Shown here: piece after piece, positions 1 through 64,000 of the stretch
Layout of the letters: every line of letters starts with the position of its first letter
How positions within the stretch are numbered: the stretch's first letter is position 1
From: Parasedimentitalea huanghaiensis
Lineage (GTDB): Bacteria > Pseudomonadota > Alphaproteobacteria > Rhodobacterales > Rhodobacteraceae
Direction of reading: 5' to 3'
Assembly: GCF_009753675.1 (NCBI RefSeq)
Contig: NZ_WQLV01000004.1
Coordinates: 124,001 to 188,000 of the forward strand
Length of the DNA: 64,000 nucleotides
Made by a program: the position numbers and the translations under genes
Notes under the pieces: generated by a model
Databases searched by the model: none
Told to the model about the DNA's origin: nothing
What the model saw: only the letters and a program-made list of their open reading frames with translations

Positions 1-907
1 CCTGGGCGCAAACCTGTTCATCATGAATCAAGGCATCAAAGTAGACCCAGGTATATCCCCCTGCACCCCAGGTACTTTCAGTGCGCGAGGCGGTGCGGCG
101 GGCCTCCAGTTCAAGTGCCGGGTATGATCCAAACCAACGGGGTAACATATGGTTGCCAAGGGCGCGCATGTGGCGATTGTTCTGCGGATCCAGGTCGATC
201 AGGAGTTCATAGTCATTGGCAACGCAAAGGGTGTCATCACGTCGGCCGGGTAAGAGCGCGCATTTGGCGGCCGCCAGCATTGGGCTGTCGAGCTTGCCGG
301 TATCATACGGTGCCAGCAGGGCACTGGCGCGATCAAAATGTGCTGCGCAGCGGCGGCGATTTGCGGCAGGTACGATGGTTTCCCACCCGGTACCGCGCCA
401 CGTCCAGCCAATGTCGATATGTGCCAGGGCTACGACTGCGGCCAAATAGGGATCATCACGATGAGATTGCCGCACAGCCTCAAACGCCATAATGCCGTCG
501 ATCAGCGGCCTAGCATCTGCCTTGTGGCCCTCACTGAGCGCATGTTCAACAGCATTGATCACATCCGCGCGGGCGCCAAAGGCAAGGAGCTCCGCAATTG
601 GCATCCCGCCATGAGTTTTGTCGCGGGCCAAGTCCGCCGTTTTGATTTCAGCTGAAAGTTCGTCCCAGCGCTCTTGGCGAGCGAGAAATTGCCCTTGTGT
701 CTGTGCTGCGCGGCAGGCGACATCATCGGCGCTGTGTTCCATCACTGGAATGGACAGGCTGTCTTCGGGGTGTGAAGTGGGAAAAGTCGTCTCTACGGGG
801 ACGGCCACAGCAGCGGGTGGCGTCTTTTTCAACAGGCTGAAACGATCACCAAAGGAATTGATCAATCGGGAAAGGGTATCCCGTGCCTGTTGAGAAGGGT
901 TGAGCAT
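1..907 (-). CDS. Hypothetical protein, C-terminus beyond the window
   Basis: An open frame on the minus strand starts with ATG at 907 and stays open to base 1, giving about 302 residues with no stop, so the C-terminal end lies outside the window. The N-terminus begins MLNPSQQARDTLSRL. The protein is soluble-looking, alanine-rich and mostly helical, with no signal peptide or membrane segment. A Pro/Val-rich linker lies near residues 30-55, and a Trp/Tyr-rich stretch follows after about residue 260. I do not recognise the family. Later residues (LIDLDPQNNRHMRALGNHML) resemble a TPR-like helix pair, but this is weak. The next two genes lie upstream on the same strand, so the three may be cotranscribed. 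Confidence 0.7.
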   Translation of the reverse strand, partial: MLNPSQQARDTLSRLINSFGDRFSLLKKTPPAAVAVPVETTFPTSHPEDSLSIPVMEHSADDVACRAAQTQGQFLARQERWDELSAEIKTADLARDKTHGGMPIAELLAFGARADVINAVEHALSEGHKADARPLIDGIMAFEAVRQSHRDDPYLAAVVALAHIDIGWTWRGTGWETIVPAANRRRCAAHFDRASALLAPYDTGKLDSPMLAAAKCALLPGRRDDTLCVANDYELLIDLDPQNNRHMRALGNHMLPRWFGSYPALELEARRTASRTESTWGAGGYTWVYFDALIHDEQVCAQ

Positions 908-1058
908 AAGCAATATCCGATGAGTTGGCAGCAGCAAGTATTCGTCTGGCAACCATCACCCGGCATTGGGGCGCAAAAAGGGCAAGGATGGGGAGTTCAG
1001 GTTTTGAATTGGGGTAATCGCGTGACATTTTATGAAAGGCCCGCAGTAGTGCACCGGG

Positions 1059-1493
1059 TCAGAACACCGTGAAGTGATGTCGTTCTGTCTGCACCCCGCG
1101 CAATTGTAGCGCGTTTTCCAACATAAGATGTGGCGGCAAAACCTGTGGGGGCAAGCGCAGTTTGTCGCCGGAGGTCAGGATCAGAGTGACGCGCACCGAA
1201 AAATCCCAACGGGTGTCAAACCGGACTAAGTTGATCTGATCCAGGGTCACGCTATCTGAAAGCTGTCCGCTACGCCAAATGACTTGGGTGGCATCAAGCG
1301 TCAGTTCCGAGCGGGTGTTGCGCCATAGGTCCCAAAGCGCTGGTAGGGTGGGCAGTGCCAAGAATGCGACGGCCCACCAACTGGCCTGCAAAACAACGAC
1401 GGCAAACGTTAAGGTTGTATAAATCCCCACCAACGCCACACAGAGCTTTACTGTGCGTGCTTGTCTGGTGAAGTGGCAGGGAGCTTTGGTCAA
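1059..1493 (-). CDS. Small two-helix membrane protein, unknown function
   Basis: 144 residues, using a TTG start at 1493 because no in-frame ATG precedes the conserved-looking part. Two adjacent hydrophobic segments at roughly residues 17-52 form a membrane hairpin. A soluble C-terminal half rich in beta-strand pattern follows (ELTLDATQVIWRSGQL and the strands after it). This layout, a short transmembrane hairpin plus a PH-like beta domain, is seen in many small bacterial membrane proteins of unknown role. I assign no function. It sits 35 bases downstream of the next minus-strand gene and is probably cotranscribed with it. Confidence 0.6.
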   Translation of the reverse strand: MTKAPCHFTRQARTVKLCVALVGIYTTLTFAVVVLQASWWAVAFLALPTLPALWDLWRNTRSELTLDATQVIWRSGQLSDSVTLDQINLVRFDTRWDFSVRVTLILTSGDKLRLPPQVLPPHLMLENALQLRGVQTERHHFTVF

Positions 1494-1528
1494 GTTTACT
1501 CTGTGTTGTGACGGTTAAAGGGAGGAGC

Positions 1529-2059
1529 TTATCGCCCGGAGATCTTAAAAGCGATACGAAGATCTTCCAGCGCTTCTTTTTGGCGTTGACTTAAACCAGA
1601 TGGCGGCAGGCTACCTTTGATCACCTCCATCAGCGGAGGCAGTATTTCTGCCCCGCCGAGTTTATAAGTCTTGCGGGCCAGTCGGGACACAGCAGTATCA
1701 GCACCACCACATTGCGAAACGAGCCAACGGCCCAGAACCAGTGCCTCTTCGGCCGAGGGTCGATCCATGTCCAACTGTTGTTGTAGCTGAACGATTAAGT
1801 CGTCTCGCTGGTCCTGTGTGGGTAATCCATCCAGTTCCTGAAACGCCATGGTCAGAGCTGCGATGGCCAGGTTGGCATCGTCGATGTTTTCAACGGGGTG
1901 CACATCGGTCTGACGGTGAAAGCCGAACCGGCGGGCGGCCAGTCGCACGTCGTTGGCCATATCGACAATGTCTCCAGCCATATGGGCAGTGTTGCGAGCG
2001 CGGTTCAGAAAGAAATAGACTGCTGCGATGACGCCGACGGCGGCAATTAGGAAGGGCAA
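1529..2059 (-). CDS. Membrane-anchored helical protein, unknown function
   Basis: 176 residues with a TTG start at 2059; a GGAG lies about nine bases upstream on the minus strand. Residues 1-18 form an N-terminal membrane anchor (MPFLIAAVGVIAAVYFFL). The rest is a soluble, strongly helical domain of about 150 residues with many Asp, Glu, Gln and Leu. The even helical spacing recalls TerB-like all-helical domains, but no diagnostic motif is visible and I do not assign a family. It lies 65 bases beyond the stop of pepN on the same strand, so it could be read from the pepN transcript. Confidence 0.6.
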   Translation of the reverse strand: MPFLIAAVGVIAAVYFFLNRARNTAHMAGDIVDMANDVRLAARRFGFHRQTDVHPVENIDDANLAIAALTMAFQELDGLPTQDQRDDLIVQLQQQLDMDRPSAEEALVLGRWLVSQCGGADTAVSRLARKTYKLGGAEILPPLMEVIKGSLPPSGLSQRQKEALEDLRIAFKISGR

Positions 2060-2124
2060 GGCAAGAACTCCAAATACGAGACGCTTAAAATGCCCTTCCA
2101 GATGAACTTAGTTTGTCATGATGA

Positions 2125-4677
2125 TCAACCGTTGAGAATACGGGTGATCATCTCGTTGGTATCACGGCTCAGATTTGCGGTTGCCAACATGCGCTCCAGT
2201 TGGCTGCGGATTAGTTCCTGGCGAGTGCTGTCATATCGTTTCCAAGTCTGGAAAGCCGAGCACATCCGGGCCGTGGTTTGTGGGTTCAGCGCGTCCAAGA
2301 TGATCAGGTTGTCGGTTAGCAGCTTATAGCCGGCGCCGCCAGCATAGTGAAAACCGGCCTGGTTCATCGCCAAAGCCCCCATCACCGCGCGGAAGCGGTT
2401 GGGGTTCTTCATGTCGAACAGCGCGTGTTTTGTCAGTTCTGAGGCAACAGATGCGGCTTTCTCTGGCGCGGCACAGGCCACTTGTAGACCGAACCATTTG
2501 TCCATGACCAGACGATCACCTTGCCACTGATCATAGAACGCCTGCGATTGTGTCTCGCCGTTTTCTGCCTTGAGCAGGCAAGCAAGAGCGGCATTTTGTT
2601 GGGTCATGTTATCGGCGGCGTCATACTGGCGGGCAGCAGCCTCTCCACTATCCAGACGCGTCAGCAGGGACAGGATGCGCGCGTTGAGGTCTCGTTTGCC
2701 CGCGCTTTCTGCATCCGGGCTATAGGCGCCTTGTACGGTGGTGTCGGCGTAGAGCCGGGGCAGACTGTCAGTGAGCGCTTCAGCCAATGTTTGGGCAAAG
2801 GTTTCAGCCGCGTCATAGATGGCCTGCGGGTTTGGTGTGTGACCGCGTTCAAACAAGGTTTGGGCAAGATCCGACTGGCTGGGTGGCGATAGAACTAGCG
2901 CGCGGAAGGCTGGGTCCAGACTGTCATCGCGCACCAGCTTGGTCAGCGCATCCAGATAGTCGGCGTCAGGGGCTGCGCCGTCCAGTACCATGGCGACGCG
3001 GGATTCTTTGGCCAGTGTGTTGCCTGCTTCCCAGCGATTAAACGAGTCGCTGTCGTGCGCCAGCAAAAAGGCGCGTTCGGCGTTGGTGCTTTCGCGTTCC
3101 AAAATGACCGGAGCCGAGAATTCGCGCAGGACTGATGGGATCGGTTTGGCAGGCAGGCCTTCGAAAGTGAAACTCTGTTTGGCCTCGGTCAGTTCAAGCA
3201 CCTCTGTTCCGCGCACCTCATCTCCGTTCTGGCCAAGTAGACCAACAGCCACCGGGATCACCCGAGGGTCTTTGTCTGGCTGGCCCGGAGTGGGCGGTGT
3301 CGATTGCTCTAGCGTTAACGTGTAGGTGCCATCAGCGTAATCGTCAGTCACCTTGATACGCGGGGTGCCGGCCTGACTGTACCATTTGCTGAACTGGCCC
3401 AGGTCGCGGCCGGTGGCGTCTTCGAACACCTGCAACCAATCCTCGATGGTGCAGGCCTGACCGTCGTGGCGTTCGAAATACAGGGCTACCGCTTTGGCGT
3501 AGGCGTCATCGCCAACCAGACGTTTCAGCATGCCGATGACCTCGGCACCCTTTTCATAGATAGTTGCGGTGTAGAAGTTGTTGATTTCCTGAAAACTTTC
3601 AGGTCTGACCTGATGTGCCAGCGGGCCGTTATCTTCGGCGAACTGGCGACCGCGTAGATCAATCACGTCCGAGATCCGTTTGACCGAGGCAGAACGCATG
3701 TCAGAGGTGAATTGGCTGTCGCGGTAGACGGTCAGACCCTCCTTTAGGCAGAGCTGGAACCAGTCGCGGCAGGTGATGCGGTTGCCGGTCCAGTTGTGAA
3801 AGTACTCGTGGGCGATAATTGCCTCGATACGTTCGAAATTTGCATCTGTGGAGGTTTCTGGGCTGGCAAGGACGCAGGAAGAGTTGAAAATGTTCAATCC
3901 CTTGTTCTCCATGGCGCCCATATTAAAGTCGTCAACGGCGACGATATTGAAGATATCGAGGTCATATTCCAGACCATAAACATCTTCGTCCCACTTCATC
4001 GACTTGATCAGGGCCTCCATGCCGAACGAGCATTTGTCCTCATCCCCCGGGCGGACCCAGATGTTCAGTTCTACGTCTTTGCCAGACTTGGTAGTAAAGC
4101 GGTCGGGGTGGTTGATCAGATCACCAGCCACCAGCGCAAACAGGTAGGCGGGTTTGGGCCAGGGATCGTGCCATTCAGCCCAGCCGTCGCCGCTGCCTGT
4201 TGGGTTACCATTGGATAGCATGACCTTTTCATCGCCCTCAACCCGAACGGTAAATGTGCTCATCACGTCGGGGCGGTCGGGGTAGAATGTGATCTTGCGG
4301 AAGCCTTCGGCCTCACATTGGGTGCAGTACATGCCGTTCGACATATACAGACCTTCGAGCGCGGTGTTGGTGACCGGGCTGATTTCGACTTCGCTTTCCC
4401 AAACAAATGGCGTGCTGGGTACATCACAGGTCAGCCCCTGTCCGGTGACGTCGGGCGAAACAGGCTGTCCATCGATTTTGGCGGCGATCAGTTTTAACTG
4501 CTCGCCATGCAGAAAAAAGGACCTGTCTACTGCGTCAGGCTTTGGGGTGAATTCAATGCGGCTGACCACGCGGGTCGCCCTAGGAGACAAATGAAAGGTT
4601 AGGTGAACTTCGTCCACCTGAAAACCGAAAGGTGTGTAATCCTTAAGATAGATCGTTTCCGGTGTTGCTTCGGCCAT
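2125..4677 (-). CDS. pepN: Aminopeptidase N (M1 family)
   Basis: 850-residue M1 zinc aminopeptidase that removes N-terminal residues from peptides in the cytoplasm. The exopeptidase motif GAMEN is present (in DFNMGAMENKGLNIFN). The zinc site HEYFHNW is an HExxH motif followed by the third ligand in KEGLT about 18 residues later. Length matches the E. coli PepN type (about 870 residues) with its long helical C-terminal domain. I chose the ATG at 4677 (MAEATPETIYL) because AGGAG sits just upstream; an in-frame start 19 codons earlier has no such site. Assignment to PepN is secure from the motifs and length. Confidence 0.95.
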   Translation of the reverse strand: MAEATPETIYLKDYTPFGFQVDEVHLTFHLSPRATRVVSRIEFTPKPDAVDRSFFLHGEQLKLIAAKIDGQPVSPDVTGQGLTCDVPSTPFVWESEVEISPVTNTALEGLYMSNGMYCTQCEAEGFRKITFYPDRPDVMSTFTVRVEGDEKVMLSNGNPTGSGDGWAEWHDPWPKPAYLFALVAGDLINHPDRFTTKSGKDVELNIWVRPGDEDKCSFGMEALIKSMKWDEDVYGLEYDLDIFNIVAVDDFNMGAMENKGLNIFNSSCVLASPETSTDANFERIEAIIAHEYFHNWTGNRITCRDWFQLCLKEGLTVYRDSQFTSDMRSASVKRISDVIDLRGRQFAEDNGPLAHQVRPESFQEINNFYTATIYEKGAEVIGMLKRLVGDDAYAKAVALYFERHDGQACTIEDWLQVFEDATGRDLGQFSKWYSQAGTPRIKVTDDYADGTYTLTLEQSTPPTPGQPDKDPRVIPVAVGLLGQNGDEVRGTEVLELTEAKQSFTFEGLPAKPIPSVLREFSAPVILERESTNAERAFLLAHDSDSFNRWEAGNTLAKESRVAMVLDGAAPDADYLDALTKLVRDDSLDPAFRALVLSPPSQSDLAQTLFERGHTPNPQAIYDAAETFAQTLAEALTDSLPRLYADTTVQGAYSPDAESAGKRDLNARILSLLTRLDSGEAAARQYDAADNMTQQNAALACLLKAENGETQSQAFYDQWQGDRLVMDKWFGLQVACAAPEKAASVASELTKHALFDMKNPNRFRAVMGALAMNQAGFHYAGGAGYKLLTDNLIILDALNPQTTARMCSAFQTWKRYDSTRQELIRSQLERMLATANLSRDTNEMITRILNG

Positions 4678-4754
4678 GTCGCTCTCCTGTGTCTCGCTTT
4701 GACACAGGTGTAGAGCAAGGTTGCGCAACTGCAAGTGGACTTGGCCTGAGTGGG

Positions 4755-5408
4755 TCAGAAATCAGTGAAAATTCCAATTATGTTTTCGAGTGGAACAAAG
4801 CCAATGCCACCCACTCTTTGAGGCACTCGGCTATCAGTTGCGTTGTCCCTATGGTCTCCTAAGACGAACACATATCCATCTGGTATGTGGTATTCGCCTG
4901 TGAAATCTATGGCTGTACTGCCGAGGTCCAATACCTCATAGGATCGACCATTTGGCAGTGTTTCCGTGTACCTATCTACCGGGCAATGGCCATTTTCGAT
5001 TTTTGAGATGTCTCTACAACGGGGCACAGGGCGTTGCCGTAGATCGAACCACACCGGTTCGTGCTGCTCAGAAGTCACCACCTGCCCATTTAGCCAAAGA
5101 CGGCCTTCGTTCATTTTGACCGTGTCACCGGCGGTAGCCGCGACACGAAAAACAAATTTCTGATCGGAGTTTTGGGAGAGTTTGAAGATTATGACATCGC
5201 CTGCGTCCACAGATTGGGTGGCGGGGTCGAAATACTCGGCCCGTGCGCAGTCCCCTCTGTTCAGGGTGGGGGCCATGGCGTCTGACGAAATAACCCACAT
5301 ATGGTGGTTGCCAAGCAGGCAAACAGGGCAACCACATTGCGGGATGTCTTCTGCCAGCGCAGGGAGGGCGAAAAATGTCAGCAACGCTGTAAGGAGAGAG
5401 AACTTCAA
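4755..5408 (-). CDS. Secreted signal peptidase I-like protein lacking the catalytic dyad
   Basis: About 217 residues with a TTG start at 5408 that gives a clean Sec signal peptide (MKFSLLTALLTFFALPALA, cleavage after Ala19). ATG starts further upstream, for example at 5510, are possible but add an unlikely N-terminus. The rest has the S26 fold markers: SSDAMAPTLNRGD at 41-53, FRVAATAGDTV from 87, and GDHRDNATDSR near 184-194. In active enzymes the residue just before MxPTL is the catalytic Ser and the residue before the Arg of the KR box is the catalytic Lys. Here these are Ala44 and Phe87. The mature part carries six Cys, three of them in CGCPVC right after the cleavage site. It is probably a periplasmic non-peptidase. 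It is divergent from glcB. Confidence 0.75.
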   Translation of the reverse strand: MKFSLLTALLTFFALPALAEDIPQCGCPVCLLGNHHMWVISSDAMAPTLNRGDCARAEYFDPATQSVDAGDVIIFKLSQNSDQKFVFRVAATAGDTVKMNEGRLWLNGQVVTSEQHEPVWFDLRQRPVPRCRDISKIENGHCPVDRYTETLPNGRSYEVLDLGSTAIDFTGEYHIPDGYVFVLGDHRDNATDSRVPQRVGGIGFVPLENIIGIFTDF

Positions 5409-5592
5409 ATCTAAAAATCCACCCAAAATGGGAAAAAAGCAATGAGAGAAAGCAATTGTCTGGAGTATTGTTCGGGAGTTTCTTGAAAAGCAAGAGGCTG
5501 ACTTCGGCATTCGCGATAAGTAGGCTTGTTGCTGACAGGAAACGAATGTTTTACTTACCCGTAGCATACTATTGTGTACCGCTGGAGGGAAA

Positions 5593-7728
5593 ATGACAAT
5601 TCGGGTTGAAAAGCATGGGCTGCAAGTGGCAGCTGAATACGCGGATTTCATTGAAAAATCGGCTCTTCCGGGGACGGGTGTGCAGGTGGATGCCTTTTGG
5701 CAAGGTCTCAGTCAGCTGGTGCATGACTTTGGCCCAGAGAACCGGTCCCTTTTGGCCAAAAGGGAAGAGATCCAAGGCCAGATTGATGCTTGGCACATTC
5801 AACACCGCGAGACGCCACATAATGCAGAGGCCTACTCAGCGTTTTTGCGGGACATTGGCTATTTGCTGCCCGAAGGCGATGATTTTGAGATTGAAACAGA
5901 GAACGTAGATCCGGAAATTGCACATGTGCCCGGACCACAGCTGGTGGTGCCAATCACCAATGCGCGTTTTGCGCTGAACGCAGCAAATGCCCGTTGGGGG
6001 TCGCTGTATGACGCATTGTACGGCACCGATGCCATGGGAGACCTGCCCGTGGGCAAAGGCTATGACAGTGCGCGTGGCGCGCGCGTTATTGCCTGGGGGC
6101 GCGATATGCTGGATAGGGTCTTTCCGCTGGTGGCCGGATCCTGGAGTGACATTATGGAAGTGTCGATGCAAGGAGGGGCTTTGTCACCTGAATTGTCCAA
6201 TTCTGCCCAGTTTGCAGGCTACGTTGGCAAAGCAGAAGCTCCGTCTCGGGTGCTGCTAAAGAACAATGGGTTGCATGTTATTCTCGAGATTGATGCCACA
6301 GGGACTATTGGAGCGGCCGATCAGGCAAGCATCAATGACATAACGTTGGAATCGGCCCTGTCGACAATCATGGATTGTGAAGACAGCGTAGCCGCCGTTG
6401 ATGCCGAGGACAAAGTATTGGCCTATGGCAACTGGCTGGGCCTGATGAAGCGTGACCTGTCGGTTGAGGTACACAAGGGGAGCAGCAGCTTTACCCGCAG
6501 CCTGAACCCCGACCTTGACTATACCAAAGTGGCGGGCGCGCAGGCTTCGCTGAAGGGGCGTTCCTTGTTGCTGGTGCGCAATGTTGGGCATTTGATGACC
6601 AACCCTGCTGTTCTGGACCGCGACGGGGTTGAGGCTGGCGAAGGCCTGATGGATGCAATTACCACAGTGATGATTGCCATGCATGATCTGCAGGCAGAAG
6701 GTGGCAACTCGCAACATGGCTCGGTCTATGTGGTTAAGCCCAAGATGCACGGTCCTGAAGAAGTGGATTTTGCCTGCCGGATTTTCGACCATGTGGAACA
6801 GGCGCTCGGCCTGCCGCGAAACACTGTCAAAATTGGCATCATGGACGAAGAGCGCCGCACCAGTGCCAACCTTAAGGCCTGTATTCGGGCGGCACGCTAT
6901 CGGGTAGCCTTTATCAACACAGGTTTTCTGGATCGCACTGGGGACGAGATTTATACGGCAATGGAAGCCGGGCCCATGGTGCCCAAGGGTGAGATGAAAT
7001 CAACGCCCTGGATTTCGGCCTATGAAGACCGCAATGTGGATATCGGGCTGGCTTGCGGGCTGAAAGGGCGCGCTCAGATTGGCAAAGGCATGTGGGCGAT
7101 GCCGGATCTGATGCAGGCAATGCTGGAGGCCAAAGCTGGGCACCCGCAGGCTGGCGCTACATGTGCCTGGGTGCCATCGCCGACTGCTGCAACACTACAT
7201 GTCACACATTACCACGAAATCAATGTTCATGAGGTTCAGGATCATCTGAAGGCGGGGGGGAGCCGTGGAACCCTGCAGGATCTCCTGACGATACCAGTCA
7301 TGACCGGTAAGACCCTTTCCGATGATGCCATCACCCGTGAGATCGAAAACAACGCGCAGGGTATCCTGGGGTATGTGGTGCGCTGGGTGGATCAAGGCGT
7401 TGGGTGTTCAAAGGTGCCGGACATTAACAATGTTGGTCTGATGGAAGATCGCGCCACCTGTCGGATCTCCAGTCAGGCACTGGCCAATTGGCTGCATCAC
7501 GGTGTGGTGGATGAGGCGCAGGTTCACGCGGCAATGCAAAAAATGGCTGCGGTTGTGGACGCACAGAATGCAGCTGACCCAGACTATCGCCCTATGGCGC
7601 CGGAGTTTGACGGTCTTGCCTATCAGGCGGCCTGTGATCTGGTGTTCAAAGGGCGGGTCCAGCCGTCAGGATACACCGAACCCGTGTTACATGCGCGACG
7701 CTTGCAACTGAAATCTGCGGCGGGCTGA
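5593..7728 (+). CDS. glcB: Malate synthase G
   Basis: 711-residue malate synthase of the G type, condensing glyoxylate with acetyl-CoA to malate in the glyoxylate route. Length fits the monomeric G form (about 720 residues) and not the A form (about 530). Recognisable blocks are [19 protein letters not shown], the [17 protein letters not shown] segment with active-site residues, [11 protein letters not shown], and the C-terminal [19 protein letters not shown] region. The ATG at 5593 (MTIRVEKHG) follows a strong GGAGGG, so it is preferred over the upstream in-frame GTG. Transcribed alone. A hairpin plus dispersed element follows its stop. Confidence 0.96.
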
Positions 7729-7747
7729 ACCATTTGATGGCGCGATT

Positions 7748-7805
7748 GAGGGGGCTGTCTGCCCCCTCATACTCCCCCGAGGATATTTCTGGCTAGGTGA
7801 ATGGG
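7748..7805 (+). repeat. Hairpin plus GAGGATATTT intergenic element, copy 1
   Basis: A perfect 8-bp stem (GAGGGGGC at 7748-7755, GCCCCCTC at 7761-7768) with a five-base loop is followed by CCCCCGAGGATATTT (7774-7788) and GGCTAGGTGAA. The same order of hairpin, GATATTT core and GCTAGaTGAA occurs at 40436-40510 and, inverted, at 27315-27360. The hairpin may end glcB transcription although it lacks a clear T-run. The rest of the 7729-8094 gap shows nothing else that I can name. Confidence 0.6.
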
Positions 7806-8094
7806 CTCCGGGGGGCTGTGGCAGGGCGGAAATCTGTGCAGGCGAAATTCAACGGTGGAAAACTATATCATTGATTTAGGCACACCGTCGCAGAGTTCTT
7901 TCACTTGGTGATCTCTCGCCCAACCAGTGGGCTTGATTTTCCAGGCAGGCTGGGACTTTGGTCTGCTCGGTTGATCGGTTTCATTGGAGAAGCTGCTGTG
8001 CAGCCATGAACATGTGGTTGCGCCCCGTTGCATGGTTGCGTGTTTGAAGGGGGATGGATACCGTTGAACGACTTAATTAGATACGAGTAGGCTC

Positions 8095-8874
8095 ATGACA
8101 CGTCCCCGGGTTGGTATTATTGGCAACACTTACCTGATCAATGATCAGTATCCAGCCCATGCAGGGGGGACCATGAACTCTGAGGCGGTGGCAGAGGTGG
8201 CGGGATGTATGCCGTTATTGATTCCGTCGGATCCACGGTTCTTATCAGTCGAGGAACTGCTGGAAACTTTTGACGGCTTTCTGCTGACAGGTGGGCGGCC
8301 GAACGTACATCCGCAGGAATATGGTGAAGCTGAGACCGCCGCACATGGTGCTTTTGACCGGGCGCGTGATGCAATTGCATTGCCGCTTGTGCGGGCCTGT
8401 GTCGAACGCGGGCTACCGTTTCTGGGCATCTGCCGTGGGTTTCAGGAAGTCAATGTGGCCATGGGAGGAACCCTGTACCCGGAGATCCGCGATCTGCCGG
8501 GGAGGATGAACCATCGAATGCCACCGGATGGAACGCTGGAAGAAAAATTTGCCCTGCGCCATGTGGTTGAGATGTCTGACGGTGGTGTGTTTCACCAATT
8601 GTTGGGCGCGCGCGAGGTCATGACCAACACGCTGCACGGGCAGGGTATCAAAACCCCTGGATCACGCATCGTGGTAGATGGCTATGCTAACGATGGCACG
8701 CCCGAAGCAACCTATGTCAAAGATGCACCGGGTTTCACACTGGCGGTGCAATGGCACCCTGAATGGGATGCTGCAAATGACCCGGTCTCACGCCCATTGT
8801 TTCAGGCGTTTGGCAAGGCTGTGTATGCCTGGGCCGCTGGGGAGAGGCCACAAGGGGCGCTGCGAACTGCGTAA
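8095..8874 (+). CDS. Class I glutamine amidotransferase-like hydrolase (peptidase C26, PuuD-like)
   Basis: 259 residues of the gamma-glutamyl-gamma-aminobutyrate hydrolase family. The nucleophile elbow is GICRGFQEVNVAMGGTL with the catalytic Cys, and the His-Glu pair is in QWHPEWD near the C-terminus. The N-terminal RVGIIGNTYLINDQYPAH is typical of this family. Known members cleave gamma-glutamyl amides such as gamma-glutamyl-GABA in putrescine breakdown. No other put/puu gene is near, so the substrate stays open. It stands alone between glcB and a convergent cyclase gene, with no strong ribosome site at its ATG. Confidence 0.88.
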   Translation: MTRPRVGIIGNTYLINDQYPAHAGGTMNSEAVAEVAGCMPLLIPSDPRFLSVEELLETFDGFLLTGGRPNVHPQEYGEAETAAHGAFDRARDAIALPLVRACVERGLPFLGICRGFQEVNVAMGGTLYPEIRDLPGRMNHRMPPDGTLEEKFALRHVVEMSDGGVFHQLLGAREVMTNTLHGQGIKTPGSRIVVDGYANDGTPEATYVKDAPGFTLAVQWHPEWDAANDPVSRPLFQAFGKAVYAWAAGERPQGALRTA

Positions 8875-8909
8875 ATATGCGATTGAAGAAGCATCCAGAT
8901 GGATCCGCG

Positions 8910-11114
8910 TTAGGGCTGCGCGCTACCTGAGATCGCAACGATTGCTTTTTGCGCCTTTCGGCCCACAATAGGTACTTCTTTCAGCGCGGCTAATGCTGGC
9001 AGTGCGCTTGCGGCGGCAGGGCCAATTTTGCCTAGCGAAACCGCAGCTTGGCCCTGGACAGCTTTGCTTTCGTCAGACAAGGCGGTGATCAACAGCGGAA
9101 CAGTGTCTGCCGCGTCGAGGCCAGGAAGCCCCAATATCAACGCCGCACCTCGACGTTTAGACGTATCTCCTGTTTGCAGGCGGCCTAGTAAATATTCGAT
9201 CGGCTTATCCGGAGGAAGCGCCGCGAGGTGAAGACCATCGATAACACTGGCGACCATTTCGGGCCTTTGCTCCCATTCAAACGGGAAATGATAAATATAG
9301 GCGATTGCCCCCAGCGCGGCTTGGTCGGCTTCAGGGGCCGCCAATTTCAGAGCGGCATGAGCCTCGTCGAAGCGCTGCAGGCGGGCATAGGTTGCTGCGG
9401 CGATGATCGCTAGCGCCTCGGCCTTGGGGTCACGCTCCAGTGCTGCCTCCAGAACCATTGCGGTTTGTTCGAGATCTCCCATAGAATAGTGGGCCATCGC
9501 TTGGGCGAAAACATAATAGCTGGGATAGGTTGGGTTCAGCCGCATGGCCCGGTCGATCAATTCCAACCCAAGCTCTGGCTGACCGGTGGTGACCATAGAC
9601 CAGGCCATCGCGATATAGGCTTCGGGGTCGTTGGGATCCTGTGTGATCGCGCGGGTCGCATCGATTTTGGCGATCTCATAGCGGTTGTTGTATAGATTAA
9701 CCCCGGATGCAGCCACATTAGCCAGGGAAGAGGGGCGTTCCGTGGTCTCGGCGAGTGACCGTATAGCATAGGCATTGGCTTCGCCTGCACTGAGGCCCAG
9801 CGGTTTATTCCACCGCAGCTGGCAGCCGCGCAAGTAGGCCAAGCTAAGAGCAGCATGGGCGCGACCATAGTCAGGGTCGATTTCAAGAGCTTTTTTGAAC
9901 TGATCAACCGCGCTAGCGTTGTCTTCGGCTGAGTATTCAAGAAAACTCTCCCAACCGGTTTGAAAAACCTCGCGGGCCTCAATATCGGAGGTCTGGCCGA
10001 GTGCGATTTCTTGTTCTTCCTCCATAGTCAGATTGATCGCCAGCGCCTTGGCAATTTTTCGGATGAAGGCGTCTTGGACCTTGAATATATCGGTAACATC
10101 GCCATCGTAACGTTCGGCCCAGATATGACCGCCGGTGGCGGCATCTATCAACTGGGCGTTCACACGCACCTGATCACCCGAACGCCGGGCACTGCCTTCG
10201 AGTACGTATTGTACTCCCAGTTCCTCGGCTACGAGGGGAATGTTCACCGATTGGCCTTTGTAGACGAATGTGGAATTGCGCGCGACGACGAACAGGCCAG
10301 AGATCCGCGACAGATCCGTGATCAGGTCTTCGGTCAGGCCATCGGCAAAGCCCTCTTGGTTGGGATCGTTGGATAAGTTTGCAAAGGGTAGAACCGCCAG
10401 TGAAGGTTTGTCTGGCAAGGGGAGAGCTGTGCGTTCAATTTCGGTAGGCGCTGGGCCGGGGACAGAAATCTGCCACCATCCAGACCCACCAAGAATGAAC
10501 AATCCGGCTACCAGACCAGCGGCAGTTCGCCAACGAATGGATGCCTTTGGTGCCTGTGTTTGGTGTTCGGCTGGAAGAGCTGCAACAACAGCAGCTAAAT
10601 GGTTGAACTCAACGCTGGATGCGCGGACTGGTTTTTCGATGTTCTTCACGTCCACTTCGCCTAGGTCGTGGAAGTCGAGGTGGAGCTTACCACGGATCTG
10701 TTCTCGGACAGATTGGTGCACGCAGATGCCACCGGGATCAGCTAGGGCCTCCAGCCTAGCGGCGATGTTTACGCCATCTCCGTACAGATCGTCGCCATCA
10801 GCAATTACATCGCCAATGTTTATTCCGATACGATAACTCAGTCGCTGACCCTCAACTTGATGAGGGTTGGCCAAGCCGATGGCATGCTGCATACAGATGG
10901 CAAAGTGCACCGCGTCAACTGCGCTGGTGAACTCCATAAAACCACCATCCCCCATGACCTTAATCATGCGCCCTTGGTGGTAATCGGCGAGCGGCTGGAT
11001 GATTTGTGAATAGGTTTGTTTGAGGGCGGTGAGCGTTGCTGTTTCATCCTGCCCCATTGCCCGGCTGTAACCGACAACATCGTAAAACAGGATAGCCGCG
11101 AGCCGACGATTCAT
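8910..11114 (-). CDS. Membrane-spanning class III cyclase with TolB-like, TPR and HEAT-like domains
   Basis: 734 residues. Residues 1-170 form a class III nucleotide cyclase domain. It has both metal Asp motifs (FYDVVGYSRAMGQDE and MGDGGFMEF), a Lys just before MGDG, and VNIAARLE with the transition-state Asn and Arg, so activity is plausible and adenylate more likely than guanylate. One transmembrane helix near 190-212 follows. Then comes a TolB/FlgO-like domain (SLAVLPFANLSNDPNQEGFA, ARNSTFVYKGQ), several TPR units, and a HEAT-like C-terminus (LLITALSDESKAVQGQAAV). The cyclase would face the cytoplasm and the rest the periplasm. ATG at 11114 has GGGAGAGG upstream. Its ligand is unknown. Confidence 0.85.
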   Translation of the reverse strand: MNRRLAAILFYDVVGYSRAMGQDETATLTALKQTYSQIIQPLADYHQGRMIKVMGDGGFMEFTSAVDAVHFAICMQHAIGLANPHQVEGQRLSYRIGINIGDVIADGDDLYGDGVNIAARLEALADPGGICVHQSVREQIRGKLHLDFHDLGEVDVKNIEKPVRASSVEFNHLAAVVAALPAEHQTQAPKASIRWRTAAGLVAGLFILGGSGWWQISVPGPAPTEIERTALPLPDKPSLAVLPFANLSNDPNQEGFADGLTEDLITDLSRISGLFVVARNSTFVYKGQSVNIPLVAEELGVQYVLEGSARRSGDQVRVNAQLIDAATGGHIWAERYDGDVTDIFKVQDAFIRKIAKALAINLTMEEEQEIALGQTSDIEAREVFQTGWESFLEYSAEDNASAVDQFKKALEIDPDYGRAHAALSLAYLRGCQLRWNKPLGLSAGEANAYAIRSLAETTERPSSLANVAASGVNLYNNRYEIAKIDATRAITQDPNDPEAYIAMAWSMVTTGQPELGLELIDRAMRLNPTYPSYYVFAQAMAHYSMGDLEQTAMVLEAALERDPKAEALAIIAAATYARLQRFDEAHAALKLAAPEADQAALGAIAYIYHFPFEWEQRPEMVASVIDGLHLAALPPDKPIEYLLGRLQTGDTSKRRGAALILGLPGLDAADTVPLLITALSDESKAVQGQAAVSLGKIGPAAASALPALAALKEVPIVGRKAQKAIVAISGSAQP

Positions 11115-11371
11115 TTTGCCTCTCCCTCTGGTCAGTATAGCAGGAAATGGGGCAAGAATCTATCTGGTCGACTTCTATGTGGGTAGGCAGGCACAGACAT
11201 AAATTCTGTTGAGAGCTGTGGGCGCGCGCCGCAGTTTTCGACAATTGACTGGGCAAAGTGTGACCTTTAGTCAGCGAAGGGCTGCCGGAACGCCTGTTTT
11301 CGCTCAAATTTTACTTGCTATGCGGCTCTGGTAGTTTATCCGGTCCCCTAGCAACGACAAAAAGCAGGCGC

Positions 11372-12406
11372 ATGACCCAATCCATTGATCAATCCCGGAC
11401 AAAACCCGGCACGCTGTCAGCGCGCGATTGGGTTAAAACTTTGGCCAAATATCGCGAACCAAACCAATGGCGGAGCGCATTTGAGCTGAGCGTTACTGTT
11501 GGCCCGTTTGTCTCGCTCTGGGCTTTGGCATGGTGGTCGATGTCGATAAGCTATTGGCTGACCCTGGCGATTTCTTGTGTTAATGCCCTGTTTCTGTTGC
11601 GTTTGTTCACTATCCAACACGATTGTGGCCACGGGTCATTCTTTAAAAACCGTTTTGTCAGTGACTGGGTCGGACGTTTTATCGGTGTACTGACCTTGAC
11701 CCCCTATGATGTTTGGCGCCGGACGCATTCGGCCCATCACAGTGCGTCTGGAAACCTGGGCAAACGGGGCATGGGCGATATCCATACCCTGACTGTTGCT
11801 GAGTATAAAGAGCTGAACGGTTTTGACCGGTTTATGTACCGGCTGTACCGCAACCCAATCACATTGTTTGGCTTTGGTCCCAGCTATTTGTTCTTTGTTC
11901 AGAACCGGGTGCCTTTGGGCTTGATGAATAGTGTTAGATACTGGGCTAGTGCGATGGGCACCAATATCGCGATTGTCGCTGCCTTGCTGGTGATCTGGTA
12001 CTTTGGTGGCTTCGCAGCGGTATTCCTGATTTTTGTTCCGTCGACTTTGCTCGCTGCGACAGCTGGAATGTGGTTGTTCTATGTTCAACATCAGTTCGAA
12101 GATACCCGCTGGGAACAGGATGAGAACTGGCAGCTTCACGACGCCGCGCTGCATGGCAGCTCGCACTATGTGCTTCCGGCTGTGCTCCAATGGTTCAGCG
12201 CCAATATCGGCATTCACCATGTGCACCACCTGTACAGCCGGATCCCGTTTTATCGCCTGACGGAAGTGCTGCGCGACCATGCTGTGCTGGCCGAAAGCAA
12301 CAAGATGTCTATCCGTGAAAGCCTTGCCTGTGCCCGGCTGCACCTGTGGGACGAGAAGAGCCGCCAATTGCTGTCATTCTCGCAAGCCCGAGTGATGTAC
12401 GGCTGA
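11372..12406 (+). CDS. Membrane fatty acid desaturase
   Basis: 344 residues of the membrane di-iron desaturase family. The three His boxes are visible: HDCGH (in TIQHDCGHGSFF), HSAHH (RRTHSAHHSASG) and HHVHH (GIHHVHHLYS). Paired hydrophobic segments lie before the first box and between the second and third. The spacing fits acyl-lipid or acyl-CoA desaturases that introduce cis double bonds into membrane fatty acids; the regiospecificity cannot be told. I chose ATG at 11372 (MTQSIDQSR) with a weak AGCAGG upstream; a longer in-frame start adds 19 residues of poor character. A strong terminator follows. Confidence 0.9.
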   Translation: MTQSIDQSRTKPGTLSARDWVKTLAKYREPNQWRSAFELSVTVGPFVSLWALAWWSMSISYWLTLAISCVNALFLLRLFTIQHDCGHGSFFKNRFVSDWVGRFIGVLTLTPYDVWRRTHSAHHSASGNLGKRGMGDIHTLTVAEYKELNGFDRFMYRLYRNPITLFGFGPSYLFFVQNRVPLGLMNSVRYWASAMGTNIAIVAALLVIWYFGGFAAVFLIFVPSTLLAATAGMWLFYVQHQFEDTRWEQDENWQLHDAALHGSSHYVLPAVLQWFSANIGIHHVHHLYSRIPFYRLTEVLRDHAVLAESNKMSIRESLACARLHLWDEKSRQLLSFSQARVMYG

Positions 12407-12436
12407 TCCGAGTCTTTTGTTTTTGATGAGATTTTA

Positions 12437-12465
12437 CGCCGCAACCCACGGGTTGCGGCGTTTCT
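12437..12465. terminator. Bidirectional terminator between convergent genes
   Basis: A perfect 10-bp stem, CGCCGCAACC (12437-12446) and GGTTGCGGCG (12451-12460) with a four-base loop, is followed by TTTCTG on the plus strand and preceded by an ATTTTA stretch that serves the minus strand. It lies between the stops of the desaturase and the RTX/Hint gene. Confidence 0.85.
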
Positions 12466-12468
12466 GCT

Positions 12469-14538
12469 TTAGGCAGCCAGCAATATGCCTTCGTGGGCTT
12501 TCAGACATAGCCGGGCAGTGTCCCCCAGTGCGCCTGCATGGCTGCGTAGCTCTGGGAACAATGTGAGCATTTCATCACGACCAGCATCACTCAGTGCTCC
12601 GATGGCCTGATCACCGGGGTAGAAGCTTTCGGTTGCGGCGCCATTTGCATAGATGACCTGATGTTGGTCCAGCATCACGTGCATGTAGGTTACAGAGCCG
12701 CCAATGCGGCGGGTAACAGCAGGGTTTGACAGCAGGTGGCGCGCCGCGACCAGAACCTCATCTGTGCCAAATAGCATTTGCGCACGGGGCCCACTCCATA
12801 AAAGCCGGTGTTGTGGCGAAACCAAGAGCGGTGCGGTGGCGTCGGGCAGCAGCAGTGGTGAAACCTCAATGGGAGCAAAATCACCGGTTGCCGCAACTGT
12901 TCGGCTACCGATCCAACGCAGCGGCTGTAGCCCATGGTCGCGGGTAACGATCAGATCACCAGCTTTCAGCGCTTCAATGGGGCGGGGACCCTGCGCCGTG
13001 TCAATCAGCGTACCTGGTGTGAAGCAGATGATGTTTTCGATGTTGGAAAAAGTAACAACTGAACCATCGAACAGCTCGACCGTGCCAGCCAGTTCACCGG
13101 GGATGTTGGTGGTTAGATTTAATGTCGACAGGTCCGCTTGCCCGTTCAGGTTCAGAGTATCGCCGCTGGTCTCATCTCCCTCGCCACCAGTGATGGTCAC
13201 ATCGCCACTACCGGCTTCGCCTTGATCGGTCAGGATGAACAGATCATCTCCATCACCTCCCAAGGCTCTATCGCCCTGGGCGACGTTCAAGGTGTCATTG
13301 CCCTGGCCACCATCCAGCAGGTCGTCGCCTGCGCCGCCGGTAATAATGTCATTGCCATCCTGGCCATAGATGGTGTCATTCCCCAGCCCACCATTCAGTT
13401 GGTCATCGCCGGGCGGGTTGGGGATCGTGTCGAAGAACACATCACTAACCCAGATCGCCTGCGTTCCGCCGAGCTGGTTTGAGTAGATTATTTCGATGTT
13501 TGAAACGGGGCCGTCAATTTCGACCAAGGCTGAACCTGTAGCATCACCAGCGTTTTCGCCATCGCTTCCGGCTGTGATGGTGTTTCCGCTCACCACATCG
13601 GTATTGGAGCCATTGTCACTCACTGTCAGTGTGACCGAAACAGGGTTCCCGTCCGCATCGTAGGCGTTGACCGTCACAATATCGCGGTGGTTGCCAGATC
13701 CAAAATCGATGTCACTGATGCGAAAAACAACGTTTTCCACTTCGTTACTGACATCTGAGTTGCCATTAGCTGCAAAGTTGATCGACGTGGTCGATGTTGC
13801 GTCGTCGCCGTTGCCGTAAAGGTAAAGCGAAGAGTTGTCGTTGAAGTCTTCACCGCCCGCTACATAGATGGTGTCGCTGGTTTCGAGAGAAAACTGTGGG
13901 GTGTTATTGCCATCATTGGCAAAGCTTACGGAGACATCAATGTGACCTGTTGTCTGAGTGAACCCATCACTCACATCTTGTTCGTCGCTACCTTGTGCAT
14001 CCCAGTTTAGAGATTCGGTGCCAGCGGTGCTTTCGTCGCCATAGATGACATCGTTACCACTACCGCCATCTACTGTGTCGTTGCCTGAACCGCCGTAAAT
14101 CCAGTCGTCGCCGCTACCGCTGCTTATGTCGTCGGAACCACCATTGCCGTAAACCAAATCCGCATTGTTGGTGGTTTCATCAATGCTGTCGCCATCACTG
14201 TCAGTATAACTGCTGTCGATCACATCAGCGCCCGCGCTGCCATCGACTTGATGGTCGGGTACAACCGGATAGGTAGGTGCAGTGACCACATCAGCGTTGG
14301 TCAGGGTGTCCACTTCGCCAAACTGTGGAATGAAGTAGATATTGCCGTTGGTAGCCAGATGATATTGACCTGGTTCCTGTGTGTCGGTGTAATTGGTTCC
14401 GCCATCAATGCCGGTAAAAATCCACTGTCCAGATCCCAGATCAGTGTCTGTGGTGAAGCCGGTCCATGCTCCGCCGATGACGTCATCAGCGCCCAGTGCA
14501 TTGTCTGCGCCTAAAGATACCAGATATCCGCTTGGCAT
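12469..14538 (-). CDS. RTX-type calcium-binding protein with C-terminal Hint domain
   Basis: 689 residues, very acidic and Gly/Asp/Asn-rich. RTX nonapeptide repeats of GGxGxDxxx type occur near residues 130-165 (YGNGGSDDISSGSGDDWIY) and again near 385-440 (LNGGLGNDTIYGQDGNDII). A Hint domain (Hint_2 type) begins near residue 505 with ICFTPGTLIDT, carrying the Cys expected for autoprocessing, and continues through VSPQHRLLWSG. There is no N-terminal signal peptide, as expected for type I secretion with calcium-driven folding outside. The RTX plus Hint arrangement is common in Rhodobacteraceae, but the biological role is unknown. ATG at 14538 follows GAGGA. No type I exporter is encoded nearby. 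Confidence 0.85.
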   Translation of the reverse strand: MPSGYLVSLGADNALGADDVIGGAWTGFTTDTDLGSGQWIFTGIDGGTNYTDTQEPGQYHLATNGNIYFIPQFGEVDTLTNADVVTAPTYPVVPDHQVDGSAGADVIDSSYTDSDGDSIDETTNNADLVYGNGGSDDISSGSGDDWIYGGSGNDTVDGGSGNDVIYGDESTAGTESLNWDAQGSDEQDVSDGFTQTTGHIDVSVSFANDGNNTPQFSLETSDTIYVAGGEDFNDNSSLYLYGNGDDATSTTSINFAANGNSDVSNEVENVVFRISDIDFGSGNHRDIVTVNAYDADGNPVSVTLTVSDNGSNTDVVSGNTITAGSDGENAGDATGSALVEIDGPVSNIEIIYSNQLGGTQAIWVSDVFFDTIPNPPGDDQLNGGLGNDTIYGQDGNDIITGGAGDDLLDGGQGNDTLNVAQGDRALGGDGDDLFILTDQGEAGSGDVTITGGEGDETSGDTLNLNGQADLSTLNLTTNIPGELAGTVELFDGSVVTFSNIENIICFTPGTLIDTAQGPRPIEALKAGDLIVTRDHGLQPLRWIGSRTVAATGDFAPIEVSPLLLPDATAPLLVSPQHRLLWSGPRAQMLFGTDEVLVAARHLLSNPAVTRRIGGSVTYMHVMLDQHQVIYANGAATESFYPGDQAIGALSDAGRDEMLTLFPELRSHAGALGDTARLCLKAHEGILLAA

Positions 14539-14723
14539 GGCTCGTCCTCAATTCATCACTGCCGATTGACGGCTTTAGGGATTTGGTAACCATGATAAAG
14601 GTCGGAAATGGCTGAACTTTGTGCGCATTATGGCGATATTGCGGCGGGTTGCCAAATTGATGCCACAATTGAAGTTTGAATGACGGCTGTGCAGATATCT
14701 GTGTTGAACGGTCGACGGACAGT

Positions 14724-14760
14724 GCAAATAAAATCAGCCCGCCCAGTGTTGGCGGGCTGA
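14724..14760 (-). terminator. Rho-independent terminator after the molybdopterin oxidoreductase gene
   Basis: An 11-bp perfect stem, ATCAGCCCGCC (14732-14742) and GGCGGGCTGAT (14750-14760), has a seven-base loop. On the minus strand it runs into TTTTATTTG. It lies 24 bases past the stop at 14784. The remainder of the 14539-14783 gap should hold the promoter of the RTX gene, but no clear boxes were seen. Confidence 0.85.
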
Positions 14761-14783
14761 TCGGATTAATGGAAGTCTGAACT

Positions 14784-17024
14784 TTAGGTCCAGATATTGA
14801 AGTCATGCATCAAAGGTAGGCGGCGTGCGCGTCTGCCCGTCAGATCAAAGATAGCATTGGCCAAGGCTGGAGCCGCTGGTGGTGTGCCGGGTTCACCTGC
14901 ACCCCCCATATGTTTTTGGGTTTCCAACACCCGAACTTCGGTATGGGGCATAGTGCTCATCCTAAGGGCGTCATAATCAGGGAAATTGCCCTGTTCTACC
15001 TCGCCGTTGGCAAAGGTGATCTCGCCAAAAAGGGCGGCTGAAAGCCCGTAAACCATACCGCCGGACATCTGCGCTTTGACCGTTTCTGGATCCAGCGCCA
15101 AGCCCATGTCGCAAGCGATCCAGGCCTTGTTGAGGCGAATGTTGCCGTCGTCATCGAAGACCTCGATCACTTGGGCGACCGGGGTGCCGAAACTGTAGCA
15201 CATTGCCACCCCTCGGCCTACACCATCGGGTGTCTGGCCGGTCCAGTTGGACATTTCTTTGACTGCCTCTAGTACTCCGGCAGCTGGTGCCCATTCCTGA
15301 CGCGCGAGAGCCAGACGGAATTCCATCGGGTCAGTACCTGCCTTGTGGGCCATTTCATCGATGAAGCTTTCAACAAAGAAGCCATTGAAGGAGTTGCCGA
15401 CGGAACGCCAAAACCCAACTGGGATTGATATGTCACTGAGGTGGCCGCTCATACGGAAGTTTGGGATGGCGTAAGGCGGGTTGAAGAAGCCTTCGACGTG
15501 GACTTTGTCGGGTCCACCGGCGGGCAGGCCTGCAATCCGGTCCATGACCTGCGCCACAGGCGAGGCAGCAGCTACCTTGCCGTCCAACAGCACTGCTGCG
15601 CCATCCTTGACAGCGCCACGCATTCGCCCAATAGCGCCAGGTCGATAGAAGTCATGGCGCATGTCTTCTTCACGCGACCAAGTGAGTTGCACGGGTACTC
15701 CGGGCATCTCTTTTGCCAGCCGTGTTGCCAGGATTGAAAAATCCAACTCGACCCTGCGGCCAAAACCACCGCCAAGGTAAGTCGTGTGAACCTCGACCTG
15801 TTCACTTTCTAACCCGGCTTCGGCGGCGCATTTCCATTGATGTATTGTGGGCATCTGGTTGCCACACCAAAGGGTCAGTTTGTCGCCTTCAAACAATGCG
15901 GTGGCATTCATCGGCTCCATGGTTGCATGGGCCAGATAAGGGAGTTGATACTCGGCGGTCAGTTCAACTGCACCTTCGGGCAGTTGATCAACATCTCCAT
16001 CATCGCGCATGGTCGAGTTCGCTTCGTCGTCAAAAGCTTCGGCGATACGGGCAAAGACCTGATCGGTTTCTGGGGGATAAGGGGCCTCTTGCCAATCTAC
16101 TTCGATCGCTTCGACCGCTTGCATGGCCAGCCAAGTGTTGTTGGCAACCACGGCGACCCCGTCGCCCATGTCGACAATTTTCTCAACGCCGGGCATGGAT
16201 TGCGCTTCGGTGGCGTCAAAACCGTTCATGCCTGCGCCTAGTCGTGGGTTCATACGAACCGAGGCAAACTTCATCCCCGGTTGGCGCACATCAATGCCAA
16301 ACTCGGCGGTGCCTGTGGCCTTCTCGACCATATCAACACGCGGCTGGGTTTTGCCCAGCAGACGCCACTCGCTGCGAGGGCGCAGATCTGCTTCAACTGG
16401 ATTAAGCTTGGCAGCCTCCAGTGCCAGCTCTGAATAGCTCAGCGTGGTGCCATCGGGGGCCTGAACCATGCCTTTGGCGGTTTTCAACTGTTCGCGCGGT
16501 ATATCCAGATGGTTGGCGGCGGCCTGTTTCAGGGTTTCGCGCGCGGTTGCCCCGGCTTGGCGCATACGGGTGAAACCGTCCTTCATAGAGGTGGAGCCGC
16601 CAGTCCCTTGCATGTTCAGGGTTCTTCCCAGAACCCCCAGAACTTCCCCTATGGAGTGCTGGAAATCACTGACGTCATAGCCGCGATTGGGCAGGGCGTC
16701 GGCCATGAAGGCGCTGTTGTAATAGGCCCTGGCGGCGGGGCCGTGTAGAACGCGCACATCTTCGAGCTCGACATCCAGCTCTTCGGCAATCAGCGCGGCC
16801 CAGGTGGTTTTGACTCCTTGGCCCATTTCGGCGCGGGGGGCAAAGAGGGTGACGCCCTTTTGGTCGATAAGAACAAAAGGATTGAGTGCGGCCTCGCCTT
16901 CACCCGGTTTCAACGGGTTGGGGGCCGGGCGGCTGACGTAGTAGGCACCAAAGGCGACCCCGCCGACGATGGCAGCGGATCCGATGAGGAAGGTACGGCG
17001 GGCAATTTTACCAATGCTGGCCAT
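14784..17024 (-). CDS. iorB: Molybdopterin-binding large subunit, isoquinoline 1-oxidoreductase beta-like
   Basis: 746-residue xanthine-dehydrogenase-family molybdopterin subunit exported by the Tat route: the N-terminus ASIGKIARRTFLIGSAAIVG is a twin-arginine signal with its hydrophobic stretch. Length and Tat signal match the two-subunit periplasmic aldehyde or isoquinoline oxidoreductases, whose partner is a small 2Fe-2S protein. The C-terminal GGAGEPGTPPAAPALANAI is typical of this family and holds the conserved active-site Glu. It starts three bases after the stop of the 2Fe-2S gene, forming an operon. No FAD subunit or cytochrome gene is adjacent, so the electron acceptor is elsewhere. 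The true substrate (aldehyde or N-heterocycle) is unknown; the symbol reflects family only. Confidence 0.88.
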   Translation of the reverse strand: MASIGKIARRTFLIGSAAIVGGVAFGAYYVSRPAPNPLKPGEGEAALNPFVLIDQKGVTLFAPRAEMGQGVKTTWAALIAEELDVELEDVRVLHGPAARAYYNSAFMADALPNRGYDVSDFQHSIGEVLGVLGRTLNMQGTGGSTSMKDGFTRMRQAGATARETLKQAAANHLDIPREQLKTAKGMVQAPDGTTLSYSELALEAAKLNPVEADLRPRSEWRLLGKTQPRVDMVEKATGTAEFGIDVRQPGMKFASVRMNPRLGAGMNGFDATEAQSMPGVEKIVDMGDGVAVVANNTWLAMQAVEAIEVDWQEAPYPPETDQVFARIAEAFDDEANSTMRDDGDVDQLPEGAVELTAEYQLPYLAHATMEPMNATALFEGDKLTLWCGNQMPTIHQWKCAAEAGLESEQVEVHTTYLGGGFGRRVELDFSILATRLAKEMPGVPVQLTWSREEDMRHDFYRPGAIGRMRGAVKDGAAVLLDGKVAAASPVAQVMDRIAGLPAGGPDKVHVEGFFNPPYAIPNFRMSGHLSDISIPVGFWRSVGNSFNGFFVESFIDEMAHKAGTDPMEFRLALARQEWAPAAGVLEAVKEMSNWTGQTPDGVGRGVAMCYSFGTPVAQVIEVFDDDGNIRLNKAWIACDMGLALDPETVKAQMSGGMVYGLSAALFGEITFANGEVEQGNFPDYDALRMSTMPHTEVRVLETQKHMGGAGEPGTPPAAPALANAIFDLTGRRARRLPLMHDFNIWT

Positions 17025-17027
17025 GGA

Positions 17028-17492
17028 TCAAGCCTCCTGCATTTTTTGGGCGGCGCTATGAATGGCCGCGCGGATACGGGGGTAGGTGCCGCAGCGACAC
17101 AGATTTCCCTGCATGACCTCTTCGATGTCCGCATCCGAGGGAGTTGGATTGTCAGCCAGCAAGTTGGCGGCTTGCATGATCTGACCGGACTGGCAGTATC
17201 CGCATTGGGCAACCTGATGATCGACCCAGGCTTGTTGAATTATTGACATGGCTTTGGGTGTGCCGAGACCTTCGATGGTGGTGATCTCACCATCAACGTC
17301 TGCAAGTGTTGTTTGGCAAGAACGGACTGCTTCGCCGTTGATATGAACGGTGCAAGCTCCACAGGCGGCAACACCGCAGCCATATTTTGTGCCAGTCAAC
17401 CCAACCTCATCGCGCAGAACCCACAGCAGTGGGACGTCGTCGGGCAGATCAACCTGATGAGTTTTTCCATTGATACGAAGGGTGGTCGACAT
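17028..17492 (-). CDS. iorA: 2Fe-2S small subunit of the molybdopterin oxidoreductase
   Basis: 154 residues with two 2Fe-2S sites. The N-terminal plant-type ferredoxin cluster uses [14 protein letters not shown], and the C-terminal helical cluster uses [16 protein letters not shown] and [16 protein letters not shown]. It carries electrons from the molybdenum cofactor of the large subunit encoded three bases downstream. It lacks its own export signal, so it probably travels to the periplasm with the Tat-signalled partner, as known for this family. The start at 17492 ([14 protein letters not shown]) is firm. The 98-base gap to the divergent TetR gene holds a palindromic operator. Confidence 0.93.
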
Positions 17493-17520
17493 GGCTTAAA
17501 TCTTTCTGCTGTGCGGCTTT

Positions 17521-17580
17521 CTGACAAAATGGTCATGAAATGTCAGGATGTCAATTGACAAAATTTGGTGAAAGTGTCAG
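17521..17580. promoter_or_regulatory. Probable TetR operator region between iorA and its regulator
   Basis: A perfect 12-bp palindrome TGTCAATTGACA lies at 17549-17560. It is flanked by a wider inverted pair, CTGACA (17521-17526) and TGTCAG (17541-17546), and another TGTCAG at 17575-17580. Repeated TGTCA/TGACA half-sites in a divergent gap next to a TetR gene suggest autoregulation plus control of the oxidoreductase. Confidence 0.6.
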
Positions 17581-17590
17581 AAGCGGATTT

Positions 17591-18172
17591 ATGATCAAGG
17601 CAAGTAACGACCCGAAGCAACAAGCGATCCTGGAATCCGCATGGGAGGCCTTTTCCACCTATGGGTTTCGCAAGACGTCGATGGATGACATTGCACGCCG
17701 CGCAGGCATGTCCCGACCTGCGCTTTACCTGAGTTACCGCAACAAAGAAGCAATTTTTGCCGGGTTGGTGGAGGGCCACTATGGTCTGGCGCTGGATAAG
17801 GTGGCGGACGCTTTGGCATCTGGTGGCACCTTGTCAGACCGCCTGCATGCAGCCTTTGAGGCGCAGGGTGGGCCAGCGATGAAGGCGATGATGGATTCGC
17901 CGCATGGTTTGGAACTGTTCGAGGCTGGAATGAGTGCTGCGGGTGAGGCCATTGCGACAGGTGAGCTGGCGCTGCGCGAGGTCTATGCCCACTGGCTGCG
18001 CGCCGAGGCAGACGCTGGGCATATTACACTGCCCGGTGATGTGGAGGAGGTCGCACGGGTATTCTGCTCGGCCATGAAAGGGATCAAACATACCTCGCAG
18101 GATTACGCCAGCTATGCCACGGGTGTGGCGCAGCTGGCGGCATTGTTTGGGGCTGCATTGCAGCCGGATTGA
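17591..18172 (+). CDS. TetR/AcrR family transcriptional regulator
   Basis: 193 residues. The N-terminal helix-turn-helix is clear (GFRKTSMDDIARRAGMSRPALYLSY, residues about 23-47, then RNKEAIFAG), followed by an all-helical ligand-binding domain. I chose ATG at 17591 (MIKASNDPKQQA), dropping 17 weak upstream codons that would run over the palindromic operator. It is divergent from iorAB with repeated TGTCA half-sites between, so it most likely represses the oxidoreductase operon and itself. The ligand is unknown. It ends seven bases from the convergent kynA stop, with no obvious terminator between. Confidence 0.88.
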   Translation: MIKASNDPKQQAILESAWEAFSTYGFRKTSMDDIARRAGMSRPALYLSYRNKEAIFAGLVEGHYGLALDKVADALASGGTLSDRLHAAFEAQGGPAMKAMMDSPHGLELFEAGMSAAGEAIATGELALREVYAHWLRAEADAGHITLPGDVEEVARVFCSAMKGIKHTSQDYASYATGVAQLAALFGAALQPD

Positions 18173-18178
18173 ACGTTC

Positions 18179-19012
18179 TTACAGCTCGGTCCGCAGGTGC
18201 CAGAGTTCGGGGAACAACTCCACAGCGAGCATCCGTTTCAGGTAACTAACCCCACCAGTCCCGCCGGTGCCACGTTTGAAGCCGATGACACGTTCTACCG
18301 TGGTAACGTGATTGAAGCGCCAGCGGCGGAAATAGTCCTCTAGGTCGACCAGCTTTTCGGCCAGTTCATACAGTTCCCAATGGGTTTCTGTATCACGATA
18401 AACTTCGCTCCATGCAGCTTGAACAGCTGGATGAGGTTGGTGGGTTTCGGAAAGTGGACGGTTCAACACTTCATCCGGCAGAGGAAAACTTTGCGACAGC
18501 GCGCGCAGGGCGACGTCATACATTGACGGCTGTGCCAGCTCGTCTTCAAGCAGCGCAACCAGTTCGGGACGATGGCTGTGCGGTTTCAGCATTGCCTGAT
18601 TGCGGTTGCCGAGCATGAATTCGATCTGGCGATACTGATGCGATTGAAAACCCGAGCTTTGCCCCAGTGCATCGCGAAAGGCAGTGTAGTCAGACGGCGT
18701 CATGGTGCGTAGCACGTCCCAAGCCGAATTCAGCTGTTCAAAAATCCGCGAGAGGCGAGACAGCATTTTGAAGGCTTGCCGGGTCTTTCCATCCAACAAG
18801 CAAGCGCGTGCGGCGTTTGTCTCGTGAATGGCCAGCCGCATCCACAGCTCGGATGTCTGGTGCTGGATGATGAACAACATTTCATCATGGGTATCGGTCC
18901 AAGTGTTTTGAGCATTCAACAGACTGTCGAGCGACAGGTAGTCGCCATAAGACATGCGGTCTTTGAAGTTCATTTCAGCGCCGTCTTTGGACGGGTCATA
19001 AGGTTGTGTCAT
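18179..19012 (-). CDS. kynA: Tryptophan 2,3-dioxygenase
   Basis: 277-residue haem dioxygenase that opens the indole ring of L-tryptophan to N-formylkynurenine. Family blocks seen are [33 protein letters not shown] (with the active-site His) and [18 protein letters not shown] near the C-terminus, which contacts substrate. Length is normal for bacterial TDO. It overlaps the preceding GNAT gene by 17 bases and belongs to a kynU, GNAT, kynA operon. No kynurenine formamidase gene is in the window, although the pathway needs one between this step and KynU. Confidence 0.96.
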
Positions 19013-19487
19013 GGGGGGCTCCCAACGTCAGTGACATGGCGAAGCGTTTGAGCTGTTCGCCGTTTCTGTCAACTATTTCCATTTCATCGACCTGCCAGCC
19101 CTGACGGGCAAAGAAGGGCCGCGCCATCAGGCTGGCATGGGTCGTCATCCGCGTCAGATCTGTGTTGCGCGCCCGTTTAAGGATGACGTCATAGAGAGTT
19201 TGCGCCACAGAGCGACCCATCCAGCAGGGGCGCACGTAGGCAAGGTCGATGTAGCCCTGAGGGGTAGCGCACATGAAACCAGCGATTTCCCCCTTGGCCT
19301 CGGCAACCCAGGTTTCAAGCTTGGCCATTGTGTAGGGCCAGCTGTCTGGCATGTCCTGCGAAGGCGCCCAAGCATGAAGTTGGGCATCAGTGTAGTGGGC
19401 CGAGGCTCCATCATGGATAGCCTCGACAAAGATCTCGAACAGTGTTTCCGCATCACCGCGATGATATGTCCGAGTGCTGACACTCAT
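18996..19487 (-). CDS. GNAT N-acetyltransferase within the kyn operon
   Basis: 163 residues with GNAT features: an N-terminal strand-helix, a beta4/beta5 region ([20 protein letters not shown]) and an acetyl-CoA loop-like [16 protein letters not shown], followed by [18 protein letters not shown]. It overlaps kynU by four bases (ATGA) and kynA by 17, so translation is coupled to both. The substrate is unknown. Its place between kynureninase and tryptophan dioxygenase hints at an amino compound of that pathway, but this is inference only. Confidence 0.8.
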
Positions 19488-20677
19488 GTCACCTTAGAGC
19501 GGACTTTATACTCTGGCTTATCCCACAGCTTGTTGGTCATGACATCGGCCATGATGGCGACGGCGGCACGCACGTCAGCCTCGTCGATATAGAGTGGAGT
19601 AAAGCCGAACCGCATGATGTCAGGGGCGCGGAAGTCGCCAATAACACCACGAGCGATGATCGCCTGCATAGCTGCATAGCCTTCGTGGAAGCGAAACGAG
19701 ACCTGACTGCCGCGCTGGCTACCTTCGCGTGGGCTGGCCAAAGTTAGCTCTGGGCATTGGGCCTCAACTTCACTGATGAACAGGTCGCACAGTTCGATTG
19801 ATTTAGCGCGTGCAGTCTCCATGTCGGCCATGTCCCAAATGTCCAACGCCGTTTCCAGTGCGGTCAGCTGCAAGACTGGCGGGGTGCCAACGCGCATACG
19901 TTCGATCCCGGCGCCGGGGCGATAGTCGAGATCAAAGGCAAAGGGAGATTCGTGTCCCAGCCAACCAGACAGGGCTGGGCGGACCTGATCAATGTGGCGT
20001 GGGGAGACATAGATAAAGGCAGGCGCACCGGGACCGCCATTCAAGTATTTATAGGTGCAGCCAATGGCAAAATCTGCGTTGCAGCCGGCCAGATCTACGG
20101 GCACAGCGCCGGCCGAATGGGCTAGATCCCAGACGGTCATGATGCCCTTGGCCTGCGCCTGTTCAGTCAGCGCCTTCATGTCGTGCATCCGGCCTGTTCG
20201 GTAATCGACTTCTGTGAGCATCAGCACGGCGACATCATCAGTCAGATTGTCCGCGACGGCCTCGGGATCAACCACTCGTAGTTCGTAATCGTCACCAAGA
20301 GAGCGAAGAAGTCCGTCCGCCATATACAGATCAGTGGGGAAGTTGCCGTTGTCCGACAGCACCACACGACGGCTGGGGTTCAGGTCCAGAGCTGAAGCAA
20401 CGGCCTGATAGACCTTGATCGACAAAGTATCACCCATCACCACATGGCCCGGTTCAGCACCGATCAAGCGGCCAATGCGATCTCCCATGATGGTTGATTT
20501 GGCCATCCATCCAGCCTTGTTCCAGCCGGTGATCAGCATTTCACCCCATTCATCCTGCATCATCTTACCGACTGTTTCGGTGGCGGCACGGGGAAGGGGG
20601 CCTAGTGAGTTGCCGTCCAGGTAGATAACACCCTCTGGCAAGTGGAACATGGCTTTGGTGGCGGCAAAGTCGGTCAT
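19484..20677 (-). CDS. kynU: Kynureninase
   Basis: 397-residue PLP enzyme cleaving kynurenine to anthranilate and alanine. The PLP lysine sits in CTYKYLNGGPGAPAF. Other family blocks are YLDGNSLGPLPRAA near the start, DLAHSAGAVPVDL with the PLP-pairing Asp, and the C-terminal DFRAPDIMRFGFTPLY. It is the first gene of the minus-strand operon with GNAT and kynA, so its promoter must lie in the gap 20678-20979. Confidence 0.95.
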   Translation of the reverse strand: MTDFAATKAMFHLPEGVIYLDGNSLGPLPRAATETVGKMMQDEWGEMLITGWNKAGWMAKSTIMGDRIGRLIGAEPGHVVMGDTLSIKVYQAVASALDLNPSRRVVLSDNGNFPTDLYMADGLLRSLGDDYELRVVDPEAVADNLTDDVAVLMLTEVDYRTGRMHDMKALTEQAQAKGIMTVWDLAHSAGAVPVDLAGCNADFAIGCTYKYLNGGPGAPAFIYVSPRHIDQVRPALSGWLGHESPFAFDLDYRPGAGIERMRVGTPPVLQLTALETALDIWDMADMETARAKSIELCDLFISEVEAQCPELTLASPREGSQRGSQVSFRFHEGYAAMQAIIARGVIGDFRAPDIMRFGFTPLYIDEADVRAAVAIMADVMTNKLWDKPEYKVRSKVT

Positions 20678-20979
20678 GGGGGCCTCGGTGGGTTAAGTAT
20701 TTCAAGCTTAAAGCATCTCTACTCGGGTGGACCGGGCCTGTCTAGCGAAGATTTCTGGCAGCAGTTATCAATATTTGGAATGCAGATATTTAGAATGGGG
20801 ACGCGCCCTTGCTCAAATTAAGATACGCCCTGCGCGGAATGATTGTGCTTCTGCAAATCACAGGAGTCGGATGCCTTTAATCAGACACTTGGAAATCGAG
20901 CCAAAACCCATCTGGTGAAATAGCTCGCCAAAGAGGGTTCCGGCCCTAATTGGTGATAGGTAATTGATGGAGGTCAACT
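20678..20979. other. Intergenic region with a short direct repeat
   Basis: This 302-base gap separates divergent kynU and the DUF1059 gene. It contains two near-identical 12-mers, ATATTTGGAATG (20771-20782) and ATATTTAGAATG (20786-20797), 15 bases apart, which could be regulator half-sites. An AAGCTT-centred near-palindrome (TCAAGCTTA) lies just upstream of kynU. A GGAGG before 20980 is the ribosome site of the next gene. No open frame of note is present. Confidence 0.4.
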
Positions 20980-21198
20980 ATGTCTAATGCGTTTACTTAT
21001 GCTTGCCGGGATTGCGAAGGAATGGAAGCTTGTCCAGCAAGTATTGTGGCAGCGTCCGAAGTTGAGGTTTGGAAGCTGATCGAACTGCATGCCGAGTTTG
21101 CACATGGTGAAGACCCCGCTGACTGGGATCAAGATACCCGCACGTACTTGGCAACCCTGATCAAACCGGTTGATGTCCGAGTAAAAGAAGAGGCTTAG
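20980..21198 (+). CDS. Small DUF1059-like protein
   Basis: 72 residues, cytoplasmic, acidic. It starts SNAFTYACRDCEGMEACPAS, with three Cys in the first 20 residues, followed by EVEVWKLIELHAEFAHGEDP. The order of Cys-rich start and H-x(3)-H helix matches small DUF1059-type proteins sometimes described as metal-binding. A GGAGG precedes the ATG. Transcribed alone and convergent with the YjbR-like gene. No function is assigned. Confidence 0.75.
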   Translation: MSNAFTYACRDCEGMEACPASIVAASEVEVWKLIELHAEFAHGEDPADWDQDTRTYLATLIKPVDVRVKEEA

Positions 21199-21212
21199 CC
21201 GCTGTTGAAAGT

Positions 21213-21584
21213 TTAGATCGAGCTTGGCTCGGGAATGCCCAACTCAACGCGCTTCTTCTTGGACAGACCTGCGGCGACCAAATCATAGGAAATCTCGATA
21301 TGGCGCTGCAATTCAGCATCAGATAGGCCCGGCAGGTCATAGTGCTGCAACCATTTCATCCCACGCGAGGCCAAATAAGGGGCTGGACGAATGCCGGGTT
21401 GCTCTTGCAGAACTTCATAGGCGATCTCGGTTACCTTGAAGGTGAAGGCGTCGCGCCCCTCGGCCCAGCCACAGATGGCAAAGACCTTAGGGCCGACCTT
21501 CCACACATCCGAATTGCCCCACTGCACCACATGGCTGGTGGCGGGCATTGCGGCGCAAAACGTGTTGAAAGTTGCGCGATCCAT
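21213..21584 (-). CDS. MmcQ/YjbR family protein
   Basis: 123 residues. MDRATFNTFCAAMPATSH followed by QWGNSDVWKVGPKVFAICGW is characteristic of the YjbR/MmcQ family, a small CyaY-like fold with proposed DNA binding. The C-terminal GMKWLQHYDLPGLSDAELQRHI also fits. I chose the ATG at 21584, which overlaps the stop of the SDR gene, over a longer frame that would extend into it. It is therefore translationally coupled to the SDR. The function of the family is not settled. Confidence 0.85.
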   Translation of the reverse strand: MDRATFNTFCAAMPATSHVVQWGNSDVWKVGPKVFAICGWAEGRDAFTFKVTEIAYEVLQEQPGIRPAPYLASRGMKWLQHYDLPGLSDAELQRHIEISYDLVAAGLSKKKRVELGIPEPSSI

Positions 21585-22336
21585 CACATTTCTCCGCCCG
21601 AGATCTGAATGGCCTGACCATTTACCGAACCGGAATGAGGGCTGCACAGGAACAGAGCAGCATCGGCGACCTCTTTGGGGGCGATCAGACGGCCATGAGG
21701 ATTAGCGCCGACCATGACTTCCATTGCCTGTTCTTCGTTCATGCCAGTACGTTTCATGATGCTTTCGATGTTCTGTGGCACAATGTTGGTGTCCACATAG
21801 GCCGGGCAGAGGGCATTGAAGGTGTAGGGTTTGCCCAGATGATCAGCCGCCAGCGCCTTGATCATGCCGATCATCGCATGCTTGGTTGCGGAGTAACAGC
21901 TTGCGCCCTTCAGTCCCTTTAGTCCGGCAATTGAGGAAATCGCAATAACCCGTCCCCAATCGGTACCATGCATCGACTTCAGGCATTCACGGATGGTCAG
22001 GAAACAGCCATCGACATTGATCGCCATCATGGTGCGCCAAAACTCCATATCGGTCTTGTGCAGAGCGCGGCCTTCGGCAATTCCAGCATTGGGGACGCAG
22101 ATCTGCACAGGGCCACGGGCTTCGATTGCCTTTGCGACGCCTTCAACCACCGAATCTTCACTGGCCACATCCATTTGCACCGCATGCAATCCGTTGTTGG
22201 CCACTTTCTCCAAAACATTGGCCCGGCGTCCGGTGATGGTGACTTGAGCGCCCTGAGCTGCTAACGCCCGAGCAATAGCTAGGCCGATCCCAGTGCCGCC
22301 GCCAGTGACCAATGCGTGTTTTCCGTCCAATGTCAT
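21584..22336 (-). CDS. Short-chain dehydrogenase/reductase, 3-hydroxybutyrate dehydrogenase-like
   Basis: 250-residue classical SDR. The NAD(P) motif TGGGTGIGLAIARAL is at residues 11-25, then NAG in the middle, the catalytic Ser in ISSIAG, YSATKHA with the catalytic Tyr and Lys, and the C-terminal VNGQAIQISGGEM. Overall pattern and length resemble 3-hydroxybutyrate or similar hydroxyacyl dehydrogenases, but substrate specificity cannot be read from these motifs. It is the first gene of a two-gene unit with the YjbR-like gene and diverges from the MBL-fold gene. Confidence 0.85.
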   Translation of the reverse strand: MTLDGKHALVTGGGTGIGLAIARALAAQGAQVTITGRRANVLEKVANNGLHAVQMDVASEDSVVEGVAKAIEARGPVQICVPNAGIAEGRALHKTDMEFWRTMMAINVDGCFLTIRECLKSMHGTDWGRVIAISSIAGLKGLKGASCYSATKHAMIGMIKALAADHLGKPYTFNALCPAYVDTNIVPQNIESIMKRTGMNEEQAMEVMVGANPHGRLIAPKEVADAALFLCSPHSGSVNGQAIQISGGEM

Positions 22337-22466
22337 ATCTCGATCTCCTTTGCCAAGACCCTAGCCAGAGGGAGGGAGATGGCAAGTGGGTCGTACCGTC
22401 ACAAATGTGGGGCATTTACATACCCATTCACTTCTGTGAATGTGTCGACGAAACAGGGAGATTTCC

Positions 22467-23420
22467 ATGAAAACTATTACCTCCATCGCCGTCGTGGCCT
22501 TTCTTGTCGGTGGCGCTGCATTGGCCAGCGAAGACATAGCCGATCAATACCCGACGTCCGAGCTGTACTCAAAACCGGTAGAGGTGATCCCGCATGTGTT
22601 TTCTGCGATTGGCGCCACGGCCCCTCCGGGTGCGGCCAACGCAGGTCACAACAATAATTTGTCGTTCATCGTGACCGACGAAGGGGTGGTTGTGGTGAAT
22701 TCGGGGGCGTCGGATCGATTGGCTGCCGCGCTGCACGATGAGATTAAGGTGGTAACTGACAGACCAGTCGTACTGGTGATCAACGAGAATGGCCAAGGGC
22801 ACGCGATGCTGGGCAACGGGTATTGGCGTGATTTGGGGGTCGATGTGTTGGCCCATGTAGATGCGGTTGCTGAAACCAAGGAGAATGGTGATTTCATTCT
22901 GCAACGGATGCATGGCTACAACCCAGATGGGGCTGGGGACACCCGGGTTGAGCACGCCAACCTGACATTTGAAGATAAGTATGAAATTAGTCTGGGAGGG
23001 GTCGAAATTCAGGTCCTGCACCTTGGTCCGGCGCATGATCCCGGCGATGTCCAGGTTTGGATCCCTGAGTGGGACATCATGCTGGCTGGCGATATCGCCT
23101 TTCATGAGCGCATGCTGCCAGTGTTTCCGCACACCTGCACCAGCTGCTGGATTGAGACCTGGACGGAGAAGCTGGAGCCACTGAACCCCACTTACATCGT
23201 TCCCGGTCACGGCCACCCGACCAATTTGGCGCAGGTGCGCCGATATACGCTGGATTACCTTGTGGACCTACGCGCCAAGGTCGGGGCCCATATCGAAGAT
23301 GGTGGTGATCTGGCTAAGGCCTATTACGTGGATCAAGAGCAGTGGAAGTCTCTTGATACTTTCGAAGAGCTGGCGACCAAAAACGCTGGCCGGGTCTACG
23401 AAGAGATGGAATGGGAGTGA
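22467..23420 (+). CDS. Exported MBL-fold protein with degenerate HxHxDH motif
   Basis: 317 residues with an N-terminal Sec signal (MKTITSIAVVAFLVGGAALA). The metallo-beta-lactamase scaffold is clear: NNLSFIVTDEGVVVVNSGAS, then LHLGPAHDPGDVQVWIPEWD, LAGDIAFHERMLPVF and YIVPGHGHPTNLAQV. These keep the later ligands, His of AHDPGD, Asp of AGD and His of PGHG. The first motif, normally NTHxHxDHxxGN, reads NENGQGHAMLGN at residues 106-117, so the four metal-binding positions become Asn, Gln, His and Ala. The layout resembles the periplasmic zinc hydrolases of quinoprotein systems. ATG at 22467 follows GGGAG. Hydrolase activity is doubtful. Confidence 0.82.
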   Translation: MKTITSIAVVAFLVGGAALASEDIADQYPTSELYSKPVEVIPHVFSAIGATAPPGAANAGHNNNLSFIVTDEGVVVVNSGASDRLAAALHDEIKVVTDRPVVLVINENGQGHAMLGNGYWRDLGVDVLAHVDAVAETKENGDFILQRMHGYNPDGAGDTRVEHANLTFEDKYEISLGGVEIQVLHLGPAHDPGDVQVWIPEWDIMLAGDIAFHERMLPVFPHTCTSCWIETWTEKLEPLNPTYIVPGHGHPTNLAQVRRYTLDYLVDLRAKVGAHIEDGGDLAKAYYVDQEQWKSLDTFEELATKNAGRVYEEMEWE

Positions 23421-23650
23421 CGCTCACGCAATTGGGATGATTGCATGCCAAAGTATACGTAGGCATTGCTGATTATCTGTGCAGGATCATGCCGCATCCC
23501 GAAATAGATTCGTCGCTTTCGGGGTGCTGGACATATTGTCCTTTTCAAAGCTCTGGCTTCTTGAGATGCTGGTTCTATTGACAAATTGAGGGAAGTCGGA
23601 CCTGCAATGACCAAAAATCGCGAAAATTGGCCGATGCGGAGTCCAACCTG

Positions 23651-24100
23651 ATGCGCAAATTGGATTTGCCACCGGTGTGGCTGTTTGGCGCGGTTGTCGT
23701 GGCCTGGACCCAAGCAAGCTGGTATTCTTTCGACCTTAGCTTTGGTGGCGCTTGGTCTGACTTTCTGGGCGGCCTTCTGGTGGGAGGTGGGATACTCCTG
23801 ACCCTGCTCGCCATCTATGAAATGCGTCGGCACGGCACCACCGTAATCCCACATAAAACCCCCAGCCAATTGGTGCAGTCCGGTATTTTTAGCCGGTCAC
23901 GCAATCCGATCTATCTGGGGGATGTCCTGATCCTGGCCGGGCTCATTCTGCGTTTTGATGCGGTGGTGTCATTACCATTGATTCCGGTGTTTGTCTGGAT
24001 ACTCGAAAAACGTTTTGTCATCCCAGAAGAGGGCAGGATGCGGCGTGAATTCCGGGCGGATTGGGGCCGTTACGAACAAAAGACACGCCGTTGGGCGTAG
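23651..24100 (+). CDS. Membrane methyltransferase-like protein (isoprenylcysteine/phospholipid methyltransferase family)
   Basis: 149 residues with about four hydrophobic segments. The signature is in the second half: [21 protein letters not shown], then [23 protein letters not shown]. This RNPxY...E/RxE pattern is the SAM-binding C-terminal region of the ICMT/PEMT-type methyltransferases. I chose ATG at 23651 ([10 protein letters not shown]) with GGAG upstream. The substrate (isoprenoid, lipid or other) is not predictable. The 230-base gap before it holds no recognised feature. Confidence 0.8.
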
Positions 24101-24105
24101 CCTAT

Positions 24106-24169
24106 TTGCGGCGCTGCAGCGGATAAGTTGCGGCACTGCAGCGAAGTGCTTGCGCAATTATCTTGCGCA
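24106..24169. promoter_or_regulatory. Tandem direct repeats upstream of pntA
   Basis: Two 16-mers, TTGCGGCGCTGCAGCG (24106-24121) and TTGCGGCACTGCAGCG (24128-24143), differ at one base and are 22 bp apart, two helical turns. They are followed by two CTTGCGCA copies (24149-24156 and 24162-24169). TTGCGCAA is itself a palindrome. These sit 70-135 bases before the pntA start and look like binding sites for a regulator. Confidence 0.5.
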
Positions 24170-24239
24170 GGGTAGAGAAAATCATTGCGATCCGTACCTG
24201 ATGGGTGCGGGCACGGCCAAGCCGAGGGGGACCGATACG

Positions 24240-25811
24240 GTGAAGATAGGTACACCAAAAGAGATTTTTAAAGGTGAGGCACGCGTGGCGATGACGCCAG
24301 ATTCAGCGCGTCAGTTACAAAAACTAGGTTATGACTGCGCCATTGAAACCGGGGCAGGGGCTGCCGCCGGGTTTTCGGACGCGACCTATGTAGATGCCGG
24401 GGTTGAAATCATCAAAACCCCAGCTGCGCTGTGGAAATCGGCGGATATCGTTGCCAAGGTACGTCAACCTACCGATGTTGAACTGAAGCGGATGACCAAG
24501 GGTAAAACCCTGATTTCGTTCTTTAACCCTGCGGGCAATACCGAGGGCATGGAGCTGGCCAAGTCCAAGGGTGCCAATGTGATCGCCATGGAAATGGTGC
24601 CACGTATTTCGCGCGCTCAGAAAATGGATGCGCTAAGTTCTATGGCCAATATTGCCGGTTACCGTGCGGTAATCGAGGCGGGTAACAACTTTGGTCGTTT
24701 TTTTACCGGTCAGATCACTGCTGCTGGTAAAGTACCGCCAGCCAAGGTTCTGGTTGTGGGCGCGGGCGTTGCTGGTCTGGCCGCCATCGGGACCTCGACC
24801 TCGTTGGGGGCGATAACGCTGGCCTTTGATGTGCGGCCCGAAGTGGCCGAACAAGTTGAATCGATGGGCGCCGAGTTTGTCTATCTCGACTTTGAGGAAG
24901 ACCAGGCCGATGGTGCGGCGACCGGAGGCTATGCCGCTGTTTCCAGCCCTGAGTTCCGAGAGGCACAGTTGGCCAAGTTCCGCGAGCTGGCACCTGAGGT
25001 GGACATTGTCATCACCACGGCGCTAATCCCCAACCGCGAAGCTCCAGAGCTGTGGACCGAAGACATGGTTGCAGCGATGAAACCAGGCTCGGTGATCGTC
25101 GATCTGGCAGCAGAGAAGGGCGGCAACTGTAAGCTGACAGTGATGGACGAGAAGATTGTCACCGATAATGGTGTCACCATCATCGGCTACACCGACTTCC
25201 CATCACGTATGGCAGCACAGTCATCGACCCTATATGCGACCAATATTCGTCATATGATGACCGACCTGACCCCTGAAAAGGATGGTCAGATCAATCACGA
25301 CATGGAAGATGATGTGATCCGTGGCGCGACCGTGACCTTTGAAAAAGAGATCACCTTCCCGCCGCCACCACCTAAAATTCAAGCGATTGCGGCCAAACCC
25401 AAGGAAACCGTGCCCGAGCTGACGCCGGAAGAAAAACGTGCAGCTGAAGTGGCGGCCTTTAAGGCGGCCACCAAACAGCAGGTCACCTTGTTGGGTGTTG
25501 GTGCGGCGCTGATGTTACTGGTTGGCACGGTTGCTCCGCCCAGCTTCATGCAGCACTTTATCGTTTTTGTGCTGGCCTGTTTTGTTGGCTTCCAGGTGAT
25601 CTGGGGCGTGGCGCATTCACTGCACACCCCGCTGATGGCGGTGACCAATGCGATCTCGTCGATCATCATTTTGGGCGCGCTGATGCAGATAGGATCCGGT
25701 TCCTTCCTGGTGATTTTGCTGGCGTCACTGTCCATCTTTATGGCCGGGATCAACATTTTTGGCGGCTTCCTCGTAACTCGGCGCATGCTTGCCATGTTCC
25801 AGAAATCATAA
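24240..25811 (+). CDS. pntA: NAD(P) transhydrogenase alpha subunit
   Basis: 523 residues. The N-terminal two thirds form the NAD(H)-binding domain I ([21 protein letters not shown], then [23 protein letters not shown]), and four membrane helices follow from about residue 420. Both parts are in one polypeptide as in E. coli PntA, unlike the split PntAA/PntAB of some alphaproteobacteria. With PntB it couples proton movement to hydride transfer from NADH to NADP+. I chose GTG at 24240, with GAGGGGG nine bases upstream, because it matches the start of PntA proteins; the frame extends upstream without homology. It is 13 bases before pntB. Confidence 0.95.
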
Positions 25812-25824
25812 GGGGGCTGAGGTT

Positions 25825-27258
25825 ATGGAATTTGGCTTCACTATTGCCGCCTATGTTGTTGCGGCTGTTCTGTTCATCTTGTCACTGGGCGGTCTGTCCG
25901 GACAAGAAAGCGCCAAACGCGCGGTTTGGTACGGTATTGTCAGCATGGCGCTGGCGGTGTTTGCAACGCTGGTTGGCCCCGGTCAGGGCCTGTGGCTGCT
26001 GTCACTGCTGTTGATCGCTGGCGGCGGTACCATCGGTTATGTGGTCGCACAGCGGGTGCAGATGACTGAAATGCCGCAACTGGTTGCTGCGATGCACTCG
26101 CTGGTTGGTTTGGCGGCGGTCTTTGTTGGCTTCAACGCGCATATCGAAATGGGCAATGTTCTGGCCATGAGCCACGAAGCCCGCGAGGGGCTGGAGGGTT
26201 TTGCAGCCCTGTTGGCACATAAGTCACCGGTTGAGCTGTCCATCCTGAAGGTCGAAGTGTTCCTTGGGATCTTCATCGGCGCGGTCACCTTTACTGGTTC
26301 GGTTGTGGCCTACGGCAAACTGGCGGGTAAAGTTGGCTCGGCTGCAACAAAACTGCCCGGTGGTCATATGTTGAACGCTGGCGCGGCTGGTTTGTCGTTC
26401 CTGTGCCTGATCTGGTACTTCAACACAGGTGGTTTCCTGCCTCTGGCGCTGATGACACTGGCTGCATTGTTCATTGGCTATCACCTGATCATGGGTATCG
26501 GTGGTGCGGACATGCCGGTGGTTGTGTCGATGCTGAACAGCTATTCCGGCTGGGCGGCTGCGGCAATTGGTTTCAGCCTTGGCAATGACCTGTTGATTGT
26601 GGTTGGGGCGCTGGTTGGTTCGTCCGGGGCGATCTTGTCCTACATCATGTGTAAGGCGATGAACCGTTCATTCGTTAGCGTGATCCTTGGCGGTTTTGGC
26701 GGTACAGCCGGCCCGCAGATGGAGGTCGAAGGCGAGCAAATCGCAATCGATGCAGAGGGTGTTTCAACCGCGTTGGAAGAGGCCGACAGCATCGTGATCA
26801 TCCCTGGTTACGGCATGGCGGTGGCACAGGCACAGCAGAACGTGGCTGAACTGACCCGCCGTTTGCGCGCCAAGGGCAAAGAAGTGCGGTTTGCGATCCA
26901 CCCCGTTGCCGGTCGTTTGCCTGGTCACATGAATGTGCTGCTGGCCGAGGCCAAGGTGCCCTATGACATCGTGATGGAAATGGACGAGATCAACGACGAC
27001 TTCCCGGAAACGGATGTTGCTATCGTGATTGGCTCCAACGACATCGTGAACCCAGCCGCACAAGAAGACCCCAACAGCCCCATCGCTGGTATGCCGGTGC
27101 TGGAATGCTGGAAGGCGAAACAGGTGTTCGTGTCGAAGCGTGGTCAGGGAACCGGGTATTCCGGCATCGAAAACCCGCTGTTTTTCAAGGAAAATACCCG
27201 GATGTTCTATGGTGATGCCAAGGCCAGCCTGGATCAGCTTCTGACCATGATCCAGTAG
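25825..27258 (+). CDS. pntB: NAD(P) transhydrogenase beta subunit
   Basis: 477 residues. The N-terminal half is hydrophobic with eight or nine membrane helices (domain II). The C-terminal half is the NADP(H)-binding domain III, marked by [39 protein letters not shown] and [20 protein letters not shown]. Length equals E. coli PntB (about 460). The ATG at 25825 ([12 protein letters not shown]) is preferred over an upstream in-frame codon inside the pntA end. A strong terminator follows 22 bases after the stop. Confidence 0.96.
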
Positions 27259-27279
27259 TCGGCGATCATGACCAAATAG

Positions 27280-27305
27280 AGGCGCTCCTTCGGGGCGCCT
27301 TTTTC
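27280..27305 (+). terminator. Rho-independent terminator of pntAB
   Basis: GGCGCTCC, loop TTCG, GGGGCGCC forms an 8-bp stem with one wobble pair and a stable UUCG-type tetraloop, followed by TTTTTCTTTT. It lies 22 bases after the pntB stop. Confidence 0.9.
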
Positions 27306-27314
27306 TTTTCCGCT

Positions 27315-27360
27315 CTTCATCTAGCTGAAAATATCCCGGGGAGGGGCTTGAGCCCCGGGG
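27315..27360 (-). repeat. Hairpin plus GATATTT intergenic element, copy 3 (inverted)
   Basis: Read on the minus strand this is hairpin AGCCCC-GGGGCT arms (27351-27356, 27343-27348), then CCCCGGGATATTT (27341-27329), then CAGCTAGATGAAG. This matches the copies at 7748-7805 and 40436-40510 in order and in the GATATTT and GCTAGATGAA blocks, with one base missing from the CCCCCGAGG part. It lies between the pntB terminator and the MerR promoter. Confidence 0.6.
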
Positions 27361-27392
27361 CAGAGCTCCAATTCTGCCTCTAAAAATTTAGC

Positions 27393-27423
27393 TTGAGCTG
27401 GAGTGCACTCCAGCATCTATGCT
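27393..27423 (+). promoter_or_regulatory. MerR-type promoter and operator
   Basis: A -35 box TTGAGC (27393-27398) and a -10 box TATGCT (27418-27423) are separated by 19 bp. That is the overlong spacer typical of promoters activated by MerR-family proteins. A perfect 18-bp palindrome, GCTGGAGTGCACTCCAGC (27397-27414), fills the spacer. It lies 33 bases before the MerR gene start. Confidence 0.8.
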
Positions 27424-27455
27424 CAACCCGAATCGAAACCGGAGCGAGCATAGTC

Positions 27456-27824
27456 ATGAAGATTTCCAACCTGTCAGCGCAAAGTGGCCTGAGCATAGAC
27501 ACTCTACGGTTCTACGAGAAAATTGGGCTGATTGACCCGCCGCCGCGCGACGGGGCTGGGCACAGGGATTATCCTCCTGAGGCCCCAAATTGGATCCGGT
27601 TTCTTAGCCAGTTGAATGCTACTGGAATGAAACAAGCGGACCGCATTCGATATGCCCGTCTACGGGCGGCAGGCGTGACAACAGTACCACAACGCCGCCA
27701 GATGCTTGAGGAGCACCGCGAAGTGATCCGGGCACAACTGGAACAGCTCACCGATGTTCTGGCGCTCATGGACCGTAAGGTCGAGATTTATCAAAAGCTG
27801 GAAGAGGAAATGACTGATGTCTGA
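27456..27824 (+). CDS. MerR family transcriptional regulator
   Basis: 122 residues. The N-terminal winged helix is typical: [32 protein letters not shown] (residues 1-32, written here as the known MerR start pattern), then a dimerisation helix at about 80-118. No Cys cluster for metal ligands is present, so it is not a classical metal sensor; it more likely senses an organic or redox signal. I chose ATG at 27456; the frame extends upstream over the promoter and palindrome. It overlaps the next gene by eight bases, so both are cotranslated from the palindromic promoter. Confidence 0.9.
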
Positions 27825-28197
27825 CGCATTGCAAAAGGGGCGGGACCTGCTTGCCGATATGAATCCGGGGTTGGAACAACTGTTAGCGGATCGATATGAT
27901 GCGCTTGTGCCCGGTATGGCGGAAACTTTGGTCGAGTACGGCTATGGTCGGCATTATGCCCGCGCTGGTGTGGATCTGAAGACCCGTCAGCTGTGCACCA
28001 TTGCTGCACTAACCGCATTGGGGGGGCACACCGCACCGCAGCTCAAAGTGAATATCAAGAATTCGCTGGCGGCGGGAGCCAGTCAGACAGAGATCATTGA
28101 AGTGATCTGGCAGATGGCTCTTTATGGTGGAATGCCAGCTGCCATCAATGGGTTGAACGCCGCCAAGGAAGTATTCGAACCCGGTGATGGACCGTAA
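27817..28197 (+). CDS. Carboxymuconolactone decarboxylase family protein
   Basis: 126 residues, all-helical, of the CMD/AhpD-like superfamily. The region [37 protein letters not shown] followed by [22 protein letters not shown] (positions about 46-110) is characteristic. The AhpD CxxC pair is absent: a single Cys occurs in RQLCTIAAL. It therefore looks like the gamma-carboxymuconolactone decarboxylase or unknown-function branch and not a peroxidase partner. It overlaps the merR stop by eight bases and is probably the target of that regulator. Confidence 0.88.
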
Positions 28198-28213
28198 CGT
28201 ATACGACGGTATT

Positions 28214-28249
28214 CCTGTAACGCTCTGAAATAAAAGGTTTCTTTACAGG
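28214..28249. promoter_or_regulatory. Inverted repeat upstream of the DUF3422 gene
   Basis: CCTGTAA (28214-28220) and TTACAGG (28243-28249) form a 7-bp inverted repeat with a 22-base spacer, 45 bases before the start at 28294. It could be an operator or a weak transcript hairpin after the CMD gene. No partner regulator is evident. Confidence 0.35.
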
Positions 28250-28293
28250 TTGTATTGCTGCATCTATTCTGCGGGTTCAATCAGGAGCCAACG

Positions 28294-29574
28294 ATGCCGC
28301 CGATTCAAGATCACCCGCTGCGCTATCAACTTGCAAACGAGCTACACGCGCGGCCGTTTCCGAACATGTCGAGCCCAAGTACGGTTGTGTATCTTGCCTT
28401 TAAGCAACCAGTAGAGGCTGTGCATCGGGACCGGGCCAAAGATGTGGAGCACCTGATCGACTTGCTGGACCGTCACGGGGCTGCACATCCAAAACCCGGT
28501 GCCACCCACCATTCGGCTCAGATTGGTCGTCACACCCTGAAATGGGAGCAGCACACCGAGTTTGTCGGCTACATGGTCTATTCCTCCGGGGTTAGCGCGC
28601 GGGCTTTTGATCCGGTTGATTTTGAAGTGTTTCCAACAGAGTGGCTGGAACAGGCGCCCGGTCAAAGGGTGACATCGCTGATTGTTCGGGTGGAGCCAAG
28701 ACCAGCAGCACAGTCTCTCTCGACTGCGCTGCAAGATTGGTTCGTACCGGAAAGTCTGGCAGTGTCCAGCGTTCTGGATGACGGCACAGTGGTTGCAGGC
28801 GATTTTCGAATTGATCCTGCAGGCCACATGCGGTTTGCATTGTTTGCCAACAAGGACACTGACACCAGCCGGATTGGCCGGGTGGTACAGCGCCTGTGTG
28901 AGATTGAGACTTACAGGGCAATGTCGATGCTTGGCTTTTCTCGCGCGCGCGGGCTGTCGCCCTCGATTGGTGGTCTCGATACGCATCTCAGTGAGATGAT
29001 GGTGGAAATGACCACGGGGCAGGAGTCCGCGGATCAAACTCTGGCGCAGCTTTTGACAATATCGGCTGAACTGGAATCGATGGGGGCGCAGGCTGCGTTT
29101 CGCTTTGCGGCCACTGGCGCCTACGAAGCCCTGGTAAATCAACGCATAAGTATGCTCCGGGAGGAACGTTTTGAGGGCTACCAGACCTTTGCTGATTTCA
29201 TGCTACGCCGCTATGAGCCAGCGATGCGGACTGTGAAGTCAACCGAGGCGCGGTTGGGGACACTTGCAGACAGAGCGCGACGGGCAGGGGAGCTGTTCAG
29301 AACCCGAGTTGATGTGGAGCGCAGCGCCCAGAACCAGGCGTTGTTGGAAAGCATGGACAGACGCGCTGATCAGGCGCTGCGGTTGCAGACCACGGTTGAA
29401 GGACTGTCCGTAGTAGCTATTAGCTACTACGGCGTGTCGCTTGTCTCCTATGCGGCCTATCCAATTGCATCCATGCTAGACCTCACCAAAGGTAATCTTA
29501 CAGCGATCATCACTCTGCCGGTTGTAGCGCTGGTTTGGTTGGCTGTGCGTCGGATCCGGAAGAAATTGCATTGA
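28294..29574 (+). CDS. DUF3422 family membrane protein
   Basis: 426 residues. The start MPPIQDHPLRYQLANELHARPFP is the signature of DUF3422 proteins. A long soluble domain follows, with a heptad-rich helical region near 330-375 (EARLGTLADRARRAGELFRT). Two C-terminal membrane segments at about 375-420 end in RRIRKKLH, an arrangement shared with magnesium-transporter-like topologies, but no function is established. I chose ATG at 28294 with AGGAG upstream. Its last 65 bases overlap the 3' end of the convergent YeeE/YedE gene. Confidence 0.88.
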   Translation: MPPIQDHPLRYQLANELHARPFPNMSSPSTVVYLAFKQPVEAVHRDRAKDVEHLIDLLDRHGAAHPKPGATHHSAQIGRHTLKWEQHTEFVGYMVYSSGVSARAFDPVDFEVFPTEWLEQAPGQRVTSLIVRVEPRPAAQSLSTALQDWFVPESLAVSSVLDDGTVVAGDFRIDPAGHMRFALFANKDTDTSRIGRVVQRLCEIETYRAMSMLGFSRARGLSPSIGGLDTHLSEMMVEMTTGQESADQTLAQLLTISAELESMGAQAAFRFAATGAYEALVNQRISMLREERFEGYQTFADFMLRRYEPAMRTVKSTEARLGTLADRARRAGELFRTRVDVERSAQNQALLESMDRRADQALRLQTTVEGLSVVAISYYGVSLVSYAAYPIASMLDLTKGNLTAIITLPVVALVWLAVRRIRKKLH

Positions 29575-30583
29575 TCAGCAGGTTGGTGGCAACACCACCA
29601 ACCGCAATTGATACCAGTGCCAGACCTGCAGCCACGCTGAGGGTTGGGATCCCGGCAAGGCCTGCACCTACAGTACAGCCTCCGGCCAGTACGCCACCCA
29701 GCCCCATAAGTGCCGCGCCGGACAAATATCTGGCGGTCTGACGCGGGCTCTCAAAGCTCTGCCATTGAAAACTTCCGCTTAGTAGGGCTGCTGCCAATGC
29801 GCCCAGTAAAACGCCGCCTACCAACCCGGTGCCAAACCCGGCTGGTATTGCGCTGGAAGCAATGCCAAAGAAAAGGGTCTCTGCTGTGGGGGACGTGAAT
29901 GACAGGCTTTCCATGGCTATAGGATCAAATTCATCAAACAGAACAAATCCGGTGCCAATCCATCCCACTGGCACCAGCAGTCCAATTACAGCCGCTCCAA
30001 TCAGAGCTAGCGGGCGGTTACCGGATCGCAGTGCAAGACCCAAAGCTGCGATTGCCAACACACCGCTCCAGATCAGCGCGCCACCGGGCAGAGCGGCCAG
30101 CGAAGTGGTTGTGCCCAGATCTAGGGTCACAGATCCCAGTGCCACCCGAACAGGCGCCAACACTCCTTTGAGCGTGGCGTGGGCCACTACTGCAAAGACA
30201 AGGATCACCAGGGCGGCACGCAAGTTGCCGCTGCCGCTTAGCACCATCAGTCGGGACACACAGCCACGGGTCAGGATCATACCTGCGCCAAACATCAATC
30301 CACCCAGCACAATGGCCAGCACTGGAAGATCTGATGCCAGCAAGCGATGACTGTCAAAGCTGATCCATTCCCGTGCGACGGCAGCTTGGGTTCCAATGAC
30401 AGCAACAGCAAGAGCAAGCGCCCAAACACCCGCAGCCTGGCGACGGTCTTGGCCAACAAGTGAACGGCGAAAACAGAACCGGGTCAGTTGGGCCAGAGCG
30501 CCAAAAAGCAACCCCAATCCCAGCGCAAACAGAACAGACACTTCTCTTGCGGTGGTGTCTTCGAACCCAAATGACTCAAACAT
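29510..30583 (-). CDS. YeeE/YedE family (thiosulfate/sulfur-type) membrane transporter
   Basis: 357 residues, highly hydrophobic, about nine or more membrane helices. It carries the conserved Cys motifs of the family: LTRFCFRRSLVG near the N-terminus, GAGMILTRGCVSRL in the middle, and GGVLAGGCTVGAGLAG near the C-terminus. In the thiosulfate importer TsuA such cysteines line the path for the substrate, so uptake of thiosulfate or a related sulfur (or selenium) species is likely. I chose ATG at 30583 with GGAG seven bases upstream. The 160-base leader contains nested hairpins. No TusA/YeeD-like gene is fused or adjacent. Confidence 0.88.
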   Translation of the reverse strand: MFESFGFEDTTAREVSVLFALGLGLLFGALAQLTRFCFRRSLVGQDRRQAAGVWALALAVAVIGTQAAVAREWISFDSHRLLASDLPVLAIVLGGLMFGAGMILTRGCVSRLMVLSGSGNLRAALVILVFAVVAHATLKGVLAPVRVALGSVTLDLGTTTSLAALPGGALIWSGVLAIAALGLALRSGNRPLALIGAAVIGLLVPVGWIGTGFVLFDEFDPIAMESLSFTSPTAETLFFGIASSAIPAGFGTGLVGGVLLGALAAALLSGSFQWQSFESPRQTARYLSGAALMGLGGVLAGGCTVGAGLAGIPTLSVAAGLALVSIAVGGVATNLLINAISSGSDAQPTKPALQPAE

Positions 30584-30623
30584 CACAAACTCCACGTGGA
30601 AAACAGAATTATTTCCCAATTGG

Positions 30624-30697
30624 AGGGTTTGAAGTGGCCTGACAACCTGCAACACCGATCCGTTGCAGGTGCGAGTTGGGAGGATTTCCCAAACCCT
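30624..30697 (-). promoter_or_regulatory. Structured leader of the YeeE/YedE gene
   Basis: An outer stem AGGGTTTG (30624-30631) with CAAACCCT (30690-30697) encloses a perfect 9-bp inner stem ACCTGCAAC (30645-30653) with GTTGCAGGT (30662-30670) and an eight-base loop. A competing TTGGGA/TCCCAA pair (30676-30691) and a second TTTCCCAA copy at 30612-30619 could form alternative folds. It lies 41-114 bases before the start codon on the minus strand. It could be a cis-regulatory RNA; no known riboswitch consensus was recognised. Confidence 0.45.
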
Positions 30698-30746
30698 TGG
30701 CTGAGGGTGAGATTTCCTTCTGTATGTCGGCGCTCCTAAATACAAA

Positions 30747-30770
30747 CAGCCGCCCGATGAGGGGCGGCTG
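30747..30770 (-). terminator. Terminator of the peptide ABC permease operon
   Basis: CAGCCGCCC (30747-30755) and GGGCGGCTG (30762-30770) form a 9-bp perfect stem with a six-base loop. On the minus strand it leads into TTTGTATTTA. It lies 36 bases beyond the stop of the second permease gene. Confidence 0.8.
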
Positions 30771-30805
30771 CTGGTAATGTTCTTTTTTGAGATGACGCGG
30801 CTGAG

Positions 30806-31753
30806 TTAGCGTCCCCGAATGCGAGGATCGAGCGCGTCACGCAGGCCATCACCCAGATAGTTCACACTCAATACTGTCAGCGAGATTGCAATTCCTGGAA
30901 GCATGACCCGCTCGGGGAATTCTTCCATCCGCTGCACAGCATCTGCCAGCATCTTCCCCCATGTAGGGAAGTCAGATGGGAAACCAACACCTAGGAACGA
31001 GAGCGCACTTTCGGTGATGATTGCCGCGGCCAGTCCAAGGGTCGCAGAGACCATGATCGGTGAGATCACGTTGGGCAGCAAGTGACGCCAGATCATTGCA
31101 CCGGGGCGGGTTCCGATTGAACGGGCCGCCAGAACAAACTCGCGTTCTTTCAGTGCCAGAACGTCACCACGTACGATCCGTGCGGTTGGCATCCAGCTGG
31201 TGATACCAATGATGGCAACAATCAGAATGAACATGCCGCCCTCTGGGCCAAAGTTAGAGTGCAGAGGTTGGCGGAACAGTGTAACAGCCACCAGCAACAG
31301 CGGTAGAATTGGCAGCGACAAGAACAGGTCGGTCAGTCGCATTAACGGGCCGTCCAGTCTCTTGAAGAACCCTGCAATGACGCCGACCATGGTGCCAATA
31401 AACAGGGTCAGCAACATTGCAGCCCATCCCACAGCCATAGATGTGCGTCCACCGGCCAAAAGGTTGGCCAGCCCATCGCGACCCAGCTGATCGGTGCCCA
31501 GGGGATTACCCCAAGCTGTCTTCGCATCAGCATCAAACAGCACATGGTATATTGGCCGGAAGTCGCGGGCGCGATAGTCGATCTTTTGCGGATCAAGCGT
31601 CCAGATATAGGGGCCGAACAACACGGCAAGGGTGATGAAGATCAGAAAGCCCCCACCCATCAGTGCGCCTTTGTGTTTCTTCAATTGGTCCCAAACATTC
31701 AGCCATTGGCTGCGTGGTGGGGCAAGCGGGGTCTGGTTGGACAGATCAGTCAT
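30806..31753 (-). CDS. Peptide ABC transporter permease (DppC/OppC-like)
   Basis: 315 residues with an N-terminal cytoplasmic tail and about six membrane helices. The N-terminal OppC-type segment is present (KHKGALMGGGFLIFITLAVLFG), as is the EAA loop near residue 220 (LALKEREFVLAARSIGTRPGAMIWRHLLPN). The C-terminal LGDGLRDALDPRIRGR closes the typical dipeptide permease. The ATG at 31753 overlaps the DppB-like gene by eight bases. It forms the membrane channel with that partner and is powered by the fused ATPase encoded divergently at 34890. Confidence 0.94.
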   Translation of the reverse strand: MTDLSNQTPLAPPRSQWLNVWDQLKKHKGALMGGGFLIFITLAVLFGPYIWTLDPQKIDYRARDFRPIYHVLFDADAKTAWGNPLGTDQLGRDGLANLLAGGRTSMAVGWAAMLLTLFIGTMVGVIAGFFKRLDGPLMRLTDLFLSLPILPLLLVAVTLFRQPLHSNFGPEGGMFILIVAIIGITSWMPTARIVRGDVLALKEREFVLAARSIGTRPGAMIWRHLLPNVISPIMVSATLGLAAAIITESALSFLGVGFPSDFPTWGKMLADAVQRMEEFPERVMLPGIAISLTVLSVNYLGDGLRDALDPRIRGR

Positions 31754-32753
31754 AGCGGATCCTCGGATCAAGCAGGCCGTAGAGGATATCTGCAATCAGG
31801 TTGAAGAACACGATCAGCATCGCAAAGATGAAGGTCAGCGTTTGAACGGTTGGCAGGTCATTGGCAAACAATGCGGTGATCAGCTGTGAGCCGATACCAT
31901 TGACCGAGAACACCTGTTCAGTGATGATGGCGCCGCCAAAAATGGCAGGCATACCCAGCGCAATCACTGTGACCACAGGTATCATGGAGTTGCGCAGCAC
32001 ATGCACCATGACAACAACGGATTCACTCAGTCCCTTTGCCCGTGCGGTTCGGACATAATCCTGGTTCAGGTTGTCCAGCATCGAAGCACGCATGTAACGG
32101 CTGATCTGAGCCGTGGTCTGCAGCGCCAGAACCATCACCGGCAAGATCATTTGTCTGAGCTGGTACAAAAAGCTGTCCCAGTCATCCACACTATGGGTGG
32201 TATCATAGATAAACGGGAACCAGCCTAGCTGCACCGAGAACACAACAATCAGCAGTGGCCCGGTAAAGAATGGCGGGATCGAGAAGCCGATCATCGTGAC
32301 AAAGGTACCGCATTGGTCGAACACCGAATACTGGCGATAGGCCGAGTAGATGCCGATGGGCAGCGCGATCAGGATACCGACCACGTAAGCTGTGCCAACA
32401 ACCCACAGTGTTTGTGGGATACGCTGAACGACGGTGTCCATCACAGGCGAACGGGTCTGCCAAGAGATCACGCGAAGGTCGCCAACGGCGTAGGTCGTGC
32501 CAAAGAAATGGTCGATCATCACCTGAGGTTCAATCCAGAAGAACTGAACCAGCCACTTCCAGAACCGGATGTGCATCGGTTGGCCAAGGCCCAGGGCCTC
32601 GCGCATTTTTTCTTTGACTTCAGGGGGAACAGTCAGGGGGACCTGGGCCATCGGATCGCCTGGGGCGAGCTCGAGCAGCAGGAAAATTACCAGACTGATA
32701 AAAAGAAGGGTTGGCACTGACAGGATCAGTCGCCGGATTGTAAAGGTCAGCAT
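31746..32753 (-). CDS. Peptide ABC transporter permease (DppB/OppB-like)
   Basis: 335 residues. The N-terminus MLTFTIRRLILSVPTLLFIS is the first membrane helix typical of DppB/OppB, and the EAA loop is DYVRTARAKGLSESVVVMVHVLRNSMIPVV (residues about 225-254). The C-terminal ADILYGLLDPRIRYD is also characteristic. It has an extended periplasmic region after the first helix, seen in members of the OppB class with longer loops. It follows the binding-protein gene after a strong stem-loop and overlaps the next permease by eight bases. Confidence 0.94.
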   Translation of the reverse strand: MLTFTIRRLILSVPTLLFISLVIFLLLELAPGDPMAQVPLTVPPEVKEKMREALGLGQPMHIRFWKWLVQFFWIEPQVMIDHFFGTTYAVGDLRVISWQTRSPVMDTVVQRIPQTLWVVGTAYVVGILIALPIGIYSAYRQYSVFDQCGTFVTMIGFSIPPFFTGPLLIVVFSVQLGWFPFIYDTTHSVDDWDSFLYQLRQMILPVMVLALQTTAQISRYMRASMLDNLNQDYVRTARAKGLSESVVVMVHVLRNSMIPVVTVIALGMPAIFGGAIITEQVFSVNGIGSQLITALFANDLPTVQTLTFIFAMLIVFFNLIADILYGLLDPRIRYD

Positions 32754-32855
32754 CAGGTAGGGCGCCTTTGCGAATGCGTCTTAAGTTTTAGGAGCAGAGA
32801 AAGTGCCTCGGTTCCTGTCGCAGGCGCCGTATACGTTACCGGCAGCGAAAGGCAA

Positions 32856-32882
32856 GAGGCCCCGGTGTAACACCGGGGCCTC
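32856..32882 (-). terminator. Intercistronic stem-loop between binding protein and permease genes
   Basis: A perfect 12-bp stem, GAGGCCCCGGTG (32856-32867) and CACCGGGGCCTC (32871-32882), has a three-base loop. On the minus strand it is followed by TTGCCTTT and not a long T-run. Such a site usually trims transcription or protects the upstream mRNA so that the binding protein is made in excess over the permeases. Confidence 0.75.
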
Positions 32883-32898
32883 CAGAGGCGCTAACCTC

Positions 32899-34599
32899 TT
32901 ACTTGATGCGGTACCAGTCCGCGACGTTCCACAGTTCGCTGTCCCATGTGTTCAGAACAACGCCGCCGAGCGAGTTGGCGTGAGCCGAAACACGACCACG
33001 GTCAACCAATGGCACAACAACATAGCTTTCTTTGGTCAGCATGTCGTTCAGTTTCTTGGCGATTTCGCCACGCTTGGCGAGCGAACCGGTGCGGCCAAGT
33101 TCTGCAACCAGCTCATCATACAATGGGTCACAGTAACGGTTCATGTTTTCACCCTGCCACTGTGTTTCTGGCTTGGGAGCCTTATCACAAGTGTGCTGAG
33201 CCAGATAGCTTTCTGGGTCGGTGCCGTCAAAGTTGTTGGCATACATTTCAACGTCTGCGTAGAAACGCTGGAATGTGTCAGGCGAACCTGGGTCACCACC
33301 AAAGAAGACCGATGCGTTGATGTTACGCAGTTCGGTTTCAACACCAATTTCTTCCCACCACTGTTTGATCAGAGCCTGGAAATCCTGACGCACGGCGTTG
33401 GTCGAAGTTTGGTACAGCATGGACAGACGAACACCGTCTTTCGCGCGGACACCGTCGGAACCAACAACATAGCCAGCTTCGTCCAGCAGTGCCTTGGCAC
33501 CTTCAATGTCCTGAACCAGGCAGTCAGTGTTATCCGAAGCATAGGCCAGCGGAGCAGGTACTAGGTTACAGGTTGGGCGACCAGCCTGACCATAACCGAT
33601 TTCGACCAGCAGATCACGGTCGATAGCCATCGACAGAGCTTTACGTACATTGAGGTCTGTCAGGAATGGGTGCGGGTGCATGACTGTTCCGCGCTCGCCT
33701 TCTGGCAGGTCTGGCGACGTGTTGGTCAAGTTCATTTCGATACGCTCAACCAACGTACCAAATGCGGAAACCGGTGTACCCTTACCGCCTGCAGCCATCT
33801 TGGCTAGGACATCGGGTGCCAGCTGAAGGTTCCAAGCATAGTCAAATTCGCCTGTTTCCAGAACGGCACGACCGGAGGCCATAGCACTACCGCCACCTTT
33901 GAAGGTCAAAGATGCAAATGCTGGTTTGGCCGCGTCACGGTAGTTGTCGTTAGCAACCATCGAAATTACGTCATTTGGACGGAAGTCAGTGACAACAAAC
34001 GGGCCTGTGCCGATTGGGCCAAAGTTGGCTTCTGTACACTCAGGAGCCTTGGCACCGGTACAGTTTTCGAACTGAGCCATCTGGATGATTGGCGACTGGC
34101 CACCCATGAAAGGACCATATGGGTTTGGCTTTGGTTCACCGAATGTAACAGTCACGGTCAGATCATCGATGATTTCAACCGAATCAACACCTTCGAATTT
34201 GGCCAGCTGCGCGCAGCCACCTTCGGGGTTCATGCAGTAGTCAGCGGTGAACTTGACGTCAGCTGACGTTACATCGCTGCCGTCAGACCATTTAAGGCCG
34301 GACTTCAGTTTCCAGGTGATGGACTTCAGGTCTTCAGAAACACCACCGTTTTCAACGGTTGGAATTTCTTCTGCCAGATAGGCAACCAGAGCACCATCTT
34401 GGTCGTAGCGACCCAGAGGCTCAACAACCAGCGAAGCAGATTCGATGTCTTTGGTGCCGCTGGATAGATATGGGTTTAGAATCGATGGGGCCTGCCAATA
34501 AATGATATTGACGTGGCCGTCCGAGCCGCGCTCAGCAAACGCTGCGGGGGCCAGAGCCGTACCTGCAATAGCGCCAAGCAATAGGGCTTTGATTTTCAT
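32899..34599 (-). CDS. Peptide ABC transporter substrate-binding protein (SBP_bac_5)
   Basis: 566 residues of the family 5 periplasmic binding proteins. The Sec signal MKIKALLLGAIAGTALAPAAFA ends in AFA, giving a soluble periplasmic protein with no lipobox. The conserved strand ITWKLKSGLKWSDGSDVTSADVKFT (about residues 90-115) is typical, as is VRKALSMAIDRDLLVEIGYG. It binds peptides or related compounds and delivers them to the permeases encoded downstream. ATG at 34599 has AGGAG upstream. The exact ligand is unknown; nearby M20 hydrolases suggest an acylated amino acid or peptide. Confidence 0.94.
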   Translation of the reverse strand: MKIKALLLGAIAGTALAPAAFAERGSDGHVNIIYWQAPSILNPYLSSGTKDIESASLVVEPLGRYDQDGALVAYLAEEIPTVENGGVSEDLKSITWKLKSGLKWSDGSDVTSADVKFTADYCMNPEGGCAQLAKFEGVDSVEIIDDLTVTVTFGEPKPNPYGPFMGGQSPIIQMAQFENCTGAKAPECTEANFGPIGTGPFVVTDFRPNDVISMVANDNYRDAAKPAFASLTFKGGGSAMASGRAVLETGEFDYAWNLQLAPDVLAKMAAGGKGTPVSAFGTLVERIEMNLTNTSPDLPEGERGTVMHPHPFLTDLNVRKALSMAIDRDLLVEIGYGQAGRPTCNLVPAPLAYASDNTDCLVQDIEGAKALLDEAGYVVGSDGVRAKDGVRLSMLYQTSTNAVRQDFQALIKQWWEEIGVETELRNINASVFFGGDPGSPDTFQRFYADVEMYANNFDGTDPESYLAQHTCDKAPKPETQWQGENMNRYCDPLYDELVAELGRTGSLAKRGEIAKKLNDMLTKESYVVVPLVDRGRVSAHANSLGGVVLNTWDSELWNVADWYRIK

Positions 34600-34661
34600 T
34601 TCACTCTCCTTGTCGGACACTTACGTGTCTTGATCCCGGACCATTGTTGGCCGCGGGTTTT

Positions 34662-34679
34662 ACCGCAATCCCTGCGGTT
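34662..34679. promoter_or_regulatory. Small hairpin in the divergent gap
   Basis: ACCGCA, AATCCC-like loop, TGCGGT forms a 6-bp inverted repeat in the 34600-34889 gap between the divergent binding protein and ATPase genes. It may be an operator or part of a leader; the rest of the gap holds both promoters but no boxes clear enough to name. Confidence 0.3.
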
Positions 34680-34889
34680 TAGGGTCGTCCCGTACAGAGG
34701 GGGGGCGTCAACTGAACGCGGTGTTCGGAACGCTCAACTCCCCCTGGGCGGTCACTGCGCGTATCGAAACATAACCTCAGAAAATTGCAAGCCTCCTTTG
34801 GGAATTTTCGTTACAGGGTTTGACGGGCCAATTCTGCCGGCGTAACGTCCGCAAAACTGAAAACAACCATGCATAGAGGGAGCGCCAGG

Positions 34890-36710
34890 GTGTTAGATCA
34901 GCCAATTGCCCAAATTAAAGGACTCCGAGTCGAGTTTCAGACCAAAGATGGTCCGGTCGTAGGGGTCAAAGATGTCTCTTTTGACATCAATCCGGGCGAA
35001 ACTGTTTGCGTGGTTGGCGAATCCGGCTCTGGTAAATCCGTTTCTTCGCTGTCGCTTATGCGTCTGGTCGAGTTTGGCGGTGGCGAAATCGCCGCCGGTG
35101 AACTGATGTTTGATCGCCGGGAGGGCGGTCAAATTGATTTGTCCAATGCTGGGCAAGACATGATGAAAGAGATTCGCGGTGATGAAATAGGAATGATCTT
35201 TCAGGAGCCCATGACGGCCCTGAACCCGGTTTTCACCGTTGGACGGCAGTTGACGGAAGGCTTGCGTGTTCACAAAAACATGAACAAAAAGCAGGCTGAA
35301 GAGCGTGCTTTGGAACTGCTGCACCAAGTTCGTATCCCTGAACCCGACCGGCGCATGACCCAATATCCCCACGAATTGTCCGGTGGGATGCGCCAGCGTG
35401 TGGTGATTGCAATGGCAATGGCCTGCGAGCCACGCTTGTTGATCGCGGATGAGCCTACAACTGCGCTGGATGTGACCATTCAGGCCGAAATTCTGGCGCT
35501 CATGGATCGTCTGAAGCGCGAAACTGGTACTGCGGTGATGTTCATCACTCATGATATGGCGGTTGTGGCACAGATGGCCGACCGCGTTGTGGTGATGTTC
35601 CGCGGCAATAAGGTCGAAGAAGGTCCTGTCGAACAGATCTTTGAAAACCCGCAGCACGACTATACCAAAGCGCTATTGGCTGCGGTGCCTAAGCTGGGCG
35701 AGATGACCGGCAAAGCCTATCCGGAGCCCATGAAATTGATGGGTGTCGAAGGTCAGAAAATCGAACCAATCAAGGGCACCGAAGAGGTGATTCTGAGTGT
35801 CGAAAATCTGACAACCCGGTTCGACGTAAAAGGTGGGTTCTTGCGTCGGAACGTGGCGCAGGTGCATGCGGTTGAGGATGTTTCGTTCAAGCTGAATAAG
35901 GGACAAACCCTGTCACTTGTTGGCGAATCAGGCTGCGGAAAATCCACAACAGGGCGGGCTATTCTTAGATTGGTCGAACCTCAGTCAGGTAAAGTACTCT
36001 TTGACGATTGCAACGTGCTGGATCTGAACCAAAACGAGTTGCACAAGGTCCGTCAGGACATGCAGATGATTTTTCAGGATCCTTTTGCGTCCTTGAATCC
36101 TCAGATGGTTCTGTCTGAGCAGGTTGCCGAACCTATGCGTAACTATGGTTTGGCCAGCGGCTCGGAGTTACAGGATCGAGTGGCCAATCTATTTGATCGT
36201 GTTCAGCTCCCTCGAGATTTTATGCGTCGCTATCCACATGAAATGTCTGGTGGTCAGCGTCAGCGTATTGCTATTGCCCGTGCGCTGGCTCTGAATCCCA
36301 AGCTGATTATCGCAGACGAAGCAGTTTCAGCGTTGGATGTTTCGGTTCAGGCTCAGGTTTTGAACCTGATGATGGAACTTCAGGCTGATCTGGGGCTTTC
36401 GTTTTTGTTCATCAGCCACGATATGGCAGTGGTAGAGCGGGTCTCGCATCAGGTTGGTGTTATGTACCTTGGCCGAATCGTCGAATTGGGGCCGCGTGCC
36501 CGGGTGTTTGAAAACCCGCAGCATGCCTACACCCAGTCGCTAATGAAGGCTGTGCCAATTGCTGACCCGCGTCAGCGTAAATCTGAGCGGGATTTGAACT
36601 TTAAACCCATCCCGTCACCGATTCATGGGCTCGACTACAAGCCCGAACCTTCGCAGTACCTAGAGGTCGAACCTGGCCATTTTGTGCTGACAACTGACAG
36701 CGGATACTAA
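34890..36710 (+). CDS. Fused dipeptide ABC transporter ATPase (DppD-DppF-like)
   Basis: 606 residues with two complete ABC ATPase domains in one chain. Domain one has GESGSGKS (Walker A), LSGGMRQRVVIAMAMA (signature) and LLIADEPTTALDVT (Walker B). Domain two has GESGCGKSTTGR, MSGGQRQRIAIARALA and LIIADEAVSALDVS; the usual Pro of the second Walker B is Ala (DEA), a change also seen in some related ATPases. Peptide importers usually encode these as two genes. I chose GTG at 34890, with GAGGGAG just upstream; an ATG at 34869 lacks a ribosome site. It is divergent from its transporter partners and overlaps nothing, with argE two bases downstream. Confidence 0.92.
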   Translation: MLDQPIAQIKGLRVEFQTKDGPVVGVKDVSFDINPGETVCVVGESGSGKSVSSLSLMRLVEFGGGEIAAGELMFDRREGGQIDLSNAGQDMMKEIRGDEIGMIFQEPMTALNPVFTVGRQLTEGLRVHKNMNKKQAEERALELLHQVRIPEPDRRMTQYPHELSGGMRQRVVIAMAMACEPRLLIADEPTTALDVTIQAEILALMDRLKRETGTAVMFITHDMAVVAQMADRVVVMFRGNKVEEGPVEQIFENPQHDYTKALLAAVPKLGEMTGKAYPEPMKLMGVEGQKIEPIKGTEEVILSVENLTTRFDVKGGFLRRNVAQVHAVEDVSFKLNKGQTLSLVGESGCGKSTTGRAILRLVEPQSGKVLFDDCNVLDLNQNELHKVRQDMQMIFQDPFASLNPQMVLSEQVAEPMRNYGLASGSELQDRVANLFDRVQLPRDFMRRYPHEMSGGQRQRIAIARALALNPKLIIADEAVSALDVSVQAQVLNLMMELQADLGLSFLFISHDMAVVERVSHQVGVMYLGRIVELGPRARVFENPQHAYTQSLMKAVPIADPRQRKSERDLNFKPIPSPIHGLDYKPEPSQYLEVEPGHFVLTTDSGY

Positions 36711-36711
36711 A

Positions 36712-37875
36712 ATGACCAACAAAATGACCCCTCTTGAGATCATGCAGAAGCTGATCTCATTTCCAACGGTGAGCAGTGAAAGCAACCTGCCGTTGGTCGA
36801 GTGGGTAGAGGAGTATCTTGGCTCGCACGGTATCGTCAGCCACCGCTACACGGATCCGGATCAACCAAAAGCGGCCCTTTTTGCTCACGTAGGTCCGCAA
36901 GTCGAAGGTGCAGTTGTGTTGTCCGGGCATACCGATGTGGTGCCGGTCGAAGGACAGGCTTGGGACAGTGATCCCTTCACGGTGATTGAGCGCGACGGTA
37001 AGTATTTTGGCCGTGGGACCTGTGACATGAAAGGCTTTGACGCACTGGCAATTTGGGCGCTGGTCGAGGCGCAGACCGTTGGAGTCAACCGTCCGCTGCA
37101 GCTTGCGCTTAGCTATGATGAAGAAGTGGGCTGTACCGGCGCGCCACCGATGATCGAGGCGATGCAGCCGATTCTACCAAAGGGATCAGCGGTGATCGTA
37201 GGTGAACCTTCGATGATGAAGGCGGTTACGGGGCATAAAGGCGGTTATGGCTATGCAACCCATGTTCATGGATTCGAAGTGCACAGCTCGTTGGTTCACA
37301 CGGGTGTCAGCGCCATCATGCAGGCCGCCAAGCTGGTCGACTGGACCAATATCCGTAATGCCGAAACCTGGGCGCAGGAGCCTGACGAGATTGCAGCGAT
37401 GTTTGAACCACCTTGGACAACCCTGCATGTAGGGGTGATCAATGGCGGGACGGCCCAGAACATTACCGCAAAGGATTGCCAGTTCAGTCTGGATATGCGG
37501 ATTTTGCCAACCGAAACCGCGTCTGATTGGCGCGACGCATATATGCAGCGAGTAGGTGAGGTCGAGGCCGAGATGCAGGCGATCCATCCGGATACACGAA
37601 TCGAAGTTGAGCAGGTATTTGATGTCCCTGGCCTAAAACCCGAAGACGAGGGCGAAGCAGAGGGGCTGGTCCGCGCAATTACCGGTGACAATGGCAGCCA
37701 CGTGGTCAGCTATGGCACCGAAGCAGGCCAGTTTCAGCAGGCCGGGTATTCGGCCGTTGTCTGCGGTCCCGGGGACATCGCCCAAGCCCACCAGCCAAAT
37801 GAATTTGTGACGGTTGCACAGTTCAACGCAGGGCATGACTTCATGAAGAAACTGGTTGAGCGGTTGGCTGCATAG
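36712..37875 (+). CDS. argE: Acetylornithine deacetylase (M20 family)
   Basis: 387-residue M20 zinc deacylase that frees an amino acid from an N-acyl group. Metal and catalytic motifs are visible: LSGHTDVVPVEGQAWDSDPF with the His-x-Asp pair, GRGTCDMKGF with the bridging Asp, and the catalytic Glu in DEEVGCTG. ArgE normally makes ornithine in arginine synthesis. Here the gene follows the peptide ATPase after one base and precedes two more M20 enzymes, so a catabolic deacylase role is as likely as arginine synthesis. The ATG at 36712 is preferred; a second Met lies four codons on. Confidence 0.88.
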   Translation: MTNKMTPLEIMQKLISFPTVSSESNLPLVEWVEEYLGSHGIVSHRYTDPDQPKAALFAHVGPQVEGAVVLSGHTDVVPVEGQAWDSDPFTVIERDGKYFGRGTCDMKGFDALAIWALVEAQTVGVNRPLQLALSYDEEVGCTGAPPMIEAMQPILPKGSAVIVGEPSMMKAVTGHKGGYGYATHVHGFEVHSSLVHTGVSAIMQAAKLVDWTNIRNAETWAQEPDEIAAMFEPPWTTLHVGVINGGTAQNITAKDCQFSLDMRILPTETASDWRDAYMQRVGEVEAEMQAIHPDTRIEVEQVFDVPGLKPEDEGEAEGLVRAITGDNGSHVVSYGTEAGQFQQAGYSAVVCGPGDIAQAHQPNEFVTVAQFNAGHDFMKKLVERLAA

Positions 37876-37915
37876 TCCGATTTCAGAGTGATCTGCCTAA
37901 CAAATCAAATCTTTA

Positions 37916-37940
37916 GAGGGCTGCCGCGGCGGCCCTTTTT
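37916..37940 (+). terminator. Rho-independent terminator after argE
   Basis: AGGGCTGCC, loop GC, GGCGGCCCT forms a 9-bp stem with one G-T wobble (37916-37935), followed by TTTTT. It ends the fused-ATPase and argE transcript; the two M20 genes 140 bases further on probably have their own promoter. Confidence 0.8.
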
Positions 37941-38076
37941 GCTGTTCAGGCTCCTCCCAAGACAACGCATCAAAAATCGTTATACGACCAACAAAATTCT
38001 TTGCATGACCGCGCCTTGAGATACTTGATAAGACAACTTATTTGTTTGACAGTGAGCGGAACCATGGGAGGTTTGT

Positions 38077-39243
38077 ATGCCAATCAAAAATAGTTTCGCC
38101 GAGATGCATGGTGAGATAACAGGCTGGCGTCGCCACCTGCATGAAAACCCTGAACTGCTGTATGACGTACACGAAACTGCGGCGTTTGTTGTTGAGCGGC
38201 TGAAAGAGTTTGGAATAACCGACATTACCACCGGAATCGGGAAAACCGGTGTCGTTGCGACTGTTAAAGGTAAGACGGATACCAAGGGTCGAGTGGTGGG
38301 CCTGCGCGCGGATATGGACGCGTTGCCGATCGAAGAAGCCACCGGCGCGGAATACGCCTCAAAAGTGCCGGGTAAGATGCATGCCTGTGGCCACGACGGC
38401 CATACTTCGATGTTATTGGGGGCCGCCAAATATCTGGCCGAGACCCGCAACTTCGACGGCACCGCAGTGCTAATTTTCCAGCCCGCTGAGGAAGGTGGGG
38501 CAGGTGGTAAGGCCATGTGTGACGATGGCCTGATGGACCGTTGGGGCATTCAAGAAGTCTATGGAATGCACAATGCGCCGGGTTTGCCTGTTGGTGAGTT
38601 TGAAATCTGTAACGGCGCCTCGCTGGCGTCTTCAGACGAGTTTGAAATTGTGGTGACAGGTAAGGGCGGCCACGCAGCGATGCCCCACGAGGCTGTTGAT
38701 ACCACATTGGTTGCGGCACAGATCCTGATTTCCCTGCAAACCATCGTGTCGCGTAACGTTGACCCGATCAAACGCGTTGTATTGACCGTTGGCACGTTCG
38801 AGACCGACAGCGAAGCGTCAAATGTCATTGCCCATTCTGTACGCATGGCGGGGACTGTTCGCACGTTGGACCCTGAATATCGCAAGATTGCCGAAGAGCG
38901 CGTACGCCGGATTGCGACCGATACAGCCTCGGCCTTTGGTGCCAGTGCCGAGATTAACTGGGACGCCGGGTATCCGGCAACCATTAATACCCCGGATGAA
39001 ACGGTATATGCTGCGGATGCTGCGCGTGCCGTGGCAGGCACGGTCAATGACAACGCTGAACCGATCATGCCCTCCGAAGACTTTGCTTATATGCTGGAAG
39101 AACGCCCCGGCGCCTATATCTCGATTGGCAATGGCGACAGTGCCATGTGCCACCACCCAGCTTTTGATTTCAACGATGATGCTATCCCCGCGGGATGCAG
39201 CTGGTTCGCCGAACTGGTTGAACGACGTATGCCCGCACTCTGA
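38077..39243 (+). CDS. M20 amidohydrolase (hippurate hydrolase/aminoacylase type), copy 1
   Basis: 388 residues of the M20D group, which removes acyl or aryl-acyl groups from amino acids; family members include hippurate and IAA-amino acid hydrolases. Metal-site blocks are LRADMDALPIEEATG, HACGHDGHTSMLLGAA (Cys and His ligands) and FQPAEEGGAGG with the catalytic Glu pair. The N-terminus WRRHLHENPELLYDVHET is typical. It is 16 bases before a close paralogue, and the two are likely cotranscribed. I chose ATG at 38077 (in MPIKNSF), with GGGAGG upstream. The substrate is unproven. Confidence 0.92.
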   Translation: MPIKNSFAEMHGEITGWRRHLHENPELLYDVHETAAFVVERLKEFGITDITTGIGKTGVVATVKGKTDTKGRVVGLRADMDALPIEEATGAEYASKVPGKMHACGHDGHTSMLLGAAKYLAETRNFDGTAVLIFQPAEEGGAGGKAMCDDGLMDRWGIQEVYGMHNAPGLPVGEFEICNGASLASSDEFEIVVTGKGGHAAMPHEAVDTTLVAAQILISLQTIVSRNVDPIKRVVLTVGTFETDSEASNVIAHSVRMAGTVRTLDPEYRKIAEERVRRIATDTASAFGASAEINWDAGYPATINTPDETVYAADAARAVAGTVNDNAEPIMPSEDFAYMLEERPGAYISIGNGDSAMCHHPAFDFNDDAIPAGCSWFAELVERRMPAL

Positions 39244-39259
39244 AGAAGGAAGACCCTAG

Positions 39260-40423
39260 ATGCCCGTTAAGAACCGTTTTGCCGAACTGCAGTCGGAAAT
39301 CACCGAATGGCGCCGCGACATTCACGAAAACCCCGAAATCCTGTTCGAAACCCACCGCACCAGCGCCTTAGTCGCAGAAAAGCTGAAAGAGTTCGGCTGT
39401 GATGAGATTGTCACCGGCATTGGCCGAACTGGTGTTGTTGGTGTCATCAAAGGTAAAAGCAACACGTCTGGCAAAGTCATTGGTCTTCGGGCTGATATGG
39501 ACGCACTGCCAATCCATGAGGCGACCGGGCTGGACTATGCCTCCAAAACAGATGGCGCCATGCATGCCTGTGGCCATGATGGTCACACCGCTATGTTGCT
39601 CGGCGCGGCCAAATACCTGTCTGAAACCCGCAACTTCGACGGTTCAGTTGTGGTGATCTTTCAGCCCGCCGAAGAAGGCGGCGGCGGCGGCAAAGAAATG
39701 TGTGATGACGGCATGATGGATCGCTGGAACATCCAAGAAGTGTACGGAATGCATAACTGGCCGGGTAAGCCTGTTGGCGCGTTTGGTATCCGCGCGGGTG
39801 CTTTCTTTGCGGCCACTGATCAGTTTGACATTACTTTAGAAGGATTTGGTGGCCATGCCGCCATGCCACAAAAAACGGTCGATACAACTGTGATGGCAGC
39901 GCAGGCCGTTATGGCCTTGCAGACTATTGCCAGCCGCAACGCGGACCCGGTAGATCAGATCGTTGTCTCTGTGACGTCTTTTGAAACCTCATCAAAAGCG
40001 TTCAACGTGATCCCGCAATCGGTTCAATTGAAAGGAACCGTGCGTACTATGAGCGCCGAAATGCGTGATCTGGCCGAAAAGCGGATCAACGAGATCTGTT
40101 CGGGTGTTGCAGCGACATTTGGTGGCAGCGCTGATGTGACCTACATTCGCGGTTACCCAGCGATGGTCAACCACGAAGAGCAGACTGAATTTGCTGCTGA
40201 TGTGGCACGCAAAGTTTCCGGTGGCTGTGAACACGCTGAGTTGGTGATGGGGGGCGAAGATTTTGCCTTTATGCTGGAAGAGCGTCCTGGCGCCTATATT
40301 CTGGTTGGCAATGGCGACACCGCCGCCGTGCACCATCCCGAGTATAACTTTAACGACGAAGCAATCCCTGCTGGATGCAGCTGGTGGGCTGAGATTGTCG
40401 AGCAGCGGATGCCTGCTGCCTAA
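39260..40423 (+). CDS. M20 amidohydrolase (hippurate hydrolase/aminoacylase type), copy 2
   Basis: 387 residues, a tandem paralogue of the gene at 38077 with long shared stretches by eye: KNRFAELQSEITEWRRDIHENP, LRADMDALPIHEATGLDY and HACGHDGHTAMLLGAAKYL. All metal ligands and the catalytic Glu (FQPAEEGGGGG) are kept. The two differ mainly around residues 180-230, the lid region that shapes substrate choice, so duplication followed by specialisation is plausible. ATG at 39260 has GAAGGAAG upstream. A hairpin plus dispersed element follows. Confidence 0.92.
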   Translation: MPVKNRFAELQSEITEWRRDIHENPEILFETHRTSALVAEKLKEFGCDEIVTGIGRTGVVGVIKGKSNTSGKVIGLRADMDALPIHEATGLDYASKTDGAMHACGHDGHTAMLLGAAKYLSETRNFDGSVVVIFQPAEEGGGGGKEMCDDGMMDRWNIQEVYGMHNWPGKPVGAFGIRAGAFFAATDQFDITLEGFGGHAAMPQKTVDTTVMAAQAVMALQTIASRNADPVDQIVVSVTSFETSSKAFNVIPQSVQLKGTVRTMSAEMRDLAEKRINEICSGVAATFGGSADVTYIRGYPAMVNHEEQTEFAADVARKVSGGCEHAELVMGGEDFAFMLEERPGAYILVGNGDTAAVHHPEYNFNDEAIPAGCSWWAEIVEQRMPAA

Positions 40424-40435
40424 CGCAAACTAAAA

Positions 40436-40510
40436 AAGGGGGGGCGATCTGCCCCCTCTTGACCTGCGGCCAATTCACCCCCGAGGATATTTAGGGCTAG
40501 ATGAAGTGGG
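40436..40510. repeat. Hairpin plus GAGGATATTT intergenic element, copy 2, with terminator
   Basis: A stem of about ten pairs (one G-T) joins AAGGGGGGGC (40436-40445) to GCCCCCTCTT (40451-40460) with a five-base loop. On the minus strand it is followed by TTTTTT, so it is a real terminator for the glycosyltransferase gene. The element then shows CCCCCGAGGATATTT (40478-40492) and GGGCTAGATGAAG, as in copies 1 and 3. Confidence 0.65.
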
Positions 40511-40513
40511 ATC

Positions 40514-41581
40514 CTAACCTTTTTCCCAAAGGTTTTGATAGACAGTTTCAATCCCAGAGGCTTCGAAGCCAGAGCTGAAGCTGTGGACAGAAATGTCGCG
40601 GGCATCTCGGCTCATCTCGGCGTATTGAGACGGATTGCCTAGGATTGTATCTGCGGCTGTGGCGGCGGCGGCAGCGTCTTTGAGAGGGACCACGGCACCG
40701 GCTTTTCCTTGCGCGGAAAACTCTTGGTAATATCCGGTATCAGATCCAACAAAGGGTACACCGCTGGCCATGCCTTCGAGAGGGACCATTCCGTATCCTT
40801 CGTAACGGGGGAGTTGCATAACCAATGACAACCCACGCATCAAATTCGGTAGCTCTGCAGGACCAACCTCGCCAGGAAACAGGATGCGATCTGAAAGGTT
40901 GGCCGCCTTGATGCGCGTTTGAAGGTCGGCGAGGAACCTTTGATGTTCACGTCCGGCACGGCCAATAACCAACGCCTTGGCCGTGGGGTGCCGAGGGAGC
41001 AGCTGGATCATTGCATCGACAAACAGGTCGGTGCCCTTTTCTGGGCGGATGCGCCCGATTGTGGCGAAGCCCTGCGTACCACCATAGCCCAAAGCAGACC
41101 AAGCCGCTGCGCGGTCCGGGGCCGGGGTGAAGAGCTCTGTATCAACCCCATGCGGCACAACAGCCTGCACGTTGTCCACATAGTGTGCGGCGATTTCGGT
41201 GGTGGCGACAATCGCATCCATCTGACGGATCAGCCAGCGCGGGTATGCAGAATGCAGACGCTGTGCTGCTGAGGTGAACACGACGCGAATTGGTAGTTTC
41301 AGCACGTCGCGTGACCAAATCGCAGCGCGCATTTCTGGATTGCGGCGGACATGCCATATGGAAAAGTCACGTCCCTCTGGCGCGGTTTTGCACATCTCGC
41401 GCGCTTGCTTCAGTGTGATCGGGGCTGGGCATCCTGGCAAAGGGTAGCCGACCAGATGCAGATCATGCTGCTTGGCTTGCTGGCGGATGACATTGGCGGC
41501 AGTGGCAGAAACACCAGTGAAGTTTTTGTTGAAGTTGGTGACAAATAACTCAGCCAATTTTCGGGTCCAGTTCAAGCTCAT
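40514..41581 (-). CDS. Glycosyltransferase family 4
   Basis: 355-residue GT-B fold transferase. The C-terminal donor-binding E-x7-E motif is EGYGMVPLEGMASGVPFVGS, and FATIGRIRPEKGTDLFVDAM supplies the typical Arg/Lys. The N-terminus around VTNFNKNFTGVSATAANVI is the acceptor-side start seen in related enzymes; the true start could therefore be a few codons inside the listed one at 41581, which overlaps waaA by 32 bases. Location directly after waaA suggests a sugar transfer to the lipid A core. Roseobacter LPS cores are poorly known, so the acceptor is an inference. Confidence 0.88.
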   Translation of the reverse strand: MSLNWTRKLAELFVTNFNKNFTGVSATAANVIRQQAKQHDLHLVGYPLPGCPAPITLKQAREMCKTAPEGRDFSIWHVRRNPEMRAAIWSRDVLKLPIRVVFTSAAQRLHSAYPRWLIRQMDAIVATTEIAAHYVDNVQAVVPHGVDTELFTPAPDRAAAWSALGYGGTQGFATIGRIRPEKGTDLFVDAMIQLLPRHPTAKALVIGRAGREHQRFLADLQTRIKAANLSDRILFPGEVGPAELPNLMRGLSLVMQLPRYEGYGMVPLEGMASGVPFVGSDTGYYQEFSAQGKAGAVVPLKDAAAAATAADTILGNPSQYAEMSRDARDISVHSFSSGFEASGIETVYQNLWEKG

Positions 41582-42860
41582 GTATCAAAGTGTCGACCAC
41601 GTCATGCAGTTGTTTGGATTGGCCGTTGGCAAACGCGTTTGCTGCCTGTTGTGCTTGTTTCAACGCTTCGGGTTGAGAGAGCCAATGCGAGACCGCCTTT
41701 GCAAGCTGTTCGGCGTCGTGTATTTCGACCGCGCCTTTGGCAGCGATCATAGGGGGGAATGTTTCAGTAAAATTGTGGTATCCTGGCCCGGTAATCACGG
41801 CTGCGCCAGCCTGTGCGACCTCAAACGGGTTGTGACCGCCAATGGGTTCAATTGATCCGCCCAGAAAAACGATGGGCGATAGTGCATACCAGCAACCCAA
41901 TTCGCCCATAGTGTCAGCCAGATAAATCTGGATACCTTTGGTGGGTAGCTCGCCTTTGCTGCGACGGGCAAAACTCATGCCAGTTTTGGCAATTAGATCC
42001 GTAACGTCGTCAGCACGTTCGGGATGGCGGGGGACCAGCAGTAAGCAGAGATCCGGGTGATCCTGTAACAGTGCCTTATGAGCCGTCAGCACTGGTTGTT
42101 CTTCGCCGATGTGGGTGGAGCTCGCCACCCAAACCGGGCGTGTGTCTAAGCTGTCACGCAGCTGCGAAAGTGTGTCTGCATCAACGGGGAGAGGGGCGCT
42201 TCCTGCCTTGAGGTTGCCACCAGCGTGCACATGGTCAGGATCCGCGCCAAGGCTGAGCAGATGGTCAGACATGCGATCATTCTGGGTGAGGAACAGAGAA
42301 AACTGCGCCATAATAAAACGTGCGGTTGGCGCCTTTTTCTGCCAGCGTGCTACCGAACGCTCAGACAGTCGGGCGTTGACCAGTGCCAACCGAGCGCCAG
42401 AGCGACGGGTGGCAACCAGCGTGATCGGCCATAATTCACTTTCGACAAAAATTGCAGCGGCTGGGCGCCAGTGAGCCAGGAAGCGTTGAACGGGGCTGGT
42501 GGCGTCCAGTGGGGCATATTGATGACGACAGCGGGGCGGCATGCGTTTTGCCACTACCTCTGCAGCTGTTGCAGTGCCCGAGGTTAGCAGGAACTGTGCC
42601 TGTGGTAGGTGCTCGCCTAGGCGTGCAATCAGGGTTAGAGCGGCAAGACTTTCCCCGACCGAGGCGCCATGGAACCAGATGAGTGGTCCTTCAGGGCAGG
42701 GCAGGCTGGAATACCCCAGGCGTTCCTTCTGGCGTTCGTTTGATACACCCTGCGCAGCCAGCTTGGCCGCGACCTTGCGATAAGCAAACGGGGCGATCAG
42801 CGCTGTTGCACTGCGATACAGATAATAGAGCAGCGTTGGGCCGCCGCCTGTCGATGCCAT
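41550..42860 (-). CDS. waaA: 3-deoxy-D-manno-octulosonic acid (Kdo) transferase
   Basis: 436-residue GT30 enzyme that adds Kdo to lipid IVA at the inner membrane. Family marks are the N-terminal hydrophobic anchor (LLYYLYRSATALIAPFAYRK), PLIWFHGASVGESLAAL with the catalytic Glu, and GGSIEPIGGHNPFEVAQAGAAV near the C-terminus. Length is normal. It starts one base after the moaA stop and overlaps the glycosyltransferase end, so the three genes form a tight minus-strand run. moaA is functionally unrelated and probably just shares the transcript. Confidence 0.95.
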   Translation of the reverse strand: MASTGGGPTLLYYLYRSATALIAPFAYRKVAAKLAAQGVSNERQKERLGYSSLPCPEGPLIWFHGASVGESLAALTLIARLGEHLPQAQFLLTSGTATAAEVVAKRMPPRCRHQYAPLDATSPVQRFLAHWRPAAAIFVESELWPITLVATRRSGARLALVNARLSERSVARWQKKAPTARFIMAQFSLFLTQNDRMSDHLLSLGADPDHVHAGGNLKAGSAPLPVDADTLSQLRDSLDTRPVWVASSTHIGEEQPVLTAHKALLQDHPDLCLLLVPRHPERADDVTDLIAKTGMSFARRSKGELPTKGIQIYLADTMGELGCWYALSPIVFLGGSIEPIGGHNPFEVAQAGAAVITGPGYHNFTETFPPMIAAKGAVEIHDAEQLAKAVSHWLSQPEALKQAQQAANAFANGQSKQLHDVVDTLIHELELDPKIG

Positions 42861-42861
42861 T

Positions 42862-43869
42862 TTAGCCGCCAGTGTGGCTCATATGACGGGACATCTGCCC
42901 GTCGACGCGCTGGCGTGAATAGTCAAAATCATGGCCTTTGGGTTTCAGGCCGATAGCTGCACGGATCGCCTGTTCTAGAGCGTCATCATTGTCAGGCTGC
43001 TGTCGCATCGCAGGGCGAAGGTCTTGCATACCTTCCTGGCCTAAGCAGGTGTACAATTCGCCCGTACATGTCAGGCGAACACGATTGCAGCTTTCACAGA
43101 AATTATGGCTCATCGGAGTGATGAAACCAATTTTTTGTCCAGTCTGTTCCAAGCGAACATAGCGAGCAGGTCCACCAGTCGACTCTGCCAGGTCGGTAAC
43201 CTGATAATGGTCCTCATAGGCTTTGCGCACATCTTTGAGCGACCAGTATTGACCAAAGCGGTCTTCGTTGCCCAAATCACCCATTGGCATGACCTCGATC
43301 CAGGTCAGGTCCATGCCCCGGTCGGCGCACCATTCCGTGATGGTTGGCAGTTCGTCTTCGTTGAAGCCTTTTAAGGCCACTGCGTTGATCTTGATCTTCA
43401 GACCAGCCTTTTGTGCGGCGTCAATGCCGCGCATGACCTGAGGCAGGCGACCCCAGCGGGTGATGTCAGCGAATTTTTTCTCGTCGATGGTATCCATCGA
43501 AATATTGATCCGGCGCACACCCGCGTCAAAAAGGTCTTGAGCGTATTTTTCCAACTGCGAGCCATTGGTGGTTACCGTCAGTTCTTTCAGCGCGCCACTG
43601 TCCAGATGGCGAGTCATTGAGCGAAAGAAGGTCATGATGCCACGACGGACCAGTGGCTCTCCTCCGGTGATGCGCAGTTTTTGGACGCCCATATGAATAA
43701 AGGACGAGCACATGCGGTCCAATTCTTCCAGCGTTAGAAGTTCTTTCTTAGGGAGAAAGGTCATGTTCTCGGACATGCAATAGACGCAGCGGAAATCGCA
43801 GCGGTCAGTGACCGAGATGCGAAGGTAAGTGATGGCGCGGGCGAATGGATCGATAAGCGGAGCTGTCAT
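42862..43869 (-). CDS. moaA: GTP 3',8-cyclase (molybdenum cofactor synthesis)
   Basis: 335-residue radical SAM enzyme starting molybdopterin synthesis from GTP. The SAM cluster is CDFRCVYC at residues about 24-31, and the second C-terminal cluster is [32 protein letters not shown] binds SAM. The C-terminal end SRHMSHTGG keeps the GG pair required for radical transfer in MoaA. It supports molybdoenzymes such as the iorAB-type oxidoreductase at 14784-17492, though not neighbouring it. It is the first gene of the moaA, waaA, GT4 run. Confidence 0.96.
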
Positions 43870-43960
43870 AGCTCATAGGTAAGGCGGGGTTTGGCCTGCG
43901 GCAAGGCTATTGTGAGCGAAGTGACTGGCAAAGCGCGTTTTGCAGGGGTAGGGTTTGACT

Positions 43961-44368
43961 ATGTGCAAACTCTTTGTCTTTCTCCCCGCTATGTTATTTG
44001 TCTCCGCCTGTGATTTGTCTTCGATTAGATTGGGGGCTCCTGATCCGGTGCCGCCGCCGCTTGAAGTGGTCGATGCAGTGCCTTCTGATCCATCAGAGAC
44101 TGGATCCGCACCCACATTCAGCGGTACCGCAACGACGGTGGCCGGGTTGGGGGATCCAACAGTGCCGGGGCTGTGGATGGAAACGCCTCTCGTCTCTTCT
44201 CAGCAGATGGGCCGCGTGCGCAGTGCATCTGGCACCGAAGTTACACTGACTCTGCGTCCTATCGCCGGGGAGGCGAGTTCTGGTAGTCGGTTGTCGATTG
44301 ACGCCATGCGCGCCTTGGGTGCGCCGCTGACTGAACTCATCGAGGTACAGGTGACAGCTGCGTCGTAA
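43961..44368 (+). CDS. Small predicted lipoprotein
   Basis: 135 residues. The start MCKLFVFLPAMLFVSAC is a lipoprotein signal with lipobox-like FVSAC, so Cys17 would be lipidated. A Pro-rich linker (APDPVPPPLEVV) and a beta-pattern C-terminal domain follow (MGRVRSASGTEVTLTLRPI). I do not recognise the family. I chose ATG at 43961; a TTG two codons upstream in frame is unlikely. It is divergent from moaA and convergent with alkD, with a bidirectional terminator after it. Confidence 0.75.
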   Translation: MCKLFVFLPAMLFVSACDLSSIRLGAPDPVPPPLEVVDAVPSDPSETGSAPTFSGTATTVAGLGDPTVPGLWMETPLVSSQQMGRVRSASGTEVTLTLRPIAGEASSGSRLSIDAMRALGAPLTELIEVQVTAAS

Positions 44369-44397
44369 ACTGCAAAAGCCTGTATCGCATGTGTGAA

Positions 44398-44430
44398 AAA
44401 GCCCGGCTGTTTGCCGGGCTTTGGTGTTTT
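44398..44430. terminator. Bidirectional terminator
   Basis: A perfect 10-bp stem, AAAGCCCGGC (44398-44407) and GCCGGGCTTT (44413-44422), has a five-base loop and is followed by GGTGTTTTT on the plus strand. It is preceded by an A-run that gives T's on the minus strand. It serves both the lipoprotein gene and alkD. Confidence 0.85.
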
Positions 44431-44438
44431 TGGACCAA

Positions 44439-45125
44439 TTACGGCTTTAAGTACTTAGCCGATTCTTTGCGAGCAAAGGGCTTCATATGTTCACCATGCT
44501 GTTCGAGAAAATCCCGCACGCGCTGCTCATCATGTTTGGACAACTCGCGCAGCCACCAGGCGATGGATTTCTGGATGAACTGTTTCTGGACAGGTGCATA
44601 GCTGGCCGCCCAGCCAAGAATACGATCCCTGCTTGCCAGCTCATCGGGTTTTGGGTGGTTCTGCTTGGTCCAGGGAAGGGTGGCGACCAATGCCGCGCGC
44701 CGTGTCCACAGACTTTCAGATGTGGTCCAGACTTCGACCTGGTCTAGCCGGGACGGATCCGCCACCAGACGCTTTTGGATCGCGGCACAGGCATGATCTG
44801 CCAGTGCCCAGCTGTCGAAATCCGGCACCCAGCTTTGGAGCAGTTGCCAGACGGCGTCGTCCGGGCGGATACGGGCCTGGGTTAGCATCTTGGTCGCGGC
44901 CAGCCGAGCTTCGTATATGTCGGTCTGCCAAAGGCCTGCAGCCACTTCAACACGCTGATCAACACTCATGTCCTGACGCCACTGCTTGGTCAGGTCATTG
45001 ACCTGAGGATTGGTCAGTCCAAGGTATTCGCGTTTGACCTTGTGATAGCTGGCCATACCAGTTGCGCGCTCTGCATTCTTGAGCTCGCGCAACTGTTCTA
45101 GATATGGAAGGTACATTTCGCTCAT
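44439..45125 (-). CDS. DNA alkylation repair protein, AlkD family
   Basis: 228 residues, all helical, built of HEAT-like repeats in the manner of the AlkC/AlkD DNA glycosylases that remove N3- and N7-alkylated purines. Recognisable segments are YHKVKREYLGLTNPQVNDL, FDSWALADHACAAI and LWTRRAALVATLPWTKQNHP, containing the aromatic and Asp residues of the family. Length is normal for AlkD (about 230). Its ATG overlaps the glmS stop by four bases, so it is the third gene of a glmU, glmS, alkD unit. Confidence 0.85.
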   Translation of the reverse strand: MSEMYLPYLEQLRELKNAERATGMASYHKVKREYLGLTNPQVNDLTKQWRQDMSVDQRVEVAAGLWQTDIYEARLAATKMLTQARIRPDDAVWQLLQSWVPDFDSWALADHACAAIQKRLVADPSRLDQVEVWTTSESLWTRRAALVATLPWTKQNHPKPDELASRDRILGWAASYAPVQKQFIQKSIAWWLRELSKHDEQRVRDFLEQHGEHMKPFARKESAKYLKP

Positions 45126-46930
45126 TCTACTGTCACCGATTTGGCCAAATTGCGGGGTTGATCTACATCGGTGCCTTTGGCAATCGCAGTGTAGTAGGCA
45201 ATTTGTTGCGCTGGAATGGCATATAAGATCGGCGCCAGTGCATCAGGGACTTGTGGCATGACAATAACCTCTGAGGTGCCTTCGCCTGCAATTCTGGCGC
45301 CTTCCGCATCAGTGACAAGAACAACACGGCCACCACGGGCCATAACCTCTTGCATATTGGATATCGTCTTATCGAATAGCGCATCACGGGGCGCCATCAC
45401 GATCACTGGAACAGTGTCATCAATCAATGCGATGGGGCCGTGTTTCAGTTCACCGCTCGCATAGCCTTCGGCGTGGATATAGCTGAGCTCTTTCAGTTTC
45501 AACGCGCCTTCCATCGCCAGCGGATAAAGTTGGCCGCGGCCAAGGAATATGATGTCTTTTGCAGCCGAAAGTTCACGGCAGGTTGCTGTGATCTGATTTT
45601 CAAGAGTAAGGGCCTGGTTGATCAGCCCTGGGATGGCACGCAGGTCAGCGGGCAAACTCTCAGGAAGTGCAATACCACGCTGTTGGGCGGCACGCAGGGC
45701 CATGATCAACAGGATTACCAATTGGCAGGTGAAGGCCTTAGTCGAAGCAACTGAGATTTCGGGGCCAGCGTATAAGGGAAGGACGACGTCGCTTTCGCGC
45801 GCAATCGAACTTTCAGAGACATTTACCATCCCAACGATCTGGTTGGCTTTGCCGTTCATGTACCGCAGGGCAGCCAGGGTATCTGCGGTTTCGCCGGATT
45901 GGCTGACGAATAGTCCAAGGGTGCGATCTGATACCGGAGGTTCACGGTAGCGGAACTCCGAGGCGACATCGACCTCGACCGGCATTTTGGCGATTTGTTC
46001 AAACCAATACTTCCCAACCATACAAGCGTAATAGCCGGTACCACAGGCGACCATGGTCAGGCGGTCGACCTTAGTGAAGTCCAGCTCGTCAGGTAGGGTT
46101 ATCTCATCAATCTCAGACAGATATGCGTGCAGGGTACGGTCAATGGCCAAAGGTTGTTCGGCGATTTCCTTGGCCATGAAGTGCTTGTGGCCGTCTTTGT
46201 CGACACGGGTTGCGTCCAGTTGAATGCGGCGTTGTTCGCGGCTGGTCTGGTTTCCCTCGGCGTCCCAAATTTTCAGGCTGGTCCGAGTCAGGATCGCAAA
46301 ATCACCTTCTTCCAAATAGGTGATCTGGTCGGTGAGCGGGGCCAAGGCAAAGGCATCCGACCCCACATACATTTCATTGTCTCCATGACCTATCGCTAGC
46401 GGAGACCCCTTGCGGGCGCCAATCATCAAGTCTTGTTCGCCATGAAAGAGAAATGCGAGTGCAAAGGCACCCTCCAGCCGTTCAACCGTTTTGCGTGCAG
46501 ACTCGGCTGAGGAATGGCCCTGGTTCTTGTAGTGTTGACACAATAGCGCAACGGTTTCTGTGTCGGTTTCGGTTTCAAAGGAAATACCGTGCGTGGCCAG
46601 TTCCTCGCGCAGGTCTTTGAAATTCTCGATGATGCCATTGTGTACAACAGCAACTGTTCCAGACGAATGAGGATGGGCGTTGCTGACCGTTGGCGCCCCG
46701 TGGGTTGCCCAGCGGGTGTGTCCGATGCCAGATTTGCCGGCCAGCGGCTGATGCACCAGCAAGTCACTTAAATTGACAAGCTTGCCAACGGCGCGGCGGC
46801 GATCCAGCGCACCGTCGTTGACGGTTGCAATACCAGCGCTGTCATAGCCTCGATATTCCAGCCGCTTCAGCGCCTCCACCAGAATGGGAGCAACCTCGTG
46901 ACTGCCCAGAACCCCTACAATTCCACACAT
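45122..46930 (-). CDS. glmS: Glutamine-fructose-6-phosphate aminotransferase (isomerizing)
   Basis: 602 residues. The N-terminal glutaminase starts MCGIVGVLGSHEV with Cys2 as nucleophile and continues with GIGHTRWATHG. Two SIS sugar-isomerase domains follow (SQSGETADTLAALRY in the first, KELSYIHAEGYASGELKHGP in the second), ending DQPRNLAKSVTVE as usual. It makes glucosamine-6-phosphate for peptidoglycan and LPS. Its start codon overlaps the glmU stop by one base (TGATG). No glmS ribozyme is expected or seen in this lineage. Confidence 0.97.
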   Translation of the reverse strand: MCGIVGVLGSHEVAPILVEALKRLEYRGYDSAGIATVNDGALDRRRAVGKLVNLSDLLVHQPLAGKSGIGHTRWATHGAPTVSNAHPHSSGTVAVVHNGIIENFKDLREELATHGISFETETDTETVALLCQHYKNQGHSSAESARKTVERLEGAFALAFLFHGEQDLMIGARKGSPLAIGHGDNEMYVGSDAFALAPLTDQITYLEEGDFAILTRTSLKIWDAEGNQTSREQRRIQLDATRVDKDGHKHFMAKEIAEQPLAIDRTLHAYLSEIDEITLPDELDFTKVDRLTMVACGTGYYACMVGKYWFEQIAKMPVEVDVASEFRYREPPVSDRTLGLFVSQSGETADTLAALRYMNGKANQIVGMVNVSESSIARESDVVLPLYAGPEISVASTKAFTCQLVILLIMALRAAQQRGIALPESLPADLRAIPGLINQALTLENQITATCRELSAAKDIIFLGRGQLYPLAMEGALKLKELSYIHAEGYASGELKHGPIALIDDTVPVIVMAPRDALFDKTISNMQEVMARGGRVVLVTDAEGARIAGEGTSEVIVMPQVPDALAPILYAIPAQQIAYYTAIAKGTDVDQPRNLAKSVTVE

Positions 46931-48285
46931 CAGCTTGCGTCCTCGCCACGTTTTTTCTTTTTGGCACGCAGCAAATCCATCAATTTGCGCGCGCGGCCAG
47001 GTTTGCTTACCTGAGGGGCGCGGGCGATTGCCAGAGCGCCGTCTTCAACATCTTTGGTGATCACGGCGCCTGATGCGGTCATGGCGTCATCCCCAACTTT
47101 GACTGGCGCTACCAGCAGGGTGTTGGAGCCAATAAAGGCGTTAGCCCCAATTTCGGTATGGTGTTTCATAACGCCGTCGTAGTTGCAAGTGATCGTACCT
47201 GCTCCGATATTGGTTTTCTTGCCAACAGAAGCATCACCGACATAGGTCAGGTGATTGACTTTGGCCCCCTCTGCGATCTCGGCATTTTTGATCTCAACGA
47301 AGTTGCCGACATGAGTGTTTTCGGCAAGTTCCGCACCAGGGCGCAAGCGGGCGTAGGGGCCAACTTTGGCGCCGCGGCTGACATGACAGCCTTCCAGATG
47401 CGAAAAGGCCCGGATCAGCGCGCCGCTTTCCACCGTTACACCGGGACCAAATACGACGTTGGGTTCAATCACCGTATCGCGACCTATTATGGTGTCCAGT
47501 GACAGATAGACGGTTTCAGGGGCCATCAGTGTGACGCCAAGCTCCAGCAATTCGGCCCGTGCACGAGATTGGAACACTGCGTCAGCCCGGGCAAGATCTG
47601 CACGAGAATTCACCCCCAGAGTTTCGGATTCGTCGCAGGCCACTGCTGTCACTCTGCGCCCCTCGGCGCGGGCCAGTTCAACAACATCGGTCAGATAGTA
47701 TTCAGACGAAGCATTGGCATTGCCGACTTTGGAGATCAGATCAAAGAGCAGTTTTGCGTCACAGGCCAAAAGCCCTGAGTTGCAGAATGTGATTTCGCGC
47801 TCTTCATCACTGGCGTCTTTGAATTCGACAATTCGTTCTAGACTGTCTCCATCCATTAGCAGGCGCCCATAGCGCGCGGGATCGGCGGCCTCAAAGCCGA
47901 GAATGACCAAGTCAGCGCTAGTGCGGGCTGCGATCATACGCTCGATGGTATCAGCTTGCAGGAAAGGTGTGTCGCCATACAAGACAACCACATCTCCGTC
48001 ATAGTCCTTTAACACCGCGCGCGCCTGATCCACAGCATGGGCCGTGCCCAGCTGCTCTGTTTGTAAAACTACGGTTGCCTGTTCGTCGATATCTTCCACG
48101 GCGCTGCGCACAGCCTCCGCCTCGTGGCCCGCAACAACAATTGTGTGGTCAGGCTCCAGTGCGCGGCCTGTCATCATGGTATGTGCCAGCATTGGTGCTT
48201 GGGCTATGGGGTGCAGGACCTTCGGCAGGTCCGAGCTCATCCGTGTGCCTTTGCCTGCGGCGAGGATGATCAGGGCGGTGCTCAT
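46930..48285 (-). CDS. glmU: Bifunctional UDP-N-acetylglucosamine pyrophosphorylase / glucosamine-1-phosphate N-acetyltransferase
   Basis: 451 residues. The N-terminal uridyltransferase has LIILAAGKGTRMSSDLPK and VVLYGDTPFLQ. The C-terminal left-handed beta-helix acetyltransferase shows repeated hexapeptides, including NIGAGTITCNYDG and AFIGSNTLLVAPVKVG. It supplies UDP-GlcNAc and follows GlmS in the pathway. The ATG at 48285 is preferred over a longer frame 20 codons upstream. glmU, glmS and alkD overlap in series, and the promoter must lie in the 130-base gap to divergent gph. Confidence 0.97.
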   Translation of the reverse strand: MSTALIILAAGKGTRMSSDLPKVLHPIAQAPMLAHTMMTGRALEPDHTIVVAGHEAEAVRSAVEDIDEQATVVLQTEQLGTAHAVDQARAVLKDYDGDVVVLYGDTPFLQADTIERMIAARTSADLVILGFEAADPARYGRLLMDGDSLERIVEFKDASDEEREITFCNSGLLACDAKLLFDLISKVGNANASSEYYLTDVVELARAEGRRVTAVACDESETLGVNSRADLARADAVFQSRARAELLELGVTLMAPETVYLSLDTIIGRDTVIEPNVVFGPGVTVESGALIRAFSHLEGCHVSRGAKVGPYARLRPGAELAENTHVGNFVEIKNAEIAEGAKVNHLTYVGDASVGKKTNIGAGTITCNYDGVMKHHTEIGANAFIGSNTLLVAPVKVGDDAMTASGAVITKDVEDGALAIARAPQVSKPGRARKLMDLLRAKKKKRGEDAS

Positions 48286-48415
48286 ATGGCTTTTCTCTTT
48301 GTTTTCTTGTTTAACCCGTTTTATCCGCTGTAGAGCGCGGTGCAAGCCATCAGCGCATCAAACAAGATTGCGGGTTGCAATATCATATGGCGAAATTACG
48401 CCGAAAGGGGCGAGA

Positions 48416-49078
48416 ATGCGAACAGTGATTTTTGATCTGGACGGAACATTGGCTGATACCTCTGGCGATTTGCTGGCGGCAGCGAACTGTTGTTTTCGCC
48501 AGATGGGGCTCGGGGATGTGTTGGAACATCCTAAAGACGCAGGTCTCGCACTGCGTGGTGCCCGAATGATGCTGAGTGAAGGTTTGAAACGTGTCGAGCA
48601 ATACGACGCGGCAGTTGTTGAAGAGTACTTTCCTGTATTTATAGATGTTTATCGGCAGTCCATAGACCTGCATACAGTGTTGTATCCAGGAGCGATGGTT
48701 GCAGTGAAAGCGCTTAAGGATGCTGGTTATGGTGTTGGAATCTGCACAAATAAACCCGAAGATCTAGCGGATCAGTTGTTACGTTGCCTAGGTGTGCGCG
48801 ATGATTTTGATTCACTTATCGGCGCTGATACACTTGCGGTACGCAAACCAGATCCGGAACCGCTACGCGAGGCAGCGCGTCGGGCCGGTGGGGATCCGGC
48901 AAAGACCATTCTAATTGGTGATACTGATACTGACCGCAATACGTCAGCCGCCGCCGGTGTCCCGTCGATCCTGGTCACCTTTGGCCCGTCGGGGCAGAAT
49001 ATGTCGGCATTGAATCCAGAAGGATTGTTACACGATTTTGAAGACCTGCCTGAGATGGTCTCACGACTGATTGGCTAA
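48416..49078 (+). CDS. gph: Phosphoglycolate phosphatase-type HAD hydrolase
   Basis: 220 residues of the HAD superfamily. Motif I is TVIFDLDGTLADT with the nucleophile Asp, motif II is the Thr in GICTNKPE, and motif III/IV is the acidic LIGDTDTDRNTSAAAG. Length and order match Gph-type phosphatases that clear 2-phosphoglycolate, but many HAD enzymes share these motifs, so the symbol is provisional. The ATG at 48416 is chosen; a long frame upstream is antisense to glmU and not real. Confidence 0.85.
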   Translation: MRTVIFDLDGTLADTSGDLLAAANCCFRQMGLGDVLEHPKDAGLALRGARMMLSEGLKRVEQYDAAVVEEYFPVFIDVYRQSIDLHTVLYPGAMVAVKALKDAGYGVGICTNKPEDLADQLLRCLGVRDDFDSLIGADTLAVRKPDPEPLREAARRAGGDPAKTILIGDTDTDRNTSAAAGVPSILVTFGPSGQNMSALNPEGLLHDFEDLPEMVSRLIG

Positions 49079-49156
49079 CAACGATAGAGCAAGCGGGGAG
49101 AGATTTGCGTCCGTCGCACAATTTTGGTCCGCCTACTTCAGTGCAGGGAAAACAAG

Positions 49157-50380
49157 ATGAACGAGAAATTTTCGGGTAGTTTCACCCAGCAGGAACCACT
49201 TTCTGATGCCGCCATCGCCGCCGCTCTGGAGGTGATGCAGCATGGGCGTTTGCATCGCTACAATGTCGTCGAAGGCGAGTTGGGCCAAGCGGCGTTGCTA
49301 GAGCAGGAGTTTGCGGCACAAATGGGCGCAAGATATTGCCTGTCTGTTGCTTCGGGTGGCTATGCTCTTGCCACAGCATTACGGGCTGTTGGGGTGGAGC
49401 ACGGTGATTTGGTTCTGACCAATGCCTTTACGCTGGCACCAGTGCCAGGTGCAATTGCATCTGTTGGTGCTGTACCCGTCTTCGTCGATGTAACCGAAAA
49501 CCTGGTGATTGATCTTGATGACCTTGCCTCCAAGGTTGGACAGGCAAAGGTGCTGATGCTGTCGCATATGCGAGGCCATCTATGTGATATGGACCGCTTA
49601 ATGCAGATCTGTAATGATGCTGGTGTCACAGTCATCGAGGACTGTGCCCACACCATGGGAGCGACCTGGAACGGGGTAGCATCGGGGCGACATGGTGCGA
49701 TTGGTTGCTATTCCTGCCAGACCTATAAACATGTGAATTCCGGCGAAGGCGGGCTGTTGGTTACTGATGACGAGGACGTCGCTGCCCGCGCCATCATGCT
49801 GTCTGGCTCATACATGTTGTTCGAACGACACCTGGCCGCGCCGGATCGTACGGTGTTCGACCGCATCAAATACGACACTCCTAATATCTCGGGGCGAATG
49901 GACAATCTTCGCGCTGCTATCCTGCGGCCGCAGCTCCGCGATCTGGATGCCCAGGTGGCGCGTTGGAACGAACGGTATCGTTGTATCGAGGATGGGTTGC
50001 GTGAAACACCCGGCTTACAGCTGACTGAACGGCCTGCTGCGGAAACATATGTTGGTTCCTCAATCCAGTTCCTGTTGCTTGATTGGGCCTCTGATAAAGT
50101 ACAAGAGGTTATACGGCGCTGTGCAGATCGCGGTGTCGAACTGAAATGGTTTGGCGCTCCGGAACCAGCGGCTTTCACCTCGCGCTATGACAATTGGCGC
50201 TATGCGCCAGTGCATAGCCTGCCTCAAAGTGATCGTATTCTGGCTGGTATTGTTGATATGCGTGTGCCTTTGACGTTCAGTTTAGACGATTGCGCCCAGA
50301 TCGCCCGAATTATTCGCGCTGAAGTTGGAGCGGTGTTTCAGCAGGAAAGGGCTTTGCCGAGTCAGGCCCGGCAAAGATAG
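49157..50380 (+). CDS. DegT/DnrJ/EryC1/StrS aminotransferase-like protein
   Basis: 407 residues of the PLP sugar aminotransferase family. The internal aldimine Lys is in CYSCQTYKHVNSGEGG, matching the usual SxxxxKxxxxGEGG; TVIEDCAHTMGATW supplies the PLP-pairing Asp. Members transfer amino groups to keto sugars for surface glycans, or act on non-sugar substrates. No glycan cluster surrounds it, so the substrate is open. ATG at 49157 follows a weak site. An 8-bp hairpin, CTTTGCCG/CGGCAAAG (50352-50376), covers its last codons and may help end transcription. Convergent with the HD-domain gene. Confidence 0.86.
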   Translation: MNEKFSGSFTQQEPLSDAAIAAALEVMQHGRLHRYNVVEGELGQAALLEQEFAAQMGARYCLSVASGGYALATALRAVGVEHGDLVLTNAFTLAPVPGAIASVGAVPVFVDVTENLVIDLDDLASKVGQAKVLMLSHMRGHLCDMDRLMQICNDAGVTVIEDCAHTMGATWNGVASGRHGAIGCYSCQTYKHVNSGEGGLLVTDDEDVAARAIMLSGSYMLFERHLAAPDRTVFDRIKYDTPNISGRMDNLRAAILRPQLRDLDAQVARWNERYRCIEDGLRETPGLQLTERPAAETYVGSSIQFLLLDWASDKVQEVIRRCADRGVELKWFGAPEPAAFTSRYDNWRYAPVHSLPQSDRILAGIVDMRVPLTFSLDDCAQIARIIRAEVGAVFQQERALPSQARQR

Positions 50381-50389
50381 GACCTAAAG

Positions 50390-51145
50390 TCACTTGTCCA
50401 ATGGGTTTGCAAGCGCGAGCTTTTTGAAGCCAAGATTGCCCAAAAGGCCTGCGCGGCTGTGCGGATGATGCTCGGCGCTGATCGTTTCTACAATATCTGC
50501 AGTAAAATTTCCCCGTGGGAACTGGCTCAGAACACTGTGAACGGTACTTCGCGACAGCAGGTGCAGATTGCGACCGGTGACATCAAGGTGGGCTCCCAGA
50601 GACAGCAGATGCGCCTCCGCTCCAAAACGGCTTGCGGGGATGTCCAGATTTAGATGCAGGGAAATCGCATCAAACACACTGGTGCGGCGCGAGACATCCC
50701 AGTTTTGCTCTTGCAAAAACAGATCGGCAAGTCGCGCGCCATTTACGGCGAAACAGCATGACTTGGCTTTTGGTAGCTCAGCTTCAGCAAGGCCCAGATC
50801 ATGCAGCAGCGCCGAAACATATAGAAGCTCGGGGTCGGGACGCAGCCCCTTGCTACGCGCAAGGATCATGCCCCAATAGTAGGTGCGATGGCTGTGCAAA
50901 TTCAGACTGCGATTAAGGGTCTCGCTTACTTTGTCTTCGGCTGCCTTGCTGGTGGCGCTGTCTGGAACCATTATATCCGATAGGTCGATATCTACGGCAG
51001 CAGGTCCTTTGTTCAATCGGAACTTTCTCGCGATTTCACCCAGCTGGGTTCCCGCCAGCTGGCGCAGCATGGTTATCCGGTCACGTCTGCGCATAATGCC
51101 GTTTGTTGTCTGCGCCCAGGCCTTCGCGCCAAAATGATAGGTCAT
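50390..51145 (-). CDS. HD domain protein
   Basis: 251 residues. The HD metal site is seen as the first His in LHSHRTYYWGMIL (about residue 92) and the His-Asp in LLYVSALLHDLGLAEAEL (about residue 122), as in cyanamide-hydratase-like and other small HD phosphohydrolases. Later His (SLHLNLDIP, AEHHPHS) may add ligands. Substrate unknown. Its ATG overlaps the stop of the upstream TetR gene (ATGA), so both come from one TetR-controlled transcript. Confidence 0.85.
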   Translation of the reverse strand: MTYHFGAKAWAQTTNGIMRRRDRITMLRQLAGTQLGEIARKFRLNKGPAAVDIDLSDIMVPDSATSKAAEDKVSETLNRSLNLHSHRTYYWGMILARSKGLRPDPELLYVSALLHDLGLAEAELPKAKSCCFAVNGARLADLFLQEQNWDVSRRTSVFDAISLHLNLDIPASRFGAEAHLLSLGAHLDVTGRNLHLLSRSTVHSVLSQFPRGNFTADIVETISAEHHPHSRAGLLGNLGFKKLALANPLDK

Positions 51146-51738
51146 AAATAACCTGCCTTTTCCTGTTCGTTGCGTTTGTTTTGGAAAATGTCACGGATCA
51201 AAGATGCATCGCCAAGCACATGCCCCACCGCAAATGCGCCCTGCATGGCAGCGAAAAGAGAGGCCGCAGCGGTCTGTGCCGCGGATTCATTTAAACCAAG
51301 AGCACCATATTGCTTTGCCAGCCAGTCAATTGTGTGCCGCATGACCCGCTGTCGTGTTGGCTGGGCATCCGCGGGCCGAGAGGCGTCACAGGCCATGTCC
51401 TCGGCCAGCGCCAAGACAGGGCAACCCAGTTCTGCCCGGTTGTCTGCCAATTGAGCGGCTCCATCCCAGAACAGCCGTAGCCGTTGGCGCGGGTCATTTG
51501 TTTGGCTTTCGATCATTGCAAGCTGTTCTGCGTAGGTTTCGTGGTGCTTTTCCATAACCGCATCTGCCAAGTCTGCTTTGGTCCGAAAGTGATAAAAAAT
51601 GCCACCTACCGGTACATTTGCATGCGTCGCAACATCCGCCAAACTCGCACCGCCATATCCCAGGGTATGGAACAACTCGGTTCCGGCAGTCACCAGTTTC
51701 GATCTTTTCTCGCTTGCACGTTTCTGTTTCGCTTGCAT
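51142..51738 (-). CDS. TetR/AcrR family transcriptional regulator
   Basis: 198 residues. The N-terminal HTH is KLVTAGTELFHTLGYGGASLADVATHANVPVGGIFYHFRTKADLADAVM (residues about 14-62, written as its separate helices), followed by a helical effector domain of the QacR/YxaF type with a C-terminal pair ending AMQGAFAVGHVLG. A palindromic site lies 37 bases upstream. It is in one transcript with the HD gene and is divergent from ivd, so it may control either side; the palindrome lies nearer its own start. Confidence 0.88.
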   Translation of the reverse strand: MQAKQKRASEKRSKLVTAGTELFHTLGYGGASLADVATHANVPVGGIFYHFRTKADLADAVMEKHHETYAEQLAMIESQTNDPRQRLRLFWDGAAQLADNRAELGCPVLALAEDMACDASRPADAQPTRQRVMRHTIDWLAKQYGALGLNESAAQTAAASLFAAMQGAFAVGHVLGDASLIRDIFQNKRNEQEKAGYL

Positions 51739-51774
51739 GGTCGCCCCCTTTTTCGCTGAGATACCGGCCTAAAT

Positions 51775-51794
51775 TAAGTGAGTCAACTGACTTA
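51775..51794. promoter_or_regulatory. Probable TetR operator
   Basis: TAAGTGAGTCAACTGACTTA (51775-51794) is an imperfect palindrome in which 16 of 20 positions match their reverse complement, with arms TAAGTnAGT/ACTnACTTA. It lies 37 bases upstream of the TetR gene start. This size and symmetry are usual for TetR-family sites. Confidence 0.6.
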
Positions 51795-51824
51795 GTAAAT
51801 TTGGAAATTCAACCCAAAGTATGC

Positions 51825-51867
51825 TTGACGTAAGGGGGATGGGTGCGATTAAATGAACGTGTGTTCA
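51825..51867 (+). promoter_or_regulatory. Promoter and operator of the ivd operon
   Basis: TTGACG (51825-51830), an 18-bp spacer and TTAAAT (51849-51854) form a fair sigma-70 promoter. Overlapping the expected transcription start is TGAACGTGTGTTCA (51854-51867), with perfect TGAAC/GTTCA arms. A repressor there would block initiation. The ivd start follows at 51902. Confidence 0.5.
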
Positions 51868-51901
51868 AATAAGTTCTAATTGAGTCGAGGGGACGTGCCG
51901 C

Positions 51902-53065
51902 ATGTTCAACGCCAGTATGCAATTCGATCTAGGGGAAGACGTGAATGCGCTGCGCGACATGGTGCATCGCTGGGCGCAAGATCGGGTCAGGCCGATGGCG
52001 CAACAAGTTGACCAAACGAACGCGTTTCCTGCCGAGCTGTGGCAAGAAATGGGAGAATTGGGCCTGTTGGGGGTTACTGTCCCGGAGGAATTTGGTGGGG
52101 CCGGTATGTCTTACTTGGCTCACACGGTCGCTGTCGAAGAAATTGCCCGCGCCAGTGCGTCTGTGGCGCTGTCTTACGGCGCCCACTCCAACCTTTGCGT
52201 CAATCAGATCAAATTGAACGGCACTGATGAGCAGCGGACAAAGTACCTGCCACGTCTGGTCAGTGGTGAGCATGTCGGTGCATTGGCGATGTCCGAATCT
52301 GGAGCCGGGTCTGACGTGGTTTCAATGTCACTGCGAGCGGAGAAGCGAAATGACCATTACCGGCTGAATGGCAACAAATACTGGATCACCAATGGTCCGG
52401 ATGCGGATACTCTTGTGGTCTACGCAAAAACCGACCCCGAAGCCGGGTCGAGAGGTATCACCGCATTCATCGTTGAAAAAGAGATGAAGGGTTTCTCGAC
52501 GTCGCCGCATTTCGACAAACTTGGCATGCGTGGATCAAACACGGCCGAGCTGATTTTCGATGATGTCGAAGTGCCGTTTGAAAACGTCCTGGGAGAGGAG
52601 GGGCGCGGCGTCGCTGTTCTCATGTCTGGGCTGGACTACGAACGGGTGGTGTTGGCTGGCATTGGGACCGGGATCATGGCCTCTTGCATGGATGAAATGA
52701 TGCCTTACCTGGCTGAGCGTAAGCAATTTGGTAAGCCAATTGGTTCTTTTCAGCTGATGCAAGGCAAGATTGCTGACATGTATACAGCGATGAATTCAGC
52801 GCGTGCCTATGTTTATGAAGTAGCCAAGGCTTGTGATCGGGGTACCGTGACCCGGCAGGACGCAGCCGCCTGCTGCCTATATGCGTCAGAGCAGGCAATG
52901 GTGCAGGCGCATCAGGCGGTGCAAGCGCTGGGTGGAGCTGGGTATCTGTCTGACAACCCGGTGGGGCGCATTTTCCGGGATGCAAAACTGATGGAGATCG
53001 GCGCAGGCACATCAGAAATTCGTCGCATGTTAATCGGTCGCGAACTGATGGGGAAAATGGGATGA
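51902..53065 (+). CDS. ivd: Isovaleryl-CoA dehydrogenase
   Basis: 387-residue acyl-CoA dehydrogenase. FAD and substrate blocks are present: [29 protein letters not shown] and [14 protein letters not shown]. The catalytic base favours the isovaleryl enzyme: [11 protein letters not shown] carries the Glu at the place of human IVD Glu254, while the medium-chain position near the C-terminus reads GAGTSEIRR with Ala where MCAD has Glu. The following genes complete leucine breakdown, which supports the call. Its stop overlaps the next gene by four bases. Confidence 0.95.
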
Positions 53066-53565
53066 AGATTGGTGTGACGCTCGCAGCACTGGTGTTAGGT
53101 GCAACCACTGCATCAGCACAGGACCTGAAATACTCCAACGCGGCCTCTGACAGCTGTGTGGCGCAGTCTGGTAGCTATGACGCCCAAAAAACCTGTATTG
53201 GTTTATCAGCCAGTGCCTGTATGGATGCCACCCCAGACGGATCGACCACGATAGGCATGATGCGGTGTTTGGATGGCGAACGCGACTATTGGGATACCCG
53301 GCTTAACCAAGTTTACAAGCGGGTCCGTGGTGACGCCAAAGCGCAGGATGCAGAGCTGGCCGAAATTGGTTCTTCCGCTCCTAAAACGGCTCCGGCATTG
53401 CGCGATATGCAGCGTGCCTGGATTGCCTACCGGGATGCCACATGTGATTTTGAACAGTCTCAATGGGGAGGCGGCAGCGGCGGCGGCCCGGCAGTCTTGT
53501 CTTGCCTGCTTCAAATGACGGGTGAACAGGCAATCTATTTGGAGCACTCTGGCTTGGGTGGCTAA
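53062..53565 (+). CDS. Secreted DUF1311/LprI-like protein
   Basis: 167 residues with a Sec signal ([19 protein letters not shown]) and a Cys-rich mature part. The region [21 protein letters not shown] matches the DUF1311 (lysozyme inhibitor LprI N-terminal) family, whose members sit in the periplasm. Six Cys in the mature chain probably form disulfides. It overlaps ivd by four bases and so is translated from the leucine operon mRNA, for no reason known from the family. Confidence 0.83.
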
Positions 53566-53674
53566 CGGAACAAAGCTTTCGAACAACGGACCTGCGAGAC
53601 CGAGGGAAGGTCCGCTGGCTCAGTGAGTGGATGGTCCGCCCATATCGGTCGGCCATCCGTATTGGATCAAAGGA

Positions 53675-54277
53675 TTAGAAACGGTGCACGTAGCTAACGC
53701 CAACCACAATCGGATCGATCTCGGCTGTGCCGATAGGTGCTCCGTTCAGGGTGGCGTCGCTGTCGATATCGATATACCGCAGGTTCAGACGCACCGCACC
53801 ATGGTCAGAAATTTGCCAATCCGCACCAACCTGAACCGCGTAACCCCAGCTATCGTCAAGTTCCAGAACACCCAGTGGAGAGGCTTCCTCAAAGAAAGTA
53901 GTGTAGTTCAAGCCCAGCCCAAAGAAGGGTTTGATCTTCCCTTTTGTGGGAGGGTGGTAGTTCAACGACAGGGTTGGCGGCAGTTGTCGGGTGGTGCCCG
54001 CAAACGATCCGCCAATATTGATGTCATGTTCAAACGGGGTTGCAGCCAGCAGTTCAATCCCAAGGTTGTCGCGAATGAAGTACTCGGCGGTCAAGGACAG
54101 TTGTGTATCATCACCGATGGAGCTGGGACTGCCTGCAAGAGTGCCGTTGTCCGATTTGGGATTAACGTTGGCGACACCAACACCAAAGGTCCAGTCTCCC
54201 TGCGATTGGGCGATGGCGGGCGCGGCAAGGGCCGCAAATGCAGTGGTCAGCGCCAGGGCAGCGAAGGTGCGTTTCAT
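53675..54277 (-). CDS. ompW: OmpW family outer membrane protein
   Basis: 200 residues with a Sec signal (MKRTFAALALTTAFAALAAPAIA) and an eight-stranded beta-barrel pattern typical of OmpW. Marks include WTFGVGVANVNPKSD near the start, FIRDNLGIELLAATPFEHDI, PFFGLGLNYTTFF and the C-terminal DPIVVGVSYVHRF, ending in Phe as outer-membrane barrels do. OmpW forms a hydrophobic channel for small molecules. It is inserted on the opposite strand inside the leucine locus. An FNR-like site lies about 62 bases upstream of its start. Confidence 0.93.
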   Translation of the reverse strand: MKRTFAALALTTAFAALAAPAIAQSQGDWTFGVGVANVNPKSDNGTLAGSPSSIGDDTQLSLTAEYFIRDNLGIELLAATPFEHDINIGGSFAGTTRQLPPTLSLNYHPPTKGKIKPFFGLGLNYTTFFEEASPLGVLELDDSWGYAVQVGADWQISDHGAVRLNLRYIDIDSDATLNGAPIGTAEIDPIVVGVSYVHRF

Positions 54278-54338
54278 CGGGGTTCAGCCTTTTGTTTAGT
54301 GTACGGCCACAAAGTGTCTGGAGATGAGGTTGTCTACC

Positions 54339-54352
54339 CTGATCTGGATCAA
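54339..54352 (-). promoter_or_regulatory. FNR/Anr-like box upstream of ompW
   Basis: On the minus strand TTGATCCAGATCAG matches the TTGAT-N4-ATCAA consensus at 9 of 10 positions. It lies about 62-75 bases before the ompW start. In other proteobacteria ompW responds to FNR and oxygen; FnrL or Dnr proteins could act here. Confidence 0.5.
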
Positions 54353-54426
54353 AAAAATGGCCTCTTTCGTATTGAAAATACAGCACAAAATTGCATACCG
54401 GCCATGCATCTGGAGCAGGGCGAAAG

Positions 54427-55956
54427 ATGACTGAAATATGCAAATTTCCCGGACTTTTGAAAAATGGTAGTTGGGATCTACCCGATCAGCTTAACATGGC
54501 CGCACAGGCACTGGCGCATCCTGCTGAGCAACTGGCAGTGGTCGATCTGACAGGCACTGACCGTGTGGATGTCACCTATGGCGACTTGGCTGTCATGGTT
54601 GATGGGTTGGCGCGCTACTTGCTGACAAGGGTGCAGCCGGATGAGCCTGTAGGCGTGCTGCTGAGCCAGTCCCCCTGGTGTTTGGCAGCGCATTTGGCCA
54701 TTTGGAAAGTTGGCGGCATTTCAGTTCCCTTGTTCAAATTGTTCAAACGCGATGCTTTGGCTAGCCGGGCCGGGGATGCCGGGGTGCGTTTCGTCTTTAC
54801 GGATGTGGAGGGGAGCGAGCTGCTAGGTGATTTGGCTGAACCCGTCATAGTCTCTGACGCCGGACTATCCGGAGCTCCCGTAGAATTTGCCAGCACCACG
54901 CCGGAAACCCCTGCGGTTCTGATCTACACGTCAGGCACCACCGGCAGCCCCAAGGGTGCATTGCATGGGCATCGCGTACTCACAGGGCATCTGCCGGGTG
55001 TGTCCATCAGTCATGACCATTTAGGCCAGCCCGGCGATTGCCTGTGGACCCCGGCGGACTGGGCCTGGATTGGCGGGTTGTTCGATGTGGCCATGCCGGG
55101 TTTGGCGCTGGGCGTGCCGGTTGTCGCTGCCCGGCTCGACAAATTTACCCCCGATTCCTGTGCTGAGGTGATCAAACAAGGCGATGTGCGCAACGTGTTC
55201 TTTCCCCCAACAGCGCTGCGAATGCTGAAAGCAACAGGGCAGGGGCTCGACGGTCTGCGCTCTGTTGCCTCGGGAGGAGAGCCCCTGGGCGCGGAGATGC
55301 TCGCTTGGGGCCAGCGTCGATTGGGCGTGACAATCAACGAATTCTACGGGCAGACCGAATGTAACATGGTGGCCTCGTCCTGCGGGACGGATTTTGATCC
55401 GCTCCCCGGGTGCATCGGCAAGGCGGTGTTGGGACATGATTTGGCGGTGATTGATGAACACGGTCATCCGACCAAGAAAGAGGGCGATGTTGCGGTGTGC
55501 CGTGGATCGGCCTCGATGCTGCTTGAATACTGGAACCGACCCGAAGAAACGGCTGCCAAGTTTCGGGGTGATTGGTTGGTCACCGGCGATCGTGGTGTCT
55601 GGGAAGGCGACTATCTGCGCTTTGTCGGACGCGAGGATGACGTAATCACCTCGGCTGGATACCGGATCGGTCCGGCTGAGATCGAGGATTGCCTGCTAAC
55701 CCACCCGGCAGTGGCTACGGTTGGGGTGGTGGGCAAACCGGATGAGATGCGCACCGAGATTGTGAAGGCCTATGTGGTGTTGAAGCCGGGCATGACTGCG
55801 ATCGTGGCAGAGTTGCAAGACTACGTTAAAGAGCGGTTGGCGCAATATTCCTATCCACGTGAGGTCGAGTTTCTGCACGCGCTGCCGATGACAGTGACTG
55901 GTAAGGTGATCCGCAAGGAGTTGAAGCGCCGTGCAGCAGGGGAGAGGCAAACGTGA
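54427..55956 (+). CDS. AMP-binding acyl-CoA synthetase
   Basis: 509-residue ANL-family enzyme that activates a carboxylic acid to its CoA thioester through an acyl-AMP. The P-loop is YTSGTTGSPKGALHGHR (about residues 165-182), then EFYGQTECNMVASSCG, TGDRGVWEGDYLRFVGREDD (motif with the Asp and Arg) and TVTGKVIRKELKRR with the catalytic Lys near the C-terminus. It resembles medium-chain or acetyl-CoA synthetase types. In this locus it probably makes isovaleryl-CoA or acetoacetyl-CoA. ATG at 54427 is chosen over a longer frame. Its stop overlaps the next GTG start. Confidence 0.9.
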   Translation: MTEICKFPGLLKNGSWDLPDQLNMAAQALAHPAEQLAVVDLTGTDRVDVTYGDLAVMVDGLARYLLTRVQPDEPVGVLLSQSPWCLAAHLAIWKVGGISVPLFKLFKRDALASRAGDAGVRFVFTDVEGSELLGDLAEPVIVSDAGLSGAPVEFASTTPETPAVLIYTSGTTGSPKGALHGHRVLTGHLPGVSISHDHLGQPGDCLWTPADWAWIGGLFDVAMPGLALGVPVVAARLDKFTPDSCAEVIKQGDVRNVFFPPTALRMLKATGQGLDGLRSVASGGEPLGAEMLAWGQRRLGVTINEFYGQTECNMVASSCGTDFDPLPGCIGKAVLGHDLAVIDEHGHPTKKEGDVAVCRGSASMLLEYWNRPEETAAKFRGDWLVTGDRGVWEGDYLRFVGREDDVITSAGYRIGPAEIEDCLLTHPAVATVGVVGKPDEMRTEIVKAYVVLKPGMTAIVAELQDYVKERLAQYSYPREVEFLHALPMTVTGKVIRKELKRRAAGERQT

Positions 55957-56333
55957 AATTTTCTCAATTCTTGCTATCTATCGCACAATTACGCTGCCCG
56001 AACTGTAGCTCTCTGCAAGAGCCGTATGACCTGACCAAGACTGCAGGTTGGATGGCGGAAGATGAAGGTGACCATGTTCCGTTCATAGCATGCAATAAAT
56101 GCTGCAAGAAATTGCGATTGGCCGATAGGCATGGGGCCCGCTGGGCATTCCAATTCGTGTTTGTAGGAGGAAGCCTATTAGGATTGGCTGTTGTGGGTTT
56201 CCTAGGTTTGCAGCTTTCCGAACCAAGCCTGTCTATAATGGAAATTGCCGTTCTTACAGTGCTCTGGTTGGCGTTTGGCGCCGTTCTATTCAGTTTTTCA
56301 ATGCGCTATCTAAAAGTGGAGATCGTCGAATGA
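55953..56333 (+). CDS. Zinc-ribbon membrane protein, unknown
   Basis: 126 residues with a GTG start overlapping the preceding stop (GTGA) and an ATGA overlap with the carboxylase gene after it; GGGGAGAGG precedes the start. Residues 14-50 hold two Cys pairs, [10 protein letters not shown] and ACNKCCKKL, forming a zinc ribbon. Two membrane helices follow ([20 protein letters not shown] and [19 protein letters not shown]). I do not know the family. Its exact fit between acyl-CoA synthetase and carboxylase genes means it is translated with them. Confidence 0.8.
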
Positions 56334-57934
56334 AACTCACATCCAAGGTGATGCCGTCCTCTGAGAGCTTCAAGCAGAACCAAAGCGCTCATCTAGACGC
56401 GCTTGCTCAGATCTCCGAGGCCGCAGAGGCTGCACGCATGGGGGGCGGCGAACGATCGCGCGCCCGCCACGAAAGTCGTGGCAAGATGTTGCCGCGCCGT
56501 CGGGTGGCTAACCTGCTAGATCCCGGGTCTCCGTTTTTGGAGATCGGCGCAACTGCCGCTCACAACATGTACGACGGTGCAGCACCTGGGTCCGGCGTGA
56601 TCGCTGGTATTGGCCGGGTACAGGGGCAGGATGTCATGGTGGTCTGCAATGATGCCACGGTAAAAGGCGGCACCTACTTCCCGATGACGGTGAAAAAGCA
56701 CCTGAGGGCGCAGGAGATTGCTGAGGAAAACCATCTGCCTTGCATTTATCTGGTCGACAGTGGTGGTGCCAACTTGCCGCAACAGGACGAGGTGTTCCCA
56801 GACCGCGACCACTTTGGCCGGATCTTCTACAATCAGGCGCGGATGTCGGCCAAGGGTATTCCGCAAATTGCGGTGGTCATGGGCAGTTGCACTGCAGGGG
56901 GGGCCTATGTGCCCGCTATGTCGGATGTCACCATTATCGTGCGTGATCAGGGGACGATCTTTCTGGCCGGGCCGCCACTGGTCAAGGCGGCAACGGGTGA
57001 AGTGGTCTCGGCCGAAGATCTTGGCGGCGGTGATGTTCATACGCGTCTTTCGGGGGTCGCGGACTATCTGGCCGAAGATGATGCCCATGCGCTGGCACTG
57101 GCGCGACGGGCTGTTCTGTCGCTGAACCTGCGCAAGCCACAAACGGTTGACTGGGCGAGCTCAGAAGAGCCCGCTTATGATCCCGAAGAGATTTTGGGCG
57201 TGGTGCCGGGTGATCTGCGCACGCCGTATGACATTCGCGAAGTGATCGCGCGTCTGGTGGATGGCTCGCGTTTTGATGAATTCAAGCCGCGCTATGGGGA
57301 GACGCTGGTGACGGGTTTTGCCCATGTCAAAGGCTGCCCTGTGGGCATTGTTGCCAACAACGGCGTGTTGTTCTCAGAAGCGGCTCAAAAAGGTGCGCAT
57401 TTTGTTGAGCTGTGCAGCCAGCGCAAAATCCCACTGGTGTTCCTGCAAAACATCACCGGATTCATGGTGGGGCGTAAATACGAAAACGAAGGTATTGCCC
57501 GCCACGGTGCCAAAATGGTGACGGCTGTGGCTTCGACCAATGTGCCAAAGATTACCATGCTGGTTGGTGGCTCGTTTGGCGCAGGCAACTACGGTATGGC
57601 CGGACGTGCGTACCAGCCACGGTTCCTGTGGACTTGGCCCAATTCGCGCATCTCGGTGATGGGCGGCGAACAAGCTGCTGGCGTTCTGGCGACGGTAAAG
57701 CGCGACGGTATTGAGCGTCGCGGCGGCAGCTGGAGCGCCGAGGAAGAGACTGCGTTCAAGCAACCCACCATCGATATGTTCGAAGAGCAAAGCCACCCGC
57801 TCTATGCCTCGGCCCGGTTGTGGGATGACGGCATAATCGACCCGCGCAAGAGCCGCGATGTGTTGTCGCTGTCCCTGAGTGCTGCGCTGAATGCCCCAAT
57901 TGAGGAGACACGCTTTGGCGTGTTCCGGATGTAA
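56330..57934 (+). CDS. mccB: Methylcrotonyl-CoA carboxylase beta subunit
   Basis: 534-residue carboxyltransferase that moves CO2 from biotin to 3-methylcrotonyl-CoA in leucine breakdown. It has the two crotonase-like halves: the N-terminal one with [20 protein letters not shown] and [15 protein letters not shown], and the C-terminal one with [18 protein letters not shown] and [20 protein letters not shown]. Length and the MCC-type [11 protein letters not shown] distinguish it from propionyl-CoA carboxylase. The alpha subunit is encoded by the gene starting at 58322. Confidence 0.95.
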
Positions 57935-57937
57935 GAC

Positions 57938-58240
57938 ATGAGGTTTCGCGGTTTAATTCAAGATGCGTTTCAGCATAACGACAAGAAGGGACTTGTTCTG
58001 ACGTTGAATCATGTCGAAGGGGTGCCACAGGTGGATATGACCGTACACATTGCTAGGCAGAAAACTCAAATTCTCGATATCGGGCGAAACTCCACCGATG
58101 GGCAGCCGGTCTCAACCCGCGCTTGCCTGACAGGGAAACCGGTACCTGCATATGGCTCGATCTTAGTGGACTGGGCACCAGCAAACCCAGACTTCCGTGC
58201 GCTTCGCAGCCAATGGGTTGAAGAAGCGAAAACTGGATGA
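57938..58240 (+). CDS. Small protein between the carboxylase subunit genes, unknown
   Basis: 100 residues, starting three bases after the mccB stop. No signal peptide or membrane segment is seen. The pattern is mixed alpha/beta: MRFRGLIQDAFQHNDKKGLV, then VDMTVHIARQKTQILDIGRN and VSTRACLTGKPVPAYGSIL. I recognise no family. Its stop overlaps a further 31-codon frame (58237-58332) that runs into the mccA start, which may couple translation. A role with the carboxylase is possible from context only. Confidence 0.7.
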   Translation: MRFRGLIQDAFQHNDKKGLVLTLNHVEGVPQVDMTVHIARQKTQILDIGRNSTDGQPVSTRACLTGKPVPAYGSILVDWAPANPDFRALRSQWVEEAKTG

Positions 58241-58321
58241 AACGTATCGTTACCCACGTACTGAAGAATTTGCAGGTCCCGCACCTGACCCAATTTCGCC
58301 AACCCCGAGAGGATGGATCTG

Positions 58322-60262
58322 ATGTTCGATAAAATCCTGATAGCCAACCGAGGCGAAATCGCCTGCCGTGTGATGGAAACAGCCCGTGCCATGGGGGTAA
58401 GAACCGTAGCCGTCTATTCAGACGCTGACCGGGGTTCGAAACACGTGGCCATGGCTGATGAAGCCTATCAAATAGGCCATGGACCTGCGCCAGCTGACAG
58501 CTATTTGTTGGGCGATGAGATCATTGCGACAGCGCAAAAATGTGGGGCTCAGGCAATTCACCCTGGATATGGTTTCCTGTCCGAGAACCCGGAATTTGTC
58601 GATGCGGTTGAGGCGGCTGGGCTGACCTTTATCGGGCCTTCTGCGGACGCCATTCGGGCCATGGGCCTGAAAGATGCTGCCAAGGTTCTGATGGAGAAAG
58701 CAGGCGTGCCAGTGGTGCCGGGGTATCACGGGACCAATCAAGATAGCGAGCACCTGTCAGGCGCAGCGGACGGCATTGGATATCCGGTACTGATCAAGGC
58801 GGTGGCTGGTGGCGGAGGCAAGGGGATGCGACTGGTCGAGCGAGCCGCGGACTTCATGGAGGCGCTGGAAAGTGCCCGAAGTGAAGCAATCACCGCCTTT
58901 GGCAATCCTGATGTTTTGGTTGAAAAATATATTCAGCAACCGCGTCATATTGAAATTCAGGTGTTTGGTGATGGAACCCATGCTGTACATTTATTTGAGC
59001 GTGATTGTTCATTGCAGCGTCGCCATCAAAAAGTGATCGAAGAAGCCCCGGCACCAGGCATGACGCAGGAGATGCGGGCCGCAATGGGGCAGGCGGGTGT
59101 CCGCGCGGCTGAGGCAATTGGCTATAAGGGCGCAGGCACAGTCGAATTTATCGTGGATGGGTCGCATGGCCTGCGCGCTGATGGGTTCTGGTTCATGGAA
59201 ATGAATACCCGCTTGCAGGTGGAACACCCGGTAACCGAAGCCATCACCGGTGTAGATCTGGTGGAGTGGCAGTTGCGTGTGGCTGCAGGTGAACGCTTGC
59301 CAAAGCGCCAAGACGATCTGACGATCAACGGGCATGCCTTTGAAGCGCGGTTGTACGCCGAGGATGTGCCCAAAGGGTTTCTGCCCGCCACCGGTACTTT
59401 GACCCATCTGCAATTCCCTGCTGAGTGCCGGGCCGACAGTGGCGTGCGGGCTGGTGACACGATCAGTCCCTGGTATGACCCGATGATTTCGAAGGTTATT
59501 GTACATGGTCCGACGCGTGCAGTGGCACTGGCCCGGTTGAGCCGGGCGCTGGAGGGAACCCAGGTTGGGGGTACTGTGACCAATCTTGCCTTTCTTGGGG
59601 CCTTGGCCGGACATCAAGGCTTTGCCCGTGGTGAAGTCGATACGGGGCTGATTGCCCGAGATCTCGATGTATTGGCAGCCGCACCAGTGGTCGAGCCTTT
59701 CCATAGAGTGGCAGCTGGTATGGCCGCACTGAACTTGATTGAACCAATGTCTGACAGTGGGTTTACGCTGTGGTCGTCGTTGCGCCGGGTGGTAACTCTG
59801 AGTCTGCAGGGGGAGGAGTTTGAAGTGGAAGTTGAAGTGGACGGTAAAGACCTGCAACTTTGGCATATTGCAGGCGAAAAAGTGATTGTGAGCCGTCGGG
59901 GTGAAAGCTGGATCATCGGCAGCCGCCTGATGCCTGATGTTACTCACTCGGGTGGCGCTATTACTGTTTTCGATGGATATGGCCTAGCATTCGACGTTGT
60001 CGATCCGTTGGATCGCGATGCGCGAGCCGGAGGTGATACCAACGTTATTGAAGCTCCGATGCCGGGATTGGTCAAGGCTGTGTTTGCCAAGGCAGGACAA
60101 GTGGTGGCCGAGGGTGATCGGCTGGCAGTGCTGGAGGCCATGAAGATGGAACACGCGCTTCTTGCTGCCCGTGATGGGGTGGTGGCAGAGGTTCTGGCAA
60201 CCTCTGGCGACCAGGTCGAAGCGGGGGCGGCATTGGTCCGGTTGCAGGACGAGGGCGAATAA
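58322..60262 (+). CDS. mccA: Methylcrotonyl-CoA carboxylase alpha (biotin-containing) subunit
   Basis: 646 residues. The biotin carboxylase part starts MFDKILIANRGEIACRVMET and has HPGYGFLSENPEF, the ATP-grasp GGGGKGMRLVE, and FMEMNTRLQVEHPVTEAITG. A middle BT-type linker and a C-terminal biotinyl domain follow, with LEAMKMEHALLAARDG carrying the biotin Lys. It forms the carboxylase with the beta subunit at 56330-57934. I chose the ATG at 58322, which aligns with family starts; another in-frame ATG lies nine bases upstream. Confidence 0.95.
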   Translation: MFDKILIANRGEIACRVMETARAMGVRTVAVYSDADRGSKHVAMADEAYQIGHGPAPADSYLLGDEIIATAQKCGAQAIHPGYGFLSENPEFVDAVEAAGLTFIGPSADAIRAMGLKDAAKVLMEKAGVPVVPGYHGTNQDSEHLSGAADGIGYPVLIKAVAGGGGKGMRLVERAADFMEALESARSEAITAFGNPDVLVEKYIQQPRHIEIQVFGDGTHAVHLFERDCSLQRRHQKVIEEAPAPGMTQEMRAAMGQAGVRAAEAIGYKGAGTVEFIVDGSHGLRADGFWFMEMNTRLQVEHPVTEAITGVDLVEWQLRVAAGERLPKRQDDLTINGHAFEARLYAEDVPKGFLPATGTLTHLQFPAECRADSGVRAGDTISPWYDPMISKVIVHGPTRAVALARLSRALEGTQVGGTVTNLAFLGALAGHQGFARGEVDTGLIARDLDVLAAAPVVEPFHRVAAGMAALNLIEPMSDSGFTLWSSLRRVVTLSLQGEEFEVEVEVDGKDLQLWHIAGEKVIVSRRGESWIIGSRLMPDVTHSGGAITVFDGYGLAFDVVDPLDRDARAGGDTNVIEAPMPGLVKAVFAKAGQVVAEGDRLAVLEAMKMEHALLAARDGVVAEVLATSGDQVEAGAALVRLQDEGE

Positions 60263-60264
60263 CC

Positions 60265-60321
60265 TTGCTAAAACAGTGAAGGGAACGCAGGCTGAGAGTC
60301 GGGAATTGAGTATTTTAGCAA
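60265..60321. other. Long inverted repeat between mccA and the HMG-CoA lyase gene
   Basis: TTGCTAAAA (60265-60273) and TTTTAGCAA (60313-60321) form a perfect 9-bp stem enclosing 39 bases in the 80-base gap. Without a T-run it is not a clear terminator. It may be an mRNA processing or stability element within the operon. Confidence 0.45.
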
Positions 60322-60342
60322 AAAGAAACAGGGAGCCTGAGT

Positions 60343-61197
60343 ATGGGTGATAGGGTCGAGATTTTTGAAGTTGGGCCGCGCGATGGTCTGCAAAATGAAA
60401 AACGTGAAATCCCTGTTGCTGAAAAACTGGCCTTGGTGGACTGCCTGAGCCAAGCCGGGTTCAACCGGATTGAAGTGGCCAGCTTTGTTTCTCCCAAAAG
60501 AGTGCCGCAGATGGCGGGCAGTGGTGAAGTGCTGGCTGGTATCAAACGTGCCAAGGGAATTCGCTATGCTGCGCTGACGCCAAACATGCGGGGGTACGAT
60601 GCAGCGATATCTGCTGGCGCAGATGAGATCGCGGTGTTTGCCTCGGCCTCAGAAGGATTCTCGCAGGCCAATATCAACGCTTCAATTGCAGAATCGATAG
60701 AGCGGTTTGAACCGATCTTAGAGGCCGCCCGTCATATTGATCTCCCGGTGCGCGGCTACATTTCATGCGTGACCGATTGTCCCTATGACGGCGCAGTGGC
60801 GCCTGAAAAAGTCGCTGAACTGGCGGATCATTTGTTTGCACAGGGCTGCTACGAAATTTCGTTGGGCGACACGCTGGGTCAAGCTACTCCGGATTCAGTG
60901 GCGCGTATGCTACTGGCGGTGCGCGAAGCGGTGCCTGCAACCCGGCTGGCAGGGCATTTTCACGACACAGCGGGGCGGGCAATCGATAATATCGATGCTG
61001 CGCTTGCAATGGGCGTGCGGGTGTTTGATGCCGCTGTGGGCGGGCTAGGGGGCTGTCCGTTTGCCCCAGGAGCGTCAGGCAATGTTGCTACCGAACTGGT
61101 GCACGAGCATCTGACACGGCTGGGGTATGAGACCGGGCTGGACGGGGATGTGCTGGTGAAGGCGGCTGAAATGGCGCGCGCCATGCGAGCAGGCTGA
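60343..61197 (+). CDS. mvaB: Hydroxymethylglutaryl-CoA lyase
   Basis: 284-residue TIM-barrel enzyme cleaving HMG-CoA to acetyl-CoA and acetoacetate, the last step of leucine breakdown. Family marks are EVGPRDGLQNEKREIP at the start, the metal His pair in GHFHDTAGRAIDNI, and VGGLGGCPFAPGASGN with the active-site Cys. Length is normal. ATG at 60343 with GGGAG upstream. It follows the inverted repeat after mccA. Confidence 0.96.
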   Translation: MGDRVEIFEVGPRDGLQNEKREIPVAEKLALVDCLSQAGFNRIEVASFVSPKRVPQMAGSGEVLAGIKRAKGIRYAALTPNMRGYDAAISAGADEIAVFASASEGFSQANINASIAESIERFEPILEAARHIDLPVRGYISCVTDCPYDGAVAPEKVAELADHLFAQGCYEISLGDTLGQATPDSVARMLLAVREAVPATRLAGHFHDTAGRAIDNIDAALAMGVRVFDAAVGGLGGCPFAPGASGNVATELVHEHLTRLGYETGLDGDVLVKAAEMARAMRAG

Positions 61198-61237
61198 AGT
61201 GGCGCAACGGTTTCAACAATAAACTACTGGAAAACGA

Positions 61238-62017
61238 ATGTTCAACACAATCACTGTGGCCACGGATTCGCGCGGGGTTGCGACACTAACCTTGGATAGG
61301 GCGAACAAACACAACGCTATGTCCGGCGAGATGATAGATGAACTGACCACTGCTGCTTTGCAGATGGCACAGGATGATACTATCCGCGTGGTGATCCTGA
61401 CTGGCACCGGCAAGAGCTTCTGTGCAGGCGGTGACTTGTCTTGGATGCAAGCACAGATGGCGGCAGATTCGGCGACTCGGTTTGTTGAAGCGCGCAAGCT
61501 GGCCGAAATGCTGCAGGCATTAAACACATTGCCCAAGCCGTTGATTGGGGCCTTGCAAGGAAATGCCTTTGGCGGCGGTGTTGGCATGGCCTCTGTTTGT
61601 GATGTGGCTATTGGCGTGGACCACTTGAAAATGGGCCTGACAGAAACCAAACTGGGAATCATCCCGGCCACGATCGGCCCCTATGTTCTGGCCCGAATGG
61701 GCGAAGCGCGGGCGCGTCGTGTTTTCATGTCAGCGCGATTGTTTGGTGCAATTGAAGCTGTTGAACTTGGATTGCTGAGTAAAACTGTACCAGCGGACCA
61801 ATTGGCAGATGCCGTGGAGGCAGAGGTTTTGCCCTATTTAAGCTGCGCGCCTGGTGCGGTTGCCGCAGCAAAACAACTAGCCCGTGATCTTGGTCCCCGT
61901 ATAGATGACAGCGTTATTGACCATACGATTGGGGCGTTGGTGTCACGCTGGGAAACTGCAGAGGCCGCTGAAGGGATCGGAGCCTTTTTTGAGAAACGAA
62001 AGCCGAGCTGGCAATAA
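61238..62017 (+). CDS. liuC: Enoyl-CoA hydratase, probably methylglutaconyl-CoA hydratase
   Basis: 259-residue crotonase-fold protein. The oxyanion-hole segments are KSFCAGGDLSWMQAQ and GNAFGGGVGMASVCDVAIG, followed by FGLTETKLGIIPATIGPYVL with the catalytic Glu region. In this locus it most likely hydrates 3-methylglutaconyl-CoA to HMG-CoA, between the carboxylase and the lyase. Crotonases are hard to tell apart by motif, so the specific name rests on context. A hairpin terminator follows. Confidence 0.87.
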   Translation: MFNTITVATDSRGVATLTLDRANKHNAMSGEMIDELTTAALQMAQDDTIRVVILTGTGKSFCAGGDLSWMQAQMAADSATRFVEARKLAEMLQALNTLPKPLIGALQGNAFGGGVGMASVCDVAIGVDHLKMGLTETKLGIIPATIGPYVLARMGEARARRVFMSARLFGAIEAVELGLLSKTVPADQLADAVEAEVLPYLSCAPGAVAAAKQLARDLGPRIDDSVIDHTIGALVSRWETAEAAEGIGAFFEKRKPSWQ

Positions 62018-62022
62018 ATCTG

Positions 62023-62061
62023 GTCAGCCCAATAAAATATGTATCTTGGCCTGACGTTTTT
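62023..62061 (+). terminator. Terminator of the leucine operon
   Basis: GTCAG-C-CCA (62023-62031) pairs with TGG-C-CTGAC (62047-62055) with one mismatch and a long AT-rich loop, followed by GTTTTT. Only moderately stable, but well placed five bases after the liuC stop. Confidence 0.6.
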
Positions 62062-62148
62062 GGCCGGGTTTTAATACTTACTCATTCATTTTATCGAATG
62101 TAGAAAAAATGCGTGTCAGTGGCGATTCAACTGCTTACAAAGCCATTG

Positions 62149-62187
62149 CCTGTGTTGACGATGCCAAAGCGCGAGAGTAGACACAGG
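62149..62187 (+). promoter_or_regulatory. Promoter of the nuo operon within an inverted repeat
   Basis: TTGACG (62155-62160), an exact 17-bp spacer and TAGACA (62178-62183) make a good sigma-70-type promoter. A perfect 7-bp inverted repeat, CCTGTGT (62149-62155) and ACACAGG (62181-62187), brackets it, so a regulator could cover both boxes. nuoA starts 61 bases beyond it at 62248. Confidence 0.65.
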
Positions 62188-62247
62188 CGAAAGTCAACAC
62201 GCCAATTGACGGCGCGCAGGAACCCGCGCGCAGGAAAGGAGCCACTC

Positions 62248-62613
62248 GTGGAAGAGATGTTGCGGGAATACCTCCCGATCCTGGTGTTTCTGGCCGTAGC
62301 GGTCGGCCTTGGAATTGTGCTCATTCTGGCAGCAGTTGTGCTGGCAGTTCGCAATCCAGACCCAGAAAAAGTTAGTGCTTATGAATGCGGATTCAATGCC
62401 TTTGATGATGCGCGAATGAAATTTGATGTCCGATTCTATCTGGTGTCGATTCTTTTCATCATTTTTGATCTGGAAATCGCCTTTCTGTTTCCCTGGGCCG
62501 TGGGCTTCAAGGACATCAGCATGACTGGCTTCTGGTCGATGATGGTCTTCTTGGGCGTTTTGACCATTGGCTTTGCCTATGAGTGGAAAAAAGGGGCCCT
62601 GGAATGGGAGTGA
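62248..62613 (+). CDS. nuoA: NADH-quinone oxidoreductase subunit A
   Basis: 121 residues with three membrane helices. It carries NuoA marks: [31 protein letters not shown] (residues about 43-73, here only cited by its key YECGF core) and [14 protein letters not shown] with the conserved acidic residues of the quinone-channel loop. It is a membrane-arm subunit of complex I. I chose GTG at 62248 because AAGGAG lies seven bases upstream and the protein then has the usual length; the longer frame upstream lacks homology. Confidence 0.95.
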
Positions 62614-63137
62614 TGACCGGAGCCAATACGGCAGGTGTCGACAAGGAAATTGTCACCCAGGCGCTGAATGCTGAATTGCAGGACAAGGGCTTTCTGCTGA
62701 CCTCAGCCGAAGACATCATCAACTGGGCCCGCACCGGCAGCTTGCACTGGATGACTTTTGGTCTGGCTTGTTGTGCGGTTGAGATGATGCATACCTCGAT
62801 GCCGCGGTATGATGCTGAGCGTTTTGGTATTGCGCCACGCGCCTCCCCACGTCAGTCGGACGTGATGATTGTTGCGGGTACGCTGACCAACAAGATGGCT
62901 CCTGCGCTGCGCAAGGTCTATGACCAGATGCCCGAACCACGCTATGTGATCTCGATGGGCTCCTGTGCAAATGGCGGTGGCTACTATCACTACAGCTATT
63001 CGGTTGTACGCGGCTGTGATCGTATCGTGCCTGTAGATATCTATGTACCGGGCTGCCCGCCGACGGCTGAGGCGCTGCTCTATGGTCTGATGCAGCTGCA
63101 ACGCAAAATTCGCCGCACTGGCACACTGGTGCGCTGA
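62604..63137 (+). CDS. nuoB: NADH-quinone oxidoreductase subunit B
   Basis: 177-residue complex I subunit holding the N2 4Fe-4S cluster, the last one before quinone. The cluster Cys are in [28 protein letters not shown] and [15 protein letters not shown]. The start at 62604 ([14 protein letters not shown]) overlaps nuoA by ten bases with AAGGGG upstream; an ATG at 62613 is the alternative. nuoC follows after 25 bases. Confidence 0.96.
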
Positions 63138-63162
63138 TTGGCGCTGAGTTGGAGAGTAATTG

Positions 63163-64000
<838 letters not shown>

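Follow-up and report, generated by a model that had tools for sequence, protein, structure and literature searches.

The locus considered here raises the question of whether a gene that retains the fold of signal peptidase I and has lost its catalytic residues is a sequencing error, a decaying duplicate, an unusual hydrolase, or a gene kept for a function other than cleavage. It lies in a window (the whole stretch of DNA that was analysed, 64,000 nucleotides) from Parasedimentitalea huanghaiensis, contig NZ_WQLV01000004.1, in the following setting:

2125..4677, minus strand: pepN (aminopeptidase N, by Pfam), 77 bp downstream of the S26 gene and on the same strand
4755..5408, minus strand: gene for the predicted secreted S26-fold pseudo-signal-peptidase, 217 aa, TTG start
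5419..5424, minus strand: GGGTGG, resembling a ribosome-binding site, about 10 nt 5' of the TTG (from the sequence; AGGTGG at the same place in Zongyanglinia marina)
5593..7728, plus strand: glcB (malate synthase G, by Pfam), the divergent upstream neighbour

The product belongs to the Peptidase_S26 family, with matches across the catalytic region to PF10502 (94.4 bits against a gathering cut-off of 22.9) and to TIGR02227, the NCBIfam equivalog model of signal peptidase I (96.9 bits against a curated cut-off of 47). The AlphaFold2 model of the mature domain has a pLDDT of 94.1 and a pTM of 0.90, and its top PDB matches in a Foldseek search are to E. coli LepB (TM up to 0.71), followed by SpsB and SipA; the claim of an intact S26 fold, made in a preliminary description of this DNA, is thus borne out by profiles and model alike. 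The register of the active site was read from an alignment with the LepB of the same genome and related LepBs, 23 in all, among which Lys145 and Ser278 are present in 23 of 23 and Ser90 in all 22 that are readable there. The corresponding positions in the window protein are:

5277..5279, minus strand: Ala44 (GCC) at the nucleophile position, Ser90 of E. coli LepB (sequence and alignment)
5148..5150, minus strand: Phe87 (TTT) at the general-base position, LepB Lys145 (sequence and alignment)
4827..4859, minus strand: box E, GDHRDNATDSR, intact except for Ala190 at the position of LepB Ser278 (alignment)

The alignment agrees with the earlier reading of Ala44 and Phe87 as replacements of Ser90 and Lys145, and adds a third change that had not been described, Ala190 (4839-4841) in place of Ser278, the residue that stabilises the Lys. 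Phe87 adjoins Arg88, the counterpart of the invariant Arg146 of LepB, and Ser42, which corresponds to LepB Ser88, is kept. Because the register is set by the invariant Met45 and Arg88, no other alignment gives the protein a dyad, and a realignment restoring Ser and Lys was rejected on this ground. The protein thus has neither the Ser nucleophile nor the Lys base of an active type I signal peptidase (S26A); because three active-site positions are replaced, we strongly infer that it has no S26 peptidase activity, as expected of the pseudoenzyme first proposed. The genome encodes one other S26 protein, a normal LepB (with the motifs IPSGSM and FIKR) on a different contig.

Sequencing error or decay in a single strain was rejected, as the same residues occur in a second species: the orthologue of Z. 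marina (G201) is 82% identical and carries the same Ala/Phe/Ala triple. The dN/dS ratio between these two genes is 0.20 (bootstrap 0.14-0.30), and that between the genes of another dyad-null lineage (G824 and G879) is 0.22 (0.12-0.37). The comparison values are 0.056 for pepN and 0.021 for lepB. The S26 gene, with a ratio 4-10 times these values, is accordingly under moderate purifying selection, looser than that on its neighbours. In the copy from G216 (L076:8107-8742), a TAG codon lies inside the signal peptide, and that copy is either a pseudogene or affected by an error.

No S26 gene separates glcB from pepN in six congeners of the window genome or in two species of a second genus, where the two genes adjoin each other. 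The intergenic sequences of the congeners keep both the box on the glcB side and the leader on the pepN side, so that the S26 gene reads as an insert between the two. It is present in 2 of the 8 genomes of the window's genus, and may have been either gained at this site or lost from the others. The homologues sharing Ala and Phe at the two dyad positions, for which the preliminary description had proposed a search, are those of Z. marina and of a genome from the second genus (G349); both occupy the glcB-pepN site, so that position and sequence alike mark the three genes as orthologues. The glcB-S26 intergenic region (5409-5592, minus strand) contains a GTTTCCTATCAGCAACA-like box common to the congeners and differs from that of Z. 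marina at about 4 of 190 bases, unlike the S26 and pepN genes, for which the synonymous divergence is about 0.54. In the pepN leader, a very stable hairpin (4675-4719, minus strand; -21.1 kcal/mol, z -5.05) covers the Shine-Dalgarno sequence of pepN, and congeners that lack the S26 gene have a weaker form of it; an Rfam search of 2.5 kb around the S26 gene of the window gave no match. Elsewhere in the window (8910-11114, minus strand), an adenylate/guanylate cyclase domain is joined to TPR and HEAT repeats in one protein.

Profile searches of 397 genomes of the family, 240 class-wide and 393 order-wide (the sets overlap), combined with reading of the loci, identified a short secreted S26 protein in at least 13 genomes from at least 10 genera of one family. 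With the residues given in the order nucleophile, base and Ser278 position, the members are: the window protein and G201 (Z. marina) A/F/A, G349 A/F/S, G003 H/S/S, G214 S/D/S, G373 and G251 S/K/S, G226 and G216 S/F/A, G342 and G645 G/F/A, and G824 and G879 A/G/A. Among these listed matches, the dyad is intact in two, has lost the Lys alone in three, and has lost both residues in eight. Every member retains Arg88, Met45 and most of box E. Ala takes the Ser278 position in five of the six distinct rows that bear Phe (the rows are not all independent), and this pairing of Phe and Ala looks like a hydrophobic repacking of the old base pocket. The suggestion in the preliminary description that the window protein is a pseudoenzyme is supported; the protein is not an isolated oddity, being one member of a secreted clade whose dyads run from intact Ser/Lys to complete replacement. 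Homologues with intact dyads, which had been named as grounds for regarding the gene as an error or as decay in one strain, do exist (G373 and G251), and they do not make it either.

The gene contexts of the members, whose comparison had also been proposed, include the glcB-pepN site in three genomes, a hisG-like locus in two (G216 and G251), and, in G342, G645, G824 and G879, a position between genes for a putative ligase-associated exonuclease and an ATP-dependent DNA ligase; the remaining members lie in unique places. Here, the ligase, glcB and pepN were named by Pfam, and hisG and the exonuclease by eye from the sequence. A common operon partner was rejected, since three locus types recur and the rest are unique; no gene context is common to all secreted members whose loci are listed, and no partner or ligand gene was identified from these contexts. 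In two genera (L118:3216-6456 and L119:3394-6664), the S26 gene overlaps the exonuclease and ligase genes by 4 bp at each end, an odd place for a periplasmic protein.

In a tree built with the three catalytic columns masked, from 12 secreted rows, 23 LepBs and longer LepB paralogues, the secreted proteins form one clade (100/99) and the LepBs another (100/98), and the longer paralogues are weakly held together (67/84); several branches are long. The secreted Cys-stapled S26 clade, as we define it in the present analysis (signal peptide, Cys25, Cys54 and membership of the one clade), includes the window protein. In the best tree, the two Ser/Lys members, G373 and G251, are placed apart; if loss of the dyad is irreversible, it must on this topology have happened at least twice. 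Repeated loss is favoured by this topology and by the varied replacements, with a single loss not rejected (AU p 0.133 for all dyad-null members held as one clade, in the presence of long branches). As two members keep Ser and Lys, the ancestral role of the clade may have been proteolysis. The class-wide search, run at E 1e-35, a threshold that weaker members could escape, gave only LepB-like matches outside the family, starting after residue 35. Plasmid-borne relatives were considered and rejected: of 32 records, the best 15 show less than 60% identity, in most cases over the LepB-like part only, and the one such locus inspected is annotated as an ordinary lepB. In the longer paralogues (L036, L037, L012, L069, L101, L007 and others), the N-terminal membrane part is extended and by eye resembles DUF805, and the gene often forms a tandem pair with lepB; the catalytic Lys is gone from 5 of 18, and from one of these the Ser as well.

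The N-terminal part of the window protein and its cysteines are as follows:

5352..5408, minus strand: predicted signal peptide, residues 1-19, with an AxA-type site, ALA|ED (from the sequence; an AxA-type site is likewise placed in nearly all family members)
5319..5336, minus strand: Cys25-x-Cys27-x-x-Cys30 cluster (CGCPVC) at the mature N-terminus; Cys25 invariant, Cys27 and Cys30 jointly lost in G342/G645
5247..5249, minus strand: Cys54 at the position of LepB Phe100; invariant in the secreted family, absent from the LepBs and paralogues examined
4983..5018, minus strand: Cys131 and Cys142, the conserved Cys pair of the LepB large domain (alignment)

All secreted members have a predicted signal peptide, and in nearly all of them the AxA-type site closely precedes the first Cys, in keeping with the cleavable signal peptide described earlier. 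The membrane anchor that precedes the catalytic domain in S26A enzymes is missing, as the sole N-terminal hydrophobic stretch of the window protein ends in this predicted site; accordingly, the domain is predicted, as before, to be free in the periplasm. A lipoprotein anchor was rejected, with no lipobox seen by eye 5' of the first Cys. The CGCPVC cluster noted earlier is real, and CxCxxC occurs in 11 of the 13 genomes among the matches listed. In the G342/G645 lineage, Cys27 and Cys30 are gone together and Cys25 and Cys54, the latter missing from the preliminary description, are kept, a pattern that two disulphides fit better than a four-Cys metal site would. On the simplest reading, Cys25-Cys54 and Cys27-Cys30 disulphides would hold the N-terminus that membrane helices hold in LepB.

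The substrate cleft is better preserved than the catalytic centre. Across 12 aligned secreted members, Ser90 is kept in 5, Lys145 in 2 and Ser278 in 5; at the positions that we take to form the cleft floor in the LepB structure, Phe84 is Phe or Trp in 10 of 12, Met91 is present in all 12, and Leu95 and Ile144 are hydrophobic in all 12. This difference fits the binding of a peptide or protein, as has been proposed for SipA, although the hydrophobic residues may be kept for folding alone. On this basis, the window protein is, with moderate probability, a pseudo-signal-peptidase, soluble in the periplasm, to which a peptide or protein partner binds without being cut. It would be made with its signal peptide and exported, the normal LepB of the cell would cut it at ALA|ED, and the mature protein would fold as a LepB beta-domain with the N-terminus probably stapled by the Cys25-Cys54 disulphide rather than by membrane helices; the retained hydrophobic floor of the old substrate cleft could then accommodate a periplasmic partner, either an extended peptide or a protein, and leave it uncut.

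A rather unlikely alternative is a paralogue under relaxed constraint, in which duplication made catalysis dispensable, the catalytic residues were free to drift and the gene is now on its way to loss. The patchy presence with the site empty in six congeners, the stop codon in G216, the long branches and the dN/dS above that of the neighbours speak for such drift; however, dN/dS is well below 1 in two dyad-null lineages, at least 10 genera retain the signal peptide, Cys25, Cys54, Arg88 and the greater part of box E, and Ala and Phe are conserved in two genera at one locus. On another reading, the S26 domain would be a scaffold for the Cys-rich N-terminus, which would do the work of the protein as a redox CxxC or a metal site. 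The prevalence of CxCxxC and the invariance of Cys54 are compatible with this unlikely reading, but the lineage without Cys27 and Cys30 keeps the gene along with Cys25 and Cys54, which suggests paired structural disulphides, and no redox or metal partner gene is seen near the S26 loci.

That the protein acts on the LepB of its own cell, as a decoy or as a regulator of LepB or of signal-peptide turnover, appears quite improbable: it descends from the same domain family, keeps most cleft residues and shares its genome with a LepB of the active type, yet the gene is not co-located with lepB, and the mature protein lacks a membrane helix that would bring it to the site where LepB works. Least of all would we expect a hydrolase using other residues. 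Box E and Ser42 are kept and two family members have an intact Ser/Lys, but all three active-site positions are replaced, with Phe filling that of the base, and the replacements vary by member, which argues against one new catalytic set.

Compared to known systems, a non-cutting periplasmic binder would have its closest parallel in SipA of Streptococcus pyogenes, in which the nucleophile, base and Ser278 position are likewise replaced (Asp48, Gly85 and Arg145) and the cleft is retained (PMC4049620; PDB 4n31); SipA, matched by both Foldseek and profile, is Gram-positive, encoded in a pilus cluster and essential for pilus polymerisation, with cleft binding proposed (PMC4049620). Both proteins are S26 folds without Ser/Lys. 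Unlike SipA, the window protein combines a predicted cleavable signal peptide with a Cys cluster and has other replacements, and no pilus or sortase genes were seen beside the S26 gene, whose neighbours include glcB and pepN. Staphylococcus aureus SpsA, a dispensable homologue of signal peptidase I lacking two conserved catalytic residues, exists alongside the active SpsB (PMC12445088); it is Gram-positive, whereas the window protein is secreted, Cys-rich and part of a clade of varied dyad states. With E. coli LepB and the LepB of its own genome, the window protein shares the fold, box E, Arg146, Met91, the cleft hydrophobics and the domain Cys pair, and it differs from them in lacking Ser90, Lys145, Ser278 and the membrane anchor and in possessing Cys25, Cys27, Cys30 and Cys54. 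The longer paralogues (for example, L036, L037 and L012) are also LepB paralogues, some without the Lys; in contrast to the window protein, most have the longer membrane part, and they lack CxCxxC and Cys54 and fall outside the secreted clade.

Dyad-null homologues of signal peptidase I are thus known already in SipA and SpsA; in the open literature searched, they are described from Gram-positives only, with none from Gram-negatives, and what is new here is a secreted, Cys-stapled clade with graded loss of the dyad. Tentatively, this clade could be a family of Gram-negative proteins with a soluble signal-peptidase fold, stapled by disulphides, that repeated loss of the dyad has turned into periplasmic binders of extended peptides, whether signal peptides or others. 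The finding also carries a warning for annotation: TIGR02227 matches 9 of the 9 members of the clade that were scanned, and because this standard curated model scores them as signal peptidase I, a label that does not follow where the dyad is missing, automatic naming would misassign their function. The range of dyads within the clade, from intact to fully replaced, would provide a natural series for how a protease becomes a binder.
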